In this document: piece after piece, positions 1-64,000 of the stretch
Position numbering within the stretch: position 1 is the stretch's first letter
Layout of the letters: every line of letters starts with the position of its first letter
Source: Adhaeribacter soli
GTDB lineage: Bacteria; Bacteroidota; Bacteroidia; Cytophagales; Hymenobacteraceae
Reading direction: 5' to 3'
Length of the DNA: 64,000 nucleotides
NCBI RefSeq assembly: GCF_008727925.1
Contig: NZ_VTWT01000009.1
Location: 1 to 64,000 of the forward strand
Translations under genes and position numbers: made by a program
Notes under the pieces: model-generated
Database searches by the model: none
Told to the model about the DNA's origin: nothing
Seen by the model: only the letters and a program-made list of their open reading frames with translations

Positions 1-54
1 TTCCCAGTGGCCGGTAGCGTAGGGTTTAAACCCTACGCTACCGGCCACTGGGAA
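1..54. terminator. 54-bp perfect palindrome followed by a T-run
   Basis: Bases 1-27 and 28-54 are exact reverse complements with no spacer, and TTTTT follows at 55-59. Folded as RNA this is a very strong stem that could end transcription from a gene left of the window. It may also be one arm or the core of a dispersed repeat, because its left side lies at the window edge and cannot be inspected. Confidence 0.6.
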
Positions 55-60
55 TTTTTC

Positions 61-95
61 ATTGCCGTCTGCTTTAGCTGACGGATTAAAGCCCT
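61..95. repeat. Hairpin repeat, relative of the 51.3 kb repeat
   Basis: An imperfect stem-loop (65-84, CCGTC...GACGG) is followed by GATTAAAGCC. The same arrangement, TTGCCGTTGACTTCAGTCAACGGATTTAAGCC-like, occurs at 51286-51317 with different but still pairing stem bases. This suggests a repeat family in which the hairpin is conserved more than the bases. Confidence 0.5.
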
Positions 96-156
96 CCATT
101 TCAGAAGTTTCCCGTAAAAGAGAAGAAAAACTAATAACCTTTTCTTCAGAAGCATT

Positions 157-627
157 ATGGCAAACCCTGAAATCATAGATATTACGCCGGCCGACCTTAC
201 GAATTACGCCGGATTCTGGCGCCGCGCGGCTGCCCTTTTCATCGATCTGCTTATTCTTTCGGTTCCTACTTATTTTCTGGCGGTAATGCTAAGCGACGAT
301 CCCGCGGTCAGTACCAACACAACGGAAACGGTACGGACGCATGCTATCAACGTTTACAACATGGTTAGCTTACTTATAAACTGGCTCTATTTTTCGATCA
401 TGGAAAGCTCGCCCCGGCAGGCCACATTCGGTAAACAGGCCGTGGGCATTTTTGTAACCGACCTGGCCGGAAACCGCATTTCCTTCGGCAAAGCAACCTT
501 GCGTTATTTTGCCAAGGTACTTTCCAGCCTTACGTTATTGATCGGCTATTTAATGGCTGCCTTTACCGAGCGCAAACAGGCCTTGCACGACTTTATTGCC
601 GGCACCCTTGTGTTAAGCAAAGAGTAG
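157..627 (+). CDS. RDD family membrane protein
   Basis: This 156-residue protein has the RDD-family pattern. A first membrane helix (about residues 20-45) carries the Arg-Arg and Asp of the family signature, a second lies near 66-84, and a third near 118-140. The loop with TFGKQAVGIFVTD and the ending KQALHDFIAGTLVL are highly typical of the family. RDD proteins sit in the inner membrane; their role is poorly known, and some members have been linked to ion or solute transport. It stands alone, 85 bp before the next gene and on the same strand. Family assignment is firm; the molecular role is unknown. Confidence 0.9.
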   Translation: MANPEIIDITPADLTNYAGFWRRAAALFIDLLILSVPTYFLAVMLSDDPAVSTNTTETVRTHAINVYNMVSLLINWLYFSIMESSPRQATFGKQAVGIFVTDLAGNRISFGKATLRYFAKVLSSLTLLIGYLMAAFTERKQALHDFIAGTLVLSKE

Positions 628-712
628 GATTTTTCCTCAGAAAAGTACCAGCAACCCATTTGCAAGCTGTTCGTTAATTCAACTTGGCGTAGTATGCGCC
701 ATTCCTGAATCT

Positions 713-3043
713 ATGAACACAGTAGTCCAACTTCCCCAGCCTGGTATCGATGCCTTTCCGTTTCAAACGATATTAAGCTTTTCTCCGATAATTGAATACT
801 GGAAGGCCAAAACCAACGACCCCAACAAAGCCTTGTCGCTGGTAGCCCGGCAGATTGCCAAAGAACTGAAAGACGCCCCTGAATTATTAGAACCGATCGA
901 AAACTTTGAAGTACTGGAAAAGCATTACGAACTGGTTGGCCTGCTCATGTCGGCCATTTTCCCGCCGGCCACATTCGAAACCGAAACCGTGGGCGCTATT
1001 ACGCCTTTGCAGGATTTCAGCTTTTATTTTTCGCCCAAATTTTCCGAGATTATTCTGAACGAAGACCATCATTTAAAGCAACCGCTGAACATGGATGCTG
1101 AAACCCGCCGGTATTACCTTACCCGGCTGGCGTACCTGCTCATTCTCGAAAAATTCTACCACATTCCCCAGCCGGCCCGCGAACCTCTGATCTTTACCAT
1201 TCCCGATTACAAAACCGGCCTGTACCGCCACTACAACATCGAACTGAACGCTTCATTCCTGAAAGTGCGGCACGATGGCCCGGTGCAGGAACTTAGCCAG
1301 GAGGCCATTACGAGCCTTTACGACAACTTTCACGACCTGAACCTGTGGCTGGAGATCCTGCCGCCGGACCAGTTTACGCTGGAAGGCTTTTACATCATGA
1401 AAATGATCGATGTAACCGACCAGGAAGTACTTTCTTCGCTTAAATACGACCTGCTGCAAACCGATGTGATGCTGGCGGCCGACCGGTTCGAGCAATTGCA
1501 GGAAAAGATTCGGGTACTCTTCCGGCGGCCGAATTTACAATTAGGAGTAACCGCTTTCCATAAAGACCGCAATACCTTCGTAAACTTCGGCGATAAAATT
1601 AACCATAGCTTTCTGGTGCAACCGGCTACCGGCGAACCCAATTTTACTCGTGAGTTCCGCTTTTTATACAAGCAACTCATGCTCGACAACAAACCGCTGG
1701 TGGTAAAAGATGTGGCTACTTCCAACCTGCCGGAAAAGGTAAAAAAAGAACTGCTCCGCCTCGGCATCAACAACATTATTCTGGTATTGCTTCGCTCCCA
1801 CGACGAAACCCTGGGCATTCTGGAACTTGGCTCGCCCAACCCTAACGACCTGGACAATTTTTCGCTGGCTAAGATCGAGCAGTTCCTGCCCTTGTTTTCG
1901 GTAGCCGTAAAACGGAATGCCGAAGAGATCGAAAACCGGGTGCAGGCCATTATCAAAGAAAGGTTCACAGCCATTCACCCGGTACTGGAGTGGCGCTTCC
2001 GCGAAGCGGCCATCAACATGATCGAAAATGCCGAGAACGGTAAATTCCCGGATATGGAGCCCATCGTTTTTTCGGAAGTCTACCCCCTGTACGGCGTTTC
2101 CGACGTCCGCGGCTCTTCCACCGAGCGGAGCAACGCCATTCAGGAAGACCTGATCGAGCACCTGCACCTGGCCGAAAACATCCTGAAAGCCGCTATCCAG
2201 CACCGCGAATTGCCCATTCTGGACGAACTTAAATTCTTCATTTCCAAAAACCTGCGCAAACTGAAGCACGGCCTGTTTTCGGAAGATGAAGTAAGCATTT
2301 TCGAATCCATTAAAACCGAAGTGGAACCGCTGTTCGAGTACCTGGATGCCACCCTGCCCGAAGTAAGGCCGGCCATTAAAGCGTATTGGGATGCTATGGA
2401 CCCGAAACTGGGTATTTTGTACAAGCGCCGGAAAAACTTCGAAGAAAGCCTGACCACCTTAAACGAAGCCATTTCCGACCTGCTGGACGAGGAAGAAGAA
2501 AAAGCCCAGGCCATGTACCCGCACTATTTCCAGAAGTACAAGACCGACGGCGTAGAGCACAACATTTACGTAGGTGCTTCGCTGGTAGCAGGCCAGCCCT
2601 TCGATACGGTAGTGCTTAAAAACCTCCGGCTCTGGCAACTCATGATGATGTGCCGCATTTCCAAAACTACTGCCACATTGAAACAGGACCTGAAGGTTTG
2701 CCTCGATACCACGCACCTGATCCTGATCTACGGGCAACCGCTTTCCATCCGCTTCCGCCTCGACGAGCGACAGTTCGACGTGGACGGCGCCTACAACATC
2801 CGGTACGAGATTCTGAAGAAGCGCATCGATAAGGCATACCTGGCCAACTCCGATGAGCGGCTTACGCAGCCCGGAAAAATTGCCATTGTGTATTCCCAGG
2901 CCAAAGAAGCCACCGAATACCTCGAATACATCGATTACCTGCAGCATAAAGGGGTTCTGACCGATGAGATCGAGAACGTGGAAATTGAAGAGCTTCAGGG
3001 GGTAAAAGGGTTGCAGGCCTTGCGGGTTAAAGTGAAACTCTAA
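713..3043 (+). CDS. Large GAF domain-containing protein
   Basis: This 776-residue soluble protein has a GAF-like region at about residues 260-400, where a small-molecule or protein-binding fold would lie. Long N- and C-terminal parts match no domain I recognise. No signal peptide, membrane segment, kinase, cyclase or DNA-binding motif is visible, so it is not an obvious signalling enzyme. Proteins of this kind are seen in Cytophagales, often annotated only by the GAF domain. It is followed by a two-component pair 220 bp downstream, which may or may not be functional context. The GAF call is moderately sure; the function is unknown. Confidence 0.7.
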   Translation: MNTVVQLPQPGIDAFPFQTILSFSPIIEYWKAKTNDPNKALSLVARQIAKELKDAPELLEPIENFEVLEKHYELVGLLMSAIFPPATFETETVGAITPLQDFSFYFSPKFSEIILNEDHHLKQPLNMDAETRRYYLTRLAYLLILEKFYHIPQPAREPLIFTIPDYKTGLYRHYNIELNASFLKVRHDGPVQELSQEAITSLYDNFHDLNLWLEILPPDQFTLEGFYIMKMIDVTDQEVLSSLKYDLLQTDVMLAADRFEQLQEKIRVLFRRPNLQLGVTAFHKDRNTFVNFGDKINHSFLVQPATGEPNFTREFRFLYKQLMLDNKPLVVKDVATSNLPEKVKKELLRLGINNIILVLLRSHDETLGILELGSPNPNDLDNFSLAKIEQFLPLFSVAVKRNAEEIENRVQAIIKERFTAIHPVLEWRFREAAINMIENAENGKFPDMEPIVFSEVYPLYGVSDVRGSSTERSNAIQEDLIEHLHLAENILKAAIQHRELPILDELKFFISKNLRKLKHGLFSEDEVSIFESIKTEVEPLFEYLDATLPEVRPAIKAYWDAMDPKLGILYKRRKNFEESLTTLNEAISDLLDEEEEKAQAMYPHYFQKYKTDGVEHNIYVGASLVAGQPFDTVVLKNLRLWQLMMMCRISKTTATLKQDLKVCLDTTHLILIYGQPLSIRFRLDERQFDVDGAYNIRYEILKKRIDKAYLANSDERLTQPGKIAIVYSQAKEATEYLEYIDYLQHKGVLTDEIENVEIEELQGVKGLQALRVKVKL

Positions 3044-3263
3044 CCCATTCCCCTTGCTTTTTCAACCATTCACGAACAAAACACGGCATTTCCTTCATTT
3101 TGCTTTACTTTGCATTTGCCTGTGTTAAATAATACCTATATTCAGGCCTGCAATCTTATGTTGGTAAGAACATAATTAAATTTCGTTTCTTACGGATGCG
3201 AAGAAGAAAACTTAATTATGCTCCAAGTGCTGCCGGGTATGGCATCCCGGTGTTTCAAATAAA

Positions 3264-5303
3264 ATGAAGAAATTACTATTCCTGCTCCTCTTTTTTTCCG
3301 CTTTAAAACTCACCGCCTGCCCGCAAACCGACTCCAGGCTGGATAGCTTGCTGCAGGCTTTACCCACCGCCTCCGGAAATGACCGGGTTAATATCCTGAA
3401 CCAACTTTGCTGGCTTAACCGGGAGCTTTCACCGGATAAGGCAATAACCTACAGCAAACAAGCCCAGGAACTGGCAAAAAAGAATGGATTCCGCAAGGGA
3501 CTGGCACAGGCTTATAAAAATTCGGGGATCTTATTTTATGACAAAGGTAATTTCGACCAGGCGCTGGAATTCTATAACCTGGCTTTACCGATCCGGGAGG
3601 AACTGAAAGACCAATCCGGTATTGCCTCTTTGTATAATAATATTGCCCTGGTGCAGGATGCCCGCGGCGATCACAAAGGCTCCCTGGCCAGCCATTTAAA
3701 AAGCCTCCGGATCTACGAAAGTCTGGGCGATAAACCGGGTATCAGCCAGACCCTGAATAACATAGCCGTAGTACACCAACGCTCGGGAGACCTCGAAACC
3801 GCCCTGGCCTACCAGCACCGGTCGCTAAAAATAAAAAAAGAAATTCACGACCGCCTGGGCCATGCCACAGCCCTGTTAAACATTGCTACCATTTACGAAG
3901 GCCTGAATCAACTCGACAAAGCGTTGGCCTATTCTGAAAAAGCCTTGGCTGACCTTCGCCAGCTGGACCATAAAGAATACCTGGCTGCCGTGTTAAACAA
4001 CCTGGCTATATTATACATGAAGTCTAACCGGCACGTGCAAGGCCTTACGTGTGCTCAAGAGGCCTACCACCTTATTAAGGAAACCGGCAACCGCAAGGCC
4101 GAAGCGGCCATGCTGCTTACCATGGGCGAAATATACACCGCGGAACAGGATTTTACCACTGCCGAAAATTACTACCGCAAAGGCCTTGCTCTGGCCCGAA
4201 GCATGGACCAGCAACCCGTAATGGCCGATGCCTACGAATTGCTGGCCAAAAACCAGGCTGCCAGGCAAAACTACCGGCAGGCTTTCGAATCGGTTCGCCA
4301 GTATGCCAGCGTAAAAGATTCGCTTTTCAATAAAAACATGAGCGACCAGCTGAATTCCTTGCAACAGCGCTACGAGAACCTGAAGCAAGCCGACCAGATT
4401 GCCCTTTTAAACCGCCAGAAAGAGATCCAGCGCCTGAATATCCGGCAACAGGAACTCCTGCTCAGAGAGCAAAAAAGCCAGCTATTATACTTGTCCTGCT
4501 TATTGATCGCAATAGTAATTATTGCGGCCTTCCTGTATAGCCGGCGCCGGTTAAAGCAGCATTTGAAGGAAAAGCAATTATTGCTCGTTACCCAGAAACA
4601 GCGTTCCCTGGCCGTGGTGGAAGCAGAAGAAAAGGAACGCAAACGCATTGGGTCCGACCTCCACGATGGCCTGGGCCAGTTGCTTTCCATTGCGCGTTTA
4701 AACCTCTCGGGCCTGAAGGAAGATCTGGATACGGCCAGTGAAATGCAGCAACAGCTGCTTCAGAATGCCCTGGATGTTCTGGATGAAGCCTTAAGAGAAG
4801 TCCGCGTTATTTCGCATAACCTTGCTTCCGATCCGCTCCGACAACAGGGAATTGCGCGGGCGGTTCAGCTTCTCCTCGACCAGATAAGCCAGACCGACCG
4901 TTATACCATTCATTTCGAAGCCATTGGTTTAAAGGAAGAACCGGTACCTCAGTTTATAGAAAAAGTAGTTTACCGCGTTATCCAAGAGTGCCTGAGCAAT
5001 ATTCTGAAGCACGCCCAGGCCACCCACATTTCCCTGCAACTGATCCGGCACGAACATGAACTTACCGTCATGATCGAAGATAACGGCCGTGGGTTCGACC
5101 TCCATGAAATAAACCAGAAGCCCGGCATCGGGTTAAAAAATATCCGTTCCCGCGTGGAGTACCTGAACGGTACGGTCCATTTCGATTCCGACCCGACGCG
5201 CGGAACGATCATCAGCATTGCCATTCCCTTATTATCCACCGCTTCACCTACTATGCAAAATCATGAACCAATCTCTACGCAGCATCCGCTTACTACTCGT
5301 TGA
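3264..5303 (+). CDS. TPR-containing sensor histidine kinase (NarL/LiaS type)
   Basis: This 679-residue kinase opens with an export signal ending in LTAC, which could even be a lipobox. TPR-like repeats follow at about residues 60-345 (repeated patterns such as AxxYNNIAxVxxxxGD), then a coiled coil and one membrane helix near 407-426. A HisKA_3 dimerisation domain carries the likely phosphorylated histidine at about His467 (DLHDGLGQ). A HATPase domain follows, with an N box (QECLSNILKHA), DNGRGFD and GIGLKNIRSR. The TPR region would lie in the periplasm and sense protein or ligand. The response regulator start lies inside its last codons, so the pair is translationally coupled. The signal sensed is not evident. 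Confidence 0.93.
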   Translation: MKKLLFLLLFFSALKLTACPQTDSRLDSLLQALPTASGNDRVNILNQLCWLNRELSPDKAITYSKQAQELAKKNGFRKGLAQAYKNSGILFYDKGNFDQALEFYNLALPIREELKDQSGIASLYNNIALVQDARGDHKGSLASHLKSLRIYESLGDKPGISQTLNNIAVVHQRSGDLETALAYQHRSLKIKKEIHDRLGHATALLNIATIYEGLNQLDKALAYSEKALADLRQLDHKEYLAAVLNNLAILYMKSNRHVQGLTCAQEAYHLIKETGNRKAEAAMLLTMGEIYTAEQDFTTAENYYRKGLALARSMDQQPVMADAYELLAKNQAARQNYRQAFESVRQYASVKDSLFNKNMSDQLNSLQQRYENLKQADQIALLNRQKEIQRLNIRQQELLLREQKSQLLYLSCLLIAIVIIAAFLYSRRRLKQHLKEKQLLLVTQKQRSLAVVEAEEKERKRIGSDLHDGLGQLLSIARLNLSGLKEDLDTASEMQQQLLQNALDVLDEALREVRVISHNLASDPLRQQGIARAVQLLLDQISQTDRYTIHFEAIGLKEEPVPQFIEKVVYRVIQECLSNILKHAQATHISLQLIRHEHELTVMIEDNGRGFDLHEINQKPGIGLKNIRSRVEYLNGTVHFDSDPTRGTIISIAIPLLSTASPTMQNHEPISTQHPLTTR

Positions 5304-5946
5304 CGATAACCCGATGATGATTTCCGGCCTGAAAATGCTGCTCCGGCAGGAAGCCGGGATCTATATATGCGGCGATGCCCCAAATGGCAAGGAAGCGCTG
5401 GAAAAGCTGGAATATCTGGATGCTGATATTGTAATTACGGATATAAACATGCCCGTAATGAACGGGATAGAACTTACCGCCCAGATAAAAATCCGGTTTC
5501 CGTTGGTACAGGTAATTGCCCTAACCATGTATAGCGACCCGATCTATGTAAAAGACATTATGGAGGCAGGTGCTTCCGGTTACGTGTTAAAAAACACCAG
5601 CCGCGCCGAGCTCCGGGAAGCCATTATGCTGGTAGCTGCCGACAATACCTATTTCAATAACGAAATAGCGGGTTCGGTTTTAGACGCCATGCTCGATTTT
5701 CCCAAAACTAAAAACAACGGTTTTGAAGAAAGCCACCTGGTAACGCTCACGGAGCGGGAACAAAGTATTCTGCAACTTTCATCTGAAGGCCACAGCCTGG
5801 AAACGATAAGCCGGAAACTGGCCTTGCAGCTACCCACCATCGAGATGTGCCTGAAAAACATATACCGGAAAACGAACACCAAAAACAATAAGGAACTGCT
5901 GAATTACGGAAAGATCCACAACCTGATACGGTCAACGCCGGCGTAA
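5263..5946 (+). CDS. NarL/LuxR-type response regulator
   Basis: The product is about 227 residues when started at the ATG at 5263, where the protein begins MNQSLRSIRLLLVDDNP. The frame is open from 5218, but that extension lies in the kinase coding region and has no receiver homology. The receiver domain has the acidic pair (VDD) and the phospho-acceptor Asp at about residue 60 (IVITDINMPVMNG). The C-terminus is a LuxR-type helix-turn-helix (LTEREQSILQLSSEG). It overlaps the kinase gene by 41 bp and is surely its partner. Its DNA targets are unknown. Confidence 0.94.
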   Translation: MNQSLRSIRLLLVDDNPMMISGLKMLLRQEAGIYICGDAPNGKEALEKLEYLDADIVITDINMPVMNGIELTAQIKIRFPLVQVIALTMYSDPIYVKDIMEAGASGYVLKNTSRAELREAIMLVAADNTYFNNEIAGSVLDAMLDFPKTKNNGFEESHLVTLTEREQSILQLSSEGHSLETISRKLALQLPTIEMCLKNIYRKTNTKNNKELLNYGKIHNLIRSTPA

Positions 5947-6654
5947 AGCCCGGAGCTTTTTAAGGCGCCGGCGCCGTTCCCGGAAATAAAAGAATTGTTC
6001 GAGTTGCGGCACCAGCACTACTACCAGGGCACACCAGAAAATACCCGCCGAAAGCCCGGCCAGTACGTCGGTGGCATAATGCACGTTCAGGTAAACCCGG
6101 CTGAAACCGATCAGAAGTTGCCAGCAGACCAGAAAGCCGCACGCCAGCCAACGAACCAATTTATCAGGGGTATTTTTCCAGATCAGGTAAACCACGATGC
6201 CGTAAAAAGCAGCCCCGATCATGGCATGGCCGCTCGGGAAGCTGAAACCGCCTTGCGGATAAAAAGCGGTAACCGGGCGTTCCCGGCCGAAAGAGTTTTT
6301 CAGATACTGGTTTAAGGCAGCGCTTCCGGCGGTAGACAGGAAAATGTAAAGCGAATACCACCGCCACTTTTTAAAGAACAGAAAAAATAAAATGAGCGCT
6401 ACCGGTACCGAAACAAAGAAACGGACCGAACCAAAGTAGGTCACAACTTTCATAACCTCTGTGAATCTGTCCGAACGCAATTCAGCTACTAGTTCGAAAG
6501 CAGCCTGATCGAAAGCCTGGTTCCGGGAGAGAAACACCTGCCAGGTGAGATAGAAGAAAAAGGAAAAGGACAGAAAGAAAAGCCCCAGTAATAAAAGCGC
6601 TTCTAAGGTAAAGAAGGTCCAGAAAGTAAGTTCTCTTTTCTTTTCGTGCCGCAT
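5932..6654 (-). CDS. PAP2 superfamily phosphatase (first of two)
   Basis: This 240-residue membrane protein has the three-part phosphatase signature: KNSFGRERP, FPSGHAM and SRVYLNVHYATDVLAG. Five or six membrane helices are visible. PAP2 enzymes hydrolyse phospholipid-type monoesters or undecaprenyl pyrophosphate; the exact substrate cannot be read from sequence. Its stop overlaps the convergent response regulator end by 15 bp. A paralogue with the same motifs lies 350 bp upstream on the same strand, with a tRNA-Leu gene between, which looks like a tandem duplication. Confidence 0.92.
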   Translation of the reverse strand: MRHEKKRELTFWTFFTLEALLLLGLFFLSFSFFFYLTWQVFLSRNQAFDQAAFELVAELRSDRFTEVMKVVTYFGSVRFFVSVPVALILFFLFFKKWRWYSLYIFLSTAGSAALNQYLKNSFGRERPVTAFYPQGGFSFPSGHAMIGAAFYGIVVYLIWKNTPDKLVRWLACGFLVCWQLLIGFSRVYLNVHYATDVLAGLSAGIFWCALVVVLVPQLEQFFYFRERRRRLKKLRALRRR

Positions 6655-6771
6655 ACTTCCGGTTAACTTTTACCTGCAACGGAAGTTTGGGTTTCCTGTT
6701 TCGCAACCCAAAAAAATTATGGAGCGGTATTCAATAAATTTTCGGCCGGAAAACGGTAGGTTTTAAAACAA

Positions 6772-6799
6772 AAAAGCCGATCGGTTAAGATCGGCTTTT
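6772..6799 (-). terminator. Terminator downstream of tRNA-Leu
   Basis: An 11-bp perfect stem (AAAAGCCGATC and its complement) encloses a 6-nt loop and has T-runs on both sides. It lies 22 bases beyond the tRNA 3' end and can act in either direction. Confidence 0.8.
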
Positions 6800-6821
6800 A
6801 AGACAGATGCTTCGTGCATCG

Positions 6822-6905
6822 TGCGCACGGGGAGACTCGAACTCCCACGGGACAACTCCCACAGGCTTCTGAGACCTGCACGTCTACCAGTTCCGCCACG
6901 TGCGC
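6822..6905 (-). tRNA. tRNA-Leu (anticodon CAG)
   Basis: The minus strand folds as a class II tRNA. It has a 7-bp acceptor stem (GCGCACG with CGTGCGC), discriminator A, a D-loop with GGTAGAC, an anticodon stem CAGGT/GCCTG around the loop CTCAGAA, a variable arm typical of Leu, and a TTCGAGT T-loop. The anticodon is CAG, reading CUG. CCA is not encoded after the discriminator base. A strong terminator follows. Confidence 0.95.
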
Positions 6906-7004
6906 ATTCGGTAGACTAAAACCGGTCCGGGAAACCCTTTTTCGATTTAGTGTTGCAAAGGTACGCTTATAAATTTATAATTTGCAATACTTAGGCAAAA
7001 AAAA

Positions 7005-7736
7005 TTATTCTGTTTTTACGACTGCTTCCTGCACGATCGGGTCCAGATTCCGCCGCGAATACCTTTCCATTCTCCTTAAACCATAGATCCCTAATATAAC
7101 CCACAGAAAACCAGCGGCAAAGCCAGCCATTACATCGGTAGCGTAGTGCACGTGCAGATAAACCCGGCTGCAACCGATGAGAAAAATAGTTGCAATTAAA
7201 ATAAACGTGAACAAATGGTGCAGCCGCCTGTCCTGGATATTATGCCAGGAAAGGTAGATCAGTAGCCCGTAAAACGAAGCACTTACCATGGAATGTCCGC
7301 TCGGGAAACTCAAGCCTGAAGCTTCTACCAGATGCGGAATAATAGGCCGCTGACGGTTAAAGAAATACTTGGTAACCAGGTTCAGGGTAATGCTGCCCAC
7401 GGCAATAACCGGCACTTTAAGCGAATACCAACGGTGCTTTTTAATGAAAAGGAAGTACACGATCAGGATAATGGCAGCTCCGGTAATAAAGGGCGCCGAA
7501 CCCAGAAAAGAAAAGAACACCGCTACCGAAGTTAAAAAAGGTGTGGCAATGGTATCCATGTAATGAAAAGCGGCCTGGTCGAAGTACACTTCCCGGCCGC
7601 CCAGAATTTCGCGGCCCAGCAGCAGGAAAACAATAATGCAGGTCAGAAATAAAGCCAGAACTACGATCAGTTCCACGGTAAAAAGCGCGAACATGGCCGC
7701 CAGTCGGATCCAGGCCCGCTCAATAACTTTCCTCAT
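7005..7736 (-). CDS. PAP2 superfamily phosphatase (second of two)
   Basis: This 243-residue integral membrane protein carries KYFFNRQRP, FPSGHSM and SRVYLHVHYATDVMAG, the active-site blocks of PAP2 lipid phosphatases. Its helix layout and spacing match the copy at 5932-6654 closely, so the two are probably paralogues from a local duplication around tRNA-Leu. A role in undecaprenyl or phosphatidate turnover at the inner membrane is plausible, but the substrate is unproven. Confidence 0.92.
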   Translation of the reverse strand: MRKVIERAWIRLAAMFALFTVELIVVLALFLTCIIVFLLLGREILGGREVYFDQAAFHYMDTIATPFLTSVAVFFSFLGSAPFITGAAIILIVYFLFIKKHRWYSLKVPVIAVGSITLNLVTKYFFNRQRPIIPHLVEASGLSFPSGHSMVSASFYGLLIYLSWHNIQDRRLHHLFTFILIATIFLIGCSRVYLHVHYATDVMAGFAAGFLWVILGIYGLRRMERYSRRNLDPIVQEAVVKTE

Positions 7737-7870
7737 AAGGCAAAAACAGTAGGTTCAGGGAGTAAAAAACTAAGTTTAGCCTGAAATTTAAATAAAATTC
7801 GACAGGGTTACCGCTCTTTTAGCGCACATCTTCGTAAAAAGTTATTCTTTAAGCCCGGAAAATCTACGCT

Positions 7871-8413
7871 ATGAAACATTACGCCCGGTTATTTGTTGCC
7901 GCTCCGCTCCCGGAAACCGTTGTTTCGGCCCTCCAGCATTACTTGCCCGGTTTCGAGGTGCCCGGCGTTCGGATCGTACCGGAAGAAAACTGGCACCTGA
8001 CCCTGCATTTCATTGGCAACGTGCCGCACAACCAGGTTCCGGAAATAAGCGCGAAGCTTTCCGAAATAGCGGCCGGCTTTAATCCGTTTCAATTAAAATT
8101 ATTGCGGGTTTCGCCCGGTCCGAACAAAAAAACGCCCCGCCTGGTCTGGGCGCAATTTGCCGAAGATAAAAGCTTTGAAAAACTGGTGCGGGCTACCACG
8201 TTGGCTTTAGGAGCAAAAGTCCAGAACCAGCACCCGATCCCGCACGTAACCCTGGCGCGTTTGTCTAAAGAAAACCCGCCGCGCAACTTGCCGGTACTCG
8301 CCGCCACCGAAAACCTGACGCTGGAAGTAAAAGAACTGGCCTTATGGGAATCGGAGCTCCGGCAACCGCACCCGCGTTACAGCGTATTGCAGCAATTTCC
8401 GCTGGGCATTTAA
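7871..8413 (+). CDS. thpR: RNA 2',3'-cyclic phosphodiesterase (ThpR/LigT family)
   Basis: This 180-residue protein of the 2H phosphoesterase superfamily shows both catalytic HxT motifs: HLTLHF at His42 and HVTLAR at His125. The spacing and length are normal for ThpR (formerly called 2'-5' RNA ligase). The family opens 2',3'-cyclic phosphates at RNA ends in the cytoplasm; the physiological RNA is uncertain. It is followed 35 bp later by the CinA-like gene on the same strand, so the two are probably cotranscribed. Confidence 0.92.
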   Translation: MKHYARLFVAAPLPETVVSALQHYLPGFEVPGVRIVPEENWHLTLHFIGNVPHNQVPEISAKLSEIAAGFNPFQLKLLRVSPGPNKKTPRLVWAQFAEDKSFEKLVRATTLALGAKVQNQHPIPHVTLARLSKENPPRNLPVLAATENLTLEVKELALWESELRQPHPRYSVLQQFPLGI

Positions 8414-8448
8414 AAGCTCAGCGTTCCTGAAAACAAGCTTAATTCCTT

Positions 8449-8937
8449 ATGAAAGTATCCGACATCAGCCGCATTGTGCAGAAACTGCAAAGCCAGGGTT
8501 TAACCGTGGCCTTTGCCGAAAGCTGTACCGCCGGCCTTCTGGCTTCCGAATTTGTAAAAGGCAAAGGCACCGGCAGCGTCTTGCTGGGCAGCATTGTAAC
8601 CTACAACGAGATGGTAAAGCAAACCCTGCTAGGCGTAAAAAAACAAACCATTTCGCTTTACACCTGTGAATCGCAGCAGGTAACGAACGAAATGGTAATG
8701 GGCCTGCACAAATTACTCAAAGCCGACATCAGCGTTGCCGTTACCGGCCTGGCCGACTCCGGCGCTTCCGAATCCGAAGACAAACCCGTAGGCACCGTCT
8801 TTTTTTCCGTTTATTACAAGGGCAAAGTAGATGAGTTCCGCGAAGAATTTGACGGCACCACCGAACAGATCCGCAAACAGGCAGTAGAATTCATTTTCCA
8901 GAAACTGGAAGACATCCACGAAAAGCATTTTTCATAA
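8449..8937 (+). CDS. CinA family protein, nicotinamide-nucleotide amidohydrolase type
   Basis: This 162-residue protein is the stand-alone C-terminal CinA (PncC-like) domain. Typical blocks are FAESCTAGLLASEF, GSIVTYNEMVKQTLLGV and AVTGLADSG. E. coli PncC deamidates NMN in pyridine nucleotide recycling. The N-terminal MoCF-like domain of full CinA is absent, as is usual for this subtype. The TAA stop codon is the first three bases of a dispersed repeat also found at the stop codon of the DAHP synthase gene at 56605. Confidence 0.88.
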   Translation: MKVSDISRIVQKLQSQGLTVAFAESCTAGLLASEFVKGKGTGSVLLGSIVTYNEMVKQTLLGVKKQTISLYTCESQQVTNEMVMGLHKLLKADISVAVTGLADSGASESEDKPVGTVFFSVYYKGKVDEFREEFDGTTEQIRKQAVEFIFQKLEDIHEKHFS

Positions 8938-9149
8938 TCAGAATCAGGATTTGCAGGATTTAAGGATTTTCAGGACTATTGCCTGAATCAGAATTTACAG
9001 AATTTATAGAATTTACAGAATCCTGGTTTTAAAAAATTTGCACGGACCAAAGCATATCCGATCAGAGTAAATGAGGAATTAAGGCAGAAACTTGAATTCC
9101 AAAAGCTCCCCTCCTTTTTTCAAGGAGGGGCAGGGGTGGTTCTGTATCA
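8935..9149. repeat. Stop-codon-anchored repeat, copy 1
   Basis: An AT-rich part (8935 to about 9030) starts with TAATCAGAATCAGGATTT, then varies on a CAGAATTTACAGAAT theme. After about 75 bp a GC-rich hairpin follows (9107-9130, CCCCTCCTT pairing with AAGGAGGGG) and ends GCAGGGGTGGTTCTGT. The same two blocks occur in reverse order and opposite strand at 56364-56607, where the first three bases again form a gene's stop codon. No protein-coding content is credible here. Confidence 0.75.
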
Positions 9150-9196
9150 TGCAGCACCACCGTACGCTTCAGAGAACCGAATGGATGAAAATTATT

Positions 9197-9320
9197 CCGT
9201 CATCTCGACGTCAGGAGAGATCCCATCAAGTTGGTAATACCTTTTATTCAGGACTTTCTTCTTTAATCCGAAAATTTGGCTTCAAGGAGCGTTTTGTTTT
9301 CTCCTTCTGCCGAGATGACT
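9197..9320. repeat. GTCATCTCGA element, copy 1
   Basis: The left end reads CGTCATCTCGACGTCAGG and the right end CGAGATGAC, giving imperfect terminal inverted repeats. The core contains ATCAAGTTGGTAATACC, which appears in the opposite orientation inside the copy at 47261-47361. The gap 8938-9380 is otherwise filled by the preceding repeat and holds no gene I can support. Confidence 0.65.
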
Positions 9321-9380
9321 TACAATACTAAATTTCCGTAATTTCGACCAAACCTAACCCACCAGGAAAACTCCCCGCCT

Positions 9381-10016
9381 TTGCAAAACAACTTCAACCG
9401 GATAGCTCCTTTTTACGACTTCCTGGCCAGACGCATCTTCGGCAAAGCCATTCAGAATTCCCAAACCTGGCTCCTGCCCTTCGTTCCCGAAAATGCCAAC
9501 GTCCTCATCATCGGCGGCGGCACCGGCTGGATCTTGACCGAATTCCTGAAACACACCAACTGCCGTTCGATCCTGTACCTGGAAGCCTCTGGGAAAATGC
9601 TGGAACTGAGCAAAAAACGGTATGATAAAGCCCAGAAAACCACCACCGATGTAGCATTCCGCCTCGGCACCGAAACCGTATTAAAGCCCGAAGAAACCTT
9701 CGATGTAGTTTTCACTGGCTTTCTGTTCGACCTTTTTCAACCCGAACCCTTACACGACTTAATGACCAGGCTGAACGCACACCTGAAGCCCGGCGGCAGT
9801 TGGCTGGTAGCCGACTTTGAGCCCAAAAACGCTACCAGTTTCTGGCAAAAAAGCCTGCTGAAAAGCATGATCCTGTTCTTTAAACTTACCGCCAACCTGC
9901 AGGCCAACGAGCTACCCGACCTGGAAAAAGAATTCGCCCACTTTCCTTTAAACCTTCAGCAGCAAAAGTTCTTTTATAAGAAATTGATTGCGGCCGGCGT
10001 TTACCGGAAACAGTAG
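9381..10016 (+). CDS. Class I SAM-dependent methyltransferase
   Basis: This 211-residue protein starts at a TTG codon (MQNNFNRIAPFYDFLARRIFG after initiation); no better ATG keeps the conserved N-terminus. The Rossmann motif I is NVLIIGGGTGWILTEFL, followed by an acidic YLEASGKMLE strand end and the motif IV-like FDVVFTGFLFDLF. This is a UbiE/COQ5-like small-molecule methyltransferase fold, but the substrate is unknown. It lacks a signal peptide and is presumably cytosolic. Confidence 0.82.
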   Translation: MQNNFNRIAPFYDFLARRIFGKAIQNSQTWLLPFVPENANVLIIGGGTGWILTEFLKHTNCRSILYLEASGKMLELSKKRYDKAQKTTTDVAFRLGTETVLKPEETFDVVFTGFLFDLFQPEPLHDLMTRLNAHLKPGGSWLVADFEPKNATSFWQKSLLKSMILFFKLTANLQANELPDLEKEFAHFPLNLQQQKFFYKKLIAAGVYRKQ

Positions 10017-10107
10017 GCTTTTCACCCTAAAAAGTAAAACTGCCAGGTTGCTGCTTTTCGAATGAAGCCCACAATTCGTACCTTAGCCTGTTTACCGATC
10101 CAATACT

Positions 10108-11931
10108 ATGAAATTCCTGACCTGCCTTTTAGTTGCTTCCTTTTTCAGTTTAGAGCTTTTGGCGCAGACCGATACCCGCTATACGCTTGCCTTCCCGAAT
10201 GCCGTGCACCACGAAGCGCAGGTTACGGCCACTTTCTCCGGCATTAAAGCGCCGGTGCTGGAAGCGCGCATGGCCCGTTCCTCGCCGGGCCGGTATGCGC
10301 TGCACGAATTTGCCAAGAACGTGTACACCGTAAAAGCCGAAGACAGCAAAGGCAATCAACTGAAAATTACCCGGCCAAACCCGCACCAGTGGAACGTTTC
10401 GGGTCACGACGGTACCGTAAAAATAACCTACACCCTTTTCGGCGACCGCACCGACGGCACCTACGCCAGCATCGACGAAACGCACGCCCACCTGAACGCG
10501 CCGGCTACGTTCATGTACGCGCAGGGCTTCGAACAAAAACCTTCGTTTATAAAATTTGAGCTTCCTGCCGAAAAGAACTGGACAATTGCTACCCAATTGA
10601 AACCGGAAAATCAGCCCAACACGTATTCCGCACCCAATTTCCAGTACCTCATGGATTCTCCCGTTAAAATAGCCGATATGATGTGGCGCGAATGGCAGGT
10701 GCAGGACAAAGGCAAAACCAAAACGATCCGCTTTGCGCTCCACCACAACGGCACGGCTGCAGAATTCGATAAGTATGTGGAAGAAACCAGGAAAATCGTA
10801 AAAGAGGGACAAGCGGCATTCGGCGAACTGCCCGATTTCGATTTCGGCAACTACACCTTTATAGGCTGCTACATGTCCCACGCCGCCGGCGACGGCATGG
10901 AACACCGCAATTCTACGATCCTGACTTCACCACGCCCCTTAAAAACTTCCGCTTCCGATAACCTGGGTACCGTTTCGCACGAGTTCGTGCATGCCTGGAA
11001 CGTGGAACGCATCCGGCCGAAAAACCTCGAACCTTTCAACTTTGCCGATGCCAACATGAGCGATGCCCTCTGGTTTGCCGAAGGCGTAACGAACTACCTG
11101 GACGATCTGCTTCTTTGCCGTACCGGCGCCCTCAGTCAGGAAGATTATGCCAAAACCATAGGCAACAGCCTTAACTACTTCCTGCTGCTGCCGGGTAAAA
11201 ACTCATATTCGCCGGTGGAAATGAGCATTCAGGCGCCCTTTGTGGATGCCGCCCGTTCCGTGGACCCGACCAACCGCCTGAACACCTATGTGTCATATTA
11301 CAATTACGGCGACGTACTTGGCCTGGCCCTCGACCTGATGCTCCGTTCCCGGTACAACACTTCGCTGGATGCCTACATGCAATTGCTCTGGCAAACCTAC
11401 GGGAAGCCCGAAAAGCCCTACGACCTGCCGGAACTGGAACAGGCATTAGCCCAGCTCACCAAAAACGAAGCTTTCGCCAGTGAATTCTTCCAGAAACACG
11501 TTTACGGCCACGTATTACCCGATTTTAATGATTTGCTCCGGGAGGCCGGTTTTGAATTACGTGCTGCCAAACCTGGCGAAGCCTCCCTGGGATATGCCCC
11601 GCTCTCATTTTCCGGCAACCGCGCTACCCTGCAGACCGGCACCATCCTGGATTCGCCCCTTTACAAAGCCGGCGTAGAAAACGAAGATGTGCTGTTAAAA
11701 CTGGCCGGCAAAACTCTGAAAAGCGACCAGGACCTGAAAAGCCTCCTCAAGAAGCACAAGCCCGGCGATACAATAGAACTGGAGTTTGAGCAACGCGGCC
11801 AGCGCAAAACGGCTAAGATTACCCTGATCGAAAACCCGGCCGTAGAAGTGGTGGCCATAGAAAAAACCGGAAAACCCTTAACCGACAAAGCAAAGCAGCT
11901 AAGAAATGGATGGTTAAGCCCGAAGAGTTAA
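10108..11931 (+). CDS. M61 family metallopeptidase with PDZ domain
   Basis: This 607-residue exported protease has an N-terminal signal peptide ending near LLAQ at residue 20. A beta-sandwich domain follows, then the zinc site HEFVHAWN at residues 291-298 with the third ligand Glu near 325 (WFAEGVTNYLDD). A PDZ domain lies at about residues 510-590. M61 (glycyl aminopeptidase-like) enzymes act in the periplasm or at the surface. Full family length and intact metal ligands argue for an active enzyme. The gene stands alone. Confidence 0.93.
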   Translation: MKFLTCLLVASFFSLELLAQTDTRYTLAFPNAVHHEAQVTATFSGIKAPVLEARMARSSPGRYALHEFAKNVYTVKAEDSKGNQLKITRPNPHQWNVSGHDGTVKITYTLFGDRTDGTYASIDETHAHLNAPATFMYAQGFEQKPSFIKFELPAEKNWTIATQLKPENQPNTYSAPNFQYLMDSPVKIADMMWREWQVQDKGKTKTIRFALHHNGTAAEFDKYVEETRKIVKEGQAAFGELPDFDFGNYTFIGCYMSHAAGDGMEHRNSTILTSPRPLKTSASDNLGTVSHEFVHAWNVERIRPKNLEPFNFADANMSDALWFAEGVTNYLDDLLLCRTGALSQEDYAKTIGNSLNYFLLLPGKNSYSPVEMSIQAPFVDAARSVDPTNRLNTYVSYYNYGDVLGLALDLMLRSRYNTSLDAYMQLLWQTYGKPEKPYDLPELEQALAQLTKNEAFASEFFQKHVYGHVLPDFNDLLREAGFELRAAKPGEASLGYAPLSFSGNRATLQTGTILDSPLYKAGVENEDVLLKLAGKTLKSDQDLKSLLKKHKPGDTIELEFEQRGQRKTAKITLIENPAVEVVAIEKTGKPLTDKAKQLRNGWLSPKS

Positions 11932-11955
11932 TAAATAACTGACGTTACGCAAGCA

Positions 11956-12077
11956 GGAGAAGAGTCCCCCTTTGGAGGGGGTAGGGGGAGGATTTTTACA
12001 TTATTTGATTTTCAAAAATGATCAGATAAATCTCCTGTCCTCCCCCTACCCCCTCCAAAGGCAGGGCCGTTTCATTC
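11956..12077. repeat. Repeat with 23-bp inverted arms, core in orientation A
   Basis: Perfect 23-bp inverted repeats at 11970-11992 and 12038-12060 (CTTTGGAGGGGGTAGG... and its complement) enclose a 45-nt core at 11993-12037. A second copy at 30785-30911 has the same outer flanks (AAGCAGGAGAA on the left, GGCAGGGCCGTTTCATTCT on the right). Its 45-nt core is inverted, matching the reverse complement at 40 of 45 positions. Confidence 0.85.
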
Positions 12078-12254
12078 TACGAAACTCTCCCCTTCAGGGG
12101 AGCCAGAGGGGTGTAAACTACCGGTATATCCTTGCAGAAACAGCCCTTTTGAGGCTATCGCCTCACTGAAGTTGAAAACTTCAGGCTATTTGTAGGTCCA
12201 AGTTACCGCTTCGCTCAAACTTAAACCAGCAATTTTGTGAATGAAACGGCCCTG
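12062..12254. repeat. Stem-loop cassette with 16-bp terminal inverted repeats
   Basis: CAGGGCCGTTTCATTC at 12062-12077 is exactly complementary to 12239-12254. Inside are consecutive stem-loops: GAGGC-TATC-GCCTC (12151-12164), CTGAAGTT-GAA-AACTTCAG (12166-12184, arms 8 bp) and a weaker AAGTT...AACTT pair around CCGCTTCGCTC. The internal part recurs twice, in opposite orientations, at 48368-48735. The rest of the 11932-12511 gap (12255-12511) shows no gene; TAAATTTG at 12374 could be a -7 element but lies far from the next start. Confidence 0.75.
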
Positions 12255-12511
12255 TCTCTAAAGGGGGACTTAAAAAAAAATGCTTAACGTCAGTAAATAA
12301 GTAAGCGGACAATCTTAGTTTGAATAATGTAATGTTCACTCAATGTCCTTCTGGAAGTCGTAGTGGTTTAAAGTAAATTTGTTCGCTTAGGTAAAGGCTT
12401 GAAGCCGAAGAAAACCGCTTCGTTGAACAGGAATACTTATTTTACCGTTTAATCGTTTAAGAAAAGTACAGCAGAATTTTATAACTTGCTGAATCTGAAA
12501 GTTGCTGCCCT

Positions 12512-13144
12512 ATGAAACTGAAATTTGCTTTTATTGCCCTCTTCTCCGCTTTTGGCCTGAATACGTTTGCCCAGTCTGAAAAAACCGCGCTGGAAACAAT
12601 GCCGGTTGCAACCGTGGCTCCTGACAGCGCCGTGCAAACCAAAGTAGCCGAAAACAAGCCTGAAGGCACCAAAACAGTAGTGCAGGCGCCGAAAAAAGTA
12701 TTTTACAACTTATCGGCCGGAGCCGGCTTCAGCAATTTCGGCAACTACACTTATATTTCGCCTTCGGTTTTTTACCGCCTGAACCCGAAGTGGAGCGTTT
12801 TCACCAGCTTAACCTACCTCAACGGCAATTTCAGTTATTTTGGCGGGGATAACCGCCAGCCGATGGCCACTAAAAATTACCTGCTGCACGCCGGCGCCGC
12901 CTACGATGTAAACGATAAGCTTCGGCTTTCCGGCAGCGTATGGCGCGATTTTTCCGGCGCAACCACCCAGTTCAACAACAGCGGTTTCCGTCAGCCGGCC
13001 ATTTACGGTACTGAATTTCATGCCCGGTATAAAATCACCGAGAACCTGTCGGTTTCCGGCGGCATCCGGACTACCAACGGCAATTTCTATTCTCCCTATA
13101 ACTATAATTCCTATTACAGCCCTTCGCCTTTCCTGGGCTTCTAG
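12512..13144 (+). CDS. Putative exported outer-membrane beta-barrel-like protein
   Basis: This 210-residue protein has a clear signal peptide (cleavage after FAQ near residue 21). A low-complexity Ala/Val/Pro stretch follows, then from about residue 70 alternating aromatic and polar strands (FYNLSAGAGFSNFGNYTYISP, WSVFTSLTYLNGNFSYFGG) as in small outer-membrane barrels. The end is rich in Tyr, Asn and Ser and finishes SPFLGF. I recognise no named family. It stands alone between two repeat-filled gaps. The barrel inference rests on strand pattern only. Confidence 0.65.
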   Translation: MKLKFAFIALFSAFGLNTFAQSEKTALETMPVATVAPDSAVQTKVAENKPEGTKTVVQAPKKVFYNLSAGAGFSNFGNYTYISPSVFYRLNPKWSVFTSLTYLNGNFSYFGGDNRQPMATKNYLLHAGAAYDVNDKLRLSGSVWRDFSGATTQFNNSGFRQPAIYGTEFHARYKITENLSVSGGIRTTNGNFYSPYNYNSYYSPSPFLGF

Positions 13145-13146
13145 AA

Positions 13147-13286
13147 GCTATCTCAAAAAACTGTCATCCTGAGCGATAGCGAAGGACCTCGTTGGCTCTC
13201 AGCACCAAAGCCAGATTTAAAGTTTTTACCAGGAGCCGACGGGTTGTTTCTCTATTTTTCAACATTACTGCCATTATTGAGATAGC
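13147..13286. repeat. Short element with 10-bp terminal inverted repeats
   Basis: GCTATCTCAA (13147-13156) pairs with TTGAGATAGC (13277-13286). The interior starts CTGTCATCCTGAGCGATAGCG, a motif seen in Bacteroidota intergenic repeats. It begins two bases after the preceding stop codon and may end that transcript. No second copy is in this window. Confidence 0.5.
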
Positions 13287-13335
13287 CTCTACTCTCTTTT
13301 CAGAAATCAGAAGCTTTTCCTACCGCCGCCTGTAA

Positions 13336-14337
13336 ATGGATAAAATTACCTACCTCCGCAACGAGCACCTGAATACCATAAAACCCGGTTATCCGGGCAA
13401 TAAGCTCATAAACGGCAGGTTTGCGAACGGCGAGGAATTTTACGCGCCTTCTTTTTTAACGGTGCTGAAGTGGAAACTCGGCCCGAAGCCCCAGGCAGCA
13501 GAAAAAGCGAACGATACTTTCAGGGTAGATGTAAAGCCTTTACTGGCAGACACTTTTTCGGGAAAAGAAGATACGATTATCTGGCTGGGCCACGCTACTT
13601 TTTACATCCGCTTAAACGGCGTTTCCTTTTTAACCGATCCGGTTTTATTTGACATTCCGTTGCTGAAGCGCAAAAGCGACCTGCCCTGCCAGCCCGAAGA
13701 GATCAAAAACCTCGACTTCCTGCTGCTTTCGCACGGCCACCGCGACCACCTCGACGAACGTTCCATCAAAACGCTCATCCGCCAGAACCCCAATCTGAAA
13801 GCACTGGCTCCGCTTAAAATGCACCAATTGCTGAAGGAATTTGCGCCGGAACTGCCCGTGGAAGAAGCCGGCTGGTTTCAGCAGTTTTCGCCGGAACTCA
13901 CCAAAGGCTCAGATGTATTTTATTTACCGGCCCGCCACTGGCACCGACGCGGCCTATTCGATATAAACAAAATTCTCTGGGGCAGTTTCCTGTTAAGAAC
14001 CAAAGGCAAAACCGTTTTCTTCGCCGGCGATTCCGCTTCTGGTCCGCACTTTTCCGAAATTCATGAATTGTTCGGCAGTCCGGATTATTGCCTGATGCCG
14101 ATCGGTGCCTATAAACCGGCCTTTCTGATGCAAAAAAGCCATCTAAACCCGCGGGAGGCCGCAGTTGCTTTCAACCAGTTAGTCGGCAAACATTTTATTC
14201 CCATGCACTTCGGCACCTTCGAGTTATCTGACGAACCGGCCTCAGAACCGATCAGAATCATAAAAGAACTGGCCGCAACAGGCAAGCTTTCAGGCAAACT
14301 GATCGCGCCGGCAGTGGGCGAGGTTATTTCGATCTGA
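13336..14337 (+). CDS. MBL-fold metallo-hydrolase (UlaG/NAPE-PLD-like)
   Basis: This 333-residue protein of the metallo-beta-lactamase fold shows the metal-binding motif LSHGHRDHLD preceded by WLGHATFYIRLNG, then a metal-bridging Asp in FAGDSA and a late His in PMHFGTF. This order fits the UlaG/NAPE-PLD-like branch, which hydrolyses phosphodiesters or lactones. No signal peptide is visible, so it is probably cytosolic. The substrate is unknown; the fold and metal site are secure. Confidence 0.9.
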   Translation: MDKITYLRNEHLNTIKPGYPGNKLINGRFANGEEFYAPSFLTVLKWKLGPKPQAAEKANDTFRVDVKPLLADTFSGKEDTIIWLGHATFYIRLNGVSFLTDPVLFDIPLLKRKSDLPCQPEEIKNLDFLLLSHGHRDHLDERSIKTLIRQNPNLKALAPLKMHQLLKEFAPELPVEEAGWFQQFSPELTKGSDVFYLPARHWHRRGLFDINKILWGSFLLRTKGKTVFFAGDSASGPHFSEIHELFGSPDYCLMPIGAYKPAFLMQKSHLNPREAAVAFNQLVGKHFIPMHFGTFELSDEPASEPIRIIKELAATGKLSGKLIAPAVGEVISI

Positions 14338-14407
14338 TTTTGCTCCTTTATAAGAATCTCTTTTTAAAAATCAGGCTTTTCCAAGCTTGCCCCTGTTGAT
14401 GTTTTTA

Positions 14408-14688
14408 CCATAGCAGTCAGGCCAGGAAATAGTGGGGTATTTGATCGTAGAGACGCACTATAGTGCGTCTTTTTAATATTGCGCCATCCCTGAGTGAGGC
14501 CGAAGGAACTAACGCATACCGACCCCAAACGAAAGGCATTTATTACAGCTACGCTGGGTCCATTCGACTCCCGTCTCAGGAATACTCAAATGCCATAGCA
14601 GTAACCAAAAGTTTAGCTCCGCTGAATCTTCGATTTCTTCGACAAGCTCAGAATGACCTGCTTTTTGGCTTTAGTTGATGGCAATGGT
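14408..14688. repeat. Degenerate copy of the ACCATAGCCGTCAAGC element
   Basis: The ends ACCATAGCAGTCAGGCCAG and TTAGTTGATGGCAATGGT resemble the 19-bp termini of the element at 59959-60138. The interior CTTCGACAAGCTCAGAATGACC and CTCAAATGCCATAGCAGTAACC occur there in the opposite orientation. An added hairpin, AGACGCACTATAGTGCGTCT (14452-14471), lies inside. No gene is supportable in 14338-14812; a possible -7 element precedes the next gene. Confidence 0.6.
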
Positions 14689-14775
14689 GAAATCATTGCA
14701 AAGGCTTTTCTAGCTGAAGGAAACAGGAAAAAGCAGTTACCAAATCCGAAGTAACCTATTCCACCCGCTTTTCCT

Positions 14776-14783
14776 TATATTTG
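14776..14783 (+). promoter_or_regulatory. Possible -7 element TATATTTG
   Basis: TATATTTG matches the Bacteroidota -7 consensus TAnnTTTG and lies 29 bp before the symporter start. No clear TTTG was found near -33, so this is a moderate call. Confidence 0.4.
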
Positions 14784-14812
14784 CCCTACGCTATTTCCAA
14801 TTCCGAAAATAC

Positions 14813-16288
14813 ATGTCGCCACAACTCATAATGGGCATTATTATCGCCTATTTCTGTATCCTGATCTTTATTTCCCTTATAACCAGCAAGAACACCGATT
14901 CGCAGGCATTCTTTCTGGCCAACAAGCAATCGCCCTGGTTTATCGTGGCCTTTGGCATGATCGGTACTTCGCTTTCGGGGGTAACGTTCATTTCCATTCC
15001 CGGAACGGTGGCTACCAATGCCTTTTCGTATTTGCAGCTGGTGCTCGGGTATTTGCTGGGTTACCTGGTAATTGCCACCATCTTAATGCCGCTATATTAC
15101 CGCCTGAACCTGGTTTCCATTTACACTTACCTGGAGCAGCGGTTTGGCTACTGGAGCTATAAAACCGGCGCTTTTTTCTTTTTGCTTTCCCGCACCATTG
15201 GCGCAGCCTTGCGCCTTTACGTGGTGGCCGGCGTGCTGCAGCTGGCCGTTTTCGACACCCTGGGTATCCCCTTCTGGCTCAACGTTTTAATTACCATTAT
15301 GCTCATCTGGGTTTATACCTTCCGGGGCGGCATGAAAACCATTATCTGGACCGATACTTTCCAGACCCTGGCCATGCTCATTTGCGTGGGAACCAGCATC
15401 GTGCTCATTTCGCAGGAACTGGATTTGAGTTTTCAGGGCATGATCAATACCATTTCGGAAAGTAAATACTCGCAAACCTTTTTCTGGGAGCCGAAAGACA
15501 GCAAATATTTCCTGAAGCAATTCTTTTCCGGCGCCTTTATTACTATTGTAATGACGGGCCTGGACCAGGACATGATGCAGAAAAATCTGAGCTGCAAGAA
15601 CATCGGCGAAGCGCAGAAAAACATGTTCTGGTTCAGCATCATTCTGGTATTCGTGAATATTTTCTTCCTGGCCCTGGGCGCGCTGCTTTACATTTATGCC
15701 GAACAAAAAGGCATTGCATTACCGGCCAAAGGCGACGACGTTTTCCCCTTCCTGGCTTTAAATCATTTTAACATGGTGGCCAGCATCGCTTTTATAATCG
15801 GGATCACTGCCATTACCTACGCCTCCGCCGATTCGGCCTTAACCGCGCTTACCACTTCTTTCTGTGTCGATTTCCTGGATTTTGCCAAACGCGACGAACA
15901 CCAGCGCGTGCGTTACCGTTACGCGGTGCACTTAGGTTTCTCTTTCCTGCTCATGCTCGTGATCCTGATCTTCCGGGCTATAAACGACCAGAGCGTAATT
16001 GCGGCCGTGTTTAAAGTAGCCGGTTACACCTACGGTCCGTTGCTTGGGCTATATTCTTTCGGCCTGTTTACCAAACGTCACCTCCGCGATAAATGGGTAC
16101 CGCTGGTTTGCGTGGTTTGCCCGATCCTGACCTACATAACCAATGCGAACTCCAAAGAATGGCTCTGGGGCTATGAGTTCGGCTTCGAAATTTTAATGCT
16201 AAACGGCTTCCTGACCTTTATGGGACTACTATTCATTTCCAGCCGTCGGCCGGAGCAGGTTTCGGCACTGATGCCGGTAGCACCGTAA
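14813..16288 (+). CDS. Sodium:solute symporter (SSS family)
   Basis: This 491-residue inner-membrane protein has about 13 predicted helices and family blocks such as FIVAFGMIGTSLSGVTFISIPG near the N-terminus, YTFRGGMKTIIWTDTFQ, and GLDQDMMQKNLSC in the middle. It is a full-length member of the solute:sodium symporter family, which imports sugars, amino acids, nucleosides or vitamins with Na+. The substrate cannot be assigned from sequence. A strong bidirectional terminator starts 81 bp after the stop. Confidence 0.92.
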   Translation: MSPQLIMGIIIAYFCILIFISLITSKNTDSQAFFLANKQSPWFIVAFGMIGTSLSGVTFISIPGTVATNAFSYLQLVLGYLLGYLVIATILMPLYYRLNLVSIYTYLEQRFGYWSYKTGAFFFLLSRTIGAALRLYVVAGVLQLAVFDTLGIPFWLNVLITIMLIWVYTFRGGMKTIIWTDTFQTLAMLICVGTSIVLISQELDLSFQGMINTISESKYSQTFFWEPKDSKYFLKQFFSGAFITIVMTGLDQDMMQKNLSCKNIGEAQKNMFWFSIILVFVNIFFLALGALLYIYAEQKGIALPAKGDDVFPFLALNHFNMVASIAFIIGITAITYASADSALTALTTSFCVDFLDFAKRDEHQRVRYRYAVHLGFSFLLMLVILIFRAINDQSVIAAVFKVAGYTYGPLLGLYSFGLFTKRHLRDKWVPLVCVVCPILTYITNANSKEWLWGYEFGFEILMLNGFLTFMGLLFISSRRPEQVSALMPVAP

Positions 16289-16368
16289 AACGATAGGATT
16301 TCTGCTGAAAAAACCGAAAGGCTACTAAAATGAAGCATTAAAAGCCCTGCTCCCGTTTTCCTGAAAAA

Positions 16369-16417
16369 ACTAAAAATCCCTGAACTGCCCTATTCCGGCA
16401 ATTCAGGGATTTTTAGT
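16369..16417 (+). terminator. Terminator after the symporter gene
   Basis: Perfect 16-bp arms (ACTAAAAATCCCTGAA and complement) flank a 17-nt loop and end in a T-rich stretch. The stem also has A-runs on its left, so it could work in both directions. Confidence 0.8.
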
Positions 16418-16954
16418 TTGCAGATAGTGTCCGACCAATTTATTTTATAGTATTTGCCTGACGGAATTTGTAATCCCACTTTTTTACAAATCAACTTGGC
16501 AATGCAGTATGTTACCCTCACTGCGAGCCTTTCTCACAAATATTTCCGAATGTGATTATTCTCTTCAATCCAAAACCGGCTATTGTAACTAACGAAATTG
16601 CATAAAGGCCACTTCCTGCTGGTTCAGGTTAGTTAGAAACCGGTAAAGTGCGCATTTGCAAAAGGCAATAAAAAAAACAGTTCCTGAAGACTTTATTCCA
16701 GCCGGTACTTTAACATGGTTTTAAAGCCCGCTCCTTTAATTTCTTTTTCTTTCTGAAAAGTTAATCGTAGTACAATATAACGCTACAGTAGTTACTGCTC
16801 CTTTATCAACTACCCCCCATTCAGTCAGGGAATGGGGTGGTCAAGTTGCTTCCGAGGCAATCTAATTCCAGTTTCAACCCAATAAAACAACAAGCTTTTG
16901 CTGGTTGACGCCACCTGCTGCCTTTTAAATGTTCTTTAACTATAATTCTATCCT
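16418..16954. other. Intergenic region upstream of a T9SS protein
   Basis: This 537-bp gap has no ORF I can support. An 8-bp hairpin lies at 16815-16837 (CCCCATTC, 7-nt loop, GAATGGGG), about 118 bp before the next start. It may be part of a long leader, but it matches no riboswitch class I know. No other repeat was recognised. Confidence 0.4.
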
Positions 16955-18706
16955 ATGAAAACAAACTTACCTAAAAAGAATCCTAATACAAACAAAGCCA
17001 TCCAGGTTAAATCAGGCTATCGCGTTCTCTTTTTGCTTTCAGCGTTCCTGTTAAGCTCGGTATTAGCCAATGGGCAGACAAAAATATGGAACAAGGCTTT
17101 TGGTGGCTCTGCCAACGATGAACTGGAGTTCCTTGAATATACCAACGATGGCGGATATATTCTGGGCGGTTCTTCCGCATCAGGAAGCAGCGGAAACAAA
17201 ACCCAGCCCAGCCGGGGAGGCATGGATTACTGGGTCGTAAAGATCAGTTCTCAGGGCAAAAAACAATGGGATAAGCGGTTTGGCGGCTCCGGGCGCGATG
17301 AACTGAAGGTTATCCGGCAAACCTGCGACGGCGGCTACATCCTGGGCGGCTCCTCCGACTCTCCGGAAAGCGGCGACAAATCGCAAAACAGGCGCGGCAC
17401 AGTTGGTACCGATTACTGGGTGGTAAAAATTAGTTCCAAAGGCAAAAAGCAATGGGATAAAACTCTCGGCGGAACCAGTACAGATGGTTTAACCGACCTA
17501 ATCCAAACCAAAGACGAGGGCTTTTTACTGGGCGGCTGGTCCAGCTCCGGAAGCGGCAAAGATAAATCCGAAGCTTCCCGGGGCGGCAACGATTTCTGGG
17601 TGGTAAAACTAACCAGTTCAGGATCAAAAAGCTGGGATAAAACGTTCGGCGGTAATTCTGCGGACGATCTTAAGGCCGTTCTTCAGACCCCGGATGGTGG
17701 TTACCTGCTGGGCGGCGCCTCGGTTTCGGTAGTAAGTGGCGACAAAACCGACCCGCAGAAAAGGTTTTGCGATGATGAATGCGAGTTCGATATGTGGATA
17801 GTGAAAATTGATGCTAAAGGCAGGAAAATGTGGGACCGAACCATCGGCGGTGTTGGCGGAGAGCAAGGTGAAGGCGTGCAGGCAATGGTCAGTACCAAAG
17901 ATGGCGGCTATTTGCTGGGGGGAACTTCGGATTCGGGGGCCGGGGCCGATAAAACAGAACCAAATAAAGGCTTTTACTCCGACTCCCAGGATTTCTGGGT
18001 GGTGAAAATAAATGCTACCGGAGTTATTCAATGGGATAGAACGATTGGCGGCCCCGGCAATGAGGCGCTTGGAGCCATGGTAGAAACCAAAGACGGCGGA
18101 TTTCTTTTAGGGGGCCGCTCCAATTCTGATATTGGCGGCGACAAAACCGAAGCGCCCAAAGACAACGACATCAACTACGATGATTACTGGATAGTAAGGC
18201 TGACTGCTACGGGCAACAAACTCTGGGACAAGACCTATGGGGGCAGCGGCGACGATAAACTTACCACTCTGGACAAAGCCGGCCCGAACAAATATGTAAT
18301 AGGCGGTAGTTCCGATTCCCCGATAAGCGGCGACAGAACCAAACAAAATTTTGGCGGCTACGATTATTGGGTGGTAAAACTCGAGGAGAATGTCCACACT
18401 GCGCCAGAACTATCCATTACCTCTGCCCCAGGTTCCAATATTCAATCCCTGGCCTCCTGGCAGGCGTATCCGAATCCTTTAACTACCAGCACTACCCTTG
18501 CCTTCACGCTTCCGGAAACGCAAGAATATACCCTGGAAGTGTACAATTTGAACGGCGAACTGGTGAAACGCTGGCCTTCAGCCAGAGCTGAAGCAGGCCA
18601 GCAGGTACAAATAGCCTGGGCCCCATTCCGGGCAAAAAACGGCCTTTATACTGCCCTGCTAATAACCAAATATGGCGTACAACACCTGCATTTAATTAAG
18701 AAGTAA
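16955..18706 (+). CDS. Surface protein with seven WDK-GG repeats and T9SS sorting domain
   Basis: This 583-residue secreted protein has a hydrophobic signal segment at about residues 25-42, after a basic N-terminal extension. Seven tandem units of about 60-75 residues follow, each opening with W(D/N)(K/R)xxGG and containing DGGYxLGGSSxS and a YWVVKI-like strand. This pattern is consistent with a beta-propeller-like fold. The last 85 residues form a type A T9SS sorting domain (YPNPL..., LEVYNLNGELV, LHLIKK end). It should pass the outer membrane through T9SS and be anchored or released. The partner or ligand is unknown. Confidence 0.9.
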   Translation: MKTNLPKKNPNTNKAIQVKSGYRVLFLLSAFLLSSVLANGQTKIWNKAFGGSANDELEFLEYTNDGGYILGGSSASGSSGNKTQPSRGGMDYWVVKISSQGKKQWDKRFGGSGRDELKVIRQTCDGGYILGGSSDSPESGDKSQNRRGTVGTDYWVVKISSKGKKQWDKTLGGTSTDGLTDLIQTKDEGFLLGGWSSSGSGKDKSEASRGGNDFWVVKLTSSGSKSWDKTFGGNSADDLKAVLQTPDGGYLLGGASVSVVSGDKTDPQKRFCDDECEFDMWIVKIDAKGRKMWDRTIGGVGGEQGEGVQAMVSTKDGGYLLGGTSDSGAGADKTEPNKGFYSDSQDFWVVKINATGVIQWDRTIGGPGNEALGAMVETKDGGFLLGGRSNSDIGGDKTEAPKDNDINYDDYWIVRLTATGNKLWDKTYGGSGDDKLTTLDKAGPNKYVIGGSSDSPISGDRTKQNFGGYDYWVVKLEENVHTAPELSITSAPGSNIQSLASWQAYPNPLTTSTTLAFTLPETQEYTLEVYNLNGELVKRWPSARAEAGQQVQIAWAPFRAKNGLYTALLITKYGVQHLHLIKK

Positions 18707-18721
18707 CGGATCTGAAAAGAG

Positions 18722-18752
18722 AAAGCCCTGCAGGATGAACCTGCAGGGCTTT
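18722..18752 (+). terminator. Terminator after the seven-repeat T9SS gene
   Basis: A 13-bp perfect stem (AAAGCCCTGCAGG and complement) with a 5-nt loop is followed by TTTTC. It starts 15 bases after the stop codon. Confidence 0.85.
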
Positions 18753-19022
18753 TCTGATTTACTTCGCAGACCTAACGTTTCAATCTTCGAACTTTTTAAC
18801 CCAAGATTTTCTACAGTTGGAGCAGTTTTACAAGTTTCATTTTAAGCGATTCGTACAATTCGATTCCCATTCGGTCTATTGAAAATAATTATTCATGTCC
18901 TTCACATAAGAGTTCTGTATTCCTCTATTTTAAATATTTTAATAGAAAACAGCTTATCAATCTTTGCTCTTTATTTCCATAATATCGAGATAACAGCAAA
19001 ATTGATCAAAAATTATTACTGC
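18753..19022. other. AT-rich gap between convergent T9SS genes
   Basis: This stretch is visibly AT-richer than the preceding gene, and no gene or repeat is evident. A short open frame here has low-complexity content (Ile, Tyr and Leu-rich) and overlaps the end of the convergent gene, so it is not called. Confidence 0.4.
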
Positions 19023-22000
19023 TTACTGAATTATTACTTTCATTACTTGTACGTTCTCTTCCAACACTACTCTAAGCAGGTAAACTCCAGGGGCAAGTCC
19101 GGTAGATTCTATTAAAACCCCCTGCTTATTTCTTCGACTTTGTCTTGTTTTAATTGGTTGCCCAGTTAAAGTAAAGAGCTGAGCTGTAACGTTTTCAGCA
19201 AATCCTTTCACCTTAACTTCAAAATTTCCTTGACTTGGATTTGGGAAAACGCTTATCCCTTTAACAACTTGTGCTTCCTTTATGCCAGTAGGATAACTTA
19301 TAGAAATATTATCCAGGTGAAAACCGTAAGAAACTGCATCTGCTATCGTACCGCCGGTGCCGAAAAAAGCAATCATTATCTCCTGCCCGGCGTATGCACC
19401 CAGTGAAAAGGAATAAGGTGTGAGCACATTGGTAAGGCTGCCAACCGTAGTTGCGTTAAAGGAGTAAATAAGGCGGTAGGTTTTCCCGCAATCTGTAGAA
19501 ACTAATACCTGTACGCTATCATCTGTACCAGCCATGCCCAGCGGAGCCGGGTTTTGGGTTCCCCAATTTGTAATAGCAGCATCGAACATTAACTGGGAAG
19601 AAGCAGTAGCGGTAAATTTTGGACCGATGAGCCAGTCCCGCTGCCAGGTATCATGCAAATACAACTCAGCTGTAGCGTTCCCGGAAGATCCAAGGCCAGT
19701 GGCGGCACCCCAATAGGGGGCTGGGGCAACTACCGGAACCTGACCGTAAGCCTCGCGCCATTCCGGGAAGACAGTGCTGAGGTTGGTACCGTTATAACCG
19801 GTGAAATCTACTGCTGAAGGACCAGAAACTACCGGGTAACGGATGCGTATGGCGTTTGTCGTGTCGTTGGTGGGTATGTTATCGCCGGCAATGGTGATAT
19901 ATGCTTTAAATTGATACGTTCCTGCCGGTACCATATTCAGCCCGGGCGTTAGAACTACGGTTTGGGAAGCGCCCCCAGCCAGGGTTCCGGAATTAAGGAC
20001 CGCCGAAAAGGTTGCGTTAGACGCGCCGCTTACTTCTACGGTAACGGTAGCATTGTGAAGTCCAAAATCGATCTGGCTGGCATGGAAATTTTGCACTGTA
20101 ACTTTTACTCCTTCGGCATTGGTGTAGCAGCCGGTAGTTAAAGGCGTTACCAAAGCAGTAACACCCAGATCAGCCGGCGGCGGGCTGCCAATAAAAATAT
20201 CATCAACGTTAAAATCAAACTTATTAGGGTTGTTTATCAGGCCATCGGTTGCAAAAAGGGCTACAATAATTTCCTGCCCAGCATATTGGCCTAATGGAAA
20301 AGTAAAGGGGGTAAGGGTATTAGAAAGACCAGCAGTATTGCTGGCATCGAACGTATAAATAGGATTAAAAGAAATACCGCAGTCCGTGGATACCATAACC
20401 TGTACTTTATTATCGGTATTAGCCATGCCAGCATACATAGTCGGTCTGTTACCGGTAATTTCAGTAATAGCGGCTTTAAAACCAAATACCGTAGTGGCAA
20501 GGGGGACAATTTTGGGGCTGACCAGCCATTCATTCCTAAAGTTTGAAGTTAGCGGAATATATGCGCTTATATTCCCCGAAGGACCTAGCAGATTTTTGTT
20601 TCTCCAGCCATTAACCCTTAAGCCAGGAAAAATTGCACCCGTGGCTTCATACCAGCCTGGAAAGATAGTGGAAAGATTACTATTCCCCCCTGTTGATACA
20701 TACCCACTGAAATCACTGCTTTGCGGAAGCGGGTAAACGGCACTGGTTTGACGTGTAGCTTTAATCGTATCATTAACCGGAATATTATCGCCGGCCACGC
20801 TCGCCGAAGCAATAAAATTATACACACCTGCTGCCTGCATGTTAAGGGTTGGGCTAACCGTTACATTTTGCGAAGCCCAAGGCATAAGCGTACCACTGTT
20901 TATAGTAGCTGTAAGGGTATTTGGCAGATTAGGTCCCGTTACAGTTACCTGTACCTGAACCGGGTTAGTATTAAAATCAAGCAGGTTAGCGCCATAGTTC
21001 TTTATAGTGAGCACTACGTTCTCGGCCCCGCTGTAACATTTTTTTGGGACCGGGCTTTGCAGGGCTATCACCCCTAGATCGGTTACAGGCAAGATGCCAA
21101 TGAAAATGTCATCGAGGTGAAAGGTATAATCGTAATTATTTATAACGCTGCCATCGGTAGCATAAAAAGCGAGAATTATATTCTGCCCGGCGTAAGCAGA
21201 GAGGTTTATTTGCTGATCAGTAAGCACGTTGGTAAGCCCTGCTGCTGAACTGGCGTTGAAAGAGTAGATCTCGTTAAAGGAAAGACCGCAATCCGTAGAA
21301 ATCATTATCCGGACCGAATCATCGGTGCCGGCAATGCTGGGTACTGCCACATTGTTGCCGCTCAAAGAAGTTATGGCCGTTTTAAAACGTAACACCGTTC
21401 CGGAGCTTACCGTGAACTTCGGGCTTATCAGCCAGTGATGATTTTTCGAACTTCTTCGAAACCGGAATACTCCGGTAGTATTTCCCGCAGTTCCCAGATC
21501 AGAGGCGAAGCTCCAATCTGAACCTGAGGTTTGCCTTTTATTTCCGCCGGCTTCCGACCAGCCCGGGTATAAGCTGCCCAGGTTAAAAGCATTGAAGCCG
21601 GTAAAGTTTAGGTTTTGCGGTAATGCCACATTGGGCGGCACCTGGCGGCTTATCGCTACTATAAGAGAATCATTTGCCGTATTGCCGTCGCCGGCTATGG
21701 TTGCCGTGGCATTAAAAGTATAACTTCCGGCAGCGCTCATGTTGTAATTATTGGCTACGGAAACTACCTGGCTGCTGCCCGGAGCCAACGTGCCGGTATT
21801 TACCAGCACCGGCGGAAAGACGAGCGGGTTCGGGCCGCGTACTACAGCCTGCACGGTTACAGGAGTAGCCGCCAGGTTAAGCGGGTTGCTGCCGTTGTTT
21901 TTCAGGTTAAACCGTACCGGTTCGCTGGTGCCAAAACAGCCACTGGGTGGTGGAGTGGATAGGCCCGTTATGCGCACATCTACCGGCAATACCGGAGGTG

Positions 22001-22730
22001 GGGTAAACGTATAAATCTGACCCGTAGCCGGCCAGGTACTAAGGGTATCGGTTTCAGTGGTATAACTAACAGCAGGGTTAGGGCCGGTATTGTTCAGGGA
22101 TAGAAAATTACCCGAGCCAATGGCTGGGCCGACAATACCGATAGAAGCGCTGCCGCCTAAAGGCGCATTGGCTTCCCGGCGGTAAAGGAATTCGATCTTA
22201 TTCGTTCCTTCATAAAGTTTCACCTGGAAAGAAATTACGGGAATACTCCTAAAGAAATCCCACTCCATGTTTTCCCATTCAAAAGTAAAGATCTGGGCAC
22301 CAGGCGGGCCGGTAGTTTGATAAGCAGTTCGTGAGTTTGGAAGACCTACATCTAAAGCATCCCAGAGAGGGGCAAGCAGTGGCCGCGAGGTAATAACTCC
22401 GGCTCCCTGACCACCGCTTTGTAAGTTATTTTGACTGGAATGGACCGCATTGGAATTAAAAGATAAAAAGCCGTGCAAACAAGCGTACACATCTGTGTAA
22501 TTGGTTCCGGCAAAATTAAAAGTAAAACCAAGCGGCACCGGCTTTATTAATGGGTTGGTAGTAAACGAAACCACAGATGCTGAACCGCCCAGCGAAGTGT
22601 AATTTCCATTGGAGGCAGAAAACTGGTAATCGGAAACAAATTGAGCCTGAATGGCGGAAGCTGAAAGGAAACTCAGAAAACTGACCAGGAGAACAGTTCT
22701 AACTATAGGGGAGAATGTAAATTTATGCAT
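19023..22730 (-). CDS. Large multidomain T9SS-secreted surface protein
   Basis: With its start at the ATG at 22730 (MHKFTFSPIVRTVLL..., a good signal peptide ending near IQAQ), the product is about 1235 residues. The frame is open to 22805, but that extension would run through a perfect hairpin. After an N-terminal beta domain come three modules. Each has a CARDB-like part (ADLGVTALVTP..., a Cys-Tyr step, VTVQNF) followed by a jelly-roll-like part with WLVSPK, MVSTDCGxSF and YAGQEI motifs, resembling choice-of-anchor J domains. The C-terminus is a T9SS sorting domain (VFPNPSQGNFEV..., GVYLLRV). It is probably an adhesin or carbohydrate-binding surface protein. Confidence 0.88.
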   Translation of the reverse strand: MHKFTFSPIVRTVLLVSFLSFLSASAIQAQFVSDYQFSASNGNYTSLGGSASVVSFTTNPLIKPVPLGFTFNFAGTNYTDVYACLHGFLSFNSNAVHSSQNNLQSGGQGAGVITSRPLLAPLWDALDVGLPNSRTAYQTTGPPGAQIFTFEWENMEWDFFRSIPVISFQVKLYEGTNKIEFLYRREANAPLGGSASIGIVGPAIGSGNFLSLNNTGPNPAVSYTTETDTLSTWPATGQIYTFTPPPVLPVDVRITGLSTPPPSGCFGTSEPVRFNLKNNGSNPLNLAATPVTVQAVVRGPNPLVFPPVLVNTGTLAPGSSQVVSVANNYNMSAAGSYTFNATATIAGDGNTANDSLIVAISRQVPPNVALPQNLNFTGFNAFNLGSLYPGWSEAGGNKRQTSGSDWSFASDLGTAGNTTGVFRFRRSSKNHHWLISPKFTVSSGTVLRFKTAITSLSGNNVAVPSIAGTDDSVRIMISTDCGLSFNEIYSFNASSAAGLTNVLTDQQINLSAYAGQNIILAFYATDGSVINNYDYTFHLDDIFIGILPVTDLGVIALQSPVPKKCYSGAENVVLTIKNYGANLLDFNTNPVQVQVTVTGPNLPNTLTATINSGTLMPWASQNVTVSPTLNMQAAGVYNFIASASVAGDNIPVNDTIKATRQTSAVYPLPQSSDFSGYVSTGGNSNLSTIFPGWYEATGAIFPGLRVNGWRNKNLLGPSGNISAYIPLTSNFRNEWLVSPKIVPLATTVFGFKAAITEITGNRPTMYAGMANTDNKVQVMVSTDCGISFNPIYTFDASNTAGLSNTLTPFTFPLGQYAGQEIIVALFATDGLINNPNKFDFNVDDIFIGSPPPADLGVTALVTPLTTGCYTNAEGVKVTVQNFHASQIDFGLHNATVTVEVSGASNATFSAVLNSGTLAGGASQTVVLTPGLNMVPAGTYQFKAYITIAGDNIPTNDTTNAIRIRYPVVSGPSAVDFTGYNGTNLSTVFPEWREAYGQVPVVAPAPYWGAATGLGSSGNATAELYLHDTWQRDWLIGPKFTATASSQLMFDAAITNWGTQNPAPLGMAGTDDSVQVLVSTDCGKTYRLIYSFNATTVGSLTNVLTPYSFSLGAYAGQEIMIAFFGTGGTIADAVSYGFHLDNISISYPTGIKEAQVVKGISVFPNPSQGNFEVKVKGFAENVTAQLFTLTGQPIKTRQSRRNKQGVLIESTGLAPGVYLLRVVLEENVQVMKVIIQ

Positions 22731-22745
22731 AAGGGTGAGATTTAA

Positions 22746-22789
22746 AGTATTTTGCCTTAATCTATAAAAATAGATTAAGGCAAAATACT
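22746..22789 (-). promoter_or_regulatory. 19-bp perfect hairpin in the leader of the large T9SS gene
   Basis: Arms AGTATTTTGCCTTAATCTA (22746-22764) and its exact complement (22771-22789) enclose a 6-nt loop. The hairpin ends 15 bp before the chosen start codon at 22730. It has no T-run on the coding strand, so it is not a plain terminator. It could shield or stabilise the mRNA leader, bind a protein as DNA, or be a transposon remnant. Confidence 0.55.
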
Positions 22790-22832
22790 GCTTGATGAAA
22801 AGCACTTAATTAAAAATATTAAACCAATTTCT

Positions 22833-22861
22833 CATTGCAATACTTTGTAATTATTGCAATG
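22833..22861 (-). terminator. Weak hairpin just after the LamG gene
   Basis: CATTGCAAT (22833-22841) pairs with ATTGCAATG (22853-22861) across an 11-nt loop, starting one base past the TAA stop. The stem is AT-rich and weak, so read-through into the next T9SS gene on the same strand is likely. Confidence 0.35.
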
Positions 22862-22862
22862 A

Positions 22863-25325
22863 TTATTGTTTTATCAGCTTAATTATTTTAATTCCATCAG
22901 GTGTATTTATATGCAAAACATAAAGACCAGGCTTAAGATTTTCGCCTAAACTAATGAAGGAATTAGCAGCAACCTGCTTTGAAAGAATCTTTTTACCCTC
23001 TATTGTTAAAATGGAAAGGTTGAAAGAATCGAATTTATGGCTTTTTACCTGCAATGAGCTTTGATTTGAAAATGGATTTGGAGCAAGTGTTACTTCAAAA
23101 TCAGATTTATCGGCCACATTAGTTGGTGAGTGAGTACTGGTATTGCTTCCAGATAAACTTACCCTATATTGGCTTTCAGGGCAATACTTCAAGCAAACAT
23201 CCTCCGTTACTTTTGGGTCTACAGCCTCGATGGAAGAATTATAACCAAGCGTTGCATCATTATCGACCAAGCTATAGTCCATCAAAATTTGTGAACTTCT
23301 TTCATTCAGTGGCCAGAAGCCTATTAGCTTGTCAAAGTTATTTGGACTACGTAGATTCTTAGCACTATTGATTTCATCTTCGGATCGATAGATCTGCCAA
23401 AATCTAACTTCATCTAATCTTCCGTATAATGGGTTTATTCTGCGCATCTCATCAAATCCCATAACCAACATTTCGGAATTATCAATGATACCAGTATTAC
23501 TTCCTTTACCGACTATCACACCATCCAAGTAAAATACTACATCGCTACCATTGCGGCTTACAGCTACATGATGACACTTACCGTCATAGATTGAACTTTT
23601 AAACATGGAACTTTGAGTTGTCTGGCCTTGAATTGTCAATTCTAATGTTACTCCCTTTTCACCAATTGAGAAAATAAAACCAGTATCTTGCCAGTCGCCT
23701 TTTGAAATTAAAGCTGACTCTTTTTCTACACCTGGATCTATCGTAACCCACGCTTCAAGTGTAAAGTCTTTATCAAGAACGTTATACGCTGGATTATCTG
23801 GTGCTGTGATTCGATCATCCTTTCCATCGAAATAGAAATTACGGTTTTTACCAAAAACATGGAGCGGTAGGGTAGTAACCTTTGTACAATTACCAATGAT
23901 TGCTGTATTTCTGACTGTATAAACGCCCGGTGTAGCAGGCGCGGTCATGCTGCAAAAGCTATTAGTACTATTACAGGAATTTACCACTGCCCCATTTTCA
24001 TCTAAAATATCAAACGTATTGGAAGTTGTTGGTTCCAGTGGACCTACGAAGATCATATCCTCCGTGCAAACTCCGTCAACATATCCTTCAATGGTGAAAT
24101 TGCCATTAGATACTTTTATTGGATGTTCATTATTGATCTGACAATTATTTCCAAAATCCGTAATAAAAGTTTTAAAAGTGTAATTTCCAGGCGAACTAAA
24201 TGTTCCTCCTACATTATAGCTAACAGTCTGGCCAGCAGGGATGGTAACATTTCCTAATGCTGGGCCATAAACCTGGGAATAATTGCCCTGACCTGTTACG
24301 TTGTAACTAACTGATAAATTATGACTGGAAGTACAATCCAAATTTTGTACATGAATTGTATAGGAGCCAATATCACCAGCACAAAGAGCAGGGCTTGTGG
24401 AGGTTACCCAGGTTCTTATTGGATCTGTAATTGCTGTGATAGTTTTACGAGGACTTTCAACTCCCTGAGAATTAACAGCAGCCACATAATAATATTTAAA
24501 TGTATTTAATGTTGCTATGTTAGGAGTGTATTGATTGGATGTACTTACCGGGGTTCCACCAGCTGGAACTGTATACCATTTATAAGCACATGCGCCGGAA
24601 GCAGTGAGCGTCAAGGAACCAGGACCGCACCTTGTCACGCAGTTTGGCGCTGTTGGCATAGCCGGAGCTACTGCCGGGCAGGCATCAAAACTTACATCGT
24701 CAATTAGAAGGTCACCTCCGTTCCCTCCATTTGGGTCACCATATACAATAAGGTGAACATGATAATTTGGAGTTAGCGTGCAAGGCGATGTCCATGTACC
24801 TTGTACCTTAACCCATGGGCCTAGCTCTGGTAAAGTAGGCGAGGCGGCTACTGTTACTTCAGGATACGTCTGTGAATTATCCATAGGCATCACCTTTAAC
24901 TTTATTGACGGAAAATCAGGTAGGCCCCAACAAACGGCATTTTTGACATAAGCAGTAAAGGTGTAAGTGGTATTCGGCTGGATGTAAATTTCTTTCGTCT
25001 TAATTATATCTCCACCGCTGGTTCTCATATCAACAACCATCATTTTATTACCAGTACGTGGAGTACCCAAAAATTTTTGGTTAAATTGGGTTGCGTTGGA
25101 AGTAAACATATAGGTGCCGTTAGTACTACAACACGTAGTTTGACATGAATAACCGGAACCATGGGCAAAATATGTTCCTGGAGAACTGCAAGTAGAATTT
25201 TCAAAGCTGCCTTCAGGAAAAAGGTTGCCACAAGGAACTTGGGCAAAAGCCCCAATACCCATTAGGGTTAAGCTACTACCAAGGAAAACCTTCCTTAGTA
25301 GGGAAAGAGATAATTTTTTAATCAC
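22863..25325 (-). CDS. LamG-domain T9SS-secreted surface protein
   Basis: This 820-residue secreted protein starts at GTG (25325). Its signal peptide ends near AFAQ at residue 29. The N-terminal 180 residues look like a carbohydrate-binding-type beta-sandwich (NLFPEGSFENSTC..., LLIDDVSFDACP). A short Cys-containing Ig-like part follows, then a LamG/concanavalin-like domain at about residues 495-660 (YFDGKDDRITAP, FTLEAWVTI, HHVAVSRNG, GRLDEVRFW), and a T9SS sorting domain at the end (LAPNPFSNQSSLQV, LKPGLYVLHI). It lies 132 bp upstream of the larger T9SS gene on the same strand; the two may be cotranscribed. It probably binds glycans or matrix. Confidence 0.87.
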   Translation of the reverse strand: MIKKLSLSLLRKVFLGSSLTLMGIGAFAQVPCGNLFPEGSFENSTCSSPGTYFAHGSGYSCQTTCCSTNGTYMFTSNATQFNQKFLGTPRTGNKMMVVDMRTSGGDIIKTKEIYIQPNTTYTFTAYVKNAVCWGLPDFPSIKLKVMPMDNSQTYPEVTVAASPTLPELGPWVKVQGTWTSPCTLTPNYHVHLIVYGDPNGGNGGDLLIDDVSFDACPAVAPAMPTAPNCVTRCGPGSLTLTASGACAYKWYTVPAGGTPVSTSNQYTPNIATLNTFKYYYVAAVNSQGVESPRKTITAITDPIRTWVTSTSPALCAGDIGSYTIHVQNLDCTSSHNLSVSYNVTGQGNYSQVYGPALGNVTIPAGQTVSYNVGGTFSSPGNYTFKTFITDFGNNCQINNEHPIKVSNGNFTIEGYVDGVCTEDMIFVGPLEPTTSNTFDILDENGAVVNSCNSTNSFCSMTAPATPGVYTVRNTAIIGNCTKVTTLPLHVFGKNRNFYFDGKDDRITAPDNPAYNVLDKDFTLEAWVTIDPGVEKESALISKGDWQDTGFIFSIGEKGVTLELTIQGQTTQSSMFKSSIYDGKCHHVAVSRNGSDVVFYLDGVIVGKGSNTGIIDNSEMLVMGFDEMRRINPLYGRLDEVRFWQIYRSEDEINSAKNLRSPNNFDKLIGFWPLNERSSQILMDYSLVDNDATLGYNSSIEAVDPKVTEDVCLKYCPESQYRVSLSGSNTSTHSPTNVADKSDFEVTLAPNPFSNQSSLQVKSHKFDSFNLSILTIEGKKILSKQVAANSFISLGENLKPGLYVLHINTPDGIKIIKLIKQ

Positions 25326-25412
25326 AGTTTTAGTTTAAAGGGTTTATATAAAATGAACTTTAAGCGTAAACTGATTTGCAGTAGATAATTTGAAGGGCGT
25401 TTGTTGTTGTGA

Positions 25413-25420
25413 CAAATATA
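25413..25420 (-). promoter_or_regulatory. Possible -7 element upstream of the LamG gene
   Basis: On the minus strand the bases read TATATTTG, matching TAnnTTTG, 87 bp before the GTG start. No convincing -33 TTTG lies at the right distance. The region 25326-25694 is AT-rich and holds no gene. Confidence 0.35.
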
Positions 25421-25694
25421 TACAAAGCATAATATAAAACAACACAACTCAAATTATTTTTAAAATTATTTAAATCCTGGAACAAATATTAAGTAATCCA
25501 TTTATTTTCAACAAAGTATCACCAATTAAAACAAGTGCCAATGTTGTTATGATGCATCAATTTTTATTAACAGATTTGCAAATCTTTAGACTAGTAAATT
25601 GTAAGCTGTTTAAACAAATTAAACCTAAAACCTACAAAGTAATCATAGGAAGACGCCCGAGGATGCATTAAAACTTGATAAATGTCTTAGCAAC

Positions 25695-25728
25695 AAAAAA
25701 CCGCAACTAAAGCTAGCTGCGGTTTTTT
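25695..25728. terminator. Bidirectional terminator left of the IS element
   Basis: Eleven-base arms (AAAAAACCGCA and complement) enclose a 12-nt loop with an internal AGCT palindrome, and T-runs lie on both strands. It lies just past the in-frame stop of the broken integrase reading frame (25742-25744, minus strand), so it may have been that gene's terminator. Confidence 0.75.
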
Positions 25729-25803
25729 AGAAATGTATCGATCAGGTAGAATGAAGCCAAACGCCAAAATAAAAGGTCAAGTAAGATTGATAATGATTCC
25801 TTA

Positions 25804-26662
25804 GAGCCTGTTTAAATATTAGAGGAATAAGATAAGGGGGAGCTATCAGGCGTAAATAAAGGTGCAAACCTAATTTAATTTACGATGGCTTATTCAACCG
25901 ACCTGACAGACTCCCAATGGTATATAATCGAGCAAGTAACATTTGAGAAGCGGAAACGGCAGCACAGTATGCGTTTGATCTGCAACCTGTTGTTTTACTT
26001 ACTTAAAACGGGTTGCCAGTGGCGGGAGTTGCCTGAGCGTGGGATAAAATGGCAGGTGGTTTATTATTATTTCCGTAAGTGGCAGGCTTTAGGAGTAGTG
26101 GAGCAGCTGCATGAACTGCTTTACAAGCAAAACCGGCAACGAAGTAAAAGGAACAGTTTTCCTACGGCTGCGGTACTTGACAGTCAATCGGTGAAAACAG
26201 CATTGGCAACCGATGCAGTAGGCTATGATGCGGGCAAGAAAGTGAAAGGCAGAAAGCGACATCTGCTGGTCGATACGCAAGGCTATGTGTTGGCTGTAAG
26301 AGTAAGCTCGGCAGCAGCAACAGACCGGCAAGCAGCTCAGGAAGTAATAAGAAAGGCCGATAAGCTGCAGATATATAAACTAAAGTTGGTATACGCTGAT
26401 GGAGGTTACCGGGGGAAATTAATAAACCAGGTAAAGAAACAGTTTGGTATTCAGCTCAACATTGTCAAAAAGAAAGCTAAGGCAGGTTTCAAAGTGTTGC
26501 CGAGGCGGTGGGTGGTAGAAAGAGCCTTTGCCTGGCTAGCCAAATGCCGACGCCTGAGCATCGATTATGAAAGACTAACTGCCACCTCAGAAGCTTTTAT
26601 CCTCCTAGCCATGTATAGGTTAATGCTAAACCATTATAAAAATTGAATATTTAAACAAACAC
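25804..26662 (+). mobile_element. Complete IS5-family (IS1031-like) insertion sequence
   Basis: The element is 859 bp. Its 17-bp terminal inverted repeats, GAGCCTGTTTAAATATT on the left (25804-25820) and GTGTTTGTTTAAATATT on the right (complement of 26646-26662), agree at 14 of 17 positions. Both sides are bordered by TTA (25801-25803 and 26663-26665), a target duplication of the TNA type known for the IS1031 group. It carries one intact transposase gene. It inserted into a minus-strand integrase-like gene, whose reading frame resumes across the empty site. Confidence 0.9.
25885..26646 (+). CDS. IS5-family transposase
   Basis: This 253-residue DDE transposase is in a single frame, unlike IS elements that need a frameshift. 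The N-terminal DUF4096-like part (YSTDLTDSQWYIIEQ, LKTGCQWRELP, YYYFRKWQ) precedes the catalytic core with VLDSQSVKTA, YADGGYRGKL and RRWVVERAFAWLAKCRRL holding the acidic residues. No disruption is seen, so the enzyme is probably active. It cuts and reinserts the surrounding element. The stop codon lies at the inner edge of the right terminal repeat. Confidence 0.95.
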   Translation: MAYSTDLTDSQWYIIEQVTFEKRKRQHSMRLICNLLFYLLKTGCQWRELPERGIKWQVVYYYFRKWQALGVVEQLHELLYKQNRQRSKRNSFPTAAVLDSQSVKTALATDAVGYDAGKKVKGRKRHLLVDTQGYVLAVRVSSAAATDRQAAQEVIRKADKLQIYKLKLVYADGGYRGKLINQVKKQFGIQLNIVKKKAKAGFKVLPRRWVVERAFAWLAKCRRLSIDYERLTATSEAFILLAMYRLMLNHYKN

Positions 26663-27032
26663 TTAGAATTAACCAATCTTTTAGTGCGTTGCGCAATTTG
26701 CGGTAATCTGGCAGAGTATTTTTGCTTAAAGAAGCCTGATTATTATCCATATACCGCTGAATAGCTATTATAATGGTAAGGTCTTCAATTTTTAGCTTTG
26801 GTACTGGTTCTGGAACCGGGTCTTTTTTTATAACCTTGCCAAGCTTTAGCAACCGGTTAATTTCATCGATCATTAGTTGAGCCTGAGCGCGGCGGTCCTT
26901 CTCAATCTTATGTTTATTAATTCCAGAGCTTACCCGTTTGCGGTCTAGGTCATTTTTATTTTCAATCCATATAGAGAATTCTATGTACCAATCCCACGAA
27001 ATATCACCTGAATAATCCACTAAAGGGGCCAA
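26663..27032 (-). pseudogene. Truncated tyrosine integrase, N-terminal fragment
   Basis: About 120 residues remain of a Bacteroidota-type phage integrase. An Arm-DNA-binding-like segment (YSGDISWDWYIEFSIW..., GINKHKIEKDRRAQAQLMIDEINRLL) is followed by the start of a core-binding domain (RYMDNNQASLSKNTLPDYRKLRNALKDWL). The catalytic Arg-His-Arg-Tyr domain is missing. A TAG lies two codons before the TTG that opens the frame, so the N-terminus is also broken. The IS interrupts it at 26663. Removing the IS lets the frame run about 20 more codons to a TGA at 25742-25744, so the gene was probably decayed before the IS arrived. It lies downstream of the tRNA-Ser 3' end. Confidence 0.7.
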
Positions 27033-27106
27033 TTCCTAGGGCTTGTCAGGGTTGGCAATTTCCACTTTTTTGGCTGAAAAATTTGGCAGAAAATCCTTTA
27101 AAACAT

Positions 27107-27141
27107 AAAATCCCCTTAAACAGCGCGTTTAAGGGGATTTT
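27107..27141 (-). terminator. Terminator downstream of tRNA-Ser
   Basis: Fourteen-base arms (AAAATCCCCTTAAA and complement) with a 7-nt loop start 7 bases past the tRNA 3' end. T-runs occur on both strands. Confidence 0.85.
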
Positions 27142-27147
27142 ACTTCG

Positions 27148-27232
27148 CAGAGAGGGAGGGATTCGAACCCCCGGACCTTTAACAGTCAACGGTTTTCAAG
27201 ACCGCCGCAATCGACCACTCTGCCACCTCTCT
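27148..27232 (-). tRNA. tRNA-Ser (anticodon UGA)
   Basis: The minus strand folds with acceptor stem AGAGAGG/CCTCTCT, discriminator G as in serine tRNAs, the D-loop region GTGGTCGATTGC, an anticodon stem around CTTGAAA (anticodon TGA), a long variable arm and a GGTTCGAATCC T-arm. CCA is not encoded. An integrase remnant lies 116 bp beyond its 3' end, the classic position for elements that insert at tRNA 3' ends. Confidence 0.95.
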
Positions 27233-27342
27233 GTTTGATGATACAAAAGTATGCAGCCGAATTGAATTTACAAAGCTCTTATCGAAAAAAAATTCAGAAA
27301 AGTTTCAAAAAATTTTGCTCCGGAGCGCCTAAGAAGGCTATA

Positions 27343-29244
27343 CTACTGATTATGACGCAATTCGGAAATACTACCCTCCGGCAATTCTACCAGCACCCGA
27401 AATTCAAGTTCGCTAAGTTCAGGTTTGTTGTCGCGTAAAATACCTTTCGTAGTTTTAAAATAAAGACTCAGCCGAACTTTGCCGATGTTAGCTTCTGCGG
27501 TAAGTAACTGATCGGCGGGTTGCGTCGCATTTTCTTTCAGCAGGTTCCTGAGTATAGGACGCAAATCCAAAGAACTGGAATCCTGCTGGTTCCATTTGAA
27601 TTGCAGGCGGGGTGTAATTTCATTCGGATCGGGTTGGCTGCTGATCTCCAGTCTATGGGTTCCTAAATTAAAAGCCTGCCTGTTATCTCCATTAGCATAA
27701 AACCGCAGCGAAACAAGGTAATCGAAACCACTCGTGCGTACGGGGGCATACTCCGAACCGTAAAACTTGAATTCCTTGAGTATGGGAACCGGTGGGGAAT
27801 TCTCTGCCTGCGAAACAACGGTAGTAGAATCTTCCGGGAAATAATAAAGCGACCTTTCCAGTTGCAGCGCTCTTATTAGATCGTCAACCTGGGAATGCTC
27901 GTAGCGCCTATCCGGGTAATATTGCGCATAAATTGAATCGATCTTCGGATTAAACCAGGGCCGGATGGATTGCAAATCATGTTTTTCGTCAAGATATTCC
28001 AAAATGGAAGAAATTTCCCGGGCGTCCTCCAGCGTTACTTTTTTGGGTGCCGGCCTGAGTTTTCCGCCGGAAAGCATAGCATTTTTCTGAAAATAATATT
28101 TAAGCCGGTTTGTCTGGCTACGCTCGGAAACGGAAAATGCGCCCCAAGGGCCAAAGGCAGAGAAAAAAGCCAGCAGGCATAAGGTAAGCGGAATGAACTT
28201 AATATTTTTTGATCGGCTCAAAAGAAAATAAACGGCTACAATCAAAAGCCAGGCTGCCAGCAGGATTACGAAATAGCGTTCTTCCGTTATACCATAATCG
28301 GATACCCGCCGCCAGATGGCCAGTGCAAACAACAGCAGCAAAGGAAATAAGGCGCGATAAAACCACCGGGCATAAGTGCGGATCCAGGTATTGCCTTCGG
28401 TATTCCGGAGCGGATAAATTAGCAGCAGCGAAAAGATACCAACCACAGAAAAGCTCAGCACCAGACTTGAAACCCACCCCCGGGGCCAGTTCCAAAGAAA
28501 AATAATCTTCAGCAAATAACCGTACAGGATCAGCAGGTATACCGAAACCAGCGGCAGCAGCACAAACTGGGTAAACACTTTCAGGCCTTTTGGGTAGGTT
28601 ATTTCAGGCTCCAGGGCCTGCAGGTTACGCGGAACGCCGGCCAGGAAAAACCAGGGATGAAAAACGCCGGCCAGGAAAAGGAACAACCACACGTAAACCT
28701 TGTCGCCGAGATTAACCTGAAACAGTTTGGTAATTGCCAGGATAGCAATACATAAGCCCAGGTACAGTACGGAAGTATAAAGCGTGGCCGTTAAAAACCG
28801 GATAAATAACTTTTCGTTGAATTGCCAGAATCCGTTTTCGGTGCGCGGGTTCAGGTAAGCGGCAACCGAAGCCAACAAATGCAGACTGAGCGAAAACAGG
28901 AATAACTGAATGTATTGCCGTTCGGCCAGCACTGCTGGTAGAAGAAAATAGTACCCAATTAAGGCAGCAAGTCCGGTCAGAAAAACTATTCCTGACTTTT
29001 TCGGATCAAGACCATACCGTTCGGTTATTATTTCTAAGTCGAAAAAAAGGATCAGGCCAAGCCAGGCAAACCAAAGCAGCTTCCACCAATATTGATGCGC
29101 TTCTCCCCCGCTGTCAGCAAGTTCGACCAACTGGTAGCAAACGGCAGTTCCGATAAGAGCCGAAAGCAAGGTAAGCGGAAAGCGGCGAAAAGTAGCTTCT
29201 GCTCCCTGGGCAGCCTGCTGCAACGAAAGATTATTCCCAAACAT
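27343..29244 (-). CDS. DUF4153 domain-containing membrane protein
   Basis: This 633-residue protein has 12 or so hydrophobic helices over the first 375 residues (for example LTLLSALIGTAVCYQLVEL and VYLLILYGYLLKIIFLW). A soluble C-terminal part of about 255 residues, rich in beta strands, follows. This agrees with the DUF4153 family common in Bacteroidota, whose function is unknown. The gene ends 110 bp from tRNA-Ser and runs in the same direction. The membrane topology is clear; no catalytic motif is visible. Confidence 0.85.
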   Translation of the reverse strand: MFGNNLSLQQAAQGAEATFRRFPLTLLSALIGTAVCYQLVELADSGGEAHQYWWKLLWFAWLGLILFFDLEIITERYGLDPKKSGIVFLTGLAALIGYYFLLPAVLAERQYIQLFLFSLSLHLLASVAAYLNPRTENGFWQFNEKLFIRFLTATLYTSVLYLGLCIAILAITKLFQVNLGDKVYVWLFLFLAGVFHPWFFLAGVPRNLQALEPEITYPKGLKVFTQFVLLPLVSVYLLILYGYLLKIIFLWNWPRGWVSSLVLSFSVVGIFSLLLIYPLRNTEGNTWIRTYARWFYRALFPLLLLFALAIWRRVSDYGITEERYFVILLAAWLLIVAVYFLLSRSKNIKFIPLTLCLLAFFSAFGPWGAFSVSERSQTNRLKYYFQKNAMLSGGKLRPAPKKVTLEDAREISSILEYLDEKHDLQSIRPWFNPKIDSIYAQYYPDRRYEHSQVDDLIRALQLERSLYYFPEDSTTVVSQAENSPPVPILKEFKFYGSEYAPVRTSGFDYLVSLRFYANGDNRQAFNLGTHRLEISSQPDPNEITPRLQFKWNQQDSSSLDLRPILRNLLKENATQPADQLLTAEANIGKVRLSLYFKTTKGILRDNKPELSELEFRVLVELPEGSISELRHNQ

Positions 29245-29320
29245 AAAACAACTTCTAAAAGCCGGATCAAGGTCGGGAATAATTCCGAAAGGCTATATAT
29301 AATTACATAAAAAGCACCAC

Positions 29321-30250
29321 CTATTTTTCCAGGCGCTTGGTAACCGTATCGATGCTGATGTTGATCTCAAAACCCAGGATCAGGATCATGGAAACGAAAT
29401 CGAGCCAGATCATTAAACCGACCAGCGCACCGATGGAGCCATAAAGGTGGTTGTAGGTATCGAAGCTACTGATATAGAGGGAAAACAACCAGGAAACCAG
29501 AAAGATAAGAATGGTGGAAACTACCGCGCCCGCCGAAACAAAAGGCCATTTGTCCTGAATAGCCGGCACGTAGTAGTAGATCAGGCAGTCAGCCAAGAGG
29601 AAAAGCAATACCACCACTACATATTTCAGCACCTGAATAAGGCCGTAGGTAGAGGTCTCGGTTACGATGTCGTAATAAACCAGAGCATCCAGGATGTAGG
29701 TACCGAAGAAGATGGCGGCAATGGAGATAAACAGGATAAGCGCCAGCACAATGGTGAGAACCGTGGCAATGAGCCGCCTTTTTAAGTAGCTCCGCTGCCG
29801 GAAGGTGTGGTATTTTTTATCGAAGGCATCGAGCAGGGCCATAATGCCGTTACTGGAAAGCACCAGGGCAAACAAAAAACCGACGGACAATAATCCGCCG
29901 CGCGGCTGGTTCACAATATCGTTTATCGTTCCTTCGGCGGCCGTAAACATTTCGGGCGGCATGAAGTCGCGCAAAAAATCGATGATGTTCTGGTTAAAGT
30001 CCTGACCGCCGATGTAAGGAATGAGGGTGAACAAAAAGATAATGGCCGGAAAAATGGAAAGCGTAAAGTTATAGGCCATATACGAAGACCGCTTCGTTAC
30101 CGAATCGAGCTTCATTTCATTGATAAGCACCACGAGCACGTCGTAAACGGAAGCCTGCCCGTTATTGAACCGCAACTTCTTCAGAAAAACGATGAACTTG
30201 CGGTACGGCTTGCTGTGCTTTATGTATTTATTGTGAAACCCCATCTGCAA
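29321..30250 (-). CDS. YihY/BrkB family inner-membrane protein
   Basis: This 309-residue protein has six hydrophobic helices and the family blocks SYMAYNFTLSIFPAIIFLFTLIPYIGG, SNGIMALLDAFDKKY, YYYVPAIQDKWPF and YGSIGALVGLMIWLDFVSMILILG. YihY/BrkB proteins were once thought to be RNase BN, which is no longer held; their role in the membrane remains open. It overlaps the upstream thioesterase gene by 23 bp and is surely cotranscribed with it. Confidence 0.92.
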   Translation of the reverse strand: MQMGFHNKYIKHSKPYRKFIVFLKKLRFNNGQASVYDVLVVLINEMKLDSVTKRSSYMAYNFTLSIFPAIIFLFTLIPYIGGQDFNQNIIDFLRDFMPPEMFTAAEGTINDIVNQPRGGLLSVGFLFALVLSSNGIMALLDAFDKKYHTFRQRSYLKRRLIATVLTIVLALILFISIAAIFFGTYILDALVYYDIVTETSTYGLIQVLKYVVVVLLFLLADCLIYYYVPAIQDKWPFVSAGAVVSTILIFLVSWLFSLYISSFDTYNHLYGSIGALVGLMIWLDFVSMILILGFEINISIDTVTKRLEK

Positions 30251-30653
30251 AATAAGGCGCCATTATTCCCTGAATTTCTGCTGGCGTAGGCGTAGGCCGG
30301 CCGGTTTTCATGTCTACAAAAACCATAGTGGTTTCGCCAATGGTGAGTAATTCTTCGGCTTCGTTATAAACCTCGTATTCGAACTTTATGCGCGCACCGG
30401 TCGGGTTTTCCTTTAACAGCAACCTGATGGTAAGCAGATCGTCGTACTTGGCCGGACGAAGGTATTTGGTACGTTGCTCCAGTACCGGCATCATTACGCC
30501 GTCGGCTTCCATTTGCTTGTAATGAATGCCCAGTTGCCGGAAGGTTTCGGTGCGGGCCACTTCAAAATAAGCCGCATAATTGCCGTAGTACACGTAACCC
30601 ATCTGGTCGGTTTCGGAATAGCGCACTCTTATCTGAACTTCGTTCTGGTACAT
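30228..30653 (-). CDS. Acyl-CoA thioesterase, hot-dog fold (YbgC/FadM type)
   Basis: This 141-residue protein starts MYQNEVQIRVRYSETDQMGYVYYGNYAAYFEVAR. The Asp in ETDQMGYVYYGNY is the expected catalytic position of 4-hydroxybenzoyl-CoA-thioesterase-like enzymes. It probably hydrolyses short- or medium-chain acyl-CoA in the cytosol. The gene is first in a two-gene unit with YihY (23-bp overlap). Family and fold are secure; chain-length preference is not known. Confidence 0.92.
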   Translation of the reverse strand: MYQNEVQIRVRYSETDQMGYVYYGNYAAYFEVARTETFRQLGIHYKQMEADGVMMPVLEQRTKYLRPAKYDDLLTIRLLLKENPTGARIKFEYEVYNEAEELLTIGETTMVFVDMKTGRPTPTPAEIQGIMAPYFADGVSQ

Positions 30654-30784
30654 TTTAAATGGTTAAATGGCTTAATTGTTAAATGGTTTACGTCCGGCTT
30701 TTAAGGCTTCTACCCTACCGTTTCTGGTTTTCCGCCGGAAAGCTTACCGTTTTTAAGCCCGGAAAGTTAAGGATTTTGTTTTAA

Positions 30785-30911
30785 AGCAGGAGAAAAGTCC
30801 CCCTTTGGAGGGGGTAGGGGGAGGACAGGAGAATTATATGATCGCTTTTGAAAATCAAATAATGTAAAGATCCTCCCCCTACCCCTCCAAAGGCAGGGCC
30901 GTTTCATTCTG
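30785..30911. repeat. Repeat with 23-bp inverted arms, core in orientation B
   Basis: Inverted arms at 30803-30825 (23 bp) and 30871-30892 (22 bp, one C fewer) match those at 11970-12060. The left flank AAAGCAGGAGAA and right flank GGCAGGGCCGTTTCATTCT keep the same orientation as in the 12 kb copy. The 45-nt core (30826-30870) is the reverse complement of the 12 kb core at 40 of 45 positions. Confidence 0.85.
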
Positions 30912-31105
30912 GAAAAAACTGTTTGCTCTTCCGGATTTATAAATCCGGAAGTAACCTGATAGGGGTCTATTGACCCCAGTGTGCCATTTTAAAGCCTAAA
31001 CACGGGGATTAATAAATCCCCGACAGGTGGTTTTCGGATAAAAATATCCGAAAAAGCATTTCTTAGACCAGCAATTTTGAGAATGAAAAGAACCTACCTC
31101 AAAAG
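30894..31105. repeat. Stem-loop cassette with different internal hairpins
   Basis: The ends CAGGGCCGTTTCATTCT and CCAGCAATTTTGAGAATGAAA correspond to the termini of the 12062-12254 cassette. The interior is unlike it. It holds four stem-loops in a row: 30929-30950 (22-bp palindrome TTCCGGATTTATAAATCCGG+AA), 30962-30977 (GGGGTC/GACCCC), 31003-31022 (CGGGGAT/ATCCCCG) and 31031-31054 (10-bp arms). Bases 31106-31268 show only AT-rich sequence with repeated TTAAATGGTT-like words, also present at 30657-30690. No gene is credible in 30654-31268. Confidence 0.7.
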
Positions 31106-31268
31106 GGAAACCTCAAAAAACTTACGCTACCTTACTTATTAATATGAACGCTTAAAGGATTAAATTATTAAATGCCTGAATTAAGCAACGACCTGCTTTA
31201 TAGAAAAACGCTACGTTTTCAACCCAAAAACCCAACCATTTAACAATTCAACTATTTAACCATTTAAA

Positions 31269-32327
31269 TTACTTCATGATCTTGGCGGCTGTTAGGGCTT
31301 TCTGGTAGCGGCGGGCATTTTCCATGTGCTCGGAAAAGGTAACGGCAAAGCTGTGGTACCCGGAAAAGTCTTCTTTGGCGCAAAAGTAAATGTAGTCGTG
31401 TTTTTCCGGGTTCAGCACCGCATCTATCGAGGTAATGGAAGGCAGGTTGATCGGCCCCGGCGGCAAACCTTTATTTTTGTAAGTGTTGTAAGGCGAATCG
31501 GTTTTCAGGTGCACATTCAGTACGCGGCGGATGGTGAAATCGCCTACTGCATAAACCACGGTTGGATCGGCTTCAAGCAGCATGCCTTTTCTAAGGCGGT
31601 TCAGGTAAGCACCGGCAATTTTCGGACGTTCGTCGGGGTGCTGGTTTTGCTCGGCTTCTACAATGGATGCCAATACTGAAACTTCGGTTTTGGTTAAACC
31701 CAGTTTCTGGGCTTTGGCAAGCCGCTCTTTGGTCCAGAAACGGTCATACTCCTTTTTCATCCGTTCCATGAGCTGTTCCGGCGTGGTATTCCAGTACAGT
31801 TCATAGGTGTTCGGAATGAACATCGTCATGATGGTGGTTGGGGTAAAGCCGAATTTTTTCAGGTATTCCGTATCGTTGAACATTTCCCGAAATTCGTCTT
31901 CGTCGGCATCCAGGTTCTGGGCCAGCTTGGCGGCCAGGTCGTCTTTCAGGCGTACGTTATTGAAGGTAAGGCGCAAAGGGGTTTGCCGGCCGGAACGCAA
32001 AATTCCGATCAGTTCGTAGTTCGTAGCTTGGTTAGGAATTTCGTACATACCCGGTTTTACCAGTTCCGGGTAATTCATGAGCTTGGCCATAAACCGGAAA
32101 GCCAGCTTATCTATAATAACTTTTTTAGCTTCAATAGAATCCATTACCGCCTCGTATCCCTGCCCGTTCCGGATGCGTATGTAGGTCGTTTGGCCCTTGG
32201 TGTCTACGTTGGCGGTGTACATAAGCTGGTAGGCATAATACGAAAAGCTCACGAAAAGAAAAAGCAGCAATACGAGCAGATAAGTAACTTTTGTATTCCG
32301 CGGTTTAGATTTTGTTTTGGATGCCAT
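31269..32327 (-). CDS. mltG: Endolytic murein transglycosylase MltG
   Basis: This 352-residue protein has a single N-terminal membrane anchor (about residues 13-34), then the YceG-like domain with the catalytic Glu at about residue 224 (SIVEAEQNQHPDERP) and the following block GAYLNRLRKGMLLEADPTVVYAVGD. MltG cuts nascent glycan strands near the inner membrane and helps set peptidoglycan strand length. The length agrees with the family. It is transcribed divergently from the Calx-beta T9SS gene, with 120 bp between starts. Confidence 0.95.
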   Translation of the reverse strand: MASKTKSKPRNTKVTYLLVLLLFLFVSFSYYAYQLMYTANVDTKGQTTYIRIRNGQGYEAVMDSIEAKKVIIDKLAFRFMAKLMNYPELVKPGMYEIPNQATNYELIGILRSGRQTPLRLTFNNVRLKDDLAAKLAQNLDADEDEFREMFNDTEYLKKFGFTPTTIMTMFIPNTYELYWNTTPEQLMERMKKEYDRFWTKERLAKAQKLGLTKTEVSVLASIVEAEQNQHPDERPKIAGAYLNRLRKGMLLEADPTVVYAVGDFTIRRVLNVHLKTDSPYNTYKNKGLPPGPINLPSITSIDAVLNPEKHDYIYFCAKEDFSGYHSFAVTFSEHMENARRYQKALTAAKIMK

Positions 32328-32362
32328 AGGAAATTAATTAACAAACCATTAACTTTAGCAGG

Positions 32363-32394
32363 TTTGGCTCACTGCCAAAATTTAAGTAGTTTTG
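32363..32394 (+). promoter_or_regulatory. Bacteroidota-type promoter for the Calx-beta T9SS gene
   Basis: TTTG (32363-32366), a 20-nt spacer and TAGTTTTG (32387-32394) match the Bacteroidota consensus TTTG-N19-21-TAnnTTTG exactly. The -7 element ends 53 bp before the ATG at 32448. This is the cleanest promoter in the window. Confidence 0.7.
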
Positions 32395-32447
32395 AACCAC
32401 AAAATTAACACTTATTTCAGTCGGATTATTCAACTTAACTATTAAAT

Positions 32448-34643
32448 ATGAAACATTCTTACTTAAAGAAGCTGGGATTATTGGCTTTGGTGGTAGGTGG
32501 CAGCCTGGTTGCCTCAACTGAAGCTTTTGCCCAAACGCGCATTGCTCAATATTCTTTCCCGAATTCTACTGGTTCGGAAGACTCTATTGCAGTGGATGCG
32601 CAACCGGCAAATGCAACTTTCCGGCATATGAAAAGAGGAACTGGTGTAACGCCAAGCGGTTCAGCAGGAACTATTTCCGCTTCCGCCTGGAGCACCGGAG
32701 CCCTGGACCTGGATGATTATTTTACTTTCAGCGTAAAACCGGCTGCTGGTTACCAGATCACCATCGACAGTATTAAACTCGACGAAAGACGTTCCGGAAC
32801 CGGTATCCGGGATTGGGCAGTTCGCTCCAGCGTTGACAATTTTACAACGAACATCGCTACTTTTAATGTTCCTGACGATACCAACACCCGGAAAAACAAT
32901 AAAATAACGCTGGGTTCTGCATTCGACAATCTTACTACGGGCGTTTCTTTCCGTTTTTATGGCTACACCGCTGAAGCCGCTGGTGGTACCTGGCGCCTTG
33001 ATAGTGTAGAAGTTTATGGTTCTATTCAATCTGCCGGCCCTGCTGCTGCTACGCTTAATTTTGCTTCGGCAACTTCTTCAGTAGCAGAAAACGTAACTGG
33101 CGGAACCCTGAACATTCCGGTAACCATTACCAATCCAAGCGCTACCACGGCTACCACCGTTACAGTTGCCGTTGCTACTTCTGGTGGTACTGCTACTTCC
33201 GGTACCGATTACATCCTTACAACCGGTACCTTAACGTTCCCGGCCGGCAGTAGCACCAACCAGGAGGCAGTATTAACCATTACCGATGACATTCTGGTGG
33301 AAGGCAACGAGACCATCAACCTGATCCTGACAGGCGCTTCTACGGGAGCAGCCATTGGTGCAAACAGCACCCATACCGTTACCATTACCGATAACGAAAT
33401 TGCTCCGGAAATTTCCTTTGGCACACCAGTTACTGCTACCGTTGCAGAAAACGTAACCGGTGGCACGCTAAACATCCCGGTAACCATTTCAGCGGCATCT
33501 ACTTCTCCGGTTACGGTGGAAGTTGCCCTGGCAAACCCATCTGGAACGGCAACCGCCACTTCCGATTATGTGTTTGCCCCGCAGATCCTGACCTTTACTC
33601 CAGCTGGCGCGCTTACCCAGAATGCCGTTCTTACCATTGTAAACGACAGACTGATCGAAGCAAATGAAACCGTTATTCTGACGCTGAGAAACGCCACCGG
33701 CGGTAACATTGGCACTGCCAGCACTTATACCGTAACAATTGTAAGCGAAGATGCTATTCCGCTTTACACGGTTGCCCAGGTTACCACCAACCACCCTACC
33801 ACTTTTGTGGCCGATTCTTTAAACAAGATCGTAAGCTTAAGAGGAACCCTTTACGGCGTAAACCAGCGTTCTGCTGGTCTGCAGCTTACTTTAATTGACA
33901 ATACCGGCGGAATTGGCCTGTACAAGAACGCTATCACCCTGCCGGCGCAAGGCTGGCCTACTGTTATGCCGGTTGAAGGCGACAGCGTTCAGGTTTGGGG
34001 AAAAGTTGCCCAGTTCAATGGTCTGACACAAATAGAACTCGATTCTGTTCATACATTAGGCACACAACCGCTGCGTACCCCGAGAATTGTTACCGGCCCG
34101 TTAACCGAAGCTGAAGAATCTGAATTCATCCGTTTAGCCAACCCGGTTACCTTGGTTACACCATCGCAGTGGCCAACTACCGGTACTGCTGCCGTAGATG
34201 TTGACGTAACGGATGGCACCAACACTTACAGATTACGCATTGTACCTAGCTCAGGTCTGGTTGGCACACCTGCACCTTCCGGTCCGTTTACCGTAACCGG
34301 TATTGGTGGCCAGTTCGATAATGCAGACCCACGTGATACCGGTTATCAGTTGCTGCCACGCCGCACTTCTGATATCCAGGTTGTATTAGGCGTTTCTGAA
34401 GATCTGAGCAGCGCTGTTTCTATTTATCCGAACCCGGCTTCCGGCATTCTGAACCTGAACTTAAGCGCTTTAGCAGGTAAAAAAGCTACCATTACGGTAG
34501 TGAATACCTTAGGCCAGGTGGTTGCCACGGTACCGGCTAACGCTACTCAAATCAACGTTTCTAAGTTCCCGGCCGGCATTTACACCATTCAGGTGGTAAC
34601 CCCGGAAGCAAAAGCAGTAAAACGTTTCGTAAAAATTAACTAA
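32448..34643 (+). CDS. Calx-beta and OB-fold T9SS-secreted protein
   Basis: This 731-residue surface protein has a signal peptide ending near AFAQ (residue 29) and an N-terminal beta domain to about residue 195. Two Calx-beta repeats follow (each beginning SVAENVTGGTLNIPVTI or its twin and ending TDD/NDRLxEgNETxxLxL), at about 200-320 and 322-435. Next is an OB-fold-like region (VSLRGTLYGVNQRS..., GDSVQVWGKVAQFNGLTQIEL), then a T9SS sorting domain (SIYPNPASGILNL..., GIYTIQVVTPEA). Calx-beta domains often bind Ca2+. It is likely an adhesin or cell-surface enzyme partner, with a strong predicted promoter and terminator of its own. Confidence 0.9.
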   Translation: MKHSYLKKLGLLALVVGGSLVASTEAFAQTRIAQYSFPNSTGSEDSIAVDAQPANATFRHMKRGTGVTPSGSAGTISASAWSTGALDLDDYFTFSVKPAAGYQITIDSIKLDERRSGTGIRDWAVRSSVDNFTTNIATFNVPDDTNTRKNNKITLGSAFDNLTTGVSFRFYGYTAEAAGGTWRLDSVEVYGSIQSAGPAAATLNFASATSSVAENVTGGTLNIPVTITNPSATTATTVTVAVATSGGTATSGTDYILTTGTLTFPAGSSTNQEAVLTITDDILVEGNETINLILTGASTGAAIGANSTHTVTITDNEIAPEISFGTPVTATVAENVTGGTLNIPVTISAASTSPVTVEVALANPSGTATATSDYVFAPQILTFTPAGALTQNAVLTIVNDRLIEANETVILTLRNATGGNIGTASTYTVTIVSEDAIPLYTVAQVTTNHPTTFVADSLNKIVSLRGTLYGVNQRSAGLQLTLIDNTGGIGLYKNAITLPAQGWPTVMPVEGDSVQVWGKVAQFNGLTQIELDSVHTLGTQPLRTPRIVTGPLTEAEESEFIRLANPVTLVTPSQWPTTGTAAVDVDVTDGTNTYRLRIVPSSGLVGTPAPSGPFTVTGIGGQFDNADPRDTGYQLLPRRTSDIQVVLGVSEDLSSAVSIYPNPASGILNLNLSALAGKKATITVVNTLGQVVATVPANATQINVSKFPAGIYTIQVVTPEAKAVKRFVKIN

Positions 34644-34662
34644 TCCAATCCAAAACCTATTT

Positions 34663-34692
34663 AAAAGGCTTCAGTATTAACTGAAGCCTTTT
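34663..34692 (+). terminator. Terminator after the Calx-beta T9SS gene
   Basis: Twelve-base arms (AAAAGGCTTCAG and complement) enclose a 6-nt loop and are followed by TTATT. It starts 20 bases after the stop codon. Confidence 0.88.
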
Positions 34693-34723
34693 TTATTAAT
34701 TTGCCTACCGTTTCCCTCGAACT

Positions 34724-35356
34724 ATGAGTAACGCTTTATTTCTGAAAATCCACCCCGATAACCCGCCGCAGCAAAGAATTCTGCAGGTAGTGGATGTGCT
34801 CCGGCAGGGTGGCATTGTTATTTACCCGACCGATACTATTTACGGTATGGGTTGCGATCTGCATAATGCCCGGGCCATTGAAAGGCTTTGCCAGATAAAA
34901 GGAATTAAACCCGACAAGGCGAACCTTTCCTTTATCTGCTCCGACCTCACCCACATTTCCGATTATGCCCGGGGTATTTCCACCCAAACGTATAAAGTAA
35001 TGAAAAAGGCGCTGCCTGGTCCGTTTACCTTTGTACTGGAGGCAAGCACCAAAGTGCCTAAATTTGGCGGCGCCAAAAAGAAAACCGTGGGAATCCGGGT
35101 GCCGGAAAACGAGATCTGCCTTTCGCTGGTGCGGGAACTTGGCAACCCGATCATCTCCACCTCCATCCGCGATGAAGACGAGATCATAGAATATTCCACC
35201 GACCCGGAGCTGATCTACGAAAAATACCGCAACCTGGTAGATGTGGTAATTGACGGCGGTTACGGAAATAATATTGCTTCCACGGTAGTAAACTGCGTAG
35301 ACGATGCTTTCGAGGTTTTACGCGAAGGCGCCGGCGACCTGGACGAATATTTGTAA
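34724..35356 (+). CDS. YciO-like protein of the Sua5/YrdC family
   Basis: This 210-residue protein begins LFLKIHPDNPPQQR, close to E. coli YciO. It has the YrdC-fold blocks VIYPTDTIYGMGCDL, PGPFTFVLEAS, GIRVPENEICLSL and STSIRDEDEIIEY. Sua5/TsaC members form threonylcarbamoyl-AMP for t6A in tRNA. YciO is the divergent branch with weaker evidence for that reaction. The long C-terminal Sua5 domain is absent. I therefore give no gene symbol; TsaC activity is possible. Confidence 0.88.
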   Translation: MSNALFLKIHPDNPPQQRILQVVDVLRQGGIVIYPTDTIYGMGCDLHNARAIERLCQIKGIKPDKANLSFICSDLTHISDYARGISTQTYKVMKKALPGPFTFVLEASTKVPKFGGAKKKTVGIRVPENEICLSLVRELGNPIISTSIRDEDEIIEYSTDPELIYEKYRNLVDVVIDGGYGNNIASTVVNCVDDAFEVLREGAGDLDEYL

Positions 35357-35377
35357 GTTATCTGGCTTACTAACCTT

Positions 35378-35428
35378 AAAAGCGGAACGCTATCCTTTTT
35401 TCGGTAAAAGGGATAGCGTTCCGCTTTT
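35378..35428 (+). terminator. Terminator after the YciO-like gene
   Basis: Eighteen-base perfect arms (AAAAGCGGAACGCTATCC and complement) flank a 15-nt loop and end in a T-run. It starts 22 bases past the stop. Confidence 0.88.
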
Positions 35429-35464
35429 TTAATAACTTTTAATAACTACTAATACTCAGCAAAG

Positions 35465-35660
35465 TTGTCTGAACACGATTTTTAGGATTAAAAAGATAGA
35501 CAGGATTTTTATCCCCCAAAAATCACTTCAGGTTCAGCTACTTGTGTAAGTTAATTACTCCCATTTCGCTCCTCTTTTCAGTAATTCGCTCAACTTTTCA
35601 GCAATCTTTTATCAGGAAATCCTGTCTATCCTTTCAATCCTGAAAATCGTGTTCAGACAA
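35465..35660. repeat. 196-bp MITE-like element with 44-bp terminal inverted repeats
   Basis: Bases 35465-35508 (TTGTCTGAACACGATTTTTA...) match the reverse complement of 35617-35660 at about 41 of 44 positions. The interior, about 110 bp, has no ORF. It sits between the terminator of the YciO-like gene and the convergent acyltransferase stop. No target duplication is evident to me. Confidence 0.75.
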
Positions 35661-35689
35661 TTACAGCCAATCCCTGAACGAAGCGTCGC

Positions 35690-36625
35690 TTAACCTCGCC
35701 CCTTCTTCATGCCGATTACAGAAGCAGTCTTCTGAACCTGGTCGGGCTTTTTATGTTTCCAGCGGCGGTGCGACCAAAGGTAATCGGCCGGGTTTTCGCG
35801 GATCCAGCGTTCCAGGATTTGGGCGTAGCGTTCCGTAATCTCGAATTCCGTCACCGTTGATTTGCCGTCGTAAATGGCTTCGAAGCCGTATTCGTAATGC
35901 CCTCTTTTTATGCGTTTTGCCCCCACAAAAATAACCGGGTAATGGAAGGAAGTAGCCAGTTTGTCGGCGCCTACATAAAAACCGGTATCCTGGTTCAGGA
36001 AAGTGGTCCAGTACTGGATCTCACTTTTAGGCGGGGTCTGGTCGGAAAGCAGGCTGATGAGGCGGGGAATTTTCTGGCGCCGGATAAAATCGCGCAAGGT
36101 ATCTTTCATCGGGAACAGATGCGCTCCCAGGCGGGTACGGGTGTGCTGCATGAACCTTTCGAAAAAATTGCTCGACAAAGGCTTGTACACGCCATCGGCC
36201 GGAAACGGGAAATGCACGGCCGCGCCCGATAAAGCCCACTCCCAGTTTGCCAGGTGCGAGCCCAGCACAATTACCGGCGAACCGGCTTCCAGATGCTTAA
36301 AGGCAACTTCCGGATCCGGAAAGCGGGTTCTTTTCTTTAACGTTTCGGCATCTATGGTAGCCAGCTTTAACGTTTCTACTATTACATCGCAAAGGTTCCG
36401 GTAAAAAGCCGGCAACAAAGCGTTTATTTCAGCAGTTGTTTTTTCCGGAAACGAGCGTTCCAGATTCTGCCGCACCACTTTTTTCCGGTACCCGAAAACC
36501 CGGTAAAGCAGCAGGAAAAGAAAATCGGAGAATAGGTACAGTACCGGAAAAGGCAAGCGCGAAAACCCCGTTAAAAGCCACCAGAAAGGGTAATAGCGTT
36601 TTTCGAGGGGTTTGTGCATCATCAT
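35690..36625 (-). CDS. Lipid A biosynthesis-type acyltransferase (LpxL/HtrB family)
   Basis: This 311-residue protein has one N-terminal hydrophobic segment (about residues 23-41) and the acyltransferase motif HLANWEW near residue 122. The sequence VVRQNLERSFPEKTTAEI and the motif LLSDQTPP are typical of the family. These enzymes add secondary acyl chains to lipid A or a related lipid at the inner membrane. The exact acceptor in Bacteroidota is not certain. The neighbouring upstream gene is GWxTD, read in the same direction 140 bp away. Confidence 0.9.
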   Translation of the reverse strand: MMMHKPLEKRYYPFWWLLTGFSRLPFPVLYLFSDFLFLLLYRVFGYRKKVVRQNLERSFPEKTTAEINALLPAFYRNLCDVIVETLKLATIDAETLKKRTRFPDPEVAFKHLEAGSPVIVLGSHLANWEWALSGAAVHFPFPADGVYKPLSSNFFERFMQHTRTRLGAHLFPMKDTLRDFIRRQKIPRLISLLSDQTPPKSEIQYWTTFLNQDTGFYVGADKLATSFHYPVIFVGAKRIKRGHYEYGFEAIYDGKSTVTEFEITERYAQILERWIRENPADYLWSHRRWKHKKPDQVQKTASVIGMKKGRG

Positions 36626-36765
36626 TCGGTAATTTAAATGGTAGGTAGCAATACTAAATAACCGTATAATCTGAAAAGAAATACAACTATATAATCTGCT
36701 TTATTATAAGGTCTTATAAAAATTCAGTCCTGATACCAGTATCCAGATACCAAAATCTTTAATTC

Positions 36766-38253
36766 TTATTGCGGCTCGGTAGTTTCGTTGCCTTCCCGGT
36801 CGAAGGTGCGGTTATTGCGCCGGTTCCGGTCTTTTACCCCCTGGAACTTCTGGCTGCTCCTGCGGCGCCATTCGTTATCGGTAATTTCGCCTTTGGCCGT
36901 GGAATGCACCAGGGCATAATTGCTGTTCCCCAGGTTCTCCTGCAAAAACACAAAGATCCGGTTGCTTTGGTTTTCGAGCTGGTAGTAATGCCAGATCTGG
37001 TAAGGCTTGGAATCGAAGTTGTTTACCGGGCGGTTAATATCGTCGCGTTCGTTGCTGATCTTGTTCGGCTGACCATATTGCAGGTAAACCCGGCCCCGAT
37101 CGGTTTCATATCCGTGGAAGGTCAGGTTCCGGAAGTTTTTTTCTACGTATTCGATGCGCTGCTTGTAATCGAGCCAGGCCTGCACCGGGCTGGCGGCCGA
37201 ACGGCGCTGCCAGAACGTGTACAGGTAATTCTGCTTCTGCAATACGGTTCCTTTTTTAGTTAACGATTCAATGGTACTTCCTTCGGCCGAATTCGATAAA
37301 GGACGCAAAGACATCAAATAAAGATCCAGTTTGGTTGAATCCAGGTCCGTAGAAAAAGCCGGCGGCAAGTTTGATCCGGGAGTGGCAGCGGCTACCGTTC
37401 CGTCCGGATTAACTTCTGCCGGGTTGCTCCGCTGAATAAAGCGGCGCTGGGAGGCAATGGTTTTGTTTTCGGCGTTTCGCACTTCAATAAACAGCTCGTA
37501 GTTGCCGGAAGCTACCGTACTGATGTCTACATCCTGCATAAACACGTTTACCGACGCGGTTTTCTGAACTTTCTGTCCGCCAACGGTCAGCTTGGCCATA
37601 TTGTCGCGGGTAGGCACCAGGCGGTAAAAAACTACCACCGATTTATCTTTACCCACTACGGCTTCGGTATTGTAAATTTCCAGGTAGAATTTCAGCCGGT
37701 CGAAACCTTTCGGGTAAAAACTGGAAACGTAACTCACCAGCTTCATGCCGCTTTTGGTGTAGTCATTTTTCTCGGCAGACTTTTCGTAGCTTTCCAGCAG
37801 CTGGATATCACTGATCTCTACTTTGCTTTTATCGAAGTTTACCTGCAATGGCACCTCAATATCGCTGGCCGGTTTGGCAGAATTTACGTCTTTGGCCTTC
37901 CCGGCGAACGTAAAGTTTCCGTTCTTCACGAAATAGCGTTTCTGGAGGTTAAAAGGCACCATCAAACCAGCGGTATCTGCTACCAGCGGCGATTTTAAAT
38001 TAAGCTTATCGAAATATTTTACTCCGGTAGAATCGGAGATCTGAAGCTCCAGGGCCACCACTGCCTGGTAACCGCCGGGTACTTTTTTATATACTACCGA
38101 ATTCCCGTTTACCGAGCAGTAAAGCTCTACCATGTTCTGGGTTTCAGAGGCCTTGAACCGTACCAGATCGAAGGTGGCATCGAGCTGCTGAGCAACGGCT
38201 GAAGTAAAAAGGGTAGCAAAAAGAGCTAAAAAAGTAAAACGTTTAAAGAACAT
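36766..38253 (-). CDS. GWxTD domain-containing exported protein
   Basis: This 495-residue exported protein has a signal peptide ending near VAQ (residue 21). The central part is a beta-rich region. At about residue 390 lies GYETDRGRVYLQYGQPNKI, the GWxTD domain core with Tyr in place of the usual Trp. The tail is basic and Arg/Asn-rich. GWxTD proteins are Bacteroidota-specific and of unknown function. Start codon and stop are clean. The WbqC gene starts divergently 72 bp away. Confidence 0.85.
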   Translation of the reverse strand: MFFKRFTFLALFATLFTSAVAQQLDATFDLVRFKASETQNMVELYCSVNGNSVVYKKVPGGYQAVVALELQISDSTGVKYFDKLNLKSPLVADTAGLMVPFNLQKRYFVKNGNFTFAGKAKDVNSAKPASDIEVPLQVNFDKSKVEISDIQLLESYEKSAEKNDYTKSGMKLVSYVSSFYPKGFDRLKFYLEIYNTEAVVGKDKSVVVFYRLVPTRDNMAKLTVGGQKVQKTASVNVFMQDVDISTVASGNYELFIEVRNAENKTIASQRRFIQRSNPAEVNPDGTVAAATPGSNLPPAFSTDLDSTKLDLYLMSLRPLSNSAEGSTIESLTKKGTVLQKQNYLYTFWQRRSAASPVQAWLDYKQRIEYVEKNFRNLTFHGYETDRGRVYLQYGQPNKISNERDDINRPVNNFDSKPYQIWHYYQLENQSNRIFVFLQENLGNSNYALVHSTAKGEITDNEWRRRSSQKFQGVKDRNRRNNRTFDREGNETTEPQ

Positions 38254-38325
38254 ACGCCTGCAATAAATAACTTAAAGTTACGTAAAATAAGTAATATCGC
38301 AATCCGGAAGTTCCCCGACCCGCTT

Positions 38326-38922
38326 ATGATTTTACTATCCGAATTGCATTACCACCCCAGCATCCAGTTTTTTCAGCAAGCCTTTAAAGCCGACGAAGTT
38401 TTAATTGAAGCGCGCGAAAACTATATTAAACAAAGTTACCGCAACCGCTGCCACATTTTAACCTCGCAGGGGCCTCTGGCTTTAACCGTTCCGGTAAAAG
38501 GCGGCAACAGCAAAACGCTTATTACCGAACTGGAAATAGATTACGAACAAAAGTGGGTAAACATGCACTGGCGCACCATCCGGTCGGCCTACGGAAATGC
38601 GCCTTATTTCGAGTTCTACGCCGATTATTTCGAAGCCATTTACAACCGCAGGCCCCAATTTTTGTTCGAGTTGAACTTGGAATTTTTAAAGCTATATATT
38701 AAATTTTTGAAATTTTCAAAACCCCTGCGTTTTACTAACCGTTATGATGAAAAATACGGGTCAGAGGTGCTGGATCTCCGGTCAACGATCCATCCGAAGA
38801 AGAAAACTGACAGCCTGGCAATAAAACCGTACAATCAGGTATTTGGCAAACAATTTGTACCGGACCTGAGTATACTCGACCTGCTGTTCAACCAGGGCCC
38901 GGAAGCGGTACACTACTTGTAG
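38326..38922 (+). CDS. WbqC-like family protein
   Basis: This 198-residue protein matches the WbqC family: LLSELHYHPSIQFFQQAFKADEVLIEARENYIKQSYRNRCHIL at the start (shown in parts: a conserved N-terminal His/Tyr region, then SYRNRC), LTVPVKGG, W...R.I..AYGNAPYFEFYADYFEAIY in the middle, and FLFELNLEFL. WbqC members are associated with surface polysaccharide clusters, with an unproven enzymatic role. Here no such cluster is present; it is followed 119 bp later by clpC. Confidence 0.85.
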   Translation: MILLSELHYHPSIQFFQQAFKADEVLIEARENYIKQSYRNRCHILTSQGPLALTVPVKGGNSKTLITELEIDYEQKWVNMHWRTIRSAYGNAPYFEFYADYFEAIYNRRPQFLFELNLEFLKLYIKFLKFSKPLRFTNRYDEKYGSEVLDLRSTIHPKKKTDSLAIKPYNQVFGKQFVPDLSILDLLFNQGPEAVHYL

Positions 38923-39041
38923 AAGCCTCTGATTTCCAGACTTGAACAATAAAAGCCGAAAGGGTGTTAATACTAACAGGCGAAAACCGGAACCAGGGTT
39001 AACGCTACTTAAAAACCAGATTACTTTACTAAATACAATAC

Positions 39042-41627
39042 ATGGAAGCTAAATTCTCAAACCGAGTGAAGGAAGTGATCTCCCTCAGCCGCGAAGAAGC
39101 GATCCGGCTGGGTCATGATTACATCGGCACCGAACACCTGCTCCTGGGCATGATCCGCGAAGGGGAAGGTACGGCCATTGCTTTGCTCAAAAAACTCGGC
39201 GTTTCCATCGAAGAATTAAAATATTCCATCGAACAGGCAACCCGCAATACCGCTTCGCCGAATACTAACATTACCGGGAGTATTCCGCTAACCAAGCAAA
39301 CCGAAAAAGTACTGAAAATAACGTACCTGGAGGCCAAGATCTTCAAAAGCGATATTATCGGGACCGAACATTTGCTCCTTTCAATCCTCCGGGATGAAGA
39401 CAATATTTCATCACAAACTCTAGCCAAATTCAACGTGAACTACGAAGCTATCAGAGATTCCTTAGACTATCAGCAGAACAACCCGATTGCTTCTTCTGAT
39501 ACGGACGACAACGACGACGACAAGTTATTCGGCAGCAGCAGCTCTTCCCGTTCGGGCAGCGCCGCTTCTAAAAAGCCGGGCGAAAAATCCAGAACTCCGG
39601 TTCTCGATAATTTCGGCCGCGACTTAACCAAACTGGCCGAAGAAGACAAACTGGACCCGATCGTTGGCCGTGAAAAAGAAATTGAGCGGGTGGCCCAGGT
39701 ACTGAGCCGTCGTAAGAAAAATAACCCGATCCTGATCGGTGAACCGGGCGTTGGTAAAACCGCCATTGCCGAAGGTCTGGCCTTAAGAATCATTCAGAAG
39801 AAAGTTTCGCGCGTGCTGTTCAACAAACGCGTAGTTACGCTGGACCTTGCTTCTCTGGTAGCCGGTACCAAATACCGTGGTCAGTTCGAAGAGCGGATGA
39901 AAGCCGTAATGAACGAGCTGGAAAAATCGCCGGACGTAATTCTGTTCATCGATGAGCTTCATACCATTGTAGGTGCCGGTGGCGCTTCCGGTTCTTTGGA
40001 TGCTTCCAACATGTTCAAACCGGCTTTGGCCCGTGGCGAAATTCAATGCATTGGTGCTACCACTTTGGACGAATACCGTCAGTACATCGAGAAAGATGGT
40101 GCGTTGGCCCGTCGTTTCCAGATCGTAATGGTAGACCCGACTACGCCGGAAGAAACCATCGAGATCCTGCACAACATTAAAGATAAATACCAGGATCACC
40201 ACCACGTAACCTACACCGACAAGGCGATCGAGGCTTGCGTGAAGCTGTCTGACCGTTACATGAGCGACCGTTTCTTACCGGATAAAGCAATCGATATTCT
40301 GGATGAGGCTGGTGCCCGCGTACACATCAACAACATTGTGGTGCCGGACGATATCCTGAAACTGGAAGAATCTATCGAGAACATTAAGGTAGAGAAAAAC
40401 CAGGTGGTGAAATCTCAGAAATACGAAGAAGCTGCCCAGTTGCGCGATAAAGAGAAAAAACTGATCGACCAGCTGGATAAAGCCAAAGCGAACTGGGAAG
40501 AAGAAACCAAGAAAAAACGCTATTCCGTGAAGGAAGAAAACGTGGCCGAAGTAATTGCCATGATGACGGGAATTCCGGTACGCCGCGTGGCCCAGAACGA
40601 AAGCCAGAAGCTGCTCAACATGGGCGAAGAGCTGAAAGGCAAAGTGATCGGTCAGGATCGTGCCATTTCGCAATTGGTAAAAGCCATTCAGCGTACCCGC
40701 GTTGGTCTGAAAGATCCAAAAAAACCAATTGGTTCGTTCGTATTCTTAGGCCCTACCGGGGTTGGTAAAACCGAGTTAGCCAAAGTGCTTGCCACGTATC
40801 TGTTCGACAAAGAAGATTCTCTGGTTCGGATCGATATGAGTGAGTACATGGAGAAATTCAGCGTAAGCCGCTTGGTGGGAGCGCCTCCGGGCTACGTGGG
40901 TTACGAAGAAGGTGGTCAGCTTACCGAGAAGATCCGCCGCAAGCCGTATTCTGTGGTATTGCTGGATGAGATCGAGAAAGCGCACCCGGATGTTTACAAC
41001 CTGCTGTTGCAAGTGCTGGACGATGGTATCCTGACCGACGGTTTAGGCCGCAAGGTTGACTTCCGGAACACCATCATCATCATGACATCCAACATTGGCG
41101 CCCGCGACCTGCAGGACTTTGGAGCCGGTATCGGTTTCGCAAGCAAAGCCAAACAGGACAACATGGATGAGATCATGAAGTCTACCATTCAGAATTCCCT
41201 GAAGAAAACCTTCTCGCCGGAATTCCTGAACCGTCTGGACGACGTGATCGTGTTCAACTCGCTGGCCAAAGAAGATATCTTCAAGATCATCGATATTTCG
41301 CTCAGCAAGCTGTACAAACGCATCGAAACTCTGGGTTACCACATTGAGCTTACCGATAAAGCAAAAGACTTTGTGGCCGAAAAAGGATACGATCCGAAAT
41401 ACGGCGCCCGTCCGCTGAACCGCGCGATCCAGAAGTACATCGAAGATCCGATTGCCGAAGAGATCCTGAAAGCGGAAATGGCGCAAGGCGACATTATTGT
41501 AGCCGACTACGAAGAAGGAAAAGAACAACTGACCTTCTCTTCGAAAAAATCGGACAAGCCTGCTCCAAAGAGCGCCTCAGACGAACTGCCGGAAACAACC
41601 GGAACAGATCCGAAGGCTTCGGAATAA
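39042..41627 (+). CDS. clpC: ATP-dependent Clp protease ATPase subunit ClpC
   Basis: This 861-residue AAA+ unfoldase has two Clp-N repeats in residues 1-145, a linker rich in Asp and Ser (about 150-180), and a first ATPase domain with Walker [14 protein letters not shown] near residue 233. A UVR-type coiled coil near 450-475 ([16 protein letters not shown]) precedes a second ATPase domain with Walker [13 protein letters not shown] near residue 570. The acidic C-terminus ends TGTDPKASE. ClpC unfolds substrates for ClpP in the cytosol. ClpP is not in the window. Confidence 0.97.
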
Positions 41628-41643
41628 TCTGAGTTATGAATAA

Positions 41644-41672
41644 TAAAAAAGCTGCCTATTTGGCAGCTTTTT
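41644..41672 (+). terminator. Terminator after clpC
   Basis: Twelve-base arms (AAAAAAGCTGCC and complement) with a 5-nt loop are followed by TTGTTTT. It starts 17 bases past the stop codon and could also serve the convergent HEPN-like gene. Confidence 0.88.
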
Positions 41673-41730
41673 TTGTTTTAAATGGTAGGGTTTTGGGTTG
41701 GAAAAGTCAGGTTTTGTAAGGAGTTCTCGT

Positions 41731-43125
41731 CTAATGGATTTTTATATTTAGTTTCCATTCTTTTATTCCCATTAAGTTTAAAATAAGTATTCCGCTAATT
41801 CGATACAATAAGATATTTGCTTGTCTAAGTTGTTCGGGGTTTATTTGGTCAATGCTACCATGCGTAATGTTGTTCCGAAGCTTTTTCAAATCGTCAATTT
41901 TTACAGGAAACGTTTTGGTATCTAAGTTTTGGCTTTCCAAAAACGAAACCAATTGATTCTTCATTGGTTTATTTTGTAAAAATGTTTGTACGCTGTGCCA
42001 ACGCTTTTTAAAATCTTCGTGTTCTTTCTTGTCTATTGTTTCCAATAGTTTTTCCAGTGCTTCATTTTGTTTTGCTTTTGTTTGTTTCTTATCGAGGGCA
42101 GACGTAAATCTTACGTTGTCTTGTTTTTGTTTGTCACAAGTTTCAATGATGTTGTAGCGAATTAAAAACGTAGAATAACTATCAACTAAAAGCGATTGAT
42201 TAAACAAAGCAATTGCCTTTGAAAGTATCGCAAAATTTTTTACAGTCTCTTTTTGCCAACTTGCTTGCAGGAACTTATTGAAATTCCAATAGATTTCAAA
42301 ACCCCAAAGATTTCCGCTCGTGTCAAGGAAATTTTTCTGCTCAATGTTTTTTATCGTAATTGTATTTTCGGGCAAATGTATTCTGCTAAGAATGTAATCA
42401 ATCTTAATGTGGTGATAAAATGAAGCCAACTTTAAAACTACATCACCATAAAAAACAGCTTCTTTTTCTGTAATTCCTTTTTTGTATTTGAATTGAATTT
42501 TGGGCTCTTTCGTAACTGTGGCAACTCTTTCTTTGCGATTGTCTTTTGCAACAAAATTAAATTCTGGACGAAAAGATGACTTTCCTAGTTTGTAAAACAT
42601 AGTAGAGCTTTTCATTCTTCCAATGTCAAATTTGCCATCATTCCTTAAAAAGGATGTTGGAGACAAAAATGAATAAAAAGGCTCAACAACTCTAAAACCT
42701 TTGTCAGCAAAGTAAAATTCGGCTGTATGGTTTTCGCCTTCAACAGGATCCCAATAAAACTTTACAGTGTCAATTTTTATTTTAATGTATCTTTTTCTGT
42801 CTTCGTAATACCCAGAACTATCTGTACAACTAAGTAGTTTTGCTTCCGATAAATCAACTCTTTGTAAGCGTTCGTTTTTGTAGTTTTTCGTCACTTCTAC
42901 TTTTAAGAATGAACCGAATTTTTTCCAATCAACTTTGCTTGCCCAATCCATCAACTTTTCGCCGAAATAGGTCTTGTCATCAAAGAAAATTCTAAGTTCA
43001 ATTTTATTTTTCTTTGTGTACAAATGAGCGTGGTGAACCTTACTAACTTCAGTCCCTCTTTTTATAGAGTATAGATTAAAATCAATATTTAAAAATTCAA
43101 TATCTAAACAATGGTAATTACTCAT
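41731..43125 (-). CDS. ApeA-like protein with C-terminal HEPN motif
   Basis: This 464-residue protein is in no family I can name with certainty. About the first 280 residues alternate strands and charged turns (IELRIFFDDKTYFGEKL, RYIKIKIDTVKFYWDP). From about 290 on it is helical and ends with LKKLRNNITHGSID. There Arg417 and His422 form the RxxxxH motif of HEPN ribonucleases. A beta-rich N-terminus plus C-terminal HEPN is the layout of ApeA-type anti-phage proteins, but overall similarity cannot be judged here. Sample lines count to about a third GC against the mid-40s in its neighbours, suggesting recent transfer. It stands alone between clpC and a core metabolic gene. Confidence 0.6.
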   Translation of the reverse strand: MSNYHCLDIEFLNIDFNLYSIKRGTEVSKVHHAHLYTKKNKIELRIFFDDKTYFGEKLMDWASKVDWKKFGSFLKVEVTKNYKNERLQRVDLSEAKLLSCTDSSGYYEDRKRYIKIKIDTVKFYWDPVEGENHTAEFYFADKGFRVVEPFYSFLSPTSFLRNDGKFDIGRMKSSTMFYKLGKSSFRPEFNFVAKDNRKERVATVTKEPKIQFKYKKGITEKEAVFYGDVVLKLASFYHHIKIDYILSRIHLPENTITIKNIEQKNFLDTSGNLWGFEIYWNFNKFLQASWQKETVKNFAILSKAIALFNQSLLVDSYSTFLIRYNIIETCDKQKQDNVRFTSALDKKQTKAKQNEALEKLLETIDKKEHEDFKKRWHSVQTFLQNKPMKNQLVSFLESQNLDTKTFPVKIDDLKKLRNNITHGSIDQINPEQLRQANILLYRISGILILNLMGIKEWKLNIKIH

Positions 43126-43328
43126 ACAAGATCAACCTTATCTATTTTCGTCTAAAGTTATAATAATCTTTATCCTGGGCAGCTTATTTTCAGTTTTGTG
43201 AAGGGTTAGCGAAGCTTTCTAATGATAACAGAAGCTCAATAATTTCCCAAAACGCTACCCAATTCCCCCTAAAAACCCCTGCCCCTGAAAAAACAGCCTT
43301 AAAAAATAGTATTGCCGCCGGACTTTAA

Positions 43329-43336
43329 TAAATTTG
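43329..43336 (+). promoter_or_regulatory. Possible -7 element of the carboxylase gene
   Basis: TAAATTTG fits the Bacteroidota -7 consensus and lies 28 bp before the ATG at 43365. A TTG at 43312 is closer than the usual -33 distance, so only the -7 part is supported. Confidence 0.4.
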
Positions 43337-43364
43337 AGGTCGAATTAAGCAATCAGATTTTACC

Positions 43365-44924
43365 ATGCCACATACCGTTACCGGATCCAAAGTAGAAATT
43401 TTAGAGAAAAAGAATGCCGAAGCCCTCTTGGGCGGCGGCGAAGACCGTATTGCTGCTCAGCACAAAAAAGGCAAACTAACGGCCCGCGAACGCATTAACC
43501 TGCTGATGGACGAAAACTCTTTCGAAGAGATCGGCAAGTTTGTAATGCACCGCTCCAAAGATTTCGGCCTCGATAAGGAATACTATTTAGGCGATGGCGT
43601 GGTAACCGGCTACGGTACCGTAAACGGCCGTTTGGTATACGTTTTCTCACAGGATTTCACCGTTTTCGGCGGTTCGCTTTCTGAAACCCACGCGGAAAAG
43701 ATCGTGAAGATCATGGACCTGGCGATGAAAAACGGTGCACCAGTAATTGGTCTGAACGACTCCGGCGGAGCCCGTATCCAGGAAGGCGTAGTTTCACTGG
43801 GCGGTTATGCCGATATTTTCTATAAGAACACCTTAGCTTCCGGCGTTATTCCGCAACTTTCGGCTATTATGGGTCCTTGCGCGGGTGGTGCGGTTTATTC
43901 CCCGGCCATTACCGACTTTATTCTGATGGTTGAGAATACGTCGTACATGTTCGTAACGGGACCAAACGTAGTAAAAACCGTAACCCACGAAAACGTAACT
44001 TCCGAAGAACTTGGCGGCGCGAGCACGCACAGCGCGAAAAGCGGCGTAACGCATTTCTCCTGTGCCAACGAAGTAGAGTGCATCAACAACATCAAAGCTT
44101 TGCTGAGCTACATGCCGCAGAACTGCGAAGATACCGCGCCGATGCTGCCTTACGAAGCCCAGGAAGACGAAAGCCGTCCGGCGCTTGACAACATCATCCC
44201 GGAAAACGCGAACCAGCCGTACGACATGCGCGAAGTAATTGAAGGCATTATCGATGCGGATTCGTTCATGGAAGTGCACAAAAATTTTGGCGAGAACATT
44301 GTAGTTGGTTTTGCAAGACTTGCCGGCCGCAGCATTGGCATTGTGGGTAACCAGCCAGCCGTTCTGGCCGGCGTTCTGGACATCAACGCCAGCACTAAAG
44401 CTGCCCGCTTCGTCCGTTTCTGCGATTGCTTCAACATTCCGCTTTTAGTTTTAGAGGACGTACCAGGCTTCCTGCCGGGCACCGACCAGGAATGGCGCGG
44501 CATTATTACGAACGGCGCAAAACTGCTGTATGCCTTCTCCGAAGCTACCGTTCCACGCATTACCGTAATTACCCGCAAAGCCTACGGCGGCGCTTACGAC
44601 GTAATGAACTCCAAGCACATCGGCGCGGACATGAACTACGCCTGGCCTTCAGCCGAAATTGCAGTAATGGGCGCTAAAGGTGCAGCCGAAATTATTTTCA
44701 AACGCGAAATTGCCGCTGCTGCCGATCCGGAAGCGAAGCTGGCCGAAAAAGTGGCTGAGTACCAGGAGAAATTTGCCACGCCTTACCGGGCAGCGCACCG
44801 CGGCTTCATCGATGAGGTAATCATGCCTTCCGAAACCCGCACCAAACTGATCAAGGCCTTCAAGATGCTGGAAAACAAAGTAGACAAACTGCCGCGTAAA
44901 AAGCACGGGAACATTCCGTTGTAA
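43365..44924 (+). CDS. Acyl-CoA carboxylase carboxyltransferase subunit (propionyl-CoA type)
   Basis: This 519-residue protein is the beta subunit of a biotin-dependent acyl-CoA carboxylase. Family blocks include [83 protein letters not shown] and AYGGAYDVM. It transfers carboxyl from carboxybiotin to propionyl- or related acyl-CoA, feeding methylmalonyl-CoA. The biotin carboxylase subunit is not in the window. Family length is normal. Confidence 0.94.
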
Positions 44925-44947
44925 TTTCTTTTCAATAAAGTTATAAA

Positions 44948-44984
44948 AGGCTTCGGAAGGTTACTTCTGAAGCCTCCTTTTTTT
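44948..44984 (+). terminator. Terminator after the carboxylase gene
   Basis: An 11-bp stem with one G-U pair (AGGCTTCGGAA with TTCTGAAGCCT) is followed by a run of eight T. The next gene starts at the end of that run, so its transcript must be made by read-through or a promoter inside. Confidence 0.75.
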
Positions 44985-46055
44985 ATGGCACCATCCCGGA
45001 TCTATTCACTTGACTACCTGCGGGGATTAACCGCGTTCGGCATCATGTTCTTCCATTTCACCTCCTGGACCCTCGGCAGCTATTCGGCGGAAGATTTTCC
45101 GGGACGGATCGGCTTGTACGGGGTGTCGGTTTTTTACGTACTCAGCGGTCTTACCCTTTTCCTGATCTATTACGAAAATCTGAAACCAACCTGGCGCTCG
45201 CTTACCACCTTTGCCATAAAACGCACCTTCCGGATCTTTCCTTTGCTATGGCTCACGGTAGGTTTAACCTTGCTGCTTAATCCGAAACTGTTCGATCCGC
45301 GTTTGCTTTTCCTGAGTTTGACCGGGCTTTTTGGGTTTCTGGAGCCATCGAAAGGATTAGGAACGGGTGTATGGTCTATTGGGAACGAATTGGTTTTTTA
45401 TGCTTTTTTCCCATTCCTGCTGCTGCTGGCCCGGTATAACCGGCTCTTATTCCTGCTGATCTCGGGATTTCTAATGGCTATCTGTGTTTATTTTGCCTTC
45501 TTTGTTCTCCGGGCAAACGAACCGCTGGGGCCGCAATGGCCCGATTATGTAAATCCACTGAATCAACTAATTTTATTTGTTGGCGGCCTGGTGCTGGGTA
45601 GCTTCACGGTAAACGGAAACTTCGGAAAACCAAATGCGGTAATAGCGACAATCGTTATTGCTGCCGCCCTCCTTTTATTCATTTTTTACCCGGCAGCCGG
45701 CGACCGCATTGTGCTCGTATCGGGCTGGAACAGAATAATTTTCCTGGCTCTATCGTTTACCATTTGTGCAACCGTTTACCTGGCCAATTACCAGCTACCG
45801 TATTTCCTGCACAAGCCTTTGGCATTTACCGGCGAAATTTCGTACAGTTTATACCTGCTTCACCCTATTGTTTATACCATAGTATTTGGGGCAAACAAAA
45901 TTCTTAAACTTGGCGTATCTCCTGTCTGCCTTCTGCTCCTGGCCTTTATTGGGGCTTTTGCAGTCAGTTTTCTGGTTTTCCGTTATTTCGAAACCCCAAT
46001 GATAAATGCTGGCAAAGCGCTCTCGGCAAAGTTACCGGCAGCCACTTCCGTCTAA
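44985..46055 (+). CDS. Acyltransferase 3 family membrane protein (OafA-like)
   Basis: This 356-residue protein begins IYSLDYLRGLTAFGIMFFHFTSW, the usual Arg and His motif of acyltransferase family 3. It has ten or so membrane helices, with further landmarks YGVSVFYVLSGLTLFL, RIFPLLWL and EISYSLYLLHPIV. These enzymes move acyl groups onto sugars or other acceptors outside the cytoplasm. The target here is unknown, and no glycan cluster is nearby. Confidence 0.9.
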   Translation: MAPSRIYSLDYLRGLTAFGIMFFHFTSWTLGSYSAEDFPGRIGLYGVSVFYVLSGLTLFLIYYENLKPTWRSLTTFAIKRTFRIFPLLWLTVGLTLLLNPKLFDPRLLFLSLTGLFGFLEPSKGLGTGVWSIGNELVFYAFFPFLLLLARYNRLLFLLISGFLMAICVYFAFFVLRANEPLGPQWPDYVNPLNQLILFVGGLVLGSFTVNGNFGKPNAVIATIVIAAALLLFIFYPAAGDRIVLVSGWNRIIFLALSFTICATVYLANYQLPYFLHKPLAFTGEISYSLYLLHPIVYTIVFGANKILKLGVSPVCLLLLAFIGAFAVSFLVFRYFETPMINAGKALSAKLPAATSV

Positions 46056-46126
46056 AAAACGGATTGAATTTTCTTTTTTATAACCTTTGTTCTTCCTAAA
46101 TTCAAGCCCCATTCACCCCAATTGAT

Positions 46127-47197
46127 ATGAGAAAAGAATCTTTCGAATTTTTAGAGAAATATTTAAATAACGCCTCTCCTACCGGTTTCGAAGCGGAAGG
46201 TCAGAAACTGTGGCTCGAATACCTTAAACCATACATCGACGAATATTTTGTAGACACCTACGGCACCGTGGTTGGGGTAATTAACCCGGAAGCAGAATAC
46301 AAAGTGGTAATAGAAGCGCACGCCGACGAGATTTCGTGGTTTGTGAATTACATTACCGACCAGGGCTACATTTACGTGCGCCGCAACGGCGGTTCCGATG
46401 CCCTGATCGCCCCAAGCATGCGCGTAAACTTCCACACGCGCAAAGGTTTGGTAAAAGGCGTTTTCGGCTGGCCCGCCATTCACGTGCGCAAAGTGGAAAA
46501 CGACAAAGCCCCTACCATTGAAAACATCTTCATCGATTGCGGTGCCAGCTCCAAAGCCGAAGTAGAAGAAATGGGCATCCATGTGGGCACGGTAGTTACT
46601 TTCACCGACGAAATGATGGTGATGAACGATAAGTATTACGTGGGCCGCGCCCTGGACAACCGCATCGGTGGTTTCATGATTGCCGAAGTTGCCAGAATGC
46701 TACATGAAAACAAGAAAAAACTACCCTTCGGTCTTTACATCGTGAACGCTGTTCAGGAAGAAATCGGTTTGCGCGGCGCGGAAATGATCGCCCACCGCAT
46801 TAAGCCGGACGTAGCCATCATTACCGACGTTTGCCACGACACGCAAAGCCCTATGTACGAGAAAAAGACCAACGGCGACCAGCATTGCGGCAAAGGCCCT
46901 GTTTTAACCTACGGCCCGGCCGTGCAAAACAACCTGCTGCAAATGATCATTGATACGGCTCAGAAAAAGGAAATCCCGTTCCAAAGAGCTGCCGCTACCC
47001 GCGCCACCGGCACCGATACCGATGCTTTCGCTTATTCTTCTGAAGGTGTTGCTTCCGCTTTAATTTCCCTTCCGCTGAAGTACATGCATACTACCGTAGA
47101 AACGGTGCATAAAGAAGACGTGCAAAACGTAATTAAGCTGATGTACGAGTTCGTGATTCAGCTGGAAGCCGGCCACGATTTCCGGTATCTGAAGTAA
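46127..47197 (+). CDS. M42 family metallopeptidase
   Basis: This 356-residue cytosolic aminopeptidase has metal and catalytic sites typical of M42: EAHADEISW, GRALDNRIGG, VQEEIGLRGA, ITDVCHDTQSP and KYMHTTVETVHKEDV. These cover the two-zinc ligands and the general-base Glu. M42 enzymes form large complexes that trim peptides from the N-terminus; some relatives are cellulases/endoglucanases, but the peptidase is the safe call. Length is typical. Confidence 0.93.
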   Translation: MRKESFEFLEKYLNNASPTGFEAEGQKLWLEYLKPYIDEYFVDTYGTVVGVINPEAEYKVVIEAHADEISWFVNYITDQGYIYVRRNGGSDALIAPSMRVNFHTRKGLVKGVFGWPAIHVRKVENDKAPTIENIFIDCGASSKAEVEEMGIHVGTVVTFTDEMMVMNDKYYVGRALDNRIGGFMIAEVARMLHENKKKLPFGLYIVNAVQEEIGLRGAEMIAHRIKPDVAIITDVCHDTQSPMYEKKTNGDQHCGKGPVLTYGPAVQNNLLQMIIDTAQKKEIPFQRAAATRATGTDTDAFAYSSEGVASALISLPLKYMHTTVETVHKEDVQNVIKLMYEFVIQLEAGHDFRYLK

Positions 47198-47207
47198 CCC
47201 CACCCAA

Positions 47208-47230
47208 CCCTCCCCTAATTCAGGGGAGGG
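47208..47230 (+). terminator. Terminator after the M42 gene
   Basis: Nine-base arms CCCTCCCCT/AGGGGAGGG with a 5-nt loop precede CTTTTTTT. It starts 11 bases after the stop codon. Confidence 0.85.
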
Positions 47231-47260
47231 CTTTTTTTATTGCATTCTCTTGGCTTTCAA

Positions 47261-47361
47261 CCGTCATCTCGACGTCAGGAGAGATCCCCTGAATAAAGTA
47301 GTGAAGCCAGAATAAAAGGTAATACCAACTTGATGAGATCTCTCACTCCGTTCGAGATGAC
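47261..47361. repeat. GTCATCTCGA element, copy 2 with inverted core
   Basis: The left end CGTCATCTCGACGTCAGGAG matches the 9.2 kb copy in orientation, and the right end TTCGAGATGAC closes imperfect terminal repeats. The core reads AATAAAAGGTAATACCAACTTGAT, the reverse complement of the core at 9197-9320. The rest of the 47198-47529 gap shows no gene; 47455-47520 has repeated AATCGTA-like words. Confidence 0.7.
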
Positions 47362-47529
47362 AAGCATTGGGAAAGAAACATTCGTCTAAATTTGTAGCAT
47401 AGTCTTTCCCTTGGTCTGTGAGGCACAAACCAGAGCATCACTGTTCGTTTTACATGGTATAGTTTTACCAACAAAACTCCATACCGGAAAATCGTAGATC
47501 GTAAATCCAAAATCGTAAATCAAAACCTA

Positions 47530-48312
47530 GTGCCTCACTTCACAGACCAGCTTCAAAACAGTATCTTTTTACCGGAAAAACCCAGACGGATCGTTTCGCT
47601 CGTGCCTTCGCAAACGGAACTGCTTTTTGATCTGGGGCTGGAAGAGGAAGTGGTGGGCATTACCAAATTCTGCATTCATCCGGCCGAAAAAGTAAAAACC
47701 AAAACGAAGATCGGCGGCACCAAGAATTTCAACTTCGAAGCAATCGATGCGCTGCAGCCTGATCTAATCATTGGCAACAAAGAAGAAAACTACCAGGAAG
47801 GCATAGAAAAACTGGCTCAAAAGTACCCGGTCTGGATGAGCGATATTTTCACCCTGGAAGATGCGCTGGATATGATCCGGAAAGTGGGTGAACTCACCGG
47901 AATGGCTCAAAATGCTTTAGAAATTGTCGGGAAAATTGCAGCCAGATTTGCCAGTCTGTTGAAGCCTGAATCGGAGCTTACTGCAGCCTATTTCATCTGG
48001 AAAAATCCGTATATGGTCGTTGGCAACAACACCTTTATCGATGATATGCTTCAGCGTTGCGGTTTCCGGAATGTGTTTGAAAACGAAACGCGGTATCCGG
48101 AAATCAGTATCGAAATGCTGCAAAAAAGTAAACCGGAAGTAATTTTGCTTTCTTCCGAACCCTACCCTTTCAAAGAAAAACACCTGCAGGAATTTCAGGA
48201 AATGCTGCCTGAAGCAAAGATCATGATCGCGGACGGGGAAATGTTCAGCTGGTACGGCAGCCGCTTATTGCAAGCTCCCGCGTATCTTCAGAAATTACTT
48301 TCCGAAATCTGA
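47530..48312 (+). CDS. Helical-backbone metal/cobalamin receptor (BtuF-like), no signal peptide
   Basis: This 260-residue protein starts at GTG (47530) and begins MPHFTDQLQNSIFLPEKPRRIVSLVPSQTE when split into blocks. It shows the BtuF-type features RIVSLVPSQTELLFDLGL, DLIIGNKEENY, VVGNNTFIDDML and PEVILLSSEPYPF. BtuF and related proteins bind cobalamin or metal chelates for ABC importers in the periplasm. This one has no signal peptide or lipobox, so if it binds corrinoid it may act in the cytoplasm. No permease or ATPase gene is adjacent. Confidence 0.85.
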   Translation: MPHFTDQLQNSIFLPEKPRRIVSLVPSQTELLFDLGLEEEVVGITKFCIHPAEKVKTKTKIGGTKNFNFEAIDALQPDLIIGNKEENYQEGIEKLAQKYPVWMSDIFTLEDALDMIRKVGELTGMAQNALEIVGKIAARFASLLKPESELTAAYFIWKNPYMVVGNNTFIDDMLQRCGFRNVFENETRYPEISIEMLQKSKPEVILLSSEPYPFKEKHLQEFQEMLPEAKIMIADGEMFSWYGSRLLQAPAYLQKLLSEI

Positions 48313-48339
48313 ATAAAGCTTTGCAGGTCTTTGTCTCTC

Positions 48340-48776
48340 TTAAATGCAAGGCCATATCATTCTTAAGTGCTGGTTCAAGTTTAAGCGAAGCGGGAACTTG
48401 GACCTACAAATGATCTGAAGTTTTCAACTTCAGTGAGGCAACAGCCTCAGAAATGGCTTCCGAAAATAATTTGAACTAAATAGTATCCCGTCAGAATTAA
48501 AATATACAGAATGAAACACCTCTTGAGGGTAGAGTCGTTTCACTCCCAAAACTCTCCCCTTGAGGACAAGCCCCAACGGGAGTTTTGAGCTTGCGAGCAT
48601 AGCTCACAGAGAGGTGTTAATTACCGGTTGCTCCTTGCAGAGACAGTACCATTTGAGGCTACCCCCTCACTGAAGTTATAAACTTCAGATTATTGATAGG
48701 TCCAAGTTCCCGCTTCGCTCAAACTTGAACCAGTATTTCTTGAAATGAAATAGCCCTATCTCCAAAGAAAACTTTC
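48340..48776. repeat. Composite stem-loop repeat with two inverted modules
   Basis: The module at 48368-48438 is the reverse complement, with few changes, of 48665-48735 (CCTCACTGAAGTT..., CCGCTTCGCTCAAACTTGAACCAG). Both match the module at 12161-12231. Ends GCAAGGCCATATCATTC and GAAATGAAATAGCCCTATC resemble diverged forms of the 16-bp termini at 12062 and 12254. A further hairpin-rich stretch (48530-48620) lies between. No gene is supportable in the 48313-48782 gap. Confidence 0.7.
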
Positions 48777-48782
48777 TTCCAG

Positions 48783-50054
48783 CTAAACTTCCGCTATCAC
48801 AAATCCAACCTTCCTAAGTTCCTTCCAAAACTTCGGATAAGATTTTCGCACTACTTCCGGATCTTCAATTTCAATTTCCTGAAGCAAAGCCAGCGGCGCA
48901 AAAGCCATTGCCATCCGGTGATCGTGATAAGTTTTGATCTGATTTTTTGAATTTGAAAGAGGATGGGATTCGAACCCTTCACCCTTAAAATTGCTAGCGT
49001 TTTTCACTAAAAAAGCACCGGGCTTGATTTCCGTTAAAGCCACGCCGAATTTTGTAAGTTCCGTTTGCAAAGCCGCAATACGGTCAGTTTCCTTAATCCG
49101 CAAACTCTCCAGGCCGGTCATTTCAAGTTCCACGTTTTTAGTGGCTGCCAGCACGGCAAAGGTTTGCGCCAGATCCGGAATATCGGAAAAATCTATAGCC
49201 GTTTTTTCTTCCGGTTCAGCAGTTTTCGTAAGCAGCGCGCCTTCCGGCAGAAAGGTGGTTTTTACGCCGAACCTTTTCATTAATTCTGCTACTCTGCTAT
49301 CACCTTGCAGGGAATTTCCCTTTAAGCCTAAGAGCAAAATTTCAGCCTCTTTGGCAAAGGCCGCAATGCTGTACCAGTAACTCGCCGCCGACCAGTCTGC
49401 TTCCACTGCAAATGCGCCACCTGCATAATTCTGCTTCTCCACTTCGATGCGCTTTCCGGCAAAAGCAGCTTTCACACCAAACTCCCGCATCAAAGCCAGA
49501 GTCATTTCGATGTAAGGCCGGGAAGCAATTTTTCCTTCCAGCTCCAATTCTAACCCGGCGGGAAGCGCCGGAGCGCAAAGCAGCAAGGCCGAAATATACT
49601 GGCTACTCACATCGCCGAGAAGTTTTACCTTTGCCTTACCGGAAAACCTTGGCTTGAAGCTTAGAATTTCCAACGGTGGGAAGCCTTCTTTATCCAGGTA
49701 ATTAATTTCAGCACCTAACTCCCGCAAGGCTTCCACCAGAATACCAATTGGCCGCTGGCACATGCGTTCGGTTCCGGTTAAAATTTTGGATTGGTTTGTC
49801 AGACTGAAATAGGCCGTAAGAAAACGCATTACCGTACCGGCATCTTCGGCATTAATTTTCTTTTCCGGAGCATGTAGCAGGCGTTGCAGCAAAACGGTAT
49901 CGTTGGCATCGGAAAGGTTATGCAGCGTGATTTTTTTCTGGCTTAATGCCTGAATTAAAAGGGCGCGGTTGCTTTCACTTTTGGAGGCCGGAAGCTGTAC
50001 CTTGCCGCGCAAAATGCCGGTCGGGTGATAAAGTTTGATACCGTTTGCGCTCAT
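48783..50054 (-). CDS. aroA: 3-phosphoshikimate 1-carboxyvinyltransferase (EPSP synthase)
   Basis: This 423-residue enzyme joins phosphoenolpyruvate to shikimate-3-phosphate. I start it at the ATG at 50054 (MSANGIKLYHPTGI); the frame is open to 50147, but that part lies in aroB and is not conserved-looking. Substrate-binding blocks are LPASKSESNRALLIQAL, AGTVMRFLTAYF, GDVSSQYISALL and DHRMAMAFAPLAL. The ATG overlaps the aroB TGA as ATGA, so the two are translationally coupled. Confidence 0.94.
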   Translation of the reverse strand: MSANGIKLYHPTGILRGKVQLPASKSESNRALLIQALSQKKITLHNLSDANDTVLLQRLLHAPEKKINAEDAGTVMRFLTAYFSLTNQSKILTGTERMCQRPIGILVEALRELGAEINYLDKEGFPPLEILSFKPRFSGKAKVKLLGDVSSQYISALLLCAPALPAGLELELEGKIASRPYIEMTLALMREFGVKAAFAGKRIEVEKQNYAGGAFAVEADWSAASYWYSIAAFAKEAEILLLGLKGNSLQGDSRVAELMKRFGVKTTFLPEGALLTKTAEPEEKTAIDFSDIPDLAQTFAVLAATKNVELEMTGLESLRIKETDRIAALQTELTKFGVALTEIKPGAFLVKNASNFKGEGFESHPLSNSKNQIKTYHDHRMAMAFAPLALLQEIEIEDPEVVRKSYPKFWKELRKVGFVIAEV

Positions 50055-51085
50055 ACGATCTGGTAATATTGCAGCGAACGCTCCACTTCCGCTACCGTAA
50101 CGGGCTGGTCGTAAACGGCCTTGCCGATGCCTTCCAGCAACACGCAATTGATAACCGCATTCCGGTTTTTCTTGTCTTGCTGCAGGTACGGCAAAATACC
50201 AGCAATATCTTCTGGCTTAAGCTTCACCTTCTCATAAACCATAGCCATAAACGTTTCAATCCGGCTTAGTTCGGCTTGGCTCAGCAAACCTTTTTGCTCG
50301 GACAAATAACTTTCGCAAACCAGACCCACTGCAATGGCTTCACCGTGCAGGAGCTCCCGCCCCAGTTGCGTTAGAAAATAACTTTCCACCGCGTGGCCTA
50401 CCGTATGCCCGAAATTCAAAATTTTGCGCACTCCTTTTTCCAGCGGATCAGCTTTTACTATTTTGCTTTTTACTTCTACCGATTCCGGAATCAGTTTCTG
50501 CCAGTCGGCAGCCAAAAAACCGACCAGGCGCTGGGTTTCAAAAGCCGCGGCATCGGCAATGAGCCAATGTTTAATTACTTCCGCGTACCCCGATTTTATT
50601 TGTCGTGCCGGTAGCGTTTCCAAAAATAACGAATGAATGAAAACAGCCCTAGGTTCCTGAAAAACGCCTAACTGGTTCTTGAAACCCAGAAAATCGATCC
50701 CGGTTTTGCCGCCTACGCTCGCATCTACCATCGCCAGTAACGTAGTGGGCACATTCACAAACGTAATTCCTCGTTTATAAAGGGCCGCACAAAAACCGCC
50801 CATATCTCCGATTACGCCCCCTCCCAAATTTACTACTACGCCCCAACGGTCGAAAGCCTTTTCGGTCAGGAATTGCCAGATGGTTTCGGAAGTACCTAAG
50901 GTTTTATTTGCTTCGCCGGAAGGAATTTGCAGCAAATGGTGCTCCGGTAAAGCCTTTTTTAGAATCGGATAGCAATCGCGCCGGGTATTTTCATCTACCA
51001 GAATTAATATTTGGCTGAAAGCTCTGCTCCGTAAAAATTCCTGAAGTTCAGGTAAAGCTTCCGGACTGAAGAAAATGTTTTCCAT
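50051..51085 (-). CDS. aroB: 3-dehydroquinate synthase
   Basis: This 344-residue NAD- and metal-dependent enzyme turns DAHP into 3-dehydroquinate, the second step of the shikimate pathway. Clear motifs are NLGGGVIGDMGGFCAA, NVPTTLLAMVDASVGGKTGID, GYAEVIKHWLI and FGHTVGHAVES, which hold the metal-binding Glu and His residues. It precedes aroA in an ATGA overlap. The upstream gap holds a paired-hairpin repeat. Confidence 0.95.
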   Translation of the reverse strand: MENIFFSPEALPELQEFLRSRAFSQILILVDENTRRDCYPILKKALPEHHLLQIPSGEANKTLGTSETIWQFLTEKAFDRWGVVVNLGGGVIGDMGGFCAALYKRGITFVNVPTTLLAMVDASVGGKTGIDFLGFKNQLGVFQEPRAVFIHSLFLETLPARQIKSGYAEVIKHWLIADAAAFETQRLVGFLAADWQKLIPESVEVKSKIVKADPLEKGVRKILNFGHTVGHAVESYFLTQLGRELLHGEAIAVGLVCESYLSEQKGLLSQAELSRIETFMAMVYEKVKLKPEDIAGILPYLQQDKKNRNAVINCVLLEGIGKAVYDQPVTVAEVERSLQYYQIV

Positions 51086-51170
51086 AAGGCCGAAATTACG
51101 AAAATTGTCAGAATCAGGGTTTATGGGCAGCTCTCCACCTTTTCAATGTAGTTAACTTTCTGCCAGAATT

Positions 51171-51308
51171 CCGTTGACTGAAGTCAACGGCAATGGATAG
51201 TTTATAGTAGTACAGGTAGATAAGCAGCTTAAGTTTAGAATTGCCAATGTAAAAACAACTCCTACTCCAAATCAATTTTTATCTATTGCCGTTGACTTCA
51301 GTCAACGG
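51171..51308. repeat. Paired-hairpin element between aroB and a DinB-like gene
   Basis: CCGTTGACTGAAGTCAACGG (51171-51190) is itself a hairpin and is repeated in inverted form at 51289-51308. The extended arms 51171-51199 and 51280-51308 agree at 28 of 29 positions. The right arm ends two bases before the stop codon of the DinB-like gene, so it probably ends that transcript. Related sequence occurs at 61-95. Confidence 0.75.
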
Positions 51309-51310
51309 AT

Positions 51311-51874
51311 TTAAGCCGCCGCTCTCCTACCAGAATTTACTTCCGCAAATATGCGCTGCAGCTGCATAAAATGCCGTTGCTGGTGCAGGACCATGAACAG
51401 CAGCGTTTCCCCGATATTCATTTTCAGTAGGCGGAAGAACTCCACCGGAACGGCTCTTTTAGCTAAATTGACTTTTGCAGCGTTCTTTAATAGCGTTAAT
51501 AACTCCTGCTGGTTTTTCAGAAACTCATCCACTACCAAAGTTTGTAAAACCGAACCTTGCGGATTCATTTTCTTCAGGGTTTTCTGCTTTTGGGTATTCT
51601 TCGGAGAGATCATTTCTACCGACTTTTTCCCGAGCCAGGTAAGCGTAATTTCCGGAGCAGGATTTACCGTTAAGTTGTTGGCAATGGCTTTTGCAAGGGC
51701 AGGATTGTAGTAAGCGGAATAGCGGTTCAGGTGCTCCAGACATTCCAGTAAACTCCAGCCGCCGTTGGCCGGACGCTGGTTCAGTTTTTCGGCGGGCAGC
51801 TTTTTTACTTCGTCTTTTACAAACTGCACAAGGCTTTGTACTTCCCGGGTTAATTGCTCTAAAGTTGGATTCAT
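51311..51874 (-). CDS. DinB/DUF1569-like four-helix protein
   Basis: This 187-residue protein looks like a DinB-superfamily bundle: LNQRPANGGWSLLECLEHLNRYSAYYNPAL, then KNMIGETLLFMVLHQQRHFMQLQRIF-like ends (seen as MNIGETLLFMVLHQQRHF). The His in LEHLNRY and the HQQRHF His are the likely metal ligands. Members include thiol-dependent metalloenzymes such as bacillithiol transferases, but many have no known role. It lies in the same direction as the Crp-like gene, 124 bp away. Confidence 0.78.
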   Translation of the reverse strand: MNPTLEQLTREVQSLVQFVKDEVKKLPAEKLNQRPANGGWSLLECLEHLNRYSAYYNPALAKAIANNLTVNPAPEITLTWLGKKSVEMISPKNTQKQKTLKKMNPQGSVLQTLVVDEFLKNQQELLTLLKNAAKVNLAKRAVPVEFFRLLKMNIGETLLFMVLHQQRHFMQLQRIFAEVNSGRRAAA

Positions 51875-51998
51875 AACGCTTCTTTTTTTAACAAAGGTAC
51901 AGCAGCCCGTGGCCGCAAAACCTTGACGGGAATCAAGATTTTTGCAAAATAATCCGACAGCTGCAGCCGATGGCAGTACATTCCGGTAAACGGGAAAA

Positions 51999-52583
51999 CT
52001 ACTTCTCTAATTTAGCTACGGAAGTGGCTTTCAGGCGGCTCAGCGTTTCGGGCTCCATTTTCAGGTAAGAGGCCACGTACCGTTGGGGTATTAATTGCAA
52101 TAACTTCGGACTACGTTTTAATAACCGTTCGTAGCGTTCCTGGTTCGAAGCAAGATGCAATTCTACTTCCCGCTCCATCATGCCCAAAAGCGCGGCTTGC
52201 GTAAGCTGGTACCACACATCTTTGAATTTCGGCAGCGTTTCCAGCAGGTTTTTCCAGTCGGAATAATTCAGGGAAAGGAGCTCGGTTTTCTTGATGGCCT
52301 GCACGTAAAACTCCGATGGCTTGCCGGTAATAAAGGAAGGATAGGCAATTAAAATGGTACCGGGATAACCAAAACCTACACAAATTTCCTTGCCTTTGTC
52401 GAGGTAATGAATGGTTTGGGTGCCTTCCAGTACAAAATGTACCTGGGTTTCCACTTCGCCGGCCCGTACCATGAATTCGCCCCGGTTAAAGGTTTGCCGC
52501 CGGTTCCAGACGCTGGTAATTTGTTCCAGTTCGGAAGCGGTGAATGGGGCGAGGTTGGAGAGGAAATTGATTAAGGGTTCCAA
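51999..52583 (-). CDS. Crp/Fnr family transcriptional regulator
   Basis: This 194-residue regulator has a cyclic-nucleotide-binding-type beta roll (about residues 15-125: RQTFNRGEFMVRAGEVETQVHFVLEG) and a C-terminal winged helix (LLQLIPQRYVASYLKMEPETLSRLK). The phosphate-binding motif of true cAMP receptors is not obvious, as in many Bacteroidota members. Its start overlaps the TonB-like gene end by 13 bp, so the two are coupled. Its targets are unknown. Confidence 0.92.
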   Translation of the reverse strand: MEPLINFLSNLAPFTASELEQITSVWNRRQTFNRGEFMVRAGEVETQVHFVLEGTQTIHYLDKGKEICVGFGYPGTILIAYPSFITGKPSEFYVQAIKKTELLSLNYSDWKNLLETLPKFKDVWYQLTQAALLGMMEREVELHLASNQERYERLLKRSPKLLQLIPQRYVASYLKMEPETLSRLKATSVAKLEK

Positions 52584-53347
52584 AAATAAGATGGATTGGA
52601 GGTTTTTCTACTAAATTGGATTGGTAAGATATATCTTACTTTTACTCTTTTCCCATTTTGAATCCCGGGATTAAACTTTAATAAATTAGCTAATCTCAGA
52701 GCTTCTTTATCAGCATAGGTATTTAATCCTTTTAAAATTACTGGTTCTTTTACTTTTCCATTCTCATCTACAATAAATTGAATAATTACAGTACCTTGAT
52801 AAGTAAGAAGAATTTGAGAGTAATTAATTTTCTGGTCAAAAAAAATTTTCAAACCTGTAGCGCCACCTTCTTTAAATTCAGGCATTGTTTCCACAAAATC
52901 ATAAACCTTTTCCGAATTAAAATTATTTTCAGATGATTTTTTAATAACTGGTGTTACAAAACCTAATAATGCAGGCGGCTGATTGGATTTGCAGGAATTA
53001 TTAGGTGGCTTGCTAGTTATCGATTTGTTTGTCTGGGCATCAGCCTCTTTGCTCAAAAAGCTTAACCCTAACAGCACAAATACCGAACTAAAAACCCGCC
53101 TGAATGAAAATCTGTTCTGCACCGGCTGCTCCAACTGATATTCATAAAACCTGCCGCAAACTTTCCCCTCCTGCTTTGCCAATATTTCCCGAATTTCAGC
53201 ATCCGTTTTTTGGGTAAAATCTACTACTGTTTTCTGACAGCTGCCACAAAACCTCCCTTGCGCACACGGCGACATTTTATTCCAATCCTTCGGACAATTG
53301 AAGGAAAGGCTGGGCTTTAGAAAATTTTCGGAATGGTTTGCCATCAA
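52571..53347 (-). CDS. TonB-like energy transducer with N-terminal Cys cluster
   Basis: This 258-residue protein has Cys18, Cys28, Cys34 and Cys37 in an N-terminal cytosolic-looking part (FNCPKDWNKMSPC..., FCGSCQKTVVDFT), suggesting a metal- or redox-binding knuckle. A hydrophobic segment follows at about residues 80-106, then a linker and a C-terminal TonB domain (IVDENGKVKEPVILKG-like, ADKEALRLANLLKFNPG, VRYILPIQFSRK). A second Met at residue 2 could be the start. TonB proteins pass inner-membrane energy to outer-membrane receptors; the Cys part may tune this. ExbB/ExbD are not nearby. Confidence 0.88.
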   Translation of the reverse strand: MMANHSENFLKPSLSFNCPKDWNKMSPCAQGRFCGSCQKTVVDFTQKTDAEIREILAKQEGKVCGRFYEYQLEQPVQNRFSFRRVFSSVFVLLGLSFLSKEADAQTNKSITSKPPNNSCKSNQPPALLGFVTPVIKKSSENNFNSEKVYDFVETMPEFKEGGATGLKIFFDQKINYSQILLTYQGTVIIQFIVDENGKVKEPVILKGLNTYADKEALRLANLLKFNPGIQNGKRVKVRYILPIQFSRKTSNPSYFWNP

Positions 53348-53504
53348 TCACCACTTTAAACGCTACCCAAATTAAGCAAAAAACCCGAAACTAACACAAC
53401 TCTTCGCGGTTGCTATGTAAAGCCCGACTGTTTATTCCGCTATACCTTTTCGCCCGAAAACCGTAGCCTTCTGGAACACAAATCAGGCGGTAGCAAATTA
53501 CTGA

Positions 53505-56183
53505 ATGGAAACGCAAAACTGGCATAATTTAACCCCCGAAGAAACTTTAAAGGAACTTGCCACCTCCCCGGCCGGGCTGTCGGAAGCGGAAGTTGAAGCG
53601 CGGCTGGAAAAGTACGGACCAAACGAACTGCAGGAGAAAAAAGGTAAAAGTCCCTTGAAAATGCTCTGGGAACAGTTCACAGAAACCATGGTACTAATCC
53701 TGCTGGTGGCGGCAATTATTTCCGGCTTTTTAGGCAAAGAGGTAGAAACCATTGCTATTCTGGCCATTGTGGTACTGTTTGCGGTACTGGGTTTTGTTCA
53801 GGAGTTCCGGGCTGAAAAAGCCATGGCCGCGCTCAAAAGAATGGCGGTTCCTACCGTAAGGGTGCGGCGAGAAAACCAAGTCCAGGATATTTCAGCTACC
53901 AAACTGGTGCCCGGCGATATTCTGCTGCTTGAAACCGGCAACATTGTTCCGGCCGATATCCGGCTGCTGGAAGCCGCCAATCTCCGGTTAATGGAAGCCG
54001 CCCTAACCGGAGAAGCGGAAGCCGTAGAAAAAAGCACCGAACCGCTCGACAAAGCCGACCTGCCTATTGGCGACCGCGTGAACATGGCGTATTTCGGCAC
54101 GAACGTAACCTATGGCCGCGGCACCGGCATTGTAACGGGTACGGGCATGAACACCGAACTCGGCAAAATTGCCACCCTGCTGCAGGAAGTAAAGAACCTG
54201 GAAACCCCGTTGCAGAAACGGCTCGACAAACTGGGGGAAATGCTGGCTTTGCTGGGGGTTGCGGCCGCGGCGCTTATGCTCATTATCGGGGTTGTGCTCG
54301 GCGAACCGCTCGATGAAATGTTCCTGACGGCCGTTAGCTTAGCGGTAGCCGTGGTGCCCGAAGGCCTGCCCGCGGTAGTAACCATTACCCTGGCCATCGG
54401 GTCGCAACGCATGCTGAAGCGCCACGCGCTCATCCGCAAACTGCCGGCTGTAGAAACGCTGGGCTCCGTAACCGTGATCTGCTCCGATAAAACCGGTACC
54501 CTCACCGAAAACAAAATGACGGCGGTGGTACTGCAACTGGCCGAACAACGCATCGAATTAAGAGAACCTGATTTCTCCCCTTCTTCGGATAAATATTACA
54601 AAATGGCTCTGAGCATTGCGGCCACCTGCAACGATGCCACCTTGCAAAAACAGGGCGACGAATATACTGCCCTCGGCGACCCTACGGAAGGGGCTTTGGT
54701 AATTGCGGCGGCCCAGGCCGGTTTGCAGAACCTGGAAGAAACCTTCCCCCGGGTAGATGAATATCCTTTCGATTCGGACCGCAAACGCATGACTACCGTG
54801 CACCGGGTCCAGGAAAATGCCGCCTCCCCGATCCCGCCCTCTTTTTCCGACACCGATTTTCTGGCTTTTACCAAAGGTTCGGTAGACGGTTTGCTGAAGA
54901 TTTGCAACCAGATCCGGGTGCAGGAGGAAACCGAGCCACTTACCCCGGAATGGCTGCAGCGGATGCAGGAAGCCAATAATCTGCTGGCCCGGGAAGGCGT
55001 GCGAGTATTGGGGCTGGCTTATAAAATGCTACCGGAATTGCCCCGAAACCCCGAAGCAGAACTGGAACAGGAATTGACCTTTGTAGGCATGGTGGGTATG
55101 ATCGATCCGCCGCGCGCCGCTGTGAAACCGGCCGTTGCAGAATGCCGCGAAGCCGGGATCCGCCCAGTTATGATCACCGGCGACCACCCGCTAACGGCAA
55201 CCGCCATTGCTGCCGACCTCGGTTTTCCAGACACCGGAGATGCCCTGACCGGCGAAATGCTATTGCCGCTTTCGGACGAGGAACTGCAGGAAAAAGTAAA
55301 GCACGTTTCGGTTTTTGCGCGGGTTTCGCCGGAAGATAAATTACGCATCATTACCGCGCTGCAGAATAACGGGGAAATCGTATCCATGACCGGCGACGGC
55401 GTGAACGATGCCCCCGCCCTGAAAAAAGCCAACATCGGGGTAGCCATGGGCATAACCGGCACCGACGTAGCCAAAGAAGCTTCGGACATGGTTTTGCTCG
55501 ACGATAATTTTGCCACCATTGTAGCTTCCGTAGAAGAAGGCCGCGTTATTTACGACAATCTGGTACGCTTCATCCGGTTCTCGCTCGGCGGTAATTTAGG
55601 CAAAGTTCTGGTGATGTTGCTCGCTCCATTTATAGGTATTCACATTGCCCTGCAGCCACTGCAGTTACTCTGGCTAAACTTACTTACCGACGGTTTAATG
55701 GGTTTGGGATTAGGCGTGGAACCGGTGGAAGCCACCACCATGCAAAAACCGCCGCGCCACCCCGAACAACCGATCCTGTACGGCAAAGATTTGACGTATG
55801 TGCTTTGGTTTGGCTTACTCATCGGTATGATAAGCTTAGGCATTGGTTACCTGTATTTTGATCCGGAGAATCATTCGGACACTACCTGGCAGACCATGAT
55901 CTTCGCTACCATTGCTTTTACCCAGGTTGGAAATGCCTTTGGCTTACGGGCAGAAGGATATTCCTCTTTTTCCTATAAAAGCAATCCGCTGTTCATCTGG
56001 CTATCGCTGGTTACGGTGGGACTGCAATTACTGGTTATTTACCTGCCAGTTCTGAGAAATATATTTGGTTTAACGGCACTTTCTCCCCAGGATCTGGCCA
56101 TCGCTTTTTCTATGGGCATCGTTACGTTTTTGGCAGCCAGATTGGAGAAATGGCGGCGGAAAAAGCAGCTGGTAAAGCATTGA
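53505..56183 (+). CDS. Cation-translocating P-type ATPase (Ca2+ type)
   Basis: This 892-residue pump has an N-terminal cation-ATPase domain, ten membrane helices and the motifs TGEAEAV (actuator), PEGLPAVVT in helix 4, [13 protein letters not shown] with the phosphorylated Asp at about residue 328, and [21 protein letters not shown]. Helix 6 reads [13 protein letters not shown] plus NLLTDG is the pattern of SERCA/PMR1-like P2A Ca2+ (or Mn2+) pumps rather than heavy-metal pumps. No obvious regulator is adjacent. Confidence 0.92.
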
Positions 56184-56363
56184 AAGTTTTATCGATTGGG
56201 TTTAGATTAAAGTGGAAGGTTGCTGGGGTTTAGTAGTTTTTCTGTTTTAATAGCTACTGTTATTCATAGTAGGGCTCTGCCTTAAATTATGAAGCTGAAG
56301 TTAATTGAAAGGTTACTTCTTTGTTGTTTTCGGCCCCGAAGTATTCGGCATTTTTTACTTGAG

Positions 56364-56607
56364 ACAGAACCACCCCTGCCCCTCCTTGAAAAGGAGGGGA
56401 GCTCCTCAAAGCCTCGTCACTGCAAAACCAGTGACAGTCCATACTATCTAGTTTTTAATTACTTATCGTGCTATTCTTGGCCCTTTGTAAGTAGCCAGAG
56501 AACCAATTTCCAATAATTCTGAAAATTCTTTAATTCTGTAAATTCTGATCCTGATTCAGACTATAGTCCTGAAAATCCTTAAATCCCGAAAATCCTGATT
56601 CTGATTA
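56364..56607. repeat. Stop-codon-anchored repeat, copy 2
   Basis: A GC-rich hairpin (CCCCTCCTT pairing with AAGGAGGGG, 56364-56403) ending in CAGAACCACCCCTGCC is followed, after a spacer of about 115 bp, by an AT-rich block (56521-56607). Read on the minus strand it begins TAATCAGAATCAGGATTT at 56607, and TAA is the stop of the DAHP synthase gene. It is an inverted copy of 8935-9149. Bases 56184-56363 show no gene. Confidence 0.75.
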
Positions 56608-57690
56608 ATCCCGCTCCATAATTTCCGTTTGCTTCCGGATCGATTCCAGGTGAATGAGTTTATACAGTTCTTCTACAAAGTCGGGGTTAATGCCCATTCT
56701 GGCGGCCCATTCCGGACGGGTTTTGAAAATTTCGTTCCAGCGGTCCATTTGCAGGATAGTTACGTTGTTCTGTCTTTTGTATTCGCCGATCTTTTCTACT
56801 AAAGCCATGCGGCGGGCCAGCATTTCAAGAATATCGCGGTCGGCGGCGTCTATTTTGGCGCGCAATTCTTCGGCACAATTCAGGAATTCCGGGTTCGGGC
56901 TTTGAGCAGTGCGCACTTTCAGGCTTGCCAGCATGTCGGCGAAAGCCGCCGGGGTAAGTTGTTGCTCGGCATCGCTTAACGCTACTGCCGGATTTGGGTG
57001 CACTTCTACCATCAGGCCGTCGTAATCCAGGTCGAGGGCTTGCTGGGTAAGGGGCAGAATCAGGTCGCGGCGGCCGCCGATGTGGCTGGGATCTACAATT
57101 AAAGGCAGGTTTTTATAGCGTGTTTTCAGTTCGATCGGAATCTGCCAGAGGGGTGCGTTGCGGTAGCGGTTTTCGCCTAAAACCGAAAAGCCGCGGTGAA
57201 TGGCTGCCAGACTCCGGATGCCCATGTTGTAGAACCGTTCCAACGCGCCGGCCCATAAGGCCAGGTCCGGGTTTACCGGGTTTTTCACCATTACCGGAAT
57301 ATCCACGCCTCGTAACGCTTCAGCCAGTTCCTGTACCACAAAAGGGTTTACTGTTGTGCGGGCTCCGATCCAAATCACATCCATGTCGTAGCGCAAAGCC
57401 AATTCAATGTGCTGGGGCGTAGCCACTTCCACCGAAACCGGCAACCCCGTTTCCGCTTGCACCCGGTTCAGCCATTGCAAACCAATTTCGCCAATGCCTT
57501 CGAAGGTGCCCGGCTTGGAACGCGGTTTCCAGATGCCGGCCCGGAACAGGTCGATGCCGGAATTTTTGAGCGCCAGAGCCGTTTCGAGCACCTGGCCTTC
57601 GGATTCGGCGCTGCAGGGTCCGGAAATGAGCAGGGGTTTGTGGTGGCTCAGGAGCCGGGAAAAATAATTCTGTTCAGGATTCAGTTCCAT
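56605..57690 (-). CDS. Bifunctional DAHP synthase / chorismate mutase type II
   Basis: This 361-residue fusion catalyses the first shikimate step and the chorismate-to-prephenate branch. The N-terminal DAHP synthase (KDO8P-synthase-like, about residues 10-255) shows SGPCSAESEGQVLETA, FRAGIWKPRSKPG and PLIVDPSHIGGRRD. The AroQ-type mutase follows at about 270-355 (LRAKIDAADRDILEMLARRMALVEKIGEYKRQN in parts). Such a fusion lets phenylalanine or tyrosine control flux. It is on the same strand as aroB-aroA, but 5.5 kb away. Confidence 0.94.
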   Translation of the reverse strand: MELNPEQNYFSRLLSHHKPLLISGPCSAESEGQVLETALALKNSGIDLFRAGIWKPRSKPGTFEGIGEIGLQWLNRVQAETGLPVSVEVATPQHIELALRYDMDVIWIGARTTVNPFVVQELAEALRGVDIPVMVKNPVNPDLALWAGALERFYNMGIRSLAAIHRGFSVLGENRYRNAPLWQIPIELKTRYKNLPLIVDPSHIGGRRDLILPLTQQALDLDYDGLMVEVHPNPAVALSDAEQQLTPAAFADMLASLKVRTAQSPNPEFLNCAEELRAKIDAADRDILEMLARRMALVEKIGEYKRQNNVTILQMDRWNEIFKTRPEWAARMGINPDFVEELYKLIHLESIRKQTEIMERD

Positions 57691-57856
57691 AAAATGCGTG
57701 TACTAAGGCAAGGTTGCGCGGGTTTTCGGGCTCCAAAAGGTAGCGTTTCACCCAAAGCTTTCTTTTACAGCTTTATAACGAAAAATATCTTCCTTTTTTG
57801 CTATTACTTTCGGTGAGAGTCGCCCGGAAATAGAACACATTCACCTGCTTTTTGCG

Positions 57857-57864
57857 TAACTTTG
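57857..57864 (+). promoter_or_regulatory. -7 element of the proline dehydrogenase promoter
   Basis: TAACTTTG fits TAnnTTTG and lies 22 bp before the ATG at 57887. No convincing -33 TTTG was found 19-21 bases upstream. Confidence 0.5.
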
Positions 57865-57886
57865 CATTACAAAATTACCTGATTAA

Positions 57887-59074
57887 ATGAATCCGAGTCA
57901 AAAAGTTTCCTTCGACGATACCGCCGTAGCTTTTGCTTCCCGTTCCAATACCGAATTGCAGAAAATGTACTGGCTTTTCGCTACCATGAACAACAACTTC
58001 CTGGTAAAAACGGGCGGCCCGTTGCTGGAAACGGCTTTTAAACTGCACCTCCCGGTGAAGTTCCTGGTAAAGCCTACCATTTTTCAGCAGTTCTGTGGCG
58101 GCGAAACCATTTCTGAGTGCACTCCTACCATCAACAAACTGGCCGAATCTAATATCGGTACCATTCTCGACTATTCGGTGGAAGGCGAAGGCGATGAAAA
58201 AAGCTTCGACCATACCATGCACGAAATAATTGCGACCATCGAGAAAGCAGCCGGCAACAAAGCCATTCCTTTTTCAGTGTTTAAAGTTACCGGGGTAATC
58301 GATACCGGTTTGCTGGAAAAAGTTCAGGATGGCAAAGCCTTAACCGCTGAGGAGCAAAGCGCTTTTGAACGGGGCCGCCAGCGCGTAAACGCGATCTGTG
58401 GCCGGGCCTTTGAGAAGAACGTGCGGATCTTTATCGATGCCGAAGAAAGCTGGATCCAGGAAACAATAGACCAGCTGACTTACGAAATGATGGCTAAATA
58501 CAACCAGCAGAAAGCCATTGTTTACAATACCTACCAGCTTTACCGCCACGACCGCCTCGATGTAATTAAGCGCGATTATGAAAATGCGCTGAAAGGCGGT
58601 TATTACCTGGGCGGAAAACTGGTTCGGGGCGCGTACATGGAAAAAGAACGCCGGATCGCGGCCGAAAAAGGCCTTCCCAGCCCGATAAACCCTACCAAAG
58701 AAGCTTCCGATAATCTGTATGACGAAGCCCTGAAGTTTTGCGTGGAACATATCAACCGGATTGCCATTTGCGCCGGCACGCACAACGAAGCCAGTTCGCA
58801 ATACCTTATTGAACTGATGAAGCAGCACAACCTTAAACCGAATGATGAGCGGGTTTACTTTGCCCAGCTTTTAGGCATGAGCGATAACTTATCGTACAAC
58901 CTGGCGCATGCCGGTTACAACGTAGCCAAGTACGTGCCTTATGGCCCGGTAGAAGCCGTAATGCCTTATTTGTTGCGCCGTGCCAACGAAAACACCGCCA
59001 TTGCCGGCCAAAGCTCCCGCGAGTTCAACCTGATTAAGAAAGAATTGGTACGCCGGAAAAACGGCAAACACTAA
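57887..59074 (+). CDS. Proline dehydrogenase (stand-alone)
   Basis: This 395-residue flavoenzyme oxidises proline to pyrroline-5-carboxylate, feeding electrons to the respiratory chain. It is the single-domain type, without the aldehyde dehydrogenase part of PutA. Signature regions are VIKRDYENALKGGYYLGGKLVRGAY in parts (KGGYYLGGKLVRGAYMEKER), CAGTHNEASS and YFAQLLGMSDNLSYNLAHAG. A strong terminator follows. The P5C dehydrogenase gene is not in the window. Confidence 0.93.
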   Translation: MNPSQKVSFDDTAVAFASRSNTELQKMYWLFATMNNNFLVKTGGPLLETAFKLHLPVKFLVKPTIFQQFCGGETISECTPTINKLAESNIGTILDYSVEGEGDEKSFDHTMHEIIATIEKAAGNKAIPFSVFKVTGVIDTGLLEKVQDGKALTAEEQSAFERGRQRVNAICGRAFEKNVRIFIDAEESWIQETIDQLTYEMMAKYNQQKAIVYNTYQLYRHDRLDVIKRDYENALKGGYYLGGKLVRGAYMEKERRIAAEKGLPSPINPTKEASDNLYDEALKFCVEHINRIAICAGTHNEASSQYLIELMKQHNLKPNDERVYFAQLLGMSDNLSYNLAHAGYNVAKYVPYGPVEAVMPYLLRRANENTAIAGQSSREFNLIKKELVRRKNGKH

Positions 59075-59150
59075 AAACAGCCTCCCTTGCAAGTCAGTAA
59101 CTGCCGTTTTTTAGAAAGCAGTTTCTGACCTTAAAAATAACTATTCCCTG

Positions 59151-59190
59151 AAAGCCGTTGCCGGATATTAAGACATCCGGCAACGGCTTT
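59151..59190 (+). terminator. Terminator after proline dehydrogenase
   Basis: Sixteen-base perfect arms (AAAGCCGTTGCCGGAT and complement) enclose an 8-nt loop and lead into TTACTTTTT. It starts 76 bases after the stop codon. Confidence 0.88.
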
Positions 59191-59325
59191 TACTTTTTCT
59201 GCCAATTTTATACCGTTCCGTAACCAATTGCCTGACCTGTCGTTTAATGATACTCGGAACCAGGGCCTTACAGGTTTTGCGTTTCGCTAAAATAATATTC
59301 ATTTAAACTTAAAACTTAATACGCT

Positions 59326-59862
59326 ATGGAAAATACCACAGATAATACTCGTGGCAGAATGATGACCGGGATGTTCAGAGACCGTACCAGCGCTGAGCGT
59401 GCTTACAACTCGTTGAGCTCCCGCGGCTATACCAAAGACGACGTAAATATTATTATGTCGGACGATACGCGTAAAAGACATTTCGCTAATACAACCACCG
59501 AAACAGAGCTTGGCAATAAAGCGCTGGAAGGCGCCGGTGCCGGTTCGGCCATTGGCGGTACGTTAGGTGCCATTGTAGGTGCTTTGGCAGCCTTGGGTAC
59601 TTCGGTAGCATTGCCGGGCTTAGGCCTGATAGTGGCAGGTCCGCTGGCAGCAGGTCTGGCTGGCGCCGGAGCCGGTGGGTTAACCGGTGGTTTGCTGGGT
59701 GCCCTGGTGGGTTCCGGTATTCCGGAAGAACGCGCTAAAGTATACGAAAGCGGTGTAAAAGAAGGCGGCATTGTAATGGGCGTAACCCCACGCAACGAAG
59801 AAGATGCCCGCTATTTCGAAACCGAATGGCGCAACAGCAACGGTGAACACATCTATCGTTAA
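59326..59862 (+). CDS. General stress protein 17M-like protein
   Basis: This 178-residue protein opens with the heat-induced stress domain pattern MTGMFRDRTSAERAYNSLSSRGYTKDDVNIIMSDDT in parts (MFRDRTSAERAYNSL, SRGYTKDDVNIIMS). A long Gly/Ala-rich hydrophobic centre follows (about residues 68-130), likely membrane-associated, then SGIPEERAKVYESGVKEGG and a short polar tail. The domain order agrees with Bacteroidota stress proteins related to YsnF/17M. Its role is not known; it stands between two terminators. Confidence 0.82.
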   Translation: MENTTDNTRGRMMTGMFRDRTSAERAYNSLSSRGYTKDDVNIIMSDDTRKRHFANTTTETELGNKALEGAGAGSAIGGTLGAIVGALAALGTSVALPGLGLIVAGPLAAGLAGAGAGGLTGGLLGALVGSGIPEERAKVYESGVKEGGIVMGVTPRNEEDARYFETEWRNSNGEHIYR

Positions 59863-59894
59863 GATAAATCTTTTCTTTTTTTCATTGTAGTTTT

Positions 59895-59923
59895 AAAAGC
59901 CCCGTTTATATAGCGGGGCTTTT
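59895..59923 (+). terminator. Terminator after the stress protein gene
   Basis: Ten-base arms AAAAGCCCCG/CGGGGCTTTT with a 9-nt loop and T-run start 33 bases after the stop codon. Confidence 0.85.
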
Positions 59924-59958
59924 TTATTTTCCAGGAATTTTTGGTGTTAAGTGGCAGG

Positions 59959-60138
59959 ACCATAGCCGTCAAGCTAAGGAAAAGTGAGGTCATTCTGAGC
60001 TTGTCGAAGAAACTAATGGTTACTGCTATGGCATTTGAGCGTAGCAAAAAATGCCTTTCGTTAGGGTTCGGTATGCGATAGTTCCCTCAACTTCGTTCGG
60101 GATGACCTAATAATTTAGCTTAGCTTGACGGCTATGGT
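59959..60138. repeat. 180-bp MITE-like element with 19-bp terminal repeats
   Basis: ACCATAGCCGTCAAGCTAA (59959-59977) is exactly complementary to 60120-60138. The interior carries CATTCTGAGCTTGTCGAAG and a GGGATGACC end. A degenerate inverted copy lies at 14408-14688. Bases 60139-60422 hold nothing I can identify; the frame open from 60311 is discounted below. Confidence 0.75.
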
Positions 60139-60422
60139 GGCAGGATTAAATTAACCGCTTAACCTGAAAAGAAATCAACTTGTTTCATACGGTGAATTGT
60201 ATTTTATTATATATTTCAGGTCTTGATTCCAATATCCGGATGCACAGGTCTCTTTACTTATTTCCGGCAGGCACAGCATTTTTTGCAGATAACTTTTGTT
60301 AGTCTAAAAATTGCGCAACAACCGGTTTCGGCCGGCAAATTGTTCAAAAACAAACGGTAGCATTCCGTTCTTTTGCGTAAGTAACAAAAGCAGCTCCATA
60401 AAAAAGAGGCATTACTTTTGTA

Positions 60423-60430
60423 TATATTTG
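60423..60430 (+). promoter_or_regulatory. -7 element before the tail-specific protease
   Basis: TATATTTG, an exact TAnnTTTG match, ends 21 bp before the ATG at 60452. It would lie inside the coding region if the frame-open start at 60311 were used, which argues for 60452. Confidence 0.5.
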
Positions 60431-60451
60431 CAACATACTTTAACAGCGATT

Positions 60452-62581
60452 ATGCTTAAAATAAAATCGAAATCAATTTTCATTACTGCCATTTTTGCGG
60501 TGGTAATGCTTTTTGCCTGCTATACTTCCCATTCCGGGGAAAGAAATAAAGGAAACTCGCCCCAGGGGAAAAATGAGATCCTCCTCCGGGTACTGATGCA
60601 GGGCCTGAATACGGCGCACTTCCAGCCGGAAAAACTCGACGACGCTTTCTCCAAAAAGGTTTATAACCTTTATTTGAAGCGCCTCGATTTCAACAAAAAA
60701 TTCTTATTGCAGTCGGATATCGACCAGCTTCAGAAATACCAGAACCAGATAGACGAACAGGTGCAGAATGGCTCATACGAGTTCCTGAACGCCAGCACGA
60801 AGATCTTTGCGGCGCGTTCTAAAGAAGGCCAGGACATGTACAAGGAAATTCTGGCCAAGCCTTTCGACATGGAACAGGAAGAATCTACGGAGCTGGACCC
60901 TGAAAAACTGAAATTTCCCCAGGACAAAGCCGCACAGAAAGAAGCCTGGCGCAAATACCTGAAATATCAGACCTTGGTGCAGATGGCCGAGCTGATCGAT
61001 ATGCAGGATAAAGCCCTCGAGAAAAAAGACAATAAAACGGTAACCAAAAGCACCACCGACCTAGAAGCAGAAGCCCGTAAAAAGGTGCTGAAAACCTATG
61101 ACGATATGTTCCGCCGGATGAGCCAGATAAGCCGGGAAGACAGTGTTTCGGCTTACATAAACGCCATTGCCAACTCCTTCGACCCGCATACCGAATATTT
61201 CCCGCCAAAAGACAAAGCGAACTTCGACATACAGATGACCGGCCGCCTGGAAGGTATTGGCGCTACGCTGAGCGAACGCGACGGCCAGATAAAAGTGGCT
61301 GAAATTGTGCCGGGATCTGCTTCTTACCGCCAGGGAGAACTGAAAGCCGGCGACGTGATCATGAAAGTGGCCCAGGGCAAGGAAGAACCGGTTAGCATTG
61401 AAGGCATGCGCTTGGACAATGCCGTATCGCTGGTGCGGGGCAAGAAAGGCACCGAAGTGCGCCTGACGGTAAAAAAACCGGACGGTTCCATTAAAGTTAT
61501 CCCGATTATCCGCGACATTGTAATTATTGAGGAAACCTATGCGCAATCTGCCTTAATTAATTCCGAAAAACCGGTTGGTTACATTAAACTTCCGGGTTTC
61601 TACGCCGATTTCGACAACAAAGGCGGCCGTAACAGCGCTGACGATGTGCGGAAGGAAGTTGAAAAACTGAAGCAGCAAAACATTCAGGGCCTGATCCTGG
61701 ATTTACGCAACAATGGCGGCGGCTCTTTGCAGGATGCCGTTACCATGGCCGGTCTGTTTATTGAAAGAGGCCCGGTGGTGCAGGTAGAAACCAGCGGCGC
61801 GCAACCAACCATCCTGGAAGACCGCGACCCACAGGTGCAGTTCAACGGCCCGTTGGTAATTATGGTAAACCAGTTCAGTGCTTCGGCTTCGGAAATTCTG
61901 GCAGCAGCCGTGCAGGATTATAAGCGCGGCGTGATTGTGGGTAGCGCCAGCACCTTTGGCAAAGGCACCGTGCAACAGGTATTTAACCTCGACAACGTAT
62001 TGCCAAGCGAATTCAACTCCCTGAAGCCTTTTGGTTCCCTGAAACTGACAACCCAGAAATTTTACCGGGTAAATGGCGGCGCTACCCAGCTACGCGGTGT
62101 GGCCCCGGACATTCTGCTGCCGGATCTGTACAGTTTCGTGGAGCAGGGCGAAAAAGATCAGGATTACCCGCTGCCTTGGGATGAAATTAAACCGGCCCGT
62201 TACCAGCCCTGGCCGAAGCAGCCGAATATCGGCAAGTTAAAATCGAATTCTGCTTCCAGGGTGGCTGCCAATCCTAACTTTAAAATGGTTACGGAGCTGG
62301 CCCAGAAAATGAAAAAGCAATCGGAAAACACCAGCCGTTCGCTTAAAATGAGCACCTTCTTGGCAGAAAACAAACGCTCGAAAGCAGATGCCAAACGCTA
62401 CGAAGAACTGGAAAAAGGCAGCACGCCAATGGATATCCGGTCGCTGAAAGTAGACCTGGACAAACTGGGTGCTGACACCACTAAGCAGAACATTGCGAAT
62501 AACTTCATTAAAAACCTGAAAAAGGACATTTATCTGACCGAAGCCACCAATATTATTAAAGACCAGTGGCAGGTTAAGTAA
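60452..62581 (+). CDS. C-terminal processing (tail-specific) S41 protease
   Basis: Starting at 60452 the product is about 709 residues and begins with a lipoprotein signal (MLKIKSKSIF..., VMLFAC, lipobox Cys at 23). An N-terminal helical domain, a PDZ domain near residues 260-345, and the S41 core follow. The Ser of SASASE lies near residue 480 and the catalytic Lys at 504 (FGKGTVQ). A C-terminal Prc-like part completes the protein. It degrades tagged or misfolded proteins in the periplasm. The frame is open from 60311, but the added N-terminus is unlike this family and is upstream of the promoter. Confidence 0.93.
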   Translation: MLKIKSKSIFITAIFAVVMLFACYTSHSGERNKGNSPQGKNEILLRVLMQGLNTAHFQPEKLDDAFSKKVYNLYLKRLDFNKKFLLQSDIDQLQKYQNQIDEQVQNGSYEFLNASTKIFAARSKEGQDMYKEILAKPFDMEQEESTELDPEKLKFPQDKAAQKEAWRKYLKYQTLVQMAELIDMQDKALEKKDNKTVTKSTTDLEAEARKKVLKTYDDMFRRMSQISREDSVSAYINAIANSFDPHTEYFPPKDKANFDIQMTGRLEGIGATLSERDGQIKVAEIVPGSASYRQGELKAGDVIMKVAQGKEEPVSIEGMRLDNAVSLVRGKKGTEVRLTVKKPDGSIKVIPIIRDIVIIEETYAQSALINSEKPVGYIKLPGFYADFDNKGGRNSADDVRKEVEKLKQQNIQGLILDLRNNGGGSLQDAVTMAGLFIERGPVVQVETSGAQPTILEDRDPQVQFNGPLVIMVNQFSASASEILAAAVQDYKRGVIVGSASTFGKGTVQQVFNLDNVLPSEFNSLKPFGSLKLTTQKFYRVNGGATQLRGVAPDILLPDLYSFVEQGEKDQDYPLPWDEIKPARYQPWPKQPNIGKLKSNSASRVAANPNFKMVTELAQKMKKQSENTSRSLKMSTFLAENKRSKADAKRYEELEKGSTPMDIRSLKVDLDKLGADTTKQNIANNFIKNLKKDIYLTEATNIIKDQWQVK

Positions 62582-62620
62582 TTCGCAAATTAGAGCTTAA
62601 AACCTATTTTCGTTAAAAGT

Positions 62621-62650
62621 AAAAACCCCGGCAAAATTGCCGGGTTTTTT
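62621..62650 (+). terminator. Terminator between the convergent protease and LhgO genes
   Basis: A stem AAAAACCCCGGCAA with TTGCCGGGTTTTTT (one mismatch) is followed by T. It starts 40 bases after the protease stop and may serve both convergent genes. Confidence 0.85.
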
Positions 62651-62691
62651 ACTTTTTAGAGATTTAGGTAACGTTTACTTTTCAGGGGAAA

Positions 62692-63891
62692 TTAATAGCG
62701 TTTCATCACCATGCCGGCAATGGTTTGCCCAATGGCCAGGGAACTGGTAGCAGCCGGCGACGGGGCATTGCAAACATTAATAATGAATTCATCTTCCAGA
62801 ATCAGGAAATCATCGATCAGCCCACCGGTGCGGTCACAGGCCTGGGCGCGCACGCCGGCTCCGGCTGGAACCAGGTCATCCTCCTGAATTTCCGGTACCA
62901 GTTTCTGCAGGGCACGGGTGAAGGCGGCTTTGGAGAAAGAACGGTAATATTCGCCAAGGCCCGTTTTCCAGTATTTGAATGCCACTTTCCGGAAGCCCGG
63001 CCAGCTGATAGCCTCCAGGAATTCATCTATTTTAAAGTCGGTGCGGTGGTAACCTTCCCGTTTAAAGGCGAATACCGCATTGGGACCGGCTTCTACGGCT
63101 CCGTCTATCATGCGGGTATAATGCACGCCCAGGAAAGGGAAGTTGGGGTCAGGCACCGGGTAGATCAGGTTTTTAACCAGGTATTTTTTCTCTTCCTTTA
63201 TTTTATAATATTCGCCGCGGAAGGGAATAATGCGAACATCGATGTTTTTGTGATTGATTGCGGCAATTTTGTCGGAAAACAAACCGGCACAGTTAACTAA
63301 GAGCTTTGCGGAATAAGTTTTGTTTTCAGTAATTACTTCGGAACCCTTTCCTGGAGTATTTTTGATATCCACTACTTTTTCGCCCAAGAAGATCTGTCCG
63401 CCGGCCTGCTGGAATAATTCCGCGTACTTCGCCGAAACTGCCTTGTAATCGATAATGCCGGTTTGGGGCACCACAATACCCTCAATGCCGGAACAATGCG
63501 GTTCGTATTCCTTTATTTCCCGTTCGTTTATCTTTTTAAGCCCTTTCAGGCCGTTGGCAATTCCGCGCTGGTACACATTCTCCAAAGCCGGCAGCTCGGC
63601 CGCATCAGTGGCTACAATTATTTTGCCGCAGAGGTCGTATTGAATGCCGTGCTTGTCGCAGAACTCGAGTAACTGGTGATAGCCGCTAATGCAATTGGTG
63701 GCTTTTAAACTGCCGGGTTTGTAATAAATTCCGGAATGAATTACGCCCGAGTTGTTGCCGGTCTGGTGTTTGGCAATGGCGTTTTCTTTTTCGAGGAGGG
63801 CAATAGTAAGTTGCGGCTTCTGTTCTTTCAGGCGCAAAGCAGTAGCCAGCCCCACAATGCCGCCGCCTTTAATAAGTATATCGTATTGCAT
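62692..63891 (-). CDS. lhgO: L-2-hydroxyglutarate oxidase
   Basis: This 399-residue FAD-dependent oxidoreductase of the DAO family has the FAD-binding motif DILIKGGGIVGLATALRL at the very N-terminus, KHQTGNNSGVIHSGIYY, and a C-terminal GGLIDDFLILED. This combination is typical of LhgO (YgaF), which oxidises L-2-hydroxyglutarate to 2-oxoglutarate with electrons passed to quinones. Length agrees with the family. The gene starts 109 bp from the window end, where nothing more is seen. Confidence 0.93.
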   Translation of the reverse strand: MQYDILIKGGGIVGLATALRLKEQKPQLTIALLEKENAIAKHQTGNNSGVIHSGIYYKPGSLKATNCISGYHQLLEFCDKHGIQYDLCGKIIVATDAAELPALENVYQRGIANGLKGLKKINEREIKEYEPHCSGIEGIVVPQTGIIDYKAVSAKYAELFQQAGGQIFLGEKVVDIKNTPGKGSEVITENKTYSAKLLVNCAGLFSDKIAAINHKNIDVRIIPFRGEYYKIKEEKKYLVKNLIYPVPDPNFPFLGVHYTRMIDGAVEAGPNAVFAFKREGYHRTDFKIDEFLEAISWPGFRKVAFKYWKTGLGEYYRSFSKAAFTRALQKLVPEIQEDDLVPAGAGVRAQACDRTGGLIDDFLILEDEFIINVCNAPSPAATSSLAIGQTIAGMVMKRY

Positions 63892-64000
63892 GAAACTGAA
63901 TTCAGATTAACCCTCAAAAGTACTAAACCAGAAGGGATTTCTCCGGCATTTTTTCAGGCAGGCAAACCTGTCATTCAAATCTTCGAAAAAGCCTGCTCCA

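Follow-up and report, generated by a model that had tools for sequence, protein, structure and literature searches.

A rare AT-rich gene of Adhaeribacter soli encodes a probable diverged HEPN protein of the ApeA clan with relatives in restriction operons

The window, the whole 64,000-nt stretch of Adhaeribacter soli DNA that was analysed, carries a gene at 41731-43125 that an earlier note, made from the sequence alone, had described as a lone AT-rich HEPN gene of ApeA-like layout. The gene is real, a 464-aa ORF opening with ATG, once its strand is corrected to minus; the plus-strand frame across the same interval is packed with stops (Table 1). To its left lies the gene of an 861-aa protein of the ClpC type (Clp_N, AAA_2, ClpB_D2-small) and to its right that of a carboxyltransferase (Carboxyl_trans), so that Pfam confirms the placement between clpC and a core metabolic gene. 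The upstream gap (43126-43364) has no ORF of at least 20 aa lying wholly inside it, Rfam gave no match in 38000-48000, and 4 promoter-like sites were found where 4.5 were expected.

Table 1. Position and strand of the features described in the text, in window coordinates
Feature	Position	Strand	Basis or description
Putative ApeA-clan HEPN gene (P0001)	41731..43125	-	464 aa, ATG start, open frame
RNNITH, putative catalytic motif, residues 417-422	41860..41877	-	R417 and H422 invariant in 12/12
YNIIE, residues 324-328	42142..42156	-	E328 invariant in 12/12
Exchanged segment, residues ~331-412 (variant A)	41890..42135	-	Identity contrast in six close homologues
Residues ~195-237 (profile columns; to ~240), probably homologous to end of ApeA_NTD1	42415..42543	-	hhalign
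N-terminal residues 1-195, no detectable family	42541..43125	-	No Pfam match; low-confidence model with strands
Bidirectional terminator-like hairpin between clpC and HEPN gene	41645..41673	.	12-pair stem, T runs on both strands
Inserted or replaced segment, approximate extent	41710..43240	.	Flanks align with same-genus genome G001 to ~41710 and again from ~43240

The HEPN gene has a GC content of 31.8% (GC3 30.2%), compared with 46.9% for the window, and is the lowest in GC among 33 non-overlapping window ORFs of at least 200 aa (mean 48.3%, sd 4.5). The low GC claimed for the gene thus stands, whereas the 43% given for a neighbour was too low, 1-kb windows wholly within the two flanking genes having 49-52%. 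The second most AT-rich long ORF in the window, at 52571-53344 on the minus strand, has 36% GC and a TonB_C domain, and an IS4/5-type transposase gene (DDE_Tnp_1, DUF4096) lies at 25885-26646 on the plus strand.

To place the gene in its genomic setting, the carboxyltransferase gene was taken in 18 relatives, 12 from the host family and 6 at the level of the order. In 7 of the 12 family relatives (G002, G003, G006, G007, G008, G011 and G012) clpC adjoins the carboxyltransferase gene with no intervening ORF of at least 60 aa; elsewhere the junction holds a Uma2 ORF (G010), one 714-aa gene of ordinary GC (G005) or four genes of ordinary GC (G009). In the same-genus genome G001, whose carboxyltransferase and clpC are 94% and 96% identical to the window copies, it holds an AT-rich module of two genes (L049:5869-9568), possibly a defence system. 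One encodes a protein of 619 aa that matches DUF559 below the cut-off; the other encodes an AAA_11/AAA_12 helicase of 612 aa, for which PADLOC gave MkoA at E 2e-52. The cargo taken up at this junction therefore differs between two congeneric species. Altogether the junction is empty or otherwise filled in 11 of the 12 family relatives; in the twelfth, G004, the stretch covered stops short of clpC. None of the six order-level relatives has clpC within 1.5 kb of the carboxyltransferase gene, and the junction is thus a feature of the family.

The HEPN gene itself has no match anywhere in the genomes of the 12 family relatives, which excludes its presence in all close relatives at normal GC. Its low GC and a site that is empty or differently filled in relatives support the gene being a recent arrival at the clpC/carboxyltransferase junction, as had been supposed. 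The edges of the inserted segment share no exact direct repeat of at least 9 bases and no transposase lies beside the gene in the window, leaving transposon insertion unsupported.

Searches at increasing distance showed that the gene is rare and patchily distributed. A protein search of 98 relatives gave 5 matches, the gene's own included. With profile A2, a homologue was found in 4 of 204 host-family genomes (own, G019, G056 and G873), of which the last three share only 20-25% identity with the window protein. Eight matches came from 390 order genomes (own included; one marginal, one frameshifted) and two from 295 class genomes (own included), and among 395 phylum genomes searched with the narrower profile A1 the own gene alone matched; G001, the one same-genus genome covered, has no homologue. 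The nearest homologues, 61-74% identical, are those of G067, G078, G497, L006 (a Paludibacter MAG contig) and L007 (partial, cut by the contig end), and they come from outside the host family, in the same order or further away. Searches of viral contigs, phages and plasmids yielded no relative of the window protein, the relatives at L052 and L013 also gave no match there as queries, and profile A3 matched nothing in viral contigs. Mobile genes lie near two relatives, an IS200-like gene in G067 and a tyrosine integrase gene in G056, and the copy in G714 (L026:8657-9918) is broken by a frameshift. This copy and that of G592 (a 47-aa frame with stops) were left out of alignments; the 13 loci compared below for context include G714, omit G592 and count L002, L008 and L014, a single locus, once.

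The residues R417, H422, G423 and E328 are the same in all 12 aligned sequences (the window protein and the partial L007 included), so the R-x4-H motif is not a product of chance. It reads RNNITH near the C-terminus, with the numbering of R417 and H422 as first reported. E328 sits in Y-[NS]-I-x-E and is proposed, by analogy, as the HEPN acidic residue. Over residues 1-330, dN was below dS in 10 of 10 pairs (dN 0.13-0.27, dS 0.74-1.88), indicating that the protein has been kept; the same held over residues 411-464 in 7 of 10 pairs, those with a computable dS.

Structure prediction was less informative. AlphaFold models drew on five sequences, and the full-length model, with a mean pLDDT of 51.8, lends weak support to the beta-rich N-terminus that had been proposed, its strands being predicted at low confidence. 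The model of residues 290-464 is all helical, likewise at low confidence (mean pLDDT 52.6). Foldseek gave no match at E <= 0.001 with the full model or the HEPN part; the weak best matches of the full model were mostly Hcp-type beta barrels (E ~1e-3 and above), which we do not rely on because of the low model quality. In a VIA structure comparison of the HEPN-part model, in which 310 chains were aligned, human SUGP1 ranked first (Z 7.4, rmsd 2.9, 94 aligned), and the HEPN-MNT structure 8xeh reached Z 7.0 (rmsd 3.3, 106 aligned). Eight of ranks 2-10 we take, partly by their titles, to belong to the HEPN superfamily: three HEPN toxins (Z 7.0-6.7, rmsd 3.3-4.4, 106-109 aligned), Csm6 (6tug; Z 6.4, rmsd 4.4, 108 aligned), 1wty, the sacsin HEPN domain (3o10; Z 6.0, rmsd 3.5, 106 aligned), AbiV (9bj7; Z 6.0, rmsd 4.3, 108 aligned) and a HepT complex. 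Since Z scores of 6-7 are common for helical models, the matches of this low-confidence helical model to HEPN structures are a pointer, not proof.

Family libraries did not classify the protein directly. Pfam hmmscan found no family at E <= 10, no cut-off was passed in Pfam or PADLOC, and PDB sequence searches gave nothing relevant. When HEPN_Apea (PF18739) was searched across the whole own genome, the top match was the window gene, at 19.0 bits (E 0.0055) against 14.2 for the next and below the family cut-off of 24.4 bits; in a control, sub-cut-off matches at E <= 1 occurred in 3 of 14 well-known genomes. Four of the 11 A3 members matched the model at E <= 1 (18.5-22.8 bits, so that the best relative also stays below the cut-off), and the other seven gave no match. 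At E <= 0.001 the own genome gave nothing for ApeA_NTD1 (PF18862), and neither the window protein nor the relatives examined matched it.

Profile-profile comparison was more sensitive. A PF18862 search of 296 phylum genomes gave 13 proteins, 11 of them over the cut-off. Nine were aligned (A5), all but L065 scoring above the cut-off; left out were L055 and L062 (no ORF listed), L063 (a fragment of 46 aa) and L064 (a sub-cut-off match whose listed ORF lacks R-x4-H). Against these nine, 11 sequences of the window family gave E 9.6e-5 (probability 58%) and 12 gave E 1.8e-5 (probability 78%), in an alignment collinear over residues ~200-460 that puts R on R and H on H. The whole-length score was 49.5 compared with 20.2 for the best of 100 column shuffles, none of which was as good. 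The HEPN halves alone scored 28.9 (best shuffle 20.2) and the N-terminal halves alone 26.2 over ~43 columns (hhalign, E 0.0085; best of 100 shuffles 16.1). Taken with the shuffles, this result places the gene in the ApeA clan, outside both Pfam models, and supports the view that the window protein is probably a diverged HEPN member of that clan. The HEPN, ApeA-like assignment of the earlier note is thereby upheld, both by the best PF18739 match of the genome and by the collinear homology. Its further suggestion of a new sensor fused to HEPN holds only in part: residues 1-195 match nothing, but residues ~195-240 align with the end of ApeA_NTD1, so that the sensor half appears at least partly ApeA-like.

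Passages of PMC3710099 describe ApeA as a HEPN family found in restriction-modification operons in epsilonproteobacteria, with an N-terminal domain of ~300 aa that is mostly beta, and place HEPN proteins other than the ApeA type in restriction operons as well. Among the 13 loci of the window family, restriction genes share the operon in three (L006, L011 and L052), and one has a fragment (G067). In L006 a 4-base ATGA (2130-2133) contains both the end of a type ISP/IIG enzyme gene and the start of the HEPN gene. In L011, the locus of G078, an ATGA overlap at 9586-9589 is in frame with the C-terminal part of a broken, related type ISP enzyme, of which three pieces are 75-78% identical and one is 29% identical. 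At L011:5281-9589 this gene is split, between its methylase and specificity halves, by a YhcG-type PDDEXK nuclease gene, and it carries a frameshift near 9250. In L052, the locus of G873, the HEPN gene begins 49 bases after hsdR (gap 10617-10665), in an operon that also holds hsdS, a PDDEXK_4 gene and an ORF that, from its sequence, we take to be hsdM. The fragment in G067, downstream of the HEPN gene, is of a methylase, matches Eco57I at 25.9 bits against a cut-off of 25.3, and gave no tblastn match to type ISP queries.

No adjacent restriction gene was recognised at the other 9 of 13 loci, the window included, as judged from ORF lists and in part by Pfam and by tblastn with type ISP and YhcG proteins. 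The statement that the gene has no partner therefore fits the window, where no restriction-modification genes are adjacent, and does not extend to the three relatives in restriction operons. The own genome encodes one type ISP enzyme (PF18135) elsewhere, 24-25.5% identical to the partner type over the longer matches, and on this sequence comparison it is not of the same kind as the coupled partners. Its locus (L069:6594-13479, contig C11) comprises ORFs of 1246 and 382 aa, and beside the enzyme, on the opposite strand, lie two AT-rich ORFs of 412 and 197 aa (32% GC). At L009:2349-3520 we noted two ORFs downstream of a HEPN relative of 37% identity, one of 193 aa with no Pfam match and one of 196 aa with a PADLOC PDC-S70 match and a sub-cut-off PIN match. 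A limited literature search found no paper on the combination of HEPN and type ISP proteins.

Comparison of the close homologues revealed an exchanged segment between the two catalytic motifs, with edges that are sharp near residues 331 and 412. The window protein, G067, G497 and L007 carry variant A, and G078 and L006 carry variant B. In these six homologues, identity over residues 331-410 is 62-71% within variants and 16-25% between them, whereas all six are 68-83% identical over residues 201-330 and 69-83% over 411-464. G078 is the nearest to the window protein across residues 1-330 (72% and 83%), yet the two are only 25% identical in the segment, a pattern that makes recombination with a diverged allele look likely. 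The variants are weakly homologous, each variant HMM scoring members of the other, which argues for exchange with a diverged allele and not for an unrelated insert. The window protein shares 78-80% identity with the other A copies over residues 411-464 and 74% with G078, so the exchanged stretch may extend past 412.

Both variant-B copies (G078 and L006) lie behind type ISP enzymes. Among the four variant-A copies, no restriction gene was recognised beside the window gene or G497, G067 is followed by the methylase fragment, and the contig of L007 does not reach its upstream side. The link of variant B to type ISP enzymes is only suggestive, as it comprises two loci, with common descent as a confounder. 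It is conceivable, if doubtful, that the HEPN family is wired to restriction through a cassette at ~331-412 that sets trigger or partner specificity and is swapped between coupled and stand-alone life. Coupled copies would then detect what restriction produces, or its failure, and so tie the cutting of DNA to a shutdown by RNA cleavage.

The reading that we favour, with a probability of roughly 0.78, is that the window gene is a single-gene anti-phage system of the abortive-infection type, an ApeA-clan HEPN ribonuclease that halts infected cells; RNase activity, phage defence, a dimer, a tRNA target and the trigger are what we infer for the window protein. The N-terminal sensor half, a diverged ApeA relative, would hold the C-terminal HEPN endoribonuclease (E328, R417, H422) inactive until a phage-caused signal relieved the block on infection. 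The HEPN domains, presumably paired, would then cleave RNA of the cell, by analogy most likely in the anticodon loops of tRNA, and growth would stop. The gene would travel as small AT-rich cargo between core genes, and its restriction-coupled relatives probably form a second line triggered by the failure or activity of restriction. According to the title of a preprint (doi 10.64898/2026.01.26.701840) in the reference list of PMC13405049, ApeA is reportedly activated by deoxydinucleotides; if this extends to the window protein, the DNA degraded in the course of infection or restriction would naturally serve as the trigger, and the coupling to restriction would make sense.

HepT, RnlA and similar HEPN toxins act in toxin-antitoxin pairs, and by this parallel the window protein might be a toxin with an antitoxin that is absent, not recognised as such or made of RNA; of its relatives, L007 and G589 have HTH/IrrE-like or HTH and DUF4160 genes nearby. 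We consider this highly improbable, since the ORF lists of the relatives hold no shared small partner, neither a whole ORF of at least 20 aa in the upstream gap nor an Rfam match in 38000-48000 was found, and the N-terminal half of ~300 residues is far larger than that of HepT-type toxins. A protein that keeps the HEPN fold but has lost RNA cleavage, either a scaffold or a decaying passenger, would fit the frameshifted relative in G714, but the invariance of R and H in 12 of 12 sequences and the excess of dS over dN across residues 1-330 in 10 of 10 pairs leave it with almost no likelihood.

The restriction operons suggest a further alternative, in which the HEPN ribonuclease is an extra subunit of a restriction-modification system, silenced by the enzyme and freed by phage anti-restriction, and the window copy is an orphan whose partner has been lost. 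The ATGA overlaps with type ISP enzymes in L006 and L011, the 49-base gap after hsdR in L052 and the methylase fragment downstream in G067 all speak for such an arrangement, and PMC3710099 provides, in the passages concerned, a precedent in the model of PrrC as a guard of its type I restriction system. This alternative is nevertheless unlikely to apply, as 9 of 13 loci have no recognised adjacent restriction gene, the fragment in G067 went unmatched by type ISP queries in tblastn, and the PF18135 enzyme of the own genome shares just 24-25.5% identity with the partner type. An orphan without its inhibitor would also be expected to be toxic or decayed, but the window frame is intact.

Read as a single-gene anti-phage ribonuclease, the window gene is a new branch of the known ApeA kind and not a new principle. 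It adds to the ApeA clan a rare branch that the versions of Pfam, NCBIfam and PADLOC searched leave unclassified. The family also offers natural pairs, stand-alone versus restriction-coupled copies and segment A versus segment B on otherwise similar proteins, that allow testing of what activates restriction-linked HEPN nucleases, and one core-gene junction holds different AT-rich, defence-like cargo in two congeneric species.

Among known systems, ApeA is the closest in build. Both are single proteins of similar length (the nine compared have 408-497 aa), with a long N-terminal half, a C-terminal HEPN domain with R-x4-H and collinear profile homology over residues ~200-460, and both occur in restriction operons, for ApeA in epsilonproteobacteria according to passages of PMC3710099. 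Unlike ApeA, the window protein falls under the cut-offs of PF18862 and PF18739, its residues 1-195 have no detectable relation, relatives of it are tied to restriction systems of type ISP and type I, and its family shows the exchange at 331-412. The PrrC and RloC anticodon nucleases are HEPN ribonucleases able to sit in a restriction operon, as the window family does in L052, L006 and L011, whereas the window protein has no ABC-ATPase match (Pfam, E <= 10) and lone copies of its family have no recognised restriction partner. Csm6 and other CARF-HEPN proteins resemble it through weak PADLOC matches on the HEPN part (window protein E 0.0043, residues 345-436; G497 E 8.9e-4, residues 332-434), while the N-terminal half has no PADLOC or Pfam match, although a diverged CARF domain could escape detection. 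On the HEPN side, homology appears to favour ApeA over Csm6/CARF-HEPN.
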